32,360 nt of DNA, taken from NCBI GenBank assembly GCA_903859415.1, contig CAIOMN010000012.1, forward strand, positions 1 to 32,360. The letters are read 5' to 3'. The notes beneath the pieces are model-generated. The model did not search any database. It had not been told where the DNA came from and saw nothing but the letters and a program-made list of their open reading frames with translations. Shown here piece after piece: positions 1 through 32,360 of the stretch (its first letter is position 1; each line of letters opens with the position of its first letter). The position numbers were made by a program, and so were the translations under genes. The stretch is from an uncultured Methylococcaceae bacterium (GTDB lineage Bacteria > Pseudomonadota > Gammaproteobacteria > Methylococcales > Methylomonadaceae).

Positions 1-47
1 AAATCACCTTCATAAGTGCGCCAGTCTTCACGAATATTTTCAAACAT
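1..47 (-). CDS. 5' end of a serine acetyltransferase-like gene (partial)
   Basis: Reading the minus strand from the ATG at 47 gives 15 codons, MFENIREDWRTYEGD, before the window ends. N-termini of this kind (M-F-x-x-[IL]-R-x-D) are typical of the CysE/EpsC-like serine O-acetyltransferases often found in exopolysaccharide clusters, where they may acetylate sugars instead of serine. The start lies 5 bases after the stop of the upstream glycosyltransferase, so it should be the next gene of the same operon and translationally coupled to it. Only 15 residues are visible, so the family call is a resemblance and no catalytic residue can be checked. Confidence 0.5.
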   Translation of the reverse strand, partial: MFENIREDWRTYEGD

Positions 48-52
48 ATGAT

Positions 53-1021
53 TTACCAAGGCTGTTTTGGTGAATTGAGTCCACCGTGCGTATCTTGCCA
101 AGCTTGCTGCCAAAGCTGTACTATGCGATCCGATTCTGCTGCTTTATCAGGTGAACTTTTTCTGTTTAGCCTGGCCCGCAAACTATGCCACCCTTGTTCT
201 AGTGCTTTCACAAACCAACTATATACCAAGCCATGCCATTTTCGATAGTATAACAATTGGCTGCGCATACGCCACAAGGTCAATTGCTTGCCAGAGCTTG
301 AAAAAGCCAACTCGTCTACTGTTTCTGATGAAGCCCCACCAATATGAGTTATAACCAGTTCTGGCCAATAATAAACTTTAAAACCAGCTTGATAAATGCG
401 TCGACATAAATCAACTTCTTCGTAGTACAGAAAAAAACGGGGATCAAAAAGACTGATTTTCTCTACTAAACTGCGAGGTATGATTGCGAATGCACCTGGC
501 ACCCAATCAACTGCTGCAGCAGTTGATGGATCAGCCCATGAACGATCAAAACGACCAAAAAATCGAGAATTTGAAAAATGGTAAGCTAACCCAGATATCG
601 TCAACCCATCATTCAATAGAGAAGGGAATAGCCTGGCGGAAGGCTGCCAATTCCCTTGAGGATCTTGTAAAAGACCACCGCCCATTCCAGCGTCAACATT
701 ATCTTCCATAAGACTTACAGCGCTGACTAAAGTATCTGCAGGTAACACAGCATCTGGATTAAGTAATACAATATATCGCCCTGTTGCTATCTCTAATGCT
801 TTATTATTGGCATTTCCAAAGCCTAGATTTACATCACTGGCAATCAAGCGCACCTCTGGATATTCTGTTTGAATAATAGCCACGGATTCATCTCGAGAAG
901 CGTTATCCACCACAATAACTTCAAAATTATCCACTAAGGTTTGTGCCCGTAAACTGTCAAGACAAAAACGCAGTAATGGAGCACTGTTATAGGTCACTAT
1001 AAAAACTGATAATAATTTCAT
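53..1021 (-). CDS. Family 2 glycosyltransferase (rhamnosyltransferase-like)
   Basis: A 322-residue GT-A fold enzyme that should transfer a sugar from a nucleotide donor to a growing lipid-linked glycan at the cytoplasmic face of the membrane. Visible motifs are the N-terminal strand SVFIVTYNSAPLL (residues 5-17), VVDNASRD (38-45), the donor/metal site region LLNPDA (86-91) and the acceptor-side FLYYEEVDLCRR near residues 197-208, where the catalytic acid is expected. This arrangement is typical of WbbL-like rhamnosyltransferases, but the donor sugar cannot be read from the sequence. There is no membrane segment of convincing length. Its start codon overlaps the stop of the upstream gene (ATGA), indicating translational coupling. 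It is the fifth cistron, counting the truncated leader gene, of the minus-strand operon that starts near 5313. Confidence 0.88.
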   Translation of the reverse strand: MKLLSVFIVTYNSAPLLRFCLDSLRAQTLVDNFEVIVVDNASRDESVAIIQTEYPEVRLIASDVNLGFGNANNKALEIATGRYIVLLNPDAVLPADTLVSAVSLMEDNVDAGMGGGLLQDPQGNWQPSARLFPSLLNDGLTISGLAYHFSNSRFFGRFDRSWADPSTAAAVDWVPGAFAIIPRSLVEKISLFDPRFFLYYEEVDLCRRIYQAGFKVYYWPELVITHIGGASSETVDELAFSSSGKQLTLWRMRSQLLYYRKWHGLVYSWFVKALEQGWHSLRARLNRKSSPDKAAESDRIVQLWQQAWQDTHGGLNSPKQPW

Positions 1022-2214
1022 GAATCCTCTCTATCCGTACGTTGCCATTGAGCATTTACACGCGTATTACGCCACAACTTGGTCAACAAAGTAAGTTTCC
1101 AAAGTATATAAAAAGGCACTGTTAGCAGTGTTTTAACATCCTTTAACCCACCACCACCCAACAAAATAGCGATCAAGACATGCAGGCAGACGAGTAAAAG
1201 TCCAACAATTGCGTAATATTGAAGAAGTGTGATGGGGATAAGCAAAGTCATCAAAAGCAGCACTACATGAAAGGCTAAAGGTAACAATAATAGCTCAGCC
1301 AAAGGCTCAAACAAGTTTAACTTGCCTCGAAGCACACCCATAAATAAAGCGGGAACATGGTCAATAATCAGCCTAAATCTACCCCCTTCCCAACGTGTCC
1401 GCTGCACAGCAGCATTTGCGTCCTGGTTTGGGGTGTCAGCATAAACAGTCACAGTATCAAGAAAATGTACTTGATAACCGGCATCAACTAATCGTAAATG
1501 GTATTCCATATCTTCTGCAATAGTTCCCGCTTTGTAGGGCACTGCTTCGAGAACCTTTCGGCTTAATGCAAACCCATTACCCAAAAGACCCACTGAAACA
1601 TTCAACTTCTCGCGACCCAATAAGCGTAATTCATTAAATGCTAACCAGGCAATATATTGGAGTCTGGTTTTAAGAGAATCATCGGGGTTTGAGATACGAT
1701 AACGACATTGAAGAGCATCCTGACCTTGTGCAAAAGCAAATTGGAAATCACTGATTAATGGTTCATCTACACGACTATCCGCATCAATCACTAAAAAACC
1801 ATCATAATCTTCTGCCAACAAAACTGTAAAAGCATAATCCAGTGCGTAACCTTTGCCCCGATTAACATCGTCTTGGCGAATTAAAACCCGAGCGCCCGCG
1901 CTTTTAGCCCGATCTGCAGTCTCATCCTGACAATTGTCAGCAATAACAACCAAATCACAATTTGAAGCCTGGTTCAAACTAGCTTGCAGGTTTTTAATAC
2001 AGGCGGCTATGCCATTGACTTCGTTATGTGCAGGTATAACAACAGCTAATTTAGGTAAAGCTATTTTACTGATTGAATAATCTAAGACCAAACATTTCTT
2101 TGGTACTAATGCCGCAAGGGTTAGGACTAGTAACTCCAACGTGCCCGGTAGTGTTAAACAAAGTATCAATGTCTTTGCCAACAACAGGATAAGAAAAACC
2201 AAAGTCGTGATCAT
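1018..2214 (-). CDS. Membrane-anchored family 2 glycosyltransferase (processive-like QxxRW type)
   Basis: An integral-membrane GT2 enzyme of the cellulose synthase/poly-GlcNAc synthase-like class. The order is an N-terminal hydrophobic segment, a GT-A domain with AVVIPAHNE, IDADSRVD, the acid IAEDME and the QxxRW-type motif QRTRW, then two or three C-terminal membrane helices. These motifs are typical of inverting membrane GTs that add one sugar or a short homopolymer to a lipid or glycan. I chose the ATG at 2214 because AGAGG lies 11 bases upstream. A GTG at 2226 would add four residues but overlaps that ribosome site. It overlaps the next gene by four bases (ATGA) and follows the upstream GT4 after about 77 bases. 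The sugar specificity is unknown. Confidence 0.85.
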   Translation of the reverse strand: MITTLVFLILLLAKTLILCLTLPGTLELLVLTLAALVPKKCLVLDYSISKIALPKLAVVIPAHNEVNGIAACIKNLQASLNQASNCDLVVIADNCQDETADRAKSAGARVLIRQDDVNRGKGYALDYAFTVLLAEDYDGFLVIDADSRVDEPLISDFQFAFAQGQDALQCRYRISNPDDSLKTRLQYIAWLAFNELRLLGREKLNVSVGLLGNGFALSRKVLEAVPYKAGTIAEDMEYHLRLVDAGYQVHFLDTVTVYADTPNQDANAAVQRTRWEGGRFRLIIDHVPALFMGVLRGKLNLFEPLAELLLLPLAFHVVLLLMTLLIPITLLQYYAIVGLLLVCLHVLIAILLGGGGLKDVKTLLTVPFYILWKLTLLTKLWRNTRVNAQWQRTDREDS

Positions 2215-2291
2215 GTAAATCCACACCTCTATATCAAACTAGTCATTCAAAACATACATTCACACCCTAAAGGTGATTTCTAATTTCTAAC

Positions 2292-3521
2292 TTATAACTC
2301 TAATTTCTCAAGACGTAAAGATAACCTTTCAAAGAGATAATGCACGTTTTTATACAAATCATAATCAGCCAGGACTGTTTGTCTTCCTGCCTTACCCAAT
2401 TGTTGACGTAAAACTGGATCACCCTCTAATAGCCTAATGGCGTTGGTTAATCCATCAGTATCGGATGCAGGAACTAGCAACCCATTCTGCCCACTTAAAA
2501 TAAGCTCTGGAACACCTGTTATAGCAGTTGTTATACACGGTATTTCCATTGCCATTGCCTCCATTAAAACCACTGGCAAACCTTCCGCAAAGCTGGGTAA
2601 AACAAAAATATCGGCAACTTTATAATAATCGAGAATATGGTCCTGATCGACTGCACCAGTAAAAGTTACCTGTAAACCAATACCTAATAATTCAGCATAT
2701 TCACGTAAGCTTTGCTCGTCCGGCCCCATTCCTACAAATGTTAGGGTGCAAAAAACACCTTCATTTTTTAATTTAGTTAATGATTCCAGCAAAATGGCTT
2801 GTCCTTTGGCTGAAGTCAATCGACCGACACAGAGTAAATTACATATCTCATCTTCTTTAGCCTTAGTTGATGGCTTAAATCTCTCTGGATCTACACCCAA
2901 ACGACAGATATCAAACTTTGGCCAAGCCTGTACAGGAGACAACTTCATCACTTGGCTACGCGCATAATGACTAATACAAAAAACAAAATCAGCCGTTAAT
3001 ATTTTTTCAGGTAAATTATAGCCAGGCGCATCATAAAACTCGTCTGGTCCATGCACTGTAAATGAAAAACTGTAACCAAACACAGTTTTAACCAGCATAC
3101 CAACCGATGCAGCTGGCGTCGCAAAATGTACATGCAAATGGGTTATGTTTTGTGACCGCATCCAATGACCTAAAAGCATCGCTTCTACTAAATAAAAAAC
3201 ATGGTATAGCAAACGCTTAATATCCCAACCACCTAACTTAACGACATGCTTTAAACCTTTTATGAATCCAACCGGATTCAGAAACAATGTCTTCCCTAAA
3301 GCAATTAGAGCTTTTAAAAGACCTTGTGACTTAACATAAAACGTGTGTTCAGCCTCATTTCTTTCGGTATCGGTTAGCTTCTCAAATGATCGATCAGGTA
3401 AATTGATTGAAGCAACAACAATTGAAACGCCAAATTGACGAAGTTGCTGGACTTCACGCAAAATAAAGGTATGAGAGTAAGCTGGATATTGGCTTACTAA
3501 ATATGCGATGCTTTGAGTCAT
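2292..3521 (-). CDS. Family 4 glycosyltransferase (WcaL/EpsF-like)
   Basis: A 409-residue GT-B fold retaining glycosyltransferase. The N-terminal Rossmann domain opens with IAYLVSQYPAYSHTFILRE (residues 5-23), a pattern common in colanic-acid WcaL-like enzymes. The HLHVHFA and HGPDEFYD segments (about 128-164) resemble the acceptor-side cleft. The C-terminal GT4 domain has GRLTSAKG (233-240), with the phosphate-binding Arg and Lys. It also has the EX7E motif, seen as AEGLPVVLMEAM with Glu313 and Glu321. All key residues are present and the length is normal. It overlaps the upstream GT4 by four bases. It probably adds one sugar to the lipid-linked repeat unit; the sugar and linkage cannot be inferred. 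Confidence 0.9.
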   Translation of the reverse strand: MTQSIAYLVSQYPAYSHTFILREVQQLRQFGVSIVVASINLPDRSFEKLTDTERNEAEHTFYVKSQGLLKALIALGKTLFLNPVGFIKGLKHVVKLGGWDIKRLLYHVFYLVEAMLLGHWMRSQNITHLHVHFATPAASVGMLVKTVFGYSFSFTVHGPDEFYDAPGYNLPEKILTADFVFCISHYARSQVMKLSPVQAWPKFDICRLGVDPERFKPSTKAKEDEICNLLCVGRLTSAKGQAILLESLTKLKNEGVFCTLTFVGMGPDEQSLREYAELLGIGLQVTFTGAVDQDHILDYYKVADIFVLPSFAEGLPVVLMEAMAMEIPCITTAITGVPELILSGQNGLLVPASDTDGLTNAIRLLEGDPVLRQQLGKAGRQTVLADYDLYKNVHYLFERLSLRLEKLEL

Positions 3522-4783
3522 GATTTTGACCCGATTAATTCACCATAAAACTCGATAGCTCTAGCAATCTTAGCATCCCAGCTATAATTATTTTCAACCC
3601 GCAGGCGACCTTCTTCTCCGCGAACTTTCCAGACTTCCGGCTGTTGTCGCACACTTTCAAATTGTTTAATCAACCCTTGTACAACATCGGCTTTGCCCGT
3701 TGCCGGTAACTTAACACCTACACCTTCGTCCACAATTTCAGCCGGACCGCCAAAATCAATTGCGATAACTGGACGACCGACTGCCATTGCTTCCAGTAAT
3801 ACTGCACCACCCGATTCACGTACTGACGGGAGACAAAACACATGCGCTTGTTGCATAATTTTACCGATCTCATTTAGCGGCAAATTACCCGTAAACTCAA
3901 CCTTTTCACTTATCCCGAATTCAGCCGTCAATGTTTCTAAATTAACTCGCTCTGGCCCTTCACCAACGATTGTTAGTTGGACCGGAAAATTTACTGCTTT
4001 TAATGCTTCCAATAACATCGAAACGCCTTTGAAGGGCAGTAAACGCCCAACAAATACAATATGTAAAGGATTACTATCCGAAGGAGCAGATGGCCATTCC
4101 TGAAATTTAAATAAATTTAAATCAACACCATTCTCAAGTAAAAATCGGCACTTCGACCGATTGCCTGCCGATATTCCCGCCAAAGTAGATCTTGTTGCCG
4201 TTAGAATTAAAGCGGCATTTCGTGTAGATCCAATCAAAAAATCAATGACTCGACCAAAATTGCGAAGGGGGTATAACCATTTTGACTCAGCCTTCATAAT
4301 TTCGGGAAATGTTGTAGGAGAAGCCATTGCGCCATTCCAAGGACCAAGCACTAATGGTATTCCCAATTTATATAACCTTGTAGCAGCCATGGGTGATACA
4401 GGCGTTACCTCATGCACGACATCCCAATCTTGCCCACTCTTTATCAACTGACTAGCTTTTCGAACGGCAAGCCAGTCATAAACAAAAAAATCAAGTGAGG
4501 CAACAAGGAACCGTGGGTGCTCACTCCGAGGAAAACAAAAAGAGGCAAAACGATATAATGGCCCAGCAAACCACTCAGTATCAATAAAAATGACAGACGA
4601 GTCCTCTACAGGAATACCTGACGCTTCCAATGCTTCTCGATTACGAATATGAGTCAATAACGTAATTTGACAAACCTTACTTAATCGCTGATACCACTCC
4701 CAACCAATTTGAGATACTGAACCCATCCCTGAACCACATTGATAAGCGGATAACAATACACGAATGTTTTTAGTTTTTTTCAT
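3518..4783 (-). CDS. Family 4 glycosyltransferase
   Basis: A 421-residue GT-B enzyme. The N-terminal half holds VLLSAYQCGSGMGS (residues 9-22), a glycine-rich loop of GT4 proteins, and HEVTPVSPMA (124-133). The C-terminal half holds FVGRLLPFKG (244-253) and the EX7E motif RESGGAVLLEAM with Glu323 and Glu331. It lacks membrane helices and should work peripherally on an undecaprenyl-linked acceptor. Its ATG is 11 bases after the stop of the truncated GT fragment upstream, and its own stop overlaps the next start. It is therefore the first intact gene of this operon. The ribosome site is weak (GGGT), so translation may depend on coupling to the upstream fragment. Confidence 0.9.
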   Translation of the reverse strand: MKKTKNIRVLLSAYQCGSGMGSVSQIGWEWYQRLSKVCQITLLTHIRNREALEASGIPVEDSSVIFIDTEWFAGPLYRFASFCFPRSEHPRFLVASLDFFVYDWLAVRKASQLIKSGQDWDVVHEVTPVSPMAATRLYKLGIPLVLGPWNGAMASPTTFPEIMKAESKWLYPLRNFGRVIDFLIGSTRNAALILTATRSTLAGISAGNRSKCRFLLENGVDLNLFKFQEWPSAPSDSNPLHIVFVGRLLPFKGVSMLLEALKAVNFPVQLTIVGEGPERVNLETLTAEFGISEKVEFTGNLPLNEIGKIMQQAHVFCLPSVRESGGAVLLEAMAVGRPVIAIDFGGPAEIVDEGVGVKLPATGKADVVQGLIKQFESVRQQPEVWKVRGEEGRLRVENNYSWDAKIARAIEFYGELIGSKS

Positions 4784-4794
4784 GATATACCCAA

Positions 4795-5313
4795 TTAGCT
4801 ACTATGAACAGGAACGCCGTTTGATTGCAGACCGTCGCAAAGTTTAAAAGCAGCCACTCTTTTTCTTTCTTTTTCCCATATATAGAGAAACCTACGTAAT
4901 TTTACGATTGGGTTCGAGGTACTTAATGCAGCTATTTGATATCGAGTCTCGGGTATATATTCAATGATATAGACACATTTTATGTTTTCTGTTTTACATA
5001 ACCTGCTAAGATGAAGTTGATTATCAGAGTCGCCAGACGCAAGCACAATAGAAACGCCCTGCAAATGAGTTGCTGTTATTAATTCCTTTTCAATTAAAGT
5101 AATACACTTAAACGGGAGTTCAATATAACTTATAGTTATGACGCCAAATTCAGGAAGTGGTTCGGTGCTTAATGAGATAATGCAAGACACGTCACCAGGC
5201 CATTTTTCAACATACAATAACATCCCATTATAAAATTTGAGATCGAAGATTAATAAGTTACCCGATTTCCATACAGGTACAGAGGGTGTAATTGCTAAAT
5301 GAAATGACCGCAT
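4795..5313 (-). pseudogene. Truncated family 4 glycosyltransferase, N-terminal domain only
   Basis: About 172 residues that match only the N-terminal acceptor half of a GT4-type enzyme. Recognisable stretches are AITPSVPVWKSGN, FYNGMLLYVEKWPGD, LASGDSDNQ, VYIIEYIPETRYQI and LCDGLQSNGVPV. This pattern belongs to a roughly 400-residue glycosyltransferase family. The reading frame stops right where the linker to the donor-binding domain would begin, and the next gene starts 11 bases later, so the donor half is missing. I chose the ATG at 5313 because AAGGA lies 10 bases upstream; a TTG at 5343 is also open. A split enzyme whose other half lies elsewhere is possible, but a deletion scar is simpler. 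It may survive as a translated leader for the operon. Confidence 0.72.
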
Positions 5314-5641
5314 ATAGTGTGGGTCCTTAATTAAGGTTATCAAACCGAATATACAAATACTTTCAAACGCGTCTATAATTTTACCTGAGTTACTTAATTA
5401 GTTAGCCATTTAAAATAGTTTTCAGACACGTCTATATTGGTTAAATGTATCACGGAGTTTTTGGGTTTACAAGAAAGTATAGATTTACTTTGCTGAACTT
5501 TTAATAATGCTCTGAATAGCTTACCAAGGTATGGCTATTTTATATTCTTTGTGAAACAATTAACTAACAAAAATTATAATTAATAACCCCACAAAGATCT
5601 GTACTCACCCAGTGGAGATCTACAGTAATAAGGAGAGCTTG
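5314..5641. other. Divergent promoter region between the GT operon and the 5642 gene
   Basis: This AT-rich 328-base gap separates the minus-strand GT operon from the plus-strand gene at 5642. The plus side carries a perfect TATAAT at 5575-5580. The only -35-like hexamer, TTGTGA at 5549-5554, sits 20 bases away, which is too far for a strong sigma-70 promoter. The strong AAGGAG ribosome site is at 5630-5635. On the minus side I see no convincing -35/-10 pair. No terminator, repeat or RNA gene was recognised. Confidence 0.5.
5575..5580 (+). promoter_or_regulatory. Candidate -10 box for the 5642 gene
   Basis: A consensus TATAAT lies about 62 bases upstream of the ATG at 5642, implying a leader of about 55 bases. 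The matching -35 is poor, so an activator or another sigma factor may be needed. Confidence 0.35.
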
Positions 5642-6616
5642 ATGAATCTATACAGTGAAATATCACCTCGTCGTAAGTTGTATTGCATCCTCGGAGCCAA
5701 CTCTCTGCCTTATGCCGAGAAGGCGTTCGAGAGCTTGGCTGCGCGCTGCCTTGATAACTTCGATCTGACTTTAATCACTGATACAGCAGCCGATAAATCC
5801 ATACTGACCGAGGCTATGGAAAAGCTGCAAATTCCATCACAAAACAGTTGGCGGGTATGCTCACAGGCCGAAGCCGATGAACGTGCGTTGACTTTGCTGG
5901 CACCTTATCCGCATCTAGCTTCTTTTCGCTTCGGTCATCCATGCTGGCGCAAGATCACTGATCCGATTTTATTCGCACAGCCCGATGAGGAAATGGTCAT
6001 CCTCGACCCAGACCTCTATTTCCCGAATCATTTCCGTTTTGAACCCACACCTGCCAGTGGCCTGCTGTTAATGCACCAGCCTCCTAGTTGCTTGCTGCCG
6101 CACGAAGTGGTTGTTCGAGCTTACGACAATGGAATTCGTTTGGCTCATCATACCGATATCGGCGTGGCACAATCATGCAACAACCTCGATCTTGAATGGT
6201 TAGACTGGTTAGTGGGTCAACTTGGCGGTACAAGTTTGCCACGCTCTATGCACGTTGAATCCATCGTTTGGGCTGCCTTGGCGATGCGTGTCGGTGGTGG
6301 TTATCTGAATCCTGAACATTGGCATTGCTGGCGCAATTCGCAGAGGAATCGTTTGCTTGTTCGCTTTGGTGTATCTGGCCGCACGATATTGCGAACCGAA
6401 CGGTTTAACACAATGAAATGCTTCCACGGCGGGGGAATTGCCAAATGGTGGATACCTGAAGCTGTTAATGCAGGTGATTTTCCGGAACCGGTGGAAGTGT
6501 TAGCTTCGCAAGCACCCATCCCGTTCGAGGAACTTACACGTAAAACATACGAAAAATCCCAACTCATTAAAAACCTAGCACAGCGTATCGGTTACTATAA
6601 GCTTGTTAAGCCTTAA
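5642..6616 (+). CDS. DPD-motif protein, probable glycosyltransferase
   Basis: A soluble protein of 324 residues with no membrane segment. It opens with a Rossmann-like strand and loop (KLYCILGANSLPYAEKAFESL, split by a helix) and LTLITDTAAD. It then carries EEMVILDPDLYF with a DxD-type motif at residues 122-124, as in GT-A nucleotide-sugar transferases such as GT8. A His in CFHGGGIAKWW near the C-terminus is placed like the C-terminal metal ligand of GT8 enzymes. I assign glycosyltransferase from this motif order and the neighbourhood, not from a recognised family. The ATG at 5642 is chosen for its AGGAG six bases upstream; a GTG at 5612 has no ribosome site. It stands alone on the plus strand and has higher G+C than its flanks. 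Confidence 0.6.
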   Translation: MNLYSEISPRRKLYCILGANSLPYAEKAFESLAARCLDNFDLTLITDTAADKSILTEAMEKLQIPSQNSWRVCSQAEADERALTLLAPYPHLASFRFGHPCWRKITDPILFAQPDEEMVILDPDLYFPNHFRFEPTPASGLLLMHQPPSCLLPHEVVVRAYDNGIRLAHHTDIGVAQSCNNLDLEWLDWLVGQLGGTSLPRSMHVESIVWAALAMRVGGGYLNPEHWHCWRNSQRNRLLVRFGVSGRTILRTERFNTMKCFHGGGIAKWWIPEAVNAGDFPEPVEVLASQAPIPFEELTRKTYEKSQLIKNLAQRIGYYKLVKP

Positions 6617-6735
6617 AGCTAAGCTCATAATTATTGCATTTTTTCAGATATTGTTCATTTCTTCTTATTACTGTCATGTCTGAGTATTTCTATAATAATA
6701 TATTGCGCAACCAAAAATATGTAACTTCTCATTAA

Positions 6736-6767
6736 TTGCAGGTAAACACTAAAAATCAGGTTAAAAT
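6736..6767 (+). promoter_or_regulatory. Weak candidate promoter for the IS66 transposase
   Basis: TTGCAG at 6736-6741 and TAAAAT at 6762-6767 are separated by 20 bases, longer than the ideal 17. The -10 ends only six bases before the ATG, so transcription would be nearly leaderless. There is no ribosome site ahead of the ATG. Confidence 0.2.
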
Positions 6768-6773
6768 AGCCTA

Positions 6774-8402
6774 ATGGATACTATCAATCCGCAATTACCG
6801 AAAATCAGTAGCGAAGAGCGCACACCTTTAGTCAATGTGCTATTGGAAATTATTGCGTGGCAACAAATACGGATTGACAAGCTGGAACAGGAAATACTTA
6901 AGCTCAAGGTTGAAACCACAAAGCCCAACATAAAACCCAGCAAAATGGATCAGGACCACCCTGTCAAAGGCGGTGCAAAAAATAGCGATGACAGTGACAA
7001 GTCCAAAAAGAATAAAGGACCGAAACGCAATAAAACGGAGCACATTAAGATTGATGTCACGCTCAACATCTACCCTGATATTATTCCAGAAGGTTCAATT
7101 CATAAGGGATTTCGGGATGTGATTATTCAAGATATTAAGCTTGAAACCTTTCATACCTGCTATCGCTTAGCCCAATACGAGACATTCGATGGCAGCTATG
7201 TGTCAGGACAACTGTCCGATAGCCTCAACGGTTGCCACTTTGGCAGTGACCTGATTAGTTTTATCCTCTATCAATATCATCATCAACATGTCACCCAGCC
7301 GCCGCTGCTGTTGAAACAACTGCTGGATTTGGGTATTGATATCTCCAGCAGTGGGTTGAGCCAGTTTATCACCGATGATTTGGATATGTTCCATGATGAA
7401 AAGAATAAATTACTTCAAGTCGGATTGTCTGTATCAGCCTATGTGCAAACCGATGACACCGGGGCGCGTCATGATGGTAAGAACTGCTATTGCACCCTTA
7501 TCGGCAATGAATTGTTTGCCTGGTTTAGTAGCACGAAAAGCAAAAGTCGCATTAACTTCCTGAGTTGTCCAGGCCAAGGTAGCTACTATTTTTATGTGCT
7601 GAATGCCGGTGCCTTCGCATATATGGAAGAACAAAAACTGGCCGTTGCATTGTTAGCACGTCTTGAGCTTGAGGGTGGCGTTGTGAGTAACCTACCGCTG
7701 GCAGAACCTGCCGATAAAGCTGTACGGATCGAAACCTCTCTTGTTTGGAATAAATGGCTGAATCAGCAGGGCATCAAAGCCAAGCGGTACCGGAGAACAC
7801 TCACCGAAGGCGCTTTAATGGGTGGCCTATTAGCTCAAGGCACTCCCACTACCCTGAGTATTATCAGCGATGATGCCGGACAGTTTAACGTCTTTGACCA
7901 TGCCTTGTGCTGGATTCATGCCGAACGCATTATTAATCGGCTCATTCCTTTAAATCCAGAACATGTTAAAGCCGTTGACGACACCTGCGAACAACCCTGG
8001 CAGATTTACCGCGAACTAAAAACCTACAAACTCGATCCAACGGCAATCCAGGCTGAAGACATCAAATCTCGCTTCAAGACGATGGGCAACAATCAGCACG
8101 AACTGCTTCGAGTACTCGATAAACCTTATTTACCGCTCCACAACAACCTGAGCGAACGCGATCTTCGGGATTACGTTAAAAAACAAAAAATAAGCAGCAG
8201 CATACGAAGTGAGGCCGGACGAAGGTACCGCTATACCTTTGCCAACTTAAAGAAGACTTGCCTAGAACACAAGATTTCGTTTTGGCATTATCTTAAGGAC
8301 AGGCTAAGTGGCACAAACAACATTCAACCTCTACCCAATTTGAAACCTGATGAATTTGATATGCGGTACAAATTTGGCAATATTTCAAGACTGGGAGTTT
8401 AA
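6774..8402 (+). CDS. IS66-family transposase (single-gene type)
   Basis: A 542-residue DDE transposase of the IS66 type. The order is an N-terminal coiled segment (residues 20-50), a Lys-rich linker (75-90), a conserved middle domain, then the catalytic core. The first acid is in VQTDDTGARH (227/228), the second in ISDDAGQF (366/367), followed by CWIHAER (379-385). The final Glu461 is in NNLSERDLRDY. The protein looks intact. The accessory tnpA and tnpB genes of classical IS66 elements are absent, as in the ISBst12-type subgroup. I could not find convincing terminal inverted repeats or a target duplication. The stop is followed within 12 bases by the next gene and its ribosome site, so the right end appears lost or inside that gene. 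Confidence 0.9.
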   Translation: MDTINPQLPKISSEERTPLVNVLLEIIAWQQIRIDKLEQEILKLKVETTKPNIKPSKMDQDHPVKGGAKNSDDSDKSKKNKGPKRNKTEHIKIDVTLNIYPDIIPEGSIHKGFRDVIIQDIKLETFHTCYRLAQYETFDGSYVSGQLSDSLNGCHFGSDLISFILYQYHHQHVTQPPLLLKQLLDLGIDISSSGLSQFITDDLDMFHDEKNKLLQVGLSVSAYVQTDDTGARHDGKNCYCTLIGNELFAWFSSTKSKSRINFLSCPGQGSYYFYVLNAGAFAYMEEQKLAVALLARLELEGGVVSNLPLAEPADKAVRIETSLVWNKWLNQQGIKAKRYRRTLTEGALMGGLLAQGTPTTLSIISDDAGQFNVFDHALCWIHAERIINRLIPLNPEHVKAVDDTCEQPWQIYRELKTYKLDPTAIQAEDIKSRFKTMGNNQHELLRVLDKPYLPLHNNLSERDLRDYVKKQKISSSIRSEAGRRYRYTFANLKKTCLEHKISFWHYLKDRLSGTNNIQPLPNLKPDEFDMRYKFGNISRLGV

Positions 8403-8414
8403 GGAAACGAATAT

Positions 8415-9971
8415 ATGAATATTACCCGATTAGAAAAAATATTTTATATTACGCTAATTATTTGCATCCAATTTTTAGTAATTTCACCTATTTTCTCAAA
8501 TGATAAAATAATTTTTTATTCATCATTTACAGATGATTTTTTCTACTATATTAAAATTGCAAAAAACATCGCGCTGGGTGAAGGATCAACTTTTAATGGT
8601 ATAGTTCAAACAAATGGTTATCATCCATTATGGCTTATAATTCTTACTATTTTTGTAAAGCTGGCAACCCTCCTAAACATAGAGATTCTACTCTTCATTA
8701 AGAAAATAATTGCTTTAATTATCTTTTTATCTTTTTATCTTTTTTATAAATATTCAACTGAATATTTAACAAATGTTTTTTGGCGTGTATTTTTTGTTTT
8801 ATTTATATACATCTGGTACGGAGTTTCTTCAAGTTTCGGCATGGAAACAATAATAACCATTCCGTTGTTTTTAATATTTATACTTTCGTATTTAAAAAAT
8901 GTTAACCCTTACTATATTGGTTTGTTAGTATCTTTAACTACATTATCAAGATTAGATTCATTTGTTATTTTTTTAGTTTTTTTTGGTGTTGAAAGTTTAT
9001 ATACGAAGTTTGATTTTAAACGCATAGCAAAAATAGGCTTGGGCTTTTTGCCTGTTGCAGCATATTTACTATCAAATATTTATTATTTTGATAGTTTAAT
9101 GCCTGTTAGTGGAATGGCTAAAAGTGTTTTAAAAATTACAGCATTACATGCTGCAACATTTATAACTCTTTTCGAATTCTATTTTAAATTCAATTATGTT
9201 TATTTTGGCATATTTATCTATTCAATATTCAACTTATATAAATTCAAACAATTTGAAAATACAATTAAAATTTTTTATATTACTGCTTTAGCTAGTGTAC
9301 CTGTTTATTATTTACAAAACAGTTTACGAAGTGACTGGGCGCTTTGGTTTTGGTACCTTTACCCATTAATACTTTCCACGATAATGCTTGCAATCCCTTT
9401 AAATACAATCTTTACCTCTTATAAATACTTCGATTTAAAAAATAAACACCTACAGATTTTGCAGCAATCATTTCTCATATTTGCATTAAGCATCATCTCT
9501 TTATACACATTCAAAAAACTGAAAAATGTAAGTTATGATCCTATTATGGTTGCAGGGATAAAAATTCTAGACTTTGAAAAAAACAACCCTGGAATATATG
9601 CTATGGGAGATAGAGCTGGTTTTGTTGGATATTTATTAAGTAGTCCTTTAATCCAACTTGAAGGTCTGGTTATGGATAGTAACTACCTTAACTTGCTTGA
9701 AAAAAATAGAAATATAGAAGAGATTTTAAATTATTATAATACAACATACTATATTGGCACTGGACTAAGAAAAGATGAAAATAACTGTTTTATTGTAATT
9801 GAACCAACTCAATCTAATGGTTTTTCTAGAAGAATAGAATCTCGGCTATGTTGGGAAGAGGTTTTACATTTTACTGTCAGAGACAAGATCCAAGGCGATA
9901 CAACAACACATATTCTGAAGCGTAGAAATCTAATAACTTCGCCAAGCAATCCGCCAATCAATGGGTGGTAA
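8415..9971 (+). CDS. GT-C-type multi-pass membrane glycosyltransferase (ArnT/PMT-like)
   Basis: A 518-residue polytopic membrane protein with about ten hydrophobic segments. The first periplasmic loop holds FTDDFFYYIKIAKNIALGEG, with Asp40/Asp41 where GT-C enzymes place the catalytic acid. TNGYHPLW follows at 66-73, a signature of polyprenyl-phosphate-sugar-using transferases. It would add a sugar, carried on a lipid phosphate, to the glycan on the periplasmic side. It has a good ribosome site (AAGGAA, 8 bases). Codon use is extremely A/T-rich compared with the genes around it, which suggests transfer. The last 14 or so residues probably come from read-through into the truncated transposase, because that frame is open from about 9937. 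Confidence 0.8.
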   Translation: MNITRLEKIFYITLIICIQFLVISPIFSNDKIIFYSSFTDDFFYYIKIAKNIALGEGSTFNGIVQTNGYHPLWLIILTIFVKLATLLNIEILLFIKKIIALIIFLSFYLFYKYSTEYLTNVFWRVFFVLFIYIWYGVSSSFGMETIITIPLFLIFILSYLKNVNPYYIGLLVSLTTLSRLDSFVIFLVFFGVESLYTKFDFKRIAKIGLGFLPVAAYLLSNIYYFDSLMPVSGMAKSVLKITALHAATFITLFEFYFKFNYVYFGIFIYSIFNLYKFKQFENTIKIFYITALASVPVYYLQNSLRSDWALWFWYLYPLILSTIMLAIPLNTIFTSYKYFDLKNKHLQILQQSFLIFALSIISLYTFKKLKNVSYDPIMVAGIKILDFEKNNPGIYAMGDRAGFVGYLLSSPLIQLEGLVMDSNYLNLLEKNRNIEEILNYYNTTYYIGTGLRKDENNCFIVIEPTQSNGFSRRIESRLCWEEVLHFTVRDKIQGDTTTHILKRRNLITSPSNPPINGW

Positions 9972-10650
9972 AGTAAGCCATACTGAAGTATTTATCAATC
10001 TGCGCAGTGGACGACAAGCTGAAGATGGCATCAACATGGGGCTTACGCTGATTGAAGAGTTAAATCACATGCAGACGCGCAAAGCGGTAACTCAGGTAAG
10101 ACATGCTTTACCAGATTTGTTCCATTATTTCGATATCGCCAATCAGGTCGTCACCGAGTTTGGCGAGTTAGGCATCGATGAGTTCAGTTTGAAGGCTTGC
10201 AGTGCGTGGCAATGGGGAAAAGCGGCGAGGAAAGCTAAAAAGAGCGAACGGAAAAAGATCGCCCAGGACCAAGAGCAAGAGCAAGAGCAAGAGCAATTCT
10301 GCCTGGACATCGCCATAGGCTTGCAACAAGAAACTGAGGAAGAAGACCTGATGACTCAGCACGCAGTTTATTCCAGGTTGGACAAAATCGTTCAGAGTTC
10401 GGCTTTGGTAGAATGTATCAATTCAATTCTACGACCCTACTTGAATACCTGCAAAAACCAGATCACCCAGGAAATGCTCAATCTGATTATGCATTATCAT
10501 AACCATCGGCGTTATCGGGATGGTGTTAGAAAAGGTAAGACGCCCATGGAAATTCTGACGGGAACAGAGCAAATCCAGGATTGGCTTGAGATTCGGCTGG
10601 ATATCATCAGAGAGAAAAAGCCAGAACTACTACTGATTTCTGAGCGCTAA
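9937..10650 (+). pseudogene. C-terminal remnant of a DDE transposase/integrase
   Basis: The frame is open from 9937, upstream of the first ATG at 9961, and overlaps the end of the GT-C gene. It has no ribosome site, so this is the tail of a longer gene whose 5' part is gone. The end of the protein carries SALVECINSILRPYL, then NLIMHYHNHRRY and RKGKTPMEILTG. This is the standard ending of integrase-core transposases, with the Glu of the DDE triad in ALVE. The two catalytic Asp residues are missing with the N-terminal part. In the middle is a run of Glu-Gln pairs from a GAGCAA repeat at about 10270-10296. The exact IS family is not recognised. Confidence 0.7.
10270..10296 (+). repeat. GAGCAA hexanucleotide tandem repeat
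   Basis: About four and a half copies of GAGCAA encode (EQ)n within the transposase remnant. Each unit is six bases, so gain or loss keeps the frame. It is a typical slippage tract and is probably neutral here. Confidence 0.85.
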
Positions 10651-11064
10651 GAAACAGCTAAGCCGTCTAGCTTTAAAGTCACTGGCCGTTTTTTATGGCT
10701 ACGGTAGCTTGTTGTTAATTTTTTTTGGCATCAAAAGTGTCAACTACTTTTAGGCTGCTATGAAGGATGCCGGAATATCAGTGAGAAAATACTTTGTTTG
10801 ATTTTAACGGGAATATACTCAAAGGATCGTTAAATTCAAGAACAGCGACTAAACTGGTACGCGAATGGATTGATTTGCGTGTTGCTAAACTTGAAGAAGA
10901 TTGGCAACTAACACAAGAAGGTAAAGACATTTCGAAAATAAAGTCTTTATAGCGTTAAAGGTCAGAACACCTATCATCCCAAACTCATCGTTTTCGATTC
11001 TGATATTTGCTTACAGCCAAGGTGTTTTCAGCTCGCCGAAAATAGAAAACGCTGCAATGAAGAT
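10651..11064. other. Decayed intergenic stretch after the transposase remnant
   Basis: This stretch holds the DUF4160-like fragment (10794-10952) and otherwise no gene that I can support. GCTACGGTAGC at about 10697-10707 is a small palindrome, and AACACCT/AGGTGTT form a 7-bp inverted pair around 10967-11035. No terminator with a T-run was found between this stretch and the convergent GT4 at 11065. Confidence 0.5.
10794..10952 (+). pseudogene. DUF4160-like protein, C-terminal fragment
   Basis: A 52-codon open frame that begins without a start signal, following a TGA at 10782. It reads FDFNGNILKGSLNSRTATK, then LVREWIDLRVAKLEEDW and ends EGKDISKIKSL. This matches the C-terminal half of DUF4160 proteins, small proteins often found next to DUF2442 genes in toxin-antitoxin-like pairs. 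The conserved N-terminal part (the ISxFYGI region and the HxxPHFH segment) is missing, and no DUF2442 partner is visible. It is therefore a relic, probably cut by the same rearrangement that left the transposase tail upstream. Confidence 0.6.
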
Positions 11065-12264
11065 TTATCCTTTATTTAGTACCTTTTTCAAGAAAACCTC
11101 CCTGTCTTTATGCATCTGCAAATGAGTTTTCCCCTGTGAGGTGTAGAAACCATTTAGCCCCATTCTAAAACATTCTTGAGGATGATTTACGAGATATGAA
11201 ATGGCCTGTGCCAGGCCTAAAGCAGTGTTAGATTCGCAAATAAGAGCATTTTCACCGGGTGTAATGCAATCACGTATTCCTGAAGTGTTAAACCCAAGAA
11301 TACCTAAGCCTTGGCTAAATGCATCAAATATAATTCTGGGTTGCTCCTCTTTCAGATTTAATACCAAAACCACATCATAATTGTTTAGCAAGTAAAAAAA
11401 ATCCTCTCCATACTTTACAGGACTCAAATACATCAGCTTTACACTGCCATAATTTTGCTTGGCATAGCTTTGACATTTCTCAGCCAAAGGGCCTAATCCA
11501 ATAATAGTAATATTGACGTACACACCTTGTTCTTGCAATAAATGCGTTGCTGTAAGTAATTGATTGACACCTTTATCTGTGATTAAGCGTGCAGGAAAAA
11601 GCAATTCAAGTACTTTACCTTTTCGTTGTTCGTAACGTCGCTTGATAGCTTCCACTGATGTAAACGAGTTCTCATCAATCCAAGTGGCTGGATTGATTAA
11701 AGTTCTGTCAGTTTCAGTTTTTAAGAGAACCTCCCGGTAATAGGATTGTGTAAATATCCTGGCATCAGCGAGTTTTAGGCATTTTGTTAAAATTAATTTA
11801 TACACCCAATGTTCGAAAAATGTCCGGTAACTAAAAACTTGATCTTTGTGTAGCATCCAGAAGGAAGATTCCATAACAATAACCCATTGAAATGAAAAAA
11901 AAGGTCTTAAAAATAATATATAAAACGATAATGGAAAAGCCCAGCCACTACAATCGGAATGGACTATATCTGCCTCTTTAACCGCACGGATAACCACTAG
12001 GAAGTTTGGTATTATATTTTTTAAGACGCTAAGGACATTTCCATCCGGTTTTAACTCATAAATATTTTTAATGTTGTAGTCAGATATATCAACCAATTCC
12101 TCGGTTTTTTCATGGCAAATAATTGGACAGCATAAACTGAATTTGGAAAGATAGTCTAAATGAAGCAATAAATCTTTAGCCCATAATTCGTCTGTAAAAA
12201 AATTACCAGCCTTGGTTTTGACTAGTGGTATCCGAATAAAGCTCACATAATGTTTATTTATCAT
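11065..12264 (-). CDS. Family 4 glycosyltransferase with an altered EX7E motif
   Basis: A 399-residue GT-B protein. The C-terminal domain shows LLFPARLITDKG (residues 221-232) with the Arg and Lys that bind the donor phosphates, and ITIIGLGPL (252-260). In the EX7E motif the first Glu is present (Glu306/Glu307 in KEEQPR), but the second is replaced by Asp314 in IIFDAFSQG. This is a conservative change that could lower activity. The N-terminal half is poorly conserved, as is usual for acceptor domains, and has hydrophobic patches (about 112-132) that could associate with the membrane. The ATG has no recognisable ribosome site. The gene stands alone on the minus strand between decayed sequences, so it has been cut off from any operon. 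Confidence 0.82.
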   Translation of the reverse strand: MINKHYVSFIRIPLVKTKAGNFFTDELWAKDLLLHLDYLSKFSLCCPIICHEKTEELVDISDYNIKNIYELKPDGNVLSVLKNIIPNFLVVIRAVKEADIVHSDCSGWAFPLSFYILFLRPFFSFQWVIVMESSFWMLHKDQVFSYRTFFEHWVYKLILTKCLKLADARIFTQSYYREVLLKTETDRTLINPATWIDENSFTSVEAIKRRYEQRKGKVLELLFPARLITDKGVNQLLTATHLLQEQGVYVNITIIGLGPLAEKCQSYAKQNYGSVKLMYLSPVKYGEDFFYLLNNYDVVLVLNLKEEQPRIIFDAFSQGLGILGFNTSGIRDCITPGENALICESNTALGLAQAISYLVNHPQECFRMGLNGFYTSQGKTHLQMHKDREVFLKKVLNKG

Positions 12265-12990
12265 GAATAATAATTGATGCTGGATGATGAATGATGAATA
12301 TCACAATTTTATATTTTTGTTCCTTGTAGCTAAAAAAAACAGCCATCTTCTATCAGCTATAGTTTTTCAGATAAATAATTCCCTAGCCCCTTGACGCGAG
12401 ATGAATTAGCCAACGACACCAAAATCTTCACGCAATTTCTGCATAACCTGATCAATTTTACTCGGGTAGTCCGTTCAAATCAATCCATGTTTACTTTGAG
12501 ACATTTGCGCTGCGAAGATTTTTTAAATTTCCACCCAGATTCTTGATCGAACAATAAAGCCAGCAAATCGCATTTCCAATCTTGCGCACAGTTTTCTGGT
12601 CGCATTGATGTAAAATCGCCTGATTGTTGATGTTTATGGCACTACTCAGACAATACTTTACCTTGGCCGGATTTTGCACCGACTCCATTTCAATGTTTTC
12701 TGTGAACTATGCGGCCTGTCGAATCGGCTGGACTAGTGAGCACATTTAATTAATCCGCCCAGCCTTCACATGGGTTTCAACTTTGCCAATGCTGCATCAA
12801 GATCAGTGACAAACGTTTTTATAAAGTGAGCGGGTTCGAACATCAACACGCTGCTGAAATACGTGGAAGTTTACACCATTTAGCTTAAAGGGTTTCAGGC
12901 TATCTTCCAATGCTTAAAAACATGAAGATCGAGTAATAGCGATTCAAATAGCATTAGCTGGCGAATTAGACTTATCAGGGGGGAGAGTAG
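12265..12990. other. Gene-free decayed stretch with remnants
   Basis: No intact gene is supported here. On the minus strand 12406-12474 reads TDYPSKIDQVMQKLREDFG to a stop, which looks like a genuine protein C-terminus without a start; I do not recognise it. A 65-codon minus frame at 12491-12688 has no ribosome site and no family resemblance. A 25-codon minus frame at 12766-12843 (FEPAHFI...TDLDAALAKLK) lies in a segment that recurs near 27305. The whole stretch looks like overlapping debris of mobile or lost genes. Confidence 0.5.
12794..12840. repeat. Diverged 47-bp repeat, copy 1
   Basis: This segment aligns with 27305-27350 in the same orientation at about 38 of 47 positions with one gap. 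Read on the minus strand, both copies give FEP[AE]HFI. After one base of frame slip they also share TDLDA, which points to a common coding ancestor. Confidence 0.55.
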
Positions 12991-14082
12991 TTACAACTTG
13001 AACATCGAGTTTAATAATATACGTGGAATTTTATTAACATGAGAAAGAAGATAGTCTTCGACACGATAAAACAACGTAGCACCTAATAGGCTAGCGAATA
13101 TAGATATAATAGAAATTAAATAGATATGATAACTATCCAGTGAGGACGAAAACTTAATAATCAAAAAAGATGTTAATGATGCGATAACACTGAAGTGTAC
13201 TAAATATAAGGGGAATGAAATTTTCCCTAAAACCCGTGAAATTCCGCACGAAAAAAAGGATAGACATAGGCTTGATGAATAGATGCAAAATACAAGTGCC
13301 GAAGAGATTACAATATTAACGTGCCCTTGTGATATAAAAAAACGCAACTGTGTGTCAATGATTATTAGAGCGAAGATAATGACGATGGTTGCTATTTGCC
13401 ATATCTTATTTCCTAAAAACTTAGTGAAAACATCTAATGCTCTAAGATAGCCAAATAAAACGCCTACAAAGAACAAAGCGTACAATGATTTTGCAACGAA
13501 TAAAAAAACGATTACCGAAATAAGAAGCTTAATTGGGGAAACTAATCTATTTGAAACATACAAAAACAGGAAAACCAGCATCGATCCAATAAACTCAATA
13601 CTCATAGTCCATAAAAAAGGGTTGTATGAGTTAGCCAAAGAATGACCATCATACACCTGATAAAAAGAGTATCGTAACAGTGAAACAATACTGGGTTGAA
13701 AGGGTATAAATGAACCTAACCAGTCTTCTCGATGAACAATACCCGCTGCCTCCAAGTTAAACATTAACCCCGCCTTCATGAGCAAATACACTATAAGACA
13801 GGACAACGAAATAGGTACCGTTAACCGGAAATATCTTTTTAGTAGTAAGGAATCAATAGAACTTAGTTTTTGTTTCTTTAGGTAACCCGTAGATAACGCA
13901 TCGCCTGATAAAACAAAAAAGACAGTGACAGCTAATGGACCGTTAAATATAAAATGAGTAAAAACGCTTCTAAATTCTGGCTTTAAAACACTAAAAGTTT
14001 CACAAAAAATATGGAATAGTAAAACAGAAAATGCCGCCCATCCTCTCACTCCATCAATCATATGTAAACGATTTTTATCCAT
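12991..14082 (-). CDS. Acyltransferase family 3 membrane protein (OafA-like)
   Basis: A polytopic inner-membrane protein of 363 residues with about ten hydrophobic segments, of the acyltransferase-3 family, which moves acetyl or other acyl groups to surface polysaccharides. Family hallmarks are DGVRGWAAFSVLLFH near the N-terminus (His in the first helix), the FFVLSGDAL segment, LKRYFRLTVP and FLWTMSIEFIGSML. I chose ATG 14082 because GGAG lies five bases upstream; a GTG two codons earlier overlaps that site. It is AT-rich and monocistronic, with no close neighbour on its strand. It probably O-acylates the polysaccharide made by this locus. Confidence 0.88.
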   Translation of the reverse strand: MDKNRLHMIDGVRGWAAFSVLLFHIFCETFSVLKPEFRSVFTHFIFNGPLAVTVFFVLSGDALSTGYLKKQKLSSIDSLLLKRYFRLTVPISLSCLIVYLLMKAGLMFNLEAAGIVHREDWLGSFIPFQPSIVSLLRYSFYQVYDGHSLANSYNPFLWTMSIEFIGSMLVFLFLYVSNRLVSPIKLLISVIVFLFVAKSLYALFFVGVLFGYLRALDVFTKFLGNKIWQIATIVIIFALIIIDTQLRFFISQGHVNIVISSALVFCIYSSSLCLSFFSCGISRVLGKISFPLYLVHFSVIASLTSFLIIKFSSSLDSYHIYLISIISIFASLLGATLFYRVEDYLLSHVNKIPRILLNSMFKL

Positions 14083-14569
14083 TTGCACTCCAGAAAATGC
14101 CCAACGTGTCTTTTACTAATTTTAACAGGAGGGCTAGCCCAATTGTGCAAATTAGTTTTTACAGACGAACTATAACTAGAAATTTTAACCTACAAATTTC
14201 ACTTAAGCCACTCAACATTATCATCAAGTAAAGACTAGAGTTAAAAGAATCAGTATATAGCAACAACTCCCAATTTAAAACTCCTGACTAATGCTCGATA
14301 AATAGCCCCTCTAAGCTACTTCAACACAAAATGATTGCAAAACCTTATTTGTACCTATATGATTAAAAAATTGTATCAAATAGCTTCCTGCCATAGACAA
14401 AACCATTTCGGTTACCAAATATTATTTAATTTTCCATTTATCATGTTATTCGTTCTTCACAAATGTACTTTATTGAGTTTTAAAGAGTTTAGCTTTAAAA
14501 ATAACGCAGTACATAAAATATTGTCGATTAATAACAACTAGTTACATCCAATAGCGAAAAGTGAGCTTT
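14083..14569. other. Divergent intergenic region between two acyltransferase genes
   Basis: An AT-rich region of nearly 490 bases. Short open frames inside it have no ribosome sites and no resemblance to known proteins. A weak sigma-70-like pair, TTGAGT and TAAAAA spaced 17 bases, lies near 14473-14501 and could serve the plus-strand gene. Nothing else was recognised. Confidence 0.4.
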
Positions 14570-15580
14570 ATGGCAGAGAAAAGATTTATTTCATTAGATG
14601 GTTGGCGTGGTATCAGCATTTTGCTAGTGTTAGCAACTCATCTCTTGCCTCTTGGGCCCAAAATACTCCAAATTAACGCAATGACAGCAGCAATGGGAAT
14701 GGCTTTGTTTTTTTCATTGTCCGGCTTCCTAATGACCACGTTTTTACTTCATCATACAAGCATAACTGACTTTTTAATCCGCCGTTTTTTCAGGATTATC
14801 CCTTTAGCTTGGTTATATATAGCAATTACATTATTTATTTCAAATTCAACTTCTGAAGTCTGGGTAGCGCACCTTTTGTTTTATGCTAACTGGCCACCCA
14901 TGCGTTTATTAGATATAACTGCGCATTTCTGGAGCTTATGTGTGGAAATACAATTTTATGTAGGCATAGCCCTGTTAGTGAGTATTTTGTCCAAAAGGGG
15001 ATTGCTTTTAATTCCTCTAATATGCATTGCGTTTACATCCTATCGTTATACAAATAACGTTTATATCGCAATAAATACCTACTATCGCATTGACGAGATA
15101 CTCTCGGGCAGTTGTTTAGCACTACTTTACAATTATATTTATAACCATAAGCAGGGCGCTCTCAACATAAAACTATTTAAACAATCAAATCAGATCGTTA
15201 TTTCTCTGATTCAGATGTTGATTTTTCTGTTATTTTTAAGTTCTTGCCATCCAGAAGGTCAATGGATGAATTATTTTAGACCCTATCTGGCTGCAATATT
15301 AGTTGGTACGACTTTAATGAACAGCAACTCTAAGTTGTCTAAAGTGCTTGATAATCGTTTTTTGGTTTATATTGCTACAGTATCTTATGCGCTTTACATT
15401 ATTCATCCTATTCTTGGAGAAACTTGGCTAGGTGAAGGAGATAAAATTGTAAAGTATTCAAAACGTCCTTTATTTTTCATAGCACTATTTATATTGGCTC
15501 ATATTTCAACATTCTATTTCGAAAAGAGATTTATCAAAATAGGTAAGAAATTATCCGCCTTAGTTACCCGTAAAATCTAA
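14570..15580 (+). CDS. Acyltransferase family 3 membrane protein
   Basis: A 336-residue polytopic acyltransferase-3 protein. Motifs are SLDGWRGISILLVLATH (catalytic-type His in helix 1), MALFFSLSGFLMTTFLL, LIRRFFRIIPLAWL and HFWSLCVEIQFYV, in the usual family order. It should acylate sugars during glycan assembly or after export. ATG 14570 gives the usual short N-terminus before LDGWRG; a GTG at 14561 would add three residues, and neither has a strong ribosome site. It is not closely related in detail to the acyltransferase at 12991, so the two are probably not recent duplicates. Its last 17 bases overlap the convergent flippase gene. Confidence 0.87.
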   Translation: MAEKRFISLDGWRGISILLVLATHLLPLGPKILQINAMTAAMGMALFFSLSGFLMTTFLLHHTSITDFLIRRFFRIIPLAWLYIAITLFISNSTSEVWVAHLLFYANWPPMRLLDITAHFWSLCVEIQFYVGIALLVSILSKRGLLLIPLICIAFTSYRYTNNVYIAINTYYRIDEILSGSCLALLYNYIYNHKQGALNIKLFKQSNQIVISLIQMLIFLLFLSSCHPEGQWMNYFRPYLAAILVGTTLMNSNSKLSKVLDNRFLVYIATVSYALYIIHPILGETWLGEGDKIVKYSKRPLFFIALFILAHISTFYFEKRFIKIGKKLSALVTRKI

Positions 15581-16979
15581 ATTCAACTCCAGCCATAGGT
15601 ACACCGAAACCCAGCAGCCAGCGCATATATATCAGTATCCCAAGTATCCCCAAAAACATTAAAGTTGTTTTTATATCCTGACTAATATTCGATAAGCCTT
15701 CACGAGAAACACCAAAAGTGATTGCAAAGTAAAATGGTACATCGTTCATAGCTACTATAATAATTGCTCCCAATACCCCAAAATAGTTAAACCCAAGCGG
15801 TATGCATATTACAGTAAAAAGAAATCGAAAAAAATTGCCAAAAGCTGCATAGTTAGGCTTTCCAATGGCAAAAAGAGCTTGCTCGCTGGTTTGAGAAAGC
15901 ATATTTGGCCATATCCCAATCGCCAGCAAAGGTAACATCCAACTAGCCTGCTCATAACGTTTGTCATAAAGAAGCAAAATCAAAATATCACCAAAAGACA
16001 CCAAGACCGCAAGCGCTAACGCCAGGATAATTAATATTTTTTTTCGACTATTAAGTAATTGTTTTCTAAATTCAAGGCGTGGCATATGCGCCAAACGGGA
16101 TAAAGTCGGATATATGATTTTACCACTAAGACCTGAGACAATCTGTCTTGGCACATCTGACAGCGTTAAGGCAATAGAATAAACCCCCAGCATTTCAAGT
16201 GAGAATATTTTAGCCAGGATCACCCGATCAGCCTGACCCGCTAAAAAAGTGAGTATGGTTGAAATAAAGATCCACTTTCCAAAATGAATGAGCTCTTGAG
16301 CCGCTGTTTTATCCCAGTGGAAGCGGTTGAGTTGCCCAGGTATTAAGAAATGACTCCAAATCATACTTATCAAGGCACCCGACAGAACACCTGCAACCAA
16401 AGCCCAAATTGATGGGCTTATCCATGCCCAGGCAATCATGATTGTTAAGGACATTAATTGTGTAATTAACTCCTGTATCACTAACCTTTTTAATGCTAAA
16501 TTTCGATAGCTTGTATACAACGCGGTAGAATTAAACCCGCTAATTATTATAGATATTGCAATCACTGGAATTAACCAGATTAATTGAGGATTTTGGTAAA
16601 GCATAGAGGCTGGATAGGCAAGAACTGCAGCAATTATCCAGATACCAAAACCTCTTATAACCTGGATAGTCCATGCGGAATTAAGAAAGTCTGGATCATT
16701 ACCACGCTTGCTTCGAATAATACTGGTGCCAATTCCAATATCTGAAAACAAACATAATCCCAAAAGAATAACATTGACCAAGGATATCAATCCGAAAAGG
16801 TCAGGAAATAACAGACGGGTCAAAATAAGATTACTGCCAAACCGTAAGGCTTGGCTTAAGCCATAATTTGCTACAGTCCAATAAGCGCCTTGTGTGGCAG
16901 TCTTTTTCAGAGCTTTTAGGTCAGGTTCACCCTCGTCGTGGTTTAAAGACTGAGTGCTGTTAGTTAACTTTTTAGTCAC
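15564..16979 (-). CDS. Wzx-like polysaccharide flippase
   Basis: A 471-residue polytopic protein with about 12 hydrophobic segments, of the MATE/MVF-related polysaccharide flippase group (Polysacc_synt type). It should flip undecaprenyl-pyrophosphate-linked repeat units across the inner membrane. Typical features are the N-terminal amphipathic stretch KKTATQGAYWTVANYGLSQ, the SNLILTRLLFPDLFGL loop, and VIYPTLSRL-like helices after the mid-protein GVYSIALTLSDVPRQI segment. The only start near the first helix is the GTG at 16979, with a weak AGG about 11 bases upstream. Membrane flippase, polymerase and OPX/Wzc proteins in the same window fit a complete Wzx/Wzy-dependent pathway. Its 3' end overlaps the acyltransferase on the other strand. 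Confidence 0.88.
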   Translation of the reverse strand: MTKKLTNSTQSLNHDEGEPDLKALKKTATQGAYWTVANYGLSQALRFGSNLILTRLLFPDLFGLISLVNVILLGLCLFSDIGIGTSIIRSKRGNDPDFLNSAWTIQVIRGFGIWIIAAVLAYPASMLYQNPQLIWLIPVIAISIIISGFNSTALYTSYRNLALKRLVIQELITQLMSLTIMIAWAWISPSIWALVAGVLSGALISMIWSHFLIPGQLNRFHWDKTAAQELIHFGKWIFISTILTFLAGQADRVILAKIFSLEMLGVYSIALTLSDVPRQIVSGLSGKIIYPTLSRLAHMPRLEFRKQLLNSRKKILIILALALAVLVSFGDILILLLYDKRYEQASWMLPLLAIGIWPNMLSQTSEQALFAIGKPNYAAFGNFFRFLFTVICIPLGFNYFGVLGAIIIVAMNDVPFYFAITFGVSREGLSNISQDIKTTLMFLGILGILIYMRWLLGFGVPMAGVEFRFYG

Positions 16980-17345
16980 CGTATTAGTACCTATGGCAGG
17001 TTAATGGATTGTGAACACAATTATTTAATTTTTCTTTATTTTATTTAAAACATCTGCATGTCGATATTAATATTATTAAAACACGCTCCCTGAAAAACTA
17101 CCGCATGCCAATCAGGCACCAGAAAAAATAATGCAAATCCAAGTAGATGACATGTCGGTGCAAGTCTTTAAGCCAAAGTCATTTGTCCATTTGCTACCAT
17201 CAACCCGGGACAAAAATCGAGTACTGTAGATAATGACACTAGATAAAGAAAACGTATGTCCCATACCCTATAAAAAGTATAGCCGGCAATCAGCAATACC
17301 CAATTTTGGTAACGTCCACCACATAGAGAGTAAAAGAGGAGAACA

Positions 17346-17378
17346 ATGGGTAAAAAATGGCAAATGAAAGAGAATTAA
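17346..17378 (+). other. 10-codon mini-ORF with strong ribosome site
   Basis: AGGAG at 17337-17341 precedes ATG 17346 by four bases, and the frame reads MGKKWQMKEN before TAA. It may be the 5' end of a lost gene or a leader peptide. Nothing downstream shows an attenuator. Confidence 0.2.
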
Positions 17379-17606
17379 AAATCATTTAATCAATAAATTC
17401 TTTTGAGTGCCTATTTTGCGTAGTTTATCCTTATAGAGTACAGATAACAAGATACTGAAGAAAACCCAATTATCTAAACTCGCAGAAGGCGTAGCTATAC
17501 GAATAAAGCCCATGTCAGCATTGGCAATGGGCACCAGTCGAGATACCAGAGTGAGTTTGCGGGCGACTTTATTCGCCTTGGCGGGATATTCATTATTTCA
17601 TGCACA

Positions 17607-17933
17607 TTCCTTAAGCGATAGAAATCTCCCCTTTTCCTATCGCTTATGTTCCTTAAGCGACCGGAACCTCCCCTTTTCCTATCGCTTATGTTCCTTAAGC
17701 GACCGGAACATCTCCTTTTCCTATCGCTTATGTTCCTTAAGCGACCGGAACATCTCCTTTTCCTATCGCTTATGTTCCTTAAGCGACCGAAACATCTCCT
17801 TTTCCTATCGCTTATGTTCCTTAAGCGACCGAAACCTCCCTTTTTCCTATCGCTTATGCTCCTTAAGCAACAGGAACCTCCCTTTTTCCTATCGCTTATG
17901 TTCCTTAAGCGACCGGAACCTCCCTTTTTCTAT
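17607..17933. repeat. 42-bp tandem repeat array, 7 full copies plus a partial one
   Basis: Copies start at 17607, 17649, 17691, 17733, 17775, 17817 and 17859, with a partial eighth at 17901. Each begins with TTCCTTAAGCGA (CTCC in copy 7) and ends with CCTATCGCTTATG. Copies 3 and 4 are identical, while the outer copies have diverged most. Across every junction TCGCTTA and TAAGCGA form a 7-bp stem around a 7-base loop; toward copy 1 this extends to 9 bp. In some copies ATGTTCC and GGAACAT form a second stem that competes with the first. The unit is 14 codons, so long open frames appear, but they have no ribosome site and read as low-complexity repeats. Confidence 0.95.
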
Positions 17934-18088
17934 GAGTAGCACCAAAAATAGAACCAACCAAATATTCGTAATTTAAATGCCCCACAAAAACAATTAATGC
18001 AGCAAATAGTCTAACGAAATCAAGATAAGCGGAAATAAATTTGTTCATATTTATTGAAATTTTTAGCCAACTAAAGGTTATTGGAAGC

Positions 18089-18094
18089 TATAAT
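18089..18094 (+). promoter_or_regulatory. Candidate -10 box of the GT25 gene
   Basis: A perfect TATAAT that would start transcription near 18101, giving a leader of about 320 bases before the GT25 ATG. No good -35 hexamer is present at 16-18 bases, so activation may be required. Confidence 0.35.
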
Positions 18095-18157
18095 ACTTTA
18101 TTTTTGGCACACATTAATTAACTGAATCGATTTGACCTAAAGCACAGAAACCATTTA

Positions 18158-18175
18158 ACGGAGCGGTAGCCGTTG
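18158..18175 (+). promoter_or_regulatory. ops/JUMPstart-like leader element
   Basis: AACGG-AGCGGTAG-CCGTT contains GCGGTAGC, the core of the RfaH-recruiting ops element (GGCGGTAGCGT), and is embedded in a 5-bp inverted repeat. It lies about 62 bases after the predicted start site, followed by a T8 run at 18185-18192. Position, strand and the polysaccharide context fit an RfaH- or NusG-paralogue control site. The 8-base core alone could occur by chance. Confidence 0.35.
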
Positions 18176-18421
18176 AAGAGAATGTTTTTTTTCGATGCGG
18201 CCAAAGTCTTTTTTAAAATGTATTTAGTTAAAATATCTTAATTTGCTAATAATAGATAATAAACTAATAAAAATAAATAAAATAATGCATTATTGAAAAC
18301 TCAAAATACAAAACATCAAGAACATATTGTTAATTTAAGCCAATCAAAACGGTACTTATTGTAATAATACTTGCATATCTTTCGATATATTTTTTACAGT
18401 TTTTTAAAAAGGTGTTACCTT

Positions 18422-19186
18422 ATGAGCTTTAATGAAACAGACGTACCCCAAGAAAAAGTTTTTGATGCCTTTCATAGATACTACATCATAAACCTTCCAA
18501 GTCGTTCTGATCGCCGTCAGGCTGTATTATCAGATTTGGCAAGAGCAGGCATCCAGGCCAATGATCCTAAGCTTCGAATTTTCTCTGCCGTACGACCTAA
18601 CGATAAGGGAGATTTTCCAAGTATTGGCGCTCGTGGATGTTATATGAGCCATTTGGGTGTCCTACAGGCGGCTCTTGCTGAAGGCATTGAAAATGTGCTC
18701 ATCATAGAAGATGATCTTGCGTTAGAGCCAGCAGCTTTGCGTCCACAACCTCAATTAGTGGAAGTACTTCGTAGCGGAGACTGGGATTTTGCTTACCTCG
18801 GGCACGTGCAAAACAGCGATACTCCCAATGGACAACCTTGTTGGCAAACCACTGCTCAACCGCTGGTATGCGCACATTTATTAGCCTTCAACAAAAGAGT
18901 ACTACCGGCTCTAGTAAACTATCTAGAAACCTGCCTAGAACGCCCAGAAGGTCATCCTGATGGAGGACCAATGCATGTAGATGGCGCCTACACCATGTTT
19001 CGGAAACGAAATCCAGAAACTAAAACAATCATTTGTATGCCGTCCTTGGGTAACCAGCGCAGTTCCCGTAGTGACATCTATAGCAATCGATGGTTCGACC
19101 GCCTACCTATATTTCGCCAAGCAGTTGGGATGACACGTAACATCATTAACCACATCCGACGGCTACGTCGATTTAGCAAACCATAA
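18422..19186 (+). CDS. Family 25 glycosyltransferase
   Basis: A 254-residue LgtB-like glycosyltransferase of family 25, which usually transfers galactose or glucose onto oligosaccharides. Motifs are YYIINLPSRSDRR (residues 20-32), the GARGCYMSHLGVLQAAL block (69-85) and VLIIEDDLAL (92-101), where the acidic pair marks the metal/donor site. Its length is normal and there is no membrane helix. I chose ATG 18422 because AAAGGTG sits seven bases upstream; a TTG at 18371 would add 17 residues without a ribosome site. It is monocistronic, with a long leader holding the ops-like element, and is followed by a convergent operon. Confidence 0.88.
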   Translation: MSFNETDVPQEKVFDAFHRYYIINLPSRSDRRQAVLSDLARAGIQANDPKLRIFSAVRPNDKGDFPSIGARGCYMSHLGVLQAALAEGIENVLIIEDDLALEPAALRPQPQLVEVLRSGDWDFAYLGHVQNSDTPNGQPCWQTTAQPLVCAHLLAFNKRVLPALVNYLETCLERPEGHPDGGPMHVDGAYTMFRKRNPETKTIICMPSLGNQRSSRSDIYSNRWFDRLPIFRQAVGMTRNIINHIRRLRRFSKP

Positions 19187-19253
19187 AATACACGGATAAA
19201 AACATAGAGATATCATAGATAAAATGACACCTTTCTGATTGAATCCCTTATTA

Positions 19254-20645
19254 CTATATTACCCTCCTAAATTTAAATAGGCGAGTATCGACTGCCGTCT
19301 TAGTTTTGCTATTGCTGTTGCCTTGGTCACCGTCCCAGGTACTGGTTCTTAAATAGGCATCGGATAAACCTGTAATGATAAAAAATACCGTACCACTCTG
19401 ATACATCATAGCAACCGTTGCTGTAGCAATGAAGTACATTAAATAAATTGCCGCCAAAGTAAAGGCGAATGAACTACCTCTTGGCTCAGCGAATGGTTGA
19501 GCCATTCCATGCCTAATCAGTCTTACCATCATAACAAAAAATATTCCTAACAATATAAAAATAGCAATGATGCCATGATTTAAATATACCAGTAAAAAAT
19601 TATTGTCGATAGACTCTGCCCCTGGCACTTGGGGAAAATTCATCAACCCCCAACCAAACCACAGATGTTCAGTTGCAATATCCATATATAGCTCAATCAA
19701 CTCATAACGATAACATGCTGTTTCTTGATTAGGGTCGAGGGCGTTTGCACGCCCAATTGATGCATAATCTAAGAAGGCCACTAAAGCGGGAATACCAACA
19801 ACTATAATTCCTGCTAGAAAAATTGTCATAGCTAAGCGACGATTTTTAAATCGCCCAATAATAACAAAAGTAGCTCCTATAATGCCCGCCAGCCATTGAC
19901 CCTTGCCTAGCGTTGTAAATACCCCGCCAAAAATTATTAAGGTAAAAAGTTCTGCAGGACTGAACCAAGGTACCCAATCTAGTTGTTTGATTTTAACTGG
20001 CCATGCCTCAGACCATTGTAACCACCGTTGAAATCGATAACCTGTAGCCATAATAATTCCGTCTACCAGGCAATGCGCATAAGGCCCACTTGCACGTGCC
20101 AAACCGAAACGATAAGTAGTAATCCATCCACTACCTTGCCCGGGGAAAAATTTAGCGAGTAACATCTGCCACAAATTAACACCCATTTTATTTTCATATA
20201 GGTTACATATAGAAACTACACATAAACACAACACAACGCTCTTGACAAAGTCATAACGTAAATTAAAGGGTTCAACCAAACTTTTTGTAAAAATATAAGG
20301 AAACAACACTGAGGTTAATTGATTAAACATTAAGTTTTGCGCATCCGAGTAACCAAGAGCCAAATACTGAGAGATACCCACTGAAAGCGCATAAACACCA
20401 ACCACAACATCAGTATAACTAAATCGATAACCCGGCTTACCCTTCATTATAAATACTATAAACAATGCCAACGAGGAAGCTTGATTAAAAGTTGGATCTG
20501 GAATCCCTGGCGTTATAGCTTGATAATAGTCAGGTAACAACAGAACAATGGGGATATAAGCATTTATAAAGGCTTTCTGCACGGACTGGCTTTGTGCGAC
20601 GTAAAAAGTCCATATCCCCGCTAAATATACAATGAACGATAACAT
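19254..20645 (-). CDS. Wzy-like O-antigen polymerase/ligase family membrane protein
   Basis: A 463-residue membrane protein with about 11 or 12 hydrophobic segments and a large periplasmic loop, of the O-antigen ligase/polymerase (Wzy_C-like) group. In the second half LGKGQWLAGIIGATFVIIGRF corresponds to the conserved S/G-x-G-x-W-L region of these proteins. The loop around YRYELIELYMDIATEHLWFGWGL matches the typical [IL]...P..G.G.G loop position. It would join repeat units on the periplasmic side, though a WaaL-type ligase role cannot be excluded. It starts four bases after the stop of the acetyltransferase gene and is the last cistron of the wza-like operon. Confidence 0.82.
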   Translation of the reverse strand: MLSFIVYLAGIWTFYVAQSQSVQKAFINAYIPIVLLLPDYYQAITPGIPDPTFNQASSLALFIVFIMKGKPGYRFSYTDVVVGVYALSVGISQYLALGYSDAQNLMFNQLTSVLFPYIFTKSLVEPFNLRYDFVKSVVLCLCVVSICNLYENKMGVNLWQMLLAKFFPGQGSGWITTYRFGLARASGPYAHCLVDGIIMATGYRFQRWLQWSEAWPVKIKQLDWVPWFSPAELFTLIIFGGVFTTLGKGQWLAGIIGATFVIIGRFKNRRLAMTIFLAGIIVVGIPALVAFLDYASIGRANALDPNQETACYRYELIELYMDIATEHLWFGWGLMNFPQVPGAESIDNNFLLVYLNHGIIAIFILLGIFFVMMVRLIRHGMAQPFAEPRGSSFAFTLAAIYLMYFIATATVAMMYQSGTVFFIITGLSDAYLRTSTWDGDQGNSNSKTKTAVDTRLFKFRRVI

Positions 20646-20649
20646 CTGC

Positions 20650-21228
20650 TTAAGATCTAACTACTCGTGCAGGAATACCTACAGCTACCGCACCTGCGGG
20701 TATGTTTTTGGTAACAACAGCGTTGGCACCGATAACAGCACCTTCCCCAATAGAAACCCCACCTAAAATAGTGACTCCACGCCCAATCCATGCATTTCGA
20801 CCAATATGAATTGGCCTGCCAAGATGACCACTATGCCGCACTGAACTACCGGGTATTACGCGATGATTAGCATCTCTCACACTGGAGTATTCACCCATCA
20901 TTACCCCATCCTCCAGAATAATTTCAGCAAAAGCCACTAGATGCACGCCACGTGACAAAACCACATCATTGCCAATTTTAATGCGACCTTCCTCTTGTGT
21001 TTCCAAATAAAGATCACGGTATAAATACAGGTTTTCACCTAACCCTATTCGCCGCGTACCGTGCAGCTCCGGCATGCTTAATACGACTACGGAAGGATGC
21101 AATGATCCACCTAGTGCGTTATTCAATCTAGCATTTGCCCATAATCGACGGAGAGCATCCAGTCGATTGATCACTAGTGCAAATGGATTTAATGCTTTAA
21201 CCAGGAACTTCTTAATGACATAGCTCAT
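20650..21228 (-). CDS. Left-handed beta-helix (hexapeptide) acetyltransferase
   Basis: A 192-residue WbbJ/CapG-like O-acetyltransferase using acetyl-CoA. An N-terminal helix region (residues 1-40) is followed by hexapeptide repeats (IGLGEN, IKIGNDVVLS, IILEDGVMMGEYS). The catalytic His lies in DANHRVIPG, followed by PIHIGRNAWIGRGVTILGGVSIGEGAVIGA, read in pieces, and the closing VAVGIPARVVRS. It lacks membrane segments and should act on a sugar or nucleotide sugar in the cytoplasm. Start and stop of neighbouring genes overlap (ATGA with the GT2 gene), and the next gene follows after four bases. This is a tight operon, and the protein probably acetylates the repeat unit. Confidence 0.9.
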   Translation of the reverse strand: MSYVIKKFLVKALNPFALVINRLDALRRLWANARLNNALGGSLHPSVVVLSMPELHGTRRIGLGENLYLYRDLYLETQEEGRIKIGNDVVLSRGVHLVAFAEIILEDGVMMGEYSSVRDANHRVIPGSSVRHSGHLGRPIHIGRNAWIGRGVTILGGVSIGEGAVIGANAVVTKNIPAGAVAVGIPARVVRS

Positions 21229-22223
21229 TTGTATTCAATTAAACCTTGTTGTTGATTTCTGACACGATGATACCAATAGCTTATCTGTCCACAGGCAATT
21301 GGGATCTGCTGAAAGTGGGAATGTAAACCATAAAGTATTAAAGTAAACACTGAAGCACTTTTCCAGCGAGCTTTATAAGCAGAGCGTAACACCAAAAATA
21401 GGTAAGTTAAAACCAAACCGAAGCAAGGTAAAACAGTGCCAGTCATTGCGCTTAATAAAATCACACCCAACAACATTGCTATCAATACAACCGCATGAAT
21501 TGCATTTCGTTTGCATTCTTGAACCCAAAGAGGAAAGTCCGTTGCTTTCATGCGTTGAGACACTTCTGCATAAGCATGTCCAGCGCGTAACGCGCGTTTC
21601 CAATAAGCATTAAAATGAGTCATTGCCAAATCGTGACGCGTCATCGGTTCATCGATATGGAGAATAACATAGCCCTTGCTGCGAATTCGCTGACATAATT
21701 CAGGTTCTTCTCCAGCTATTAAATCTTCGCTAAAACCACCCACCTGCTCAAGAACACTTCGACGCATTAACGCATCACCACCACAAAACTCGGTAATTCC
21801 GGGCGGGTAAACCCAGTCCAAATCAAGTATGTGATTATAAAAAGAGTTTTCCGGATAAGCTTCACGCCTATGCCCCCACACTACAGCAACACTGGGATCA
21901 TCGATTGCACGCAAGGCCTTTTGTAAAAAATCTGGATGCAGTAAGGTATCACCATCTAGAAAGAGTATGTTCGGCGCTGTAGCAGCACGCCACCCCGCAT
22001 TTCGTCCAAAAGCTGCACAAGGTCTTAAAGGTTGTACTCGAATCACTTTCGTACAAAAAGACTCAGCTAATTCAGGACTGCCATCGTGTGAATTAGAATC
22101 AACATAAATCAATTCTATTTCACCACCTGGATCAACTGCTTCTTTTACTGACTTTAAACAAGCCATTAAACGTTGACCTTCATTACGTCCAATTACAACA
22201 ACAGATACTAAAGGTTTATTCAT
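21225..22223 (-). CDS. Family 2 glycosyltransferase with C-terminal membrane segments
   Basis: A 332-residue GT2 enzyme. The GT-A domain has VSVVVIGRNEG (residues 6-16), IYVDSNSHDGS (39-49) and FLDGDTLLHPDF (89-99, DGD). The acid region GGFSEDLIAGEEPELCQRIR lies around 160-180. Two or three hydrophobic helices follow residue 240, so the protein is tethered to the inner membrane. It resembles EpsO-like or ExoA-like enzymes that act early in assembly. The ribosome site GAGG is 10 bases upstream. It sits 138 bases below the wzc-like gene and overlaps the acetyltransferase by four bases. Confidence 0.87.
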   Translation of the reverse strand: MNKPLVSVVVIGRNEGQRLMACLKSVKEAVDPGGEIELIYVDSNSHDGSPELAESFCTKVIRVQPLRPCAAFGRNAGWRAATAPNILFLDGDTLLHPDFLQKALRAIDDPSVAVVWGHRREAYPENSFYNHILDLDWVYPPGITEFCGGDALMRRSVLEQVGGFSEDLIAGEEPELCQRIRSKGYVILHIDEPMTRHDLAMTHFNAYWKRALRAGHAYAEVSQRMKATDFPLWVQECKRNAIHAVVLIAMLLGVILLSAMTGTVLPCFGLVLTYLFLVLRSAYKARWKSASVFTLILYGLHSHFQQIPIACGQISYWYHRVRNQQQGLIEYK

Positions 22224-22361
22224 AACTTAATCGCCTCTTAAAAATTCCATGATAGCACTGCAATAAAAATTTAAGCTCATTGCCAACCTAATTTTTAAGC
22301 TCATGGACATGACTAATTTTGAATCATCTACTTAAACAACTGGAATAAACAAAATCACTCT

Positions 22362-24515
22362 TTATTTGATGTCATTTTTTTTAAAATATTTTGCAAACAA
22401 ATTAGTCTTCGATTGTTTTAGCTTAGAAGCGCCACCGTCAACCGTTGAATAATAACCCCCCCCTTTAAACACTTCTAAACGAGTTACTACAAACCCAATA
22501 GCTTCTGGATCTATACGTTCCAACAATTTTACAGCCCGTTTAATCTCACCTGGCTTATCTTGTTGGGCAGCAATCACTAATAACGTTATATCACTAATAC
22601 TAGTCAAAAACTCCACATCGGCAGAAAATAAAATAGGGGGTGCATCTAAAATAACGACTGAATAAATCTCGGCAATTTTTTCTAACACTATTTGTAGACG
22701 TTTATAATCAAAAAATAACTCCTCCGAAGATAACCCAATGGAGATACGATCTGGATATTTATTATCCTCAGGGCTAACAACCTTTAAAACGTCAAAACCC
22801 GGATCAAGAAGCAAATTCATAAAACCAGAATCAGTGTGTTCACTGACATAACGCTTATCGGGTTTTAGCAGATTAACTTCAACAGCAACGGCACGCACAC
22901 CTATCTTGTAATAATCCGACACCAAATCCAAAACGAGTGACGTTACCGCGCTATTCGGATTAACTGAAGTTAATACTATCAAATGACTCGATTTACCAGA
23001 TCGTTTGTGCTCACGCTCTAAAGCTAAAGCTAATCTTCTCATCCTGTCAGCCATAGAAACTGGAGTCACGCCGCTTTTTTGATCAGAATCCAATAACGCG
23101 GCTAATGGCTTATATCCCAGCAATTTTTCTACTTGACCCGCAGTTCTAATACGTTTATCCAACATATCAATAACAATCGGGACGACCAAACCTAAAGCAA
23201 AGCCCAGTCCCACCATTATAATAAGCAATTTCTTTTTACCGCCTTTAATCGGATACTCGGGCGACATAGCCGGTGTTTCCATACGAATGGTACTTGGCGC
23301 CTTAGATTCTAACTCAAAAAACCCAATCCGATTATCTATTGGCTCCAATTGGGCATAATAATACTTAATTTCCTGATTTAAGGTCACTGCTTCGTTATAA
23401 TATTTGGAGAATTCCATAGCATCTTTTTTCTGCTGAACGATTTGATCGTATAAATCTTTTTCAATTTTTTTCGTTAACGTCACCTTAGATCGACGCTCCT
23501 CGATAAGCATGTGCCTTACGTCTTTATTTAGCTTTTCAGTGGCTTCTTCAACCTCTCTTTCAACATCTTGCAACTGCCCTTTTATTTGAGCATATCCTGG
23601 ATGCTTAACATCCAACCCACTAATTAATTTGATCAATTCGCTCCGACGCATATTAGTATGGTCTTTTAAGCTACCTAGCCCGCCATCTTTATAAAGAATA
23701 TCTGCAACAATTGCATCAAGCGCAGTGGTAGCACCAGGATCTTTTGGATTTTCAAACAAGAGCAAATTTGCTTCTGCCTCCATTCTATTGCGTTGCGCCA
23801 CCGAATAAGCTTGTTGAGTATCAGCTATTAATTCATCATAAGAATTAGCACCCCCTTCAACAAATGTAGTAACACTGGTAATCTTCGAAATCTCTTCCAA
23901 TCGTTTTTTTCTGGCGGAAATAAAGCCCTCAAGCTTTTCTTTTTGCTGATATAACAAGTTAGCGCGATCTTTGGATGCATAAATTGCACTATCATCACGT
24001 ACACTTTCAATATAGCACTCCACCACAGTATTAACTATAGTTTCCAACCCTTTATCAAGGTCACTTTCCATAGTGACCGAAACCAGGTAAATATCCAAAA
24101 CCCGTTTAATAACCAAAGCACCTTGCAACCTCTCCGCTGCATGTCGCTCAGACTCATTAGGCAATTGCCACGCAATATTTTTTTCACGCAGCGTTTTTAA
24201 AGCAATCAACATAATATCATATCGATTAATAGTAGCTATTTGCTGTGAAACAAACTCACCATATTGGATTGAAGAGCTAAAATCTCGCTCAAAATTCATT
24301 TGCAATATATTCGGAACATGAGGAGCGATATAAATTGTTGCTGTTGCAGAATAAGTGTACTTACCTTTAATAAAAGCTAATGGAACACCTAAAAGAGAAA
24401 ATACGATAAAAAGACTGATGGCTACTTTAAAATGCTTCCGTAGACTAACCAGCGGCATAAGCGCGCCCGTCGCAACAGATTCATCGGCTAGTGGTGAAAT
24501 ATTCGATCCCGACAT
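22362..24515 (-). CDS. Wzc/GumC-like polysaccharide co-polymerase with a degenerate BY-kinase domain
   Basis: A 717-residue inner-membrane protein: TM1 at 31-49, a long periplasmic coiled region to about 428, TM2 at 430-450 after the SPEYPIKGGKK Pro-rich motif, then a cytoplasmic domain of BY-kinase fold. It should set chain length and couple to the OPX channel. In the kinase domain Walker B survives (VVILDAPP, 620-627). The Walker A region reads TSVNPNSAVTS (516-526), without the usual GKS/T Lys, and Walker A' reads VEVNLLKP with Glu546 for Asp. The C-terminus has only two adjacent Tyr, not a Tyr cluster. It probably does not autophosphorylate. The start is three bases after the wza-like stop, so translation is coupled. 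Confidence 0.88.
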   Translation of the reverse strand: MSGSNISPLADESVATGALMPLVSLRKHFKVAISLFIVFSLLGVPLAFIKGKYTYSATATIYIAPHVPNILQMNFERDFSSSIQYGEFVSQQIATINRYDIMLIALKTLREKNIAWQLPNESERHAAERLQGALVIKRVLDIYLVSVTMESDLDKGLETIVNTVVECYIESVRDDSAIYASKDRANLLYQQKEKLEGFISARKKRLEEISKITSVTTFVEGGANSYDELIADTQQAYSVAQRNRMEAEANLLLFENPKDPGATTALDAIVADILYKDGGLGSLKDHTNMRRSELIKLISGLDVKHPGYAQIKGQLQDVEREVEEATEKLNKDVRHMLIEERRSKVTLTKKIEKDLYDQIVQQKKDAMEFSKYYNEAVTLNQEIKYYYAQLEPIDNRIGFFELESKAPSTIRMETPAMSPEYPIKGGKKKLLIIMVGLGFALGLVVPIVIDMLDKRIRTAGQVEKLLGYKPLAALLDSDQKSGVTPVSMADRMRRLALALEREHKRSGKSSHLIVLTSVNPNSAVTSLVLDLVSDYYKIGVRAVAVEVNLLKPDKRYVSEHTDSGFMNLLLDPGFDVLKVVSPEDNKYPDRISIGLSSEELFFDYKRLQIVLEKIAEIYSVVILDAPPILFSADVEFLTSISDITLLVIAAQQDKPGEIKRAVKLLERIDPEAIGFVVTRLEVFKGGGYYSTVDGGASKLKQSKTNLFAKYFKKNDIK

Positions 24516-24518
24516 GGG

Positions 24519-25544
24519 TTATGGCATTGCTGCGCCAAGTTGACTAATTGACATTAGCGTACTAAATGGATTAATCTGCTGCATAATATAGGAAACTTTA
24601 CTCACGGAATGACGAGGAACATAAATAATATCACCTTCATTGATGGCTACATTTAGTTCTTTCTGTGGAGCTAATATTTTCGCCATGTCAATGACCAAAT
24701 GAACATTTTCACTGGGGCGAATCAAATGAACCTCTTCAGTATTACCGTCTCTAGTAATCCCGCCAGCCTGACCTATAGCATCGATAAAAGACATTTGCGG
24801 CGACATAGTTTTTACACCAGGCACATTGACTGCTCCGAGGACAAAAACAGCCGTATCTGATGAATCGGGAATATAAATTACGTCATTTCGTTGCAAAGGG
24901 ATATTTAAACTGGTATCCCCAGTTAATAGATGCCCTAAATCAACCCACAATATAGTATCTTTGCGGATAATCGCACAACGCGTCAAGACCTGATCTTTCC
25001 GCATCAACGGCATCCCGCCTGCCTGAGCTATAATATCCATCAAATAGGGCGCCGAATTGAACAGTATTTCGCCAGGATGCTCAACACGACCTATAATAAT
25101 GATCCGATTTGACTTGTATTGTTGCACTCGTACCGTGGTAAATACATTTGCATAATACGGGGATAATGCTTTGGTTACCGCTTCAGCAGCCTGTTCACGC
25201 GTCATGTTTCTGACCAATAGCGAACCCACTACTGACAACGAGATGCGCCCATCAGGTCCAATGGTCTGGACACCTGATAACTCAGGCCTTCCTATAACCT
25301 CTATATTAACATCATCACCGTCATACAATAGATAATCATCAACCTTTTTTGTTTCATCCACAAATTCTTTAATTGCAGTTGGCGTAGAATAACGTTTGGA
25401 TCTATCAGGAATTTCAAATGCTTTAATCGCATTGGGGGAAGCGGGGGGTACAATTTCCCAAGCACCACAAGCATACAGCAAGAAAAGGCAGGGTAAAATA
25501 ACTAAAGGCAAAACAACAAACAGTCTATATAGATTTTGATTCAT
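24519..25544 (-). CDS. Outer-membrane polysaccharide export (OPX, Wza-like) lipoprotein
   Basis: A 341-residue exporter. A signal peptide (residues 1-25, hydrophobic LPLVILPCLFLLYA) ends in a lipobox LYAC with Cys26. The Tyr at -2 is unusual, though lipidation remains likely. Next come the polysaccharide-export domain (YLLYDGDDVNIEVIGRPELS, VQTIGPDGRISLSVVGSLLV, PYYANVFTTVRV, from about 72) and two SLBB-type repeats (GRVEHPGEILFNS, GAVNVPGVKTMSP). It forms the outer-membrane end of the export channel, working with the Wzc-like protein. It is the first gene of the operon. The upstream region holds AT palindromes but no clear promoter. Confidence 0.92.
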   Translation of the reverse strand: MNQNLYRLFVVLPLVILPCLFLLYACGAWEIVPPASPNAIKAFEIPDRSKRYSTPTAIKEFVDETKKVDDYLLYDGDDVNIEVIGRPELSGVQTIGPDGRISLSVVGSLLVRNMTREQAAEAVTKALSPYYANVFTTVRVQQYKSNRIIIIGRVEHPGEILFNSAPYLMDIIAQAGGMPLMRKDQVLTRCAIIRKDTILWVDLGHLLTGDTSLNIPLQRNDVIYIPDSSDTAVFVLGAVNVPGVKTMSPQMSFIDAIGQAGGITRDGNTEEVHLIRPSENVHLVIDMAKILAPQKELNVAINEGDIIYVPRHSVSKVSYIMQQINPFSTLMSISQLGAAMP

Positions 25545-25651
25545 AGTAATCTTTATTAAGATTTGATTGATTGTAACTTTGAATTAATTTGGAGTAACTC
25601 TATGTGCTGAAGCAGTTATAACACTTCTTTTTGTCTAAACTAAGTAACTAT

Positions 25652-25673
25652 TTTTTAATTAATTAATTAAAAA
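25652..25673. promoter_or_regulatory. 22-bp perfect AT palindrome
   Basis: The sequence is T5, then AATT three times, then A5, exactly self-complementary, about 110 bases upstream of the wza-like start. It could be an operator, a curved-DNA or silencer-protein site, or chance in AT-rich DNA. Confidence 0.5.
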
Positions 25674-25892
25674 CCAAAGATAGACGTTCTTTTAATGCCT
25701 CAGTTCAAATCCAATAACTCTTAATTAAAATGACATTTAAGAGATTATCCAGTAGATTTGTTTAACTCATTAAAAACAACATCGCCTGAATAAAAGCATA
25801 ATAATCATTTGAATATTTATCTAACTTTGCTCAGTCTCATCTATGAATGGTTTTTATAGCTGACTATTTGAGATACAATTACAAAAAGACAA

Positions 25893-26029
25893 TTATAACC
25901 GACATTCCCCACCCACTTCGCACCTTATTCATATTCAATGACAATATTTTTCATAAATAACGACATCATTTTCAATTGATTGATTTTTATTACTTATTTT
26001 TTTACTCCCCACCGAAATGTCGGTTATAA
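25893..26029. repeat. 137-bp element bounded by 14-bp perfect inverted repeats
   Basis: TTATAACCGACATT at 25893-25906 is repeated as its exact reverse complement at 26016-26029. The outer TTATAA could be a target duplication, leaving CCGACATT as terminal repeats of a small MITE-like element without coding capacity. Alternatively they are paired operators of the RR-PP2C gene, whose ATG is 34 bases downstream. Both ends also carry CCCCACC near the inner edge. Confidence 0.6.
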
Positions 26030-26062
26030 ATAAATACCATAACCTCCCCAATAGAGAAAAAT

Positions 26063-27250
26063 ATGCGCATTCTTATTGTAGACGATTCGCCAGTCGAACG
26101 AAGACGCCTAGAAAAACCCCTGCTAAACTGGGGATATGATGTAGTTTCAGTTGATAATATCGATTCCGCAACTGAGCTTCTTTTAAAAACCCCCATTCAA
26201 TTCGTGATAACAGATTGGGTCATGCCTAGCGGGGATGGTCCTACTTTATGCAAACGAATACGTGAGCGTAAATTACCTTTTTACACTTACATCATTCTCG
26301 TAACCTCCCTTGAAGGAACTCAATCCCTCGTTGATGGACTAGAAGCAGGCGCGGATGATTTCATCAACAAACCCATACAAAATGATGTGCTCCGCGCACG
26401 TATACGCGCCGGACAACGATTATTGGAAATGGAGCAAAGCCTTAGGGATAGCAACAACCAACTAAAAAAAATCAACAAGATATTATCCGATGAACAAAAA
26501 AAGGCTGGAAAAATACAAAGTGATTTATTACCCTTTTATCCTTCTAGTGAACGCGGCATTTCCATAGATGGATTATTTATCCCCTCAATTGATGTTTCAG
26601 GTGATATTTTTAACTTTTTCAATATCGATGAACAGCATATCGGTTTTTACTCAATCGATGTGGCGGGACATGGAATTTCGGCCGCAATGTTATCTTTTAC
26701 AATTAGTCGAATCCTAACAACTGACTTAGACCAATGCAGTCCGCTTATTTATAGATTACCTGAAGCAATTAAGCCAGCATCTTCAGTTGTCGAAGGCCTT
26801 AACTCACAATTTCAAACGGATGAGACTGAAACCAATGGATTGTTTTTTACCATGATTTATGGAGTAATTGACACTAAGTTACATAGCATTGATTTATGCC
26901 AAGCAGGACACCCAAACCCAATTTATTTACCGAATAATGGAACTGCACATTTTATTGGAACAGCGACCCTTCCTGTTGGAATTATCCCAGAGACAAAATA
27001 CGATCCACTTTTTTTAAATTACTCAACTAAAGATAGGCTGTTTTTCTACTCCGACGGGATTACTGAGTGTATAAATATTTCTGGAGAAATGTTTGGCTCG
27101 GAACAATTGTTGCAATTTGTTAACGATACGCGTGAACTACCATTGAACAATGTCTTGACCCAGCTCAAAGAAAGCCTAATAGCCTGGCGTGGAAGTAATG
27201 AATTTGAAGATGATATCTCACTTTTAGCTCTTGAGTTTTCCACAACTTAA
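26063..27250 (+). CDS. Response regulator fused to a PP2C-type (RsbU-like) phosphatase
   Basis: A 395-residue two-domain signalling protein. The receiver domain (1-120) has the acidic pair Asp7/Asp8, phosphoacceptor Asp51 in ITDWVMP, Thr in LVTSLEG and Lys in FINKP. A coiled linker (about 125-160) leads to a PPM/SpoIIE domain with SGDIFNFF, IDVAGHGISAAM, CQAGHPNP, FFYSDGITE and EDDISLLAL; every metal-binding Asp is visible. Phosphorylation would switch on dephosphorylation of an anti-anti-sigma (STAS) protein, as in HsbR/RsbU-type partner-switching systems. No kinase, STAS or anti-sigma gene is in the window. It is divergent from the wza-like operon, so control of polysaccharide production is an inference from position. 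Confidence 0.9.
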   Translation: MRILIVDDSPVERRRLEKPLLNWGYDVVSVDNIDSATELLLKTPIQFVITDWVMPSGDGPTLCKRIRERKLPFYTYIILVTSLEGTQSLVDGLEAGADDFINKPIQNDVLRARIRAGQRLLEMEQSLRDSNNQLKKINKILSDEQKKAGKIQSDLLPFYPSSERGISIDGLFIPSIDVSGDIFNFFNIDEQHIGFYSIDVAGHGISAAMLSFTISRILTTDLDQCSPLIYRLPEAIKPASSVVEGLNSQFQTDETETNGLFFTMIYGVIDTKLHSIDLCQAGHPNPIYLPNNGTAHFIGTATLPVGIIPETKYDPLFLNYSTKDRLFFYSDGITECINISGEMFGSEQLLQFVNDTRELPLNNVLTQLKESLIAWRGSNEFEDDISLLALEFSTT

Positions 27251-27304
27251 GGCAATATCGCTATAATTCAGGATAGCAATTTTTGACCATTGGAAAATTG
27301 GTCA

Positions 27305-27350
27305 GCATCAAGATCAGTTGCAAACGGCTTATAAAGTGCTCTGGCTCGAA
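27305..27350. repeat. Diverged 47-bp repeat, copy 2
   Basis: This is the partner of 12794-12840. The similarity ends directly before the IS630 transposase fragment, so it marks a junction between two remnants. Confidence 0.55.
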
Positions 27351-27475
27351 AACCCACAAGACTACCCTCTTATTCTCCTGAATTAAATATTATCGAAGTT
27401 GTATGGCATACAATAAATTATAATTCAGTCAATCTGAAAGCCTTTCTGACTAGTTTTTGCCAGTATCATTCCTGA
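27335..27475 (+). pseudogene. IS630-family transposase, C-terminal remnant
   Basis: This open frame follows a TAA at 27332 and reads RLPSYSPELNIIEVVWHTI and onward to TGA at 27475. LP-x-YSPELN-x-IE-x-VW is the IS630/Tc1-mariner end-of-core signature, with the last catalytic acid in NIIE. The rest of the transposase and both element ends are missing. Its last 26 bases overlap the 3' end of the slipin gene on the other strand. Confidence 0.75.
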
Positions 27476-28223
27476 TTGTTGAAATAGCTTCCTGTACAGT
27501 CGTCATAAACTGCGCTGGAAAAATGATGGTTGAATTTTTCTCTGTAGCAATCTCAGCCATCGTTTGCAGTGTGCGGAGTTGAAGCGCAACGGGATGCAAG
27601 GCAATAATATCAGCAGCTTCACCCAACTTAACAGCCGCTTGAAACTCACCTTCTGCCGCTACAATCTTGGCGCGGCGTTCACGCTCTGCTTCTGCTTCTT
27701 TCGCCATTGCTCGCTGCATATTTTCTGGCAGGGTAATATCTTTTATTTCTACCGCGGTCACTTCTGCGCCCCAAGGTTCGGTATGCCCATCGATTACCGT
27801 TTTAATCTGTAAATTAATATTACTGGTTTGGGATAATAACTGATCAAGCGAAAACTGACCCACTACATTACGCACTGTGGTCTGGCTAATTTGATTCACT
27901 GCGCTAGTTATATCTTCAATAGCAATAACGGATCTCTGCGGATCTATTATTTTATAATAAGCCACTGCCGCAATATCGATCGATACGTTATCTTTTGTAA
28001 TGATTTTTTGCGAAGGGATGTTCATGGTGATCGTACGAAGGGTCACTTTCGTCATCTGCTCAAAAACAGGTATGAGAATGATAAGACCCGGACCACGAAT
28101 GCCGGTTACTTTTCCTAGAAAGAAGATAACGCCTCTATCATACTCTTTCACGATTCGAAGCGAGGTAAATGCTAAAAACACAAACACAACTATTACAATA
28201 TTAATTAAATCGACTGGAAACAT
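27450..28223 (-). CDS. SPFH/band-7 slipin (stomatin-like membrane protein)
   Basis: A 257-residue membrane scaffold protein. An N-terminal hydrophobic helix (residues 4-20) is followed by the band-7 domain: VKEYDRGVIFFLGKVTGIRGPG, LRTITMNIPSQKIITKDNVSI as split blocks, then VRNVVGQFSLDQLLSQ. A C-terminal helix is rich in Glu, Ala and Arg (MAKEAEAERERRAKIVAAEGE). Slipins form membrane oligomers and often pair with an NfeD protease partner, but none is adjacent here. AGAGGA lies seven bases ahead of the ATG. The gene's 3' end runs into the IS630 remnant, so the last few residues may have been changed by the insertion; the length is otherwise normal. Confidence 0.9.
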   Translation of the reverse strand: MFPVDLINIVIVVFVFLAFTSLRIVKEYDRGVIFFLGKVTGIRGPGLIILIPVFEQMTKVTLRTITMNIPSQKIITKDNVSIDIAAVAYYKIIDPQRSVIAIEDITSAVNQISQTTVRNVVGQFSLDQLLSQTSNINLQIKTVIDGHTEPWGAEVTAVEIKDITLPENMQRAMAKEAEAERERRAKIVAAEGEFQAAVKLGEAADIIALHPVALQLRTLQTMAEIATEKNSTIIFPAQFMTTVQEAISTIRNDTGKN

Positions 28224-28471
28224 AACGATATCCTCTTTGATTAATCAAAACATACAATTCTAACGTCTGAGTATGGTCGCTATTAGAGGCTCAGTCAAGG
28301 TACTTTAAGTTTTAAGGAAAAGACATCCTAATTACAACGAAACATCATTACTAGCTAATCACCCTTAAGCACCTTTGCTTTTAAGCTTATAATAGTAAAA
28401 ATTAACCCATTAATATTAACCCTCTCATTGTCAATTCGTTAAATGATAAGTCTGATTTACCCTATCGACAA

Positions 28472-29395
28472 ATGAAAAAAGAGTTACCTTTAAAAAAAAT
28501 TGACCCGTATCAATCTGAACGCACCTGCCTAATAATCTCTCTGATTTTTGTACTTTTATTGATGGTGTGGGGATTGGTGTTTAGTGAATTAACAACATCC
28601 AATATCATAGAGGTTGATGCGGCGGCTTATGTTATCAGTGGCATTATTAGTCTTGTCACGATCTTTGTATCTCGCTTGCAAGAAAAACCAAAATCTGACG
28701 ATTATCCATTAGGCTATTCTGGTTTTATACCCATATTAAACTTAATCCGCAATTTGATGATTATAGAAATTTGCATCAATGCGATTGGCGGCTCCATAGG
28801 TTCTTTGGTAAAGGGGCCACCACCTCCAGAACACAATATTCTATTTTTATACGCCTCTGTAACCTTGGTATTTAATTTGGCTTGTGCCATTTATACACAT
28901 AAAGCCGCAGTTAGGCTCAATTCATCTTTACTTAAAACAGATGCTTTAGAATGGAAACTGGATACCATTTCGAATATCTCAATTTTAATTGCATTTGGTA
29001 TTGCTTTTGTATTGGATAATACTGGTAATGTTAAATATGCAGCTTATGTTGACCCCGTCGTGTGTATTTTCTTTTCAATGTATATGTGCATCACTCCAGC
29101 TAAGTTGTTTTTAGAAAACATGCAAATATTATCCGTTGGTTCGGTTGATAAAGAGACCTATAAGTACCTGGTTGATAAGTTTAAAGCTGAAATTCCTATG
29201 TTTGCTACCCACTCTACCTATTTCACAATTTTCCATGTTGCTGGCATTTTATGGGTGAATATTGAAATTTTTAAACATAAAGATTTTGATCTAAGTTTGG
29301 AAACTATTTATGAATCAACCCAAAAATGCCAGGCAATTATTAATAAAACACATCCTCATAACAAACTAAGCTACACCTATCATTTAGATGCTTAA
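28472..29395 (+). CDS. Divergent cation-diffusion-facilitator-like transporter
   Basis: A 307-residue protein with about six membrane helices and a cytoplasmic C-terminal domain, built like CDF (YiiP-type) exporters. Expected signatures are changed. TM2 has Asp49 in EVDAAAYV, without the second Asp or His four residues on. The post-TM2 FGHGK region is LGYSGF. The TM5 site reads DALEWKLD (157-164), with Glu160 replacing the metal-binding His. It therefore belongs to a divergent CDF branch whose substrate is probably not Zn by the standard site. It has no clear ribosome site, and its last eight bases overlap the TonB-like gene, so the two are cotranslated. Confidence 0.75.
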   Translation: MKKELPLKKIDPYQSERTCLIISLIFVLLLMVWGLVFSELTTSNIIEVDAAAYVISGIISLVTIFVSRLQEKPKSDDYPLGYSGFIPILNLIRNLMIIEICINAIGGSIGSLVKGPPPPEHNILFLYASVTLVFNLACAIYTHKAAVRLNSSLLKTDALEWKLDTISNISILIAFGIAFVLDNTGNVKYAAYVDPVVCIFFSMYMCITPAKLFLENMQILSVGSVDKETYKYLVDKFKAEIPMFATHSTYFTIFHVAGILWVNIEIFKHKDFDLSLETIYESTQKCQAIINKTHPHNKLSYTYHLDA

Positions 29396-30152
29396 AAAAA
29401 TACGTGCTATCCAACGCCCCGCTGCTTTTTCGGAAAAACAGCCCATCAGTTTATTCATACTGATAAGTTTGTTAGTTGTGTTAGTTCATATTATGGCAAT
29501 CAAATGGTTAGAAACAGCTCAGGATATGCCGGCTGACAGTGACCAGCCTATCCCCTTTAAACTGGAAGTGTCACTAGTTACAAAAAACAGCCCCAAATCA
29601 ATAGCCGCACCACCGACCACTAAGCCAGCACCTAAACCGGTAACAAAACCAGAACCAAAAATAAAACCGAAACCTGAACAAAAACCAGAAGCAAAAAAAG
29701 CAACACTCATCAAAGAAAAATCTCCAGACATGGGAGAAATAGCGCAACTCATTAAAGCCAATTCAGTCAAAGAAGTTATCAAGACTGTTAACTATAAACC
29801 AGGGCAACAAACTGCCCAAAGTGTTTCTGCTGCTATGGTGATGCCCTCTTCCGCTCAAGCCTCTGCTAAAGATAATTTTCCGATCAGCGACATCCATAAT
29901 CCAAGTCCAGAATATCCTGAAATGGCTATATTTTTAGGTTATCAAGGTAATGCCGTTATTCGAATTAAGGTCTCTTCTAAAGGCACCAGCGAAGGTGTAG
30001 AAGTGTTAAGCAGTAGTGGTCATAAGACCCTAGATGAATCTGCGACTAAAGCACTAAAAAAGTGGCGGTTTACGCCTAGTAAGCAGGGTAACACGGCAGT
30101 AGTAAGCTCAGTTGTTATAACCGTATCTTATGTTCTGTATTATCAACAATAG
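29388..30152 (+). CDS. TonB-like energy transducer
   Basis: A 254-residue TonB-family protein. One N-terminal helix (about 20-38) anchors it in the inner membrane. A Pro/Lys-rich periplasmic spacer (about 70-112, repeats of KP and EP) would span the periplasm. The C-terminal domain carries PEYPEMAIFLGYQGNAVIRIKV (split), VLSSSGHKTLDESATKALKKWRF and a closing beta strand, the usual TonB_C pattern with the [YF]P at its start. It should transmit proton-motive force to an outer-membrane receptor, but no exbB, exbD or receptor gene is nearby. The start codon lies inside the end of the CDF-like gene. Confidence 0.87.
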   Translation: MLKKIRAIQRPAAFSEKQPISLFILISLLVVLVHIMAIKWLETAQDMPADSDQPIPFKLEVSLVTKNSPKSIAAPPTTKPAPKPVTKPEPKIKPKPEQKPEAKKATLIKEKSPDMGEIAQLIKANSVKEVIKTVNYKPGQQTAQSVSAAMVMPSSAQASAKDNFPISDIHNPSPEYPEMAIFLGYQGNAVIRIKVSSKGTSEGVEVLSSSGHKTLDESATKALKKWRFTPSKQGNTAVVSSVVITVSYVLYYQQ

Positions 30153-30204
30153 ATGATCAACTCATAACCCCAAAAAACTTTAAGATTATGAAATGAATAA
30201 TGAA

Positions 30205-30233
30205 TTAAGCCCTACTGTAAAAATAAGGCTTTA
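30205..30233. terminator. Weak bidirectional terminator candidate
   Basis: TTAAGCC and GGCTTTAA can pair as a short imperfect stem between the convergent TonB-like and malic enzyme genes. The stem is short and the T-run minimal, so this is tentative. Confidence 0.25.
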
Positions 30234-30240
30234 ATCAGTT

Positions 30241-31974
30241 TTAGACTTCAGAATCACCGGCATATCGATAAGGTAAATATTCCGCACGCCATAAATTGGC
30301 TTCTATCAACTGAGAAAGATCTGTATCTTTGAAGTCTGTGCGTGTCGCTGAGCCATCTTCAAGTGCCTTAGCTAAAACACGGGTTGCTACAAACGTACTG
30401 ATTTTTTTCAAATCCCTAATGGGTGGATAGATATGACCATCATTACCTAGGATTTGTATATAATCAGCTAAAGCATAAGCTGACTCTAAGATCATCTCAT
30501 CGCTTATTCGCTGACATTCCCCGATCACTGCTGCCAAACCTAACCCAGGGAAAATAAAGGCATTATTACCTTGTCTAATTTCATAGTTTACATTCTGATA
30601 GTTAACATCAGGAAAAGGACTACCTGTAGCGACAATAGCACGCCCTAATGACCATTTAATAATAGCCTCTGGAGTTGCTTCACAATTCGCATTTGGATTA
30701 GAAAACGGAAAAATGACAGGGGAAGCATGATGATCAATCATCACCCTAACAATTTGTTCATCAAATATCCCTGTCGCACCTGATAAACCAATTAAAACAT
30801 GTGGCTTTAAGTTTTCAACCACCTCCAGAAGAGTTGGGGTTTCGTTGTTTAATGTCCACGATTGGTAAATATCTTTAGGTTGGGCAAAAGGCTGCTTATA
30901 GTCCTCAAGATTTTCTTCCTCTAACACTAGACCATTTACATCGACAACATAAATATGCCGCTTAACGTCTTCCAGACTTAAACCCGCATTCAACATGCCA
31001 GCCCTGATGATCCCAGCCACACCTATTCCACCCGCGCCGGCACCAACAACAACAACTGTCTGATCAACTAGTTTTTCACCTTTTTGATGACAGGCTGACA
31101 ATAATCCAGCCAAAGCCATAGCGCCTGTACCCTGTATATCATCATTAAAACAGGGTATTTTATTTCTATAACGAGATAAAACATCGAAAGCGACATCTTT
31201 AGTAAAATCTTCCCATTGAATAATGGCTTTTGGCCATGTTACTTTCACGGCATTTACAAACTTATCAACCAACTCAAAATAGGCTTCATTCTCTAAACGC
31301 TTTTCTCTAATACCTAAATAATGTGGATCTTCCAGTAACTCTTTACGATTAGTGCCGACATCTAAATTAATTGGTAAACTTTGGAAAGGGCATAAACCCC
31401 CACCTACTGTATATAACGAAAGCTTTCCTATGCAGATTGAAAGCCCGCCCATGCCTTGATCACCAATTCCCAGAATTGCCGAAGCATCAGTAACGACTAT
31501 CATACGAACATCATTCAAGGGATATTTATGCATGATCGTTTCTGCACGATCAATATTTTGAGCGGATAGCGTCAATCCTCTAGCCGTTCTATATAAGCTA
31601 CTAAAGTGCTGGACCGCTAAACCAATAGTAGGTGTATACACGATAGGTACCATTTCTTCCAAGTGCCTTTCCAGTAAGGCAAAAAACAGTACTACAGAAC
31701 GATCTTGAATAGCCCTTAGAAATTGATACTTCGATAAATCATCTTTAAGCTTTTGATAACTCACATAAAGTCGCTCAATTTGCTGTTCTATCCCACTAAC
31801 CAAAGGAGGTAACAGACCATCTAAATCTAAATCTATACGTTCTTGCAAAGTAAAAGCAGTGCCTTTATTTACCGCTGGTATTCTAAGCAAATTCATTCCT
31901 TTGATAGTTACTTCCATATAAGTTGAGTTTTGAGAGTCAACTCGATAATCAAAATAGTCGCTTAACTTTGTCAT
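30241..31974 (-). CDS. maeA: NAD-dependent malic enzyme
   Basis: A 577-residue oxidative decarboxylase converting malate to pyruvate and CO2 with reduction of NAD. Landmarks are YTPT with Tyr113, the catalytic Lys184 in ICIGKLSLY, the divalent-metal site EDF (255-257) and FNDDIQGTG (277-284) with Asp278/Asp279. The Rossmann loop is VVVGAGAGGIGVAG (308-321), followed by VDVNGLV. The length equals that of the large-form SfcA/MaeA enzymes (about 565-585) and the fusion with phosphotransacetylase seen in MaeB is absent. NAD preference is inferred from the family. It is monocistronic, with no recognisable ribosome site before the ATG. It has no obvious link with the polysaccharide genes. Confidence 0.95.
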   Translation of the reverse strand: MTKLSDYFDYRVDSQNSTYMEVTIKGMNLLRIPAVNKGTAFTLQERIDLDLDGLLPPLVSGIEQQIERLYVSYQKLKDDLSKYQFLRAIQDRSVVLFFALLERHLEEMVPIVYTPTIGLAVQHFSSLYRTARGLTLSAQNIDRAETIMHKYPLNDVRMIVVTDASAILGIGDQGMGGLSICIGKLSLYTVGGGLCPFQSLPINLDVGTNRKELLEDPHYLGIREKRLENEAYFELVDKFVNAVKVTWPKAIIQWEDFTKDVAFDVLSRYRNKIPCFNDDIQGTGAMALAGLLSACHQKGEKLVDQTVVVVGAGAGGIGVAGIIRAGMLNAGLSLEDVKRHIYVVDVNGLVLEEENLEDYKQPFAQPKDIYQSWTLNNETPTLLEVVENLKPHVLIGLSGATGIFDEQIVRVMIDHHASPVIFPFSNPNANCEATPEAIIKWSLGRAIVATGSPFPDVNYQNVNYEIRQGNNAFIFPGLGLAAVIGECQRISDEMILESAYALADYIQILGNDGHIYPPIRDLKKISTFVATRVLAKALEDGSATRTDFKDTDLSQLIEANLWRAEYLPYRYAGDSEV

Positions 31975-32360
31975 TAAGTAGATGTGGGTATGCTCATAAA
32001 AATTCTTAGCTTTTTACAAGTGGGTTAAACAAATTATTCCAGCGAGATATAATACAAATCCACTGATACCTGTGCAGAACTATACAATCGAAACAACAAT
32101 AACGGCTTCATAATAAGTGAAGAATAAACAAGTGTAAATCTGTTGATGTATCTGTAATTCAACTCAGTAAAATTAATCAACAACTGATACTCTAATGTTA
32201 ATTTGCCCTAAAAAAGTGCACAATGACTCCCCATGAACTTACATTCGCCCTCACTCTTAATATTATCAACCATATGCTAATTAGAATCACCTTAAATTTA
32301 GATCGCTAATAGATTTTGGTGCTTTTCAAAGATTATAACGAGCTCATACATCCAAAAATA
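31975..32360. other. Upstream region of the malic enzyme gene
   Basis: 386 bases without a supported gene. A 28-codon plus frame from 32224 (MTPHELTFALTLNI...) has no ribosome site and no family match. I recognise no promoter pair, tRNA or repeat. Confidence 0.4.

Follow-up and report, generated by a model that had tools for sequence, protein, structure and literature searches.

A 42-bp palindromic minisatellite near a GT25 gene in a Methylococcaceae polysaccharide locus is probably a relic left by deletions

The tandem array at 17607-17930 of the window (the whole stretch of 32,360 nucleotides that was analysed, which is the complete contig C12 of a 280-contig draft genome, G000) is probably an intergenic minisatellite that grew out of an imperfect, REP-like palindrome, is mostly near-neutral and was left as a relic by deletions; a role for the neighbouring GT25 gene is not supported. 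It is a clear example of a regulatory role that was suggested by position alone and then contradicted by the genomes of relatives, since the array neared GT25 by deletion.

The array was described by Tandem Repeats Finder with a period of 42, 7.7 copies, 93% matches, 0% indels and a score of 522. On the plus strand, it consists of seven full 42-bp units (17607-17900; for example, TTCCTTAAGCGACCGGAACCTCCCCTTTTCCTATCGCTTATG) and an eighth unit (17901-17930) that is broken off mid-unit after approximately 30 bases, at about 17930, where it is joined to the relic of an acyltransferase gene; here, the alignment with the relative G007 (L040) jumps from 2323 to 3472. The count of seven full copies and one partial copy made in the sequence-only reading was thus borne out, and so was its observation of two identical adjacent copies, units 3 and 4 (17691-17774), which have the same sequence throughout. 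Unit 7 of the window carries GCAACAGG, seen elsewhere in the terminal unit of G007, and this shared variant suggests exchange between copies. Head-to-tail repetition of a unit of 10-100 bp is the layout of a minisatellite, or VNTR, locus; the repeats of a CRISPR are separated by unique spacers, whereas the present units abut and spacers are absent. A separate short repeat, 4.5 copies of CAAGAG, was observed at 10270-10296 inside the ORF 9961-10650, where it encodes a QEQEQEQE stretch.

Orthologous arrays at this site (locus A) were found in two relatives, both Methylococcaceae MAGs: G007 (contig C2) has 8 full units and a degenerate terminal unit, and G017 (C255) has 6 units and a terminal degenerate unit. 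In both relatives, the site lies between an acyltransferase gene and an MBOAT gene. The array fills this gap in G007, with the stop codon of the acyltransferase gene (Acyl_transf_3) approximately 105 bp from the terminal unit, the MBOAT start 222 bp away and both genes on the minus strand. Beyond the first acyltransferase gene, G007 carries a second one and then, on the opposite strand, GT25, which is approximately 2.7 kb from the array. The window aligned with L040 of G007 in three blocks, namely, 17061-17930 with 1453-2323 (92%), 17932-18119 with 3472-3673 (82%) and 18257-21104 with 4903-7749 (88%). Compared with G007, the window therefore lacks the body of the MBOAT gene, the array end along with most of the first acyltransferase gene, and the second acyltransferase gene. 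What is left on the minus strand is a 5' remnant of the first acyltransferase gene (17932-18054; Acyl_transf_3 in G007), the body of which is deleted; a 5' remnant of the MBOAT gene, likewise without its body, at about 17061-17386 (17386 being taken from the G007 alignment); and the ancestral MBOAT upstream region from the gene start to the array (17387-17606).

Both G007 and G017 match the stretch 17380-17606 at 93% identity, and a search of 35 genomes with the whole of it matched the orthologues only, plus G019 for the first 120 bp. The latter genome also has this MBOAT gene, and the diverged flank upstream of it could be aligned until 3 bp short of the array start (score 67; the maximum of 1000 shuffles was 32), but there is no array at this flank. 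Beyond it, the place of the array, the acyltransferases and GT25 is occupied by a different gene on the opposite strand (L047 3560-4372) whose match to GT25 is below threshold (Pfam, 21.1 bits; cut-off 24).

In the window, the GT25-family glycosyltransferase is encoded by an open frame of 254 aa on the plus strand (18422-19186; Pfam PF01755, E 2.8e-9). The 165 bp upstream of it (18257-18421, plus strand) fall in the block that matches G007 at 88%, a genome in which the array is distant from GT25; the alignment of G017 over this region is partial. The array is close to GT25 in the window because approximately 1.15 kb comprising the array end and the first acyltransferase gene, as well as the second acyltransferase gene, was deleted. 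It had been proposed that the array lay about 155 bases upstream of a predicted GT25 promoter and that its copy number might tune GT25 expression. No promoter was found in a scan of 16900-18500, which returned 4 sigma-70-like sites against 5.4 expected from shuffles and none on the plus strand between the array and GT25. Tuning of GT25 expression was also unsupported, as two oppositely transcribed acyltransferase genes separate the array from GT25 in G007. A GT25 promoter element was therefore rejected, both by synteny and by promoter-scan sites being fewer than in shuffles.

Identity was uneven along this locus. The GT25 stretches of G007 and G017 (L040 5057-5933 and L041 1-877) are 99.9% identical over 877 bp, compared with 95.6% in the adjoining 5 kb, and this segment may have been exchanged recently between the two genomes. 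Similarly, 15813-17060 of the window is 97.7% identical to L041 of G017 (6741-8000), compared with approximately 93% on the array side. The polysaccharide locus appears to be a mosaic. Because such jumps in identity between genomes indicate that the locus recombines, branch order was not used in the analysis.

The left edge of the array coincides with a 22-bp dispersed repeat, TTATTTCATGNNCATTCCTTAA (17593-17614, plus strand), which extends over the first 8 bases of unit 1. With up to 2 mismatches, this repeat was found in 23 of the 35 genomes of the genus, including 70 copies in G020, 35 in G015 and 33 in G016, and also in G005 and others; the reversed control gave 1 match across all 35 genomes. 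Among 19 stretches fetched from other genomes, 8 of which had been preselected for showing a pair, 14 contained the repeat as an inverted pair (up to 4 mismatches) whose starts are separated by 84-109 bp, around differing cores. Such pairs look like the ends of small MITE- or REPIN-like elements that would form a family of this genus. Since TTATTTCATGNNCATTCCTTAA ends in the eight bases with which the array unit starts, the array probably began at the end of one of these elements.

A second array (locus B) was found on G000 contig C212 and G017 contig C26. Its related unit, TGGCTTAAGCGATAGGAATATCCCCTTTACCGGTCGCTTATG with variants, is about 77-81% like that of locus A (BLAST). The array directly adjoins the 3' end of an Rpn-family (rpn) gene, an assignment based on a 98-aa C-terminal piece in G007 that matches NCBIfam TIGR01784 (E 3e-10) at 40.2 bits, below the cut-off of 52.1; at the extreme edge of G000 C212, the last residues and the stop codon of rpn are present. 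On the other side, the array of G000 ends 85 bp before an arsR-type regulator gene, of which only a 5' stretch is present in G007 and G017, as judged by eye. In 2 of 2 loci, the array is bracketed by a co-directional gene pair, to which its orientation is the same each time, and this counts against the favoured reading. G007 carries a lone 44-bp unit at locus B (C128). The first half of this unit resembles the first unit of G017 and the last half the last unit (by eye), and contraction of a longer array is as good a reading as an ancestral seed.

In G000, G007 and G017, respectively, the unit counts are 7 plus the cut unit, 8 and 6 at locus A and 6 (plus one degenerate), 1 and 8 at locus B. 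Copy number at one locus differs, as at a VNTR, although between draft assemblies of three species and not between strains. The copy-number change that had been anticipated is thus supported between species at both loci; nearly all of the genomes are drafts, and arrays of approximately 300 bp, being longer than reads, may be collapsed in these counts.

The resemblance of the two arrays raises the question of whether both are copies of one mobile element with defined ends that moved between loci. On one side, the arrays end in GGTGTTAA or a near form at both loci. The same-side end CTTAAGCRAYMGGTGTTAAY occurs exactly at G007 C2, G007 C128 and G017 C26, and nowhere else among the matches listed, and with 2 mismatches at G017 C255 and G000 C212; the left edges share TC[AG]TTATT[TA]CATG (P 0.01 for 20 bp and 0.08 for 60 bp), and the left edge of array A is the end of a dispersed element. 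However, there were no more copies at E 0.05 in 237 genomes, no target duplication was identified, the left-edge match is weak, the right end at locus B is partly the rpn stop codon, and looser matches to CTTAAGCRAYMGGTGTTAAY (3 mismatches) occurred in 35 of 35 genomes. Movement of a cassette is therefore very unlikely.

Two further features of the surroundings were observed. At the last junction of array B in G007 (L050 11730-11760; L081 4640-4676), TCGCTTAAGCCACTTAAGCGA replaces the TCGCTTATGTGGCTTAAGCGA of the inner junctions, that is, by eye, the loop is reversed, as an inversion between the arms would give. A third locus (G000 C53, 8759-9137; G019 C223; G017 C38 and C183; G007 C6) contains a copy, 84-85% identical, of the stretch beside array A, and also a 102-bp piece that flanks array B in G007 (98-100% identical); in G000 and G019, both pieces fall within 400 bp.

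The distribution of the unit is narrow. With a covariance model built from 35 units (E up to 0.05, strict filters), 3 of 237 genomes of the family matched, all of them from one genus. When E values up to 1 were admitted in the genus, 9 of 35 genomes matched, and the best value beyond G000, G007 and G017 was 0.078. An exact-pattern scan of GTDB 220 contigs returned 3 contigs from the two relatives; the window's own genome may be absent from that set. Scattering over many unrelated sites, which the sequence-only reading had named as a sign of inert repeat DNA, was not observed, as arrays occur at two loci in each of 3 of the 35 genomes of the genus. No matches to the unit were found in viral contigs, phages or plasmids, and there were none to Rfam in the window at the gathering threshold; origins of these kinds were rejected. 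One weak look-alike resembling the junction hairpin was found in G017 (C270, 11915-11968; L166; BLAST E 9.6e-5). It consists of CCTATCGCTTATGTCC and, after it, an arm that has diverged, and it may be an isolated, degraded relative, perhaps what is left of a single unit at another site in the genome. Those at G003 C221 and G000 C259, which were among the single look-alikes with E values of 0.08-1, were read as unrelated hairpins, and ATCGCTTA-12-TAAGCGAT at G006 C370, which is within a reading frame (by eye), was taken as chance.

Each unit carries 7-bp inverted arms, TAAGCGA ... TCGCTTA, which extend to 13 bp in some copies. The main arms within the unit, columns 6-18 and 28-40, form a perfect 13-bp stem (TAAGCGATAGGAA/TTCCTATCGCTTA) in the commonest unit of G007 and are paired at 10 to 12 of 13 positions in each of the seven units of the window. 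When the same stem test was applied to 5000 shuffled tandem 42-mers (loop 3-12), a perfect stem of at least 7 bp was found in 44 and one of at least 11 bp in none; the longest perfect stem was 7 bp in the commonest unit type of the window and 13 bp in the G007 unit. Two hairpins per unit had been described previously, one across junctions and one within units. The former, TCGCTTA-TGTTCCT-TAAGCGA with a 7-base loop, is present at 6 of 7 window junctions, the junction into unit 7 having TAAGCAA. The latter, ATGTTCC-10-GGAACAT, does occur twice in the window (17688 and 17730), but it spans junctions when the units are cut at 17607, and none of the four further arrays that were tested contains it (locus A of G007 and G017; locus B of G000 and G017). 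Although these 7-bp stems were seen correctly, the main intra-unit arms had been overlooked. Moreover, any head-to-tail palindrome pairs in two ways, within the unit and across the junction, so that the two competing hairpins are a by-product of a tandem palindrome and not independent evidence of function.

The drift of the units was studied in a gap-free alignment (A1) of 35 units (29 distinct) from five arrays, all 42 bp long and in register. Seven irregular units or part-units were left out of this alignment and of the arm test: the cut unit of the window, the terminal units of G007 A, G017 A, G000 B and G017 B, the first degenerate unit of G000 B and the 44-bp unit of G007 B. The arms are altered in several of the seven, so that arm conservation is a property of the regular copies only. 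When substitutions were counted on a minimum spanning tree, the 14 columns of the 7-bp arms accounted for 4 of 61 events, compared with 20.3 expected (P=7e-7); their share was 1 of 23 events for locus A alone and 3 of 37 for locus B alone. Variation in columns 13-14 and 32-33, where pairing would lengthen the stem, is mostly uncompensated. The half-sites are kept and the long hairpin is not. Neutrality alone does not explain this conservation, unless imperfect palindromes cannot be amplified.

One alternative is an RNA structure located towards the 3' end of the transcript of the upstream gene, where it would act as a terminator, an mRNA stabiliser or an attenuator between the co-directional genes. 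A gene reads into the array at both loci, the 341-nt minus strand folds at a z of -8.9, and the stem pairs in 87.5% of cells, compared with 33-48% for slid versions; in the terminal degenerate unit of G007, where 9 of 13 pairs are formed, pairs 11-35 and 13-33 are compensated. However, strong folding is automatic in a tandem palindrome, and no covariation was detected across the 29 distinct units, both the paired cells and the covariation score being below the shuffle means, for which reason a long hairpin maintained by covariation was rejected. On the gene-sense strand, 262 of 273 cells (96%) are paired at locus A but 139 of 182 (76%) at locus B, and on the other strand the values are 90% and 85%, so that neither strand is favoured at both loci. 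Terminator-like sites were absent from the array, and one (1.1 expected) lies just to its left (17572-17585). An RNA role is accordingly considered unlikely. The arm pattern is better explained by a DNA half-site, or by a copying process that needs short inverted arms, than by a conserved RNA helix.

A DNA site could be the target of a putative regulator or nucleoid protein that binds the TAAGCGA half-sites. With 42 bp corresponding to four helical turns, equivalent half-sites would lie on one face of the helix, and the array would have served cooperative control of MBOAT (locus A) and arsR (locus B) in ancestors. The strong conservation of the half-sites while the pair columns 13-14 and 32-33 drift suits a DNA site over a hairpin, the 42-bp spacing is strict, and MBOAT in G007 and arsR in G000 each have an array upstream, at 222 bp and 85 bp, respectively. 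Against this, amplification of whole units preserves any period, there are two array loci only, one of them a single unit in G007, the array in the window has outlived its MBOAT gene, and G007 and G017 retain arsR at locus B only as a relic. Protein binding by the array therefore seems fairly improbable. Little credence is given to a stronger version, in which the array would be a clade-specific cassette with defined ends, its 7-bp half-sites selected as a phased multi-copy DNA-binding platform between co-directional genes and the output of the downstream gene set by the number of units.

Translation of the repeat, as a 14-aa peptide repeat in the ORF 17512-17976, is extremely improbable. The frame is open at locus A in all three genomes, and 14 of 23 changes are synonymous there, compared with 8.6 expected (P=0.015 in one of six frames; one minus-strand frame gave 0.038, and both loci together gave 0.046). 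However, the excess is insignificant after six frames are allowed for, the same frame at locus B gave P=0.61, the ATG of the ORF is ACG in both relatives, and the best Pfam match, DUF6416, scored 25.2 against a cut-off of 27.1. A coding repeat, for which a conserved frame and a synonymous excess would be expected, was therefore rejected, the nominal P value being confined to locus A and the start codon unconserved.

The minisatellite of the favoured reading would have originated in the ancestor of a small Methylococcaceae clade, beside one copy of TTATTTCATGNNCATTCCTTAA in the acyltransferase-MBOAT gap of the polysaccharide locus. Units would then have been gained and lost in whole 42-bp steps, likeliest by hairpin replication slippage and unequal exchange between copies. 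In the window, deletions took most of both flanking genes, and one of them ended inside the array, leaving the relic near GT25. We infer that the array is mostly near-neutral because of its distribution, its survival beside dead genes and its differing unit numbers. Any present function would be weak, and any ancestral one would have concerned the acyltransferase-MBOAT gap. The two loci offer a natural series of 1, 6, 6, 7+, 8 and 8 units in which it can be asked why the arms persist while the rest of the unit drifts, the alternatives being selection on a site and a copying mechanism that requires the hairpin.

Among the papers listed, no title or opening lines of an abstract were found to concern this repeat, which does not prove that it is absent from the literature. 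Bacterial VNTR, or minisatellite, loci serve MLVA typing. The present array resembles them in its whole-unit copy-number differences at a locus, and it differs in that its unit is palindromic, with the arms as the most conserved part. The unit also has the small palindrome of a REP, for which a stem of 5-13 bp is typical (7 near-invariant pairs here, and up to 13). The unpaired GTAG or CGTC tag at one foot was found in 0 of 35 units on either strand, junctions included, and the many genome-dispersed copies of a REP have their counterpart here in two loci per genome, in 3 of 35 genomes, and one weak look-alike. A REPIN/RAYT system combines two inverted REPs with a RAYT gene; the present unit has no such paired build, although TTATTTCATGNNCATTCCTTAA at its left edge does occur as inverted pairs.

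Tandem clusters of palindromes with flanking DNA that vary between strains are already known, as described in three papers (PMC2613905, PMC3116915, PMC3733652). SMAG arrays of Stenotrophomonas maltophilia are described as strain-variable tandem GTAG palindromes with flanking DNA, with 50-bp repeats at one locus; as in the present array, a palindrome and its flank are reiterated head to tail at given loci with variable repeat number (in SMAG, between strains), whereas the present unit has neither the GTAG tag nor an abundant dispersed single-unit family (PMC2613905). In Thauera sp. MZ1T, GTAG-1 REP arrays flank EPS genes, and an effect on expression is supposed in that study; palindrome arrays adjoin exopolysaccharide genes in both cases, but the tag is different, and here the relatives speak against a role for the neighbouring GT25 (PMC3733652). 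The tandem REPIN clusters of Pseudomonas fluorescens SBW25 are described as ordered near-identical palindromic elements with flanks, a description that also applies to the present array, although its unit is not an inverted REP pair and has no dispersed population (PMC3116915). Because the array is like these tandem palindrome clusters but differs from REPs in two features, the tag and the dispersal, it was classed as a palindromic VNTR.
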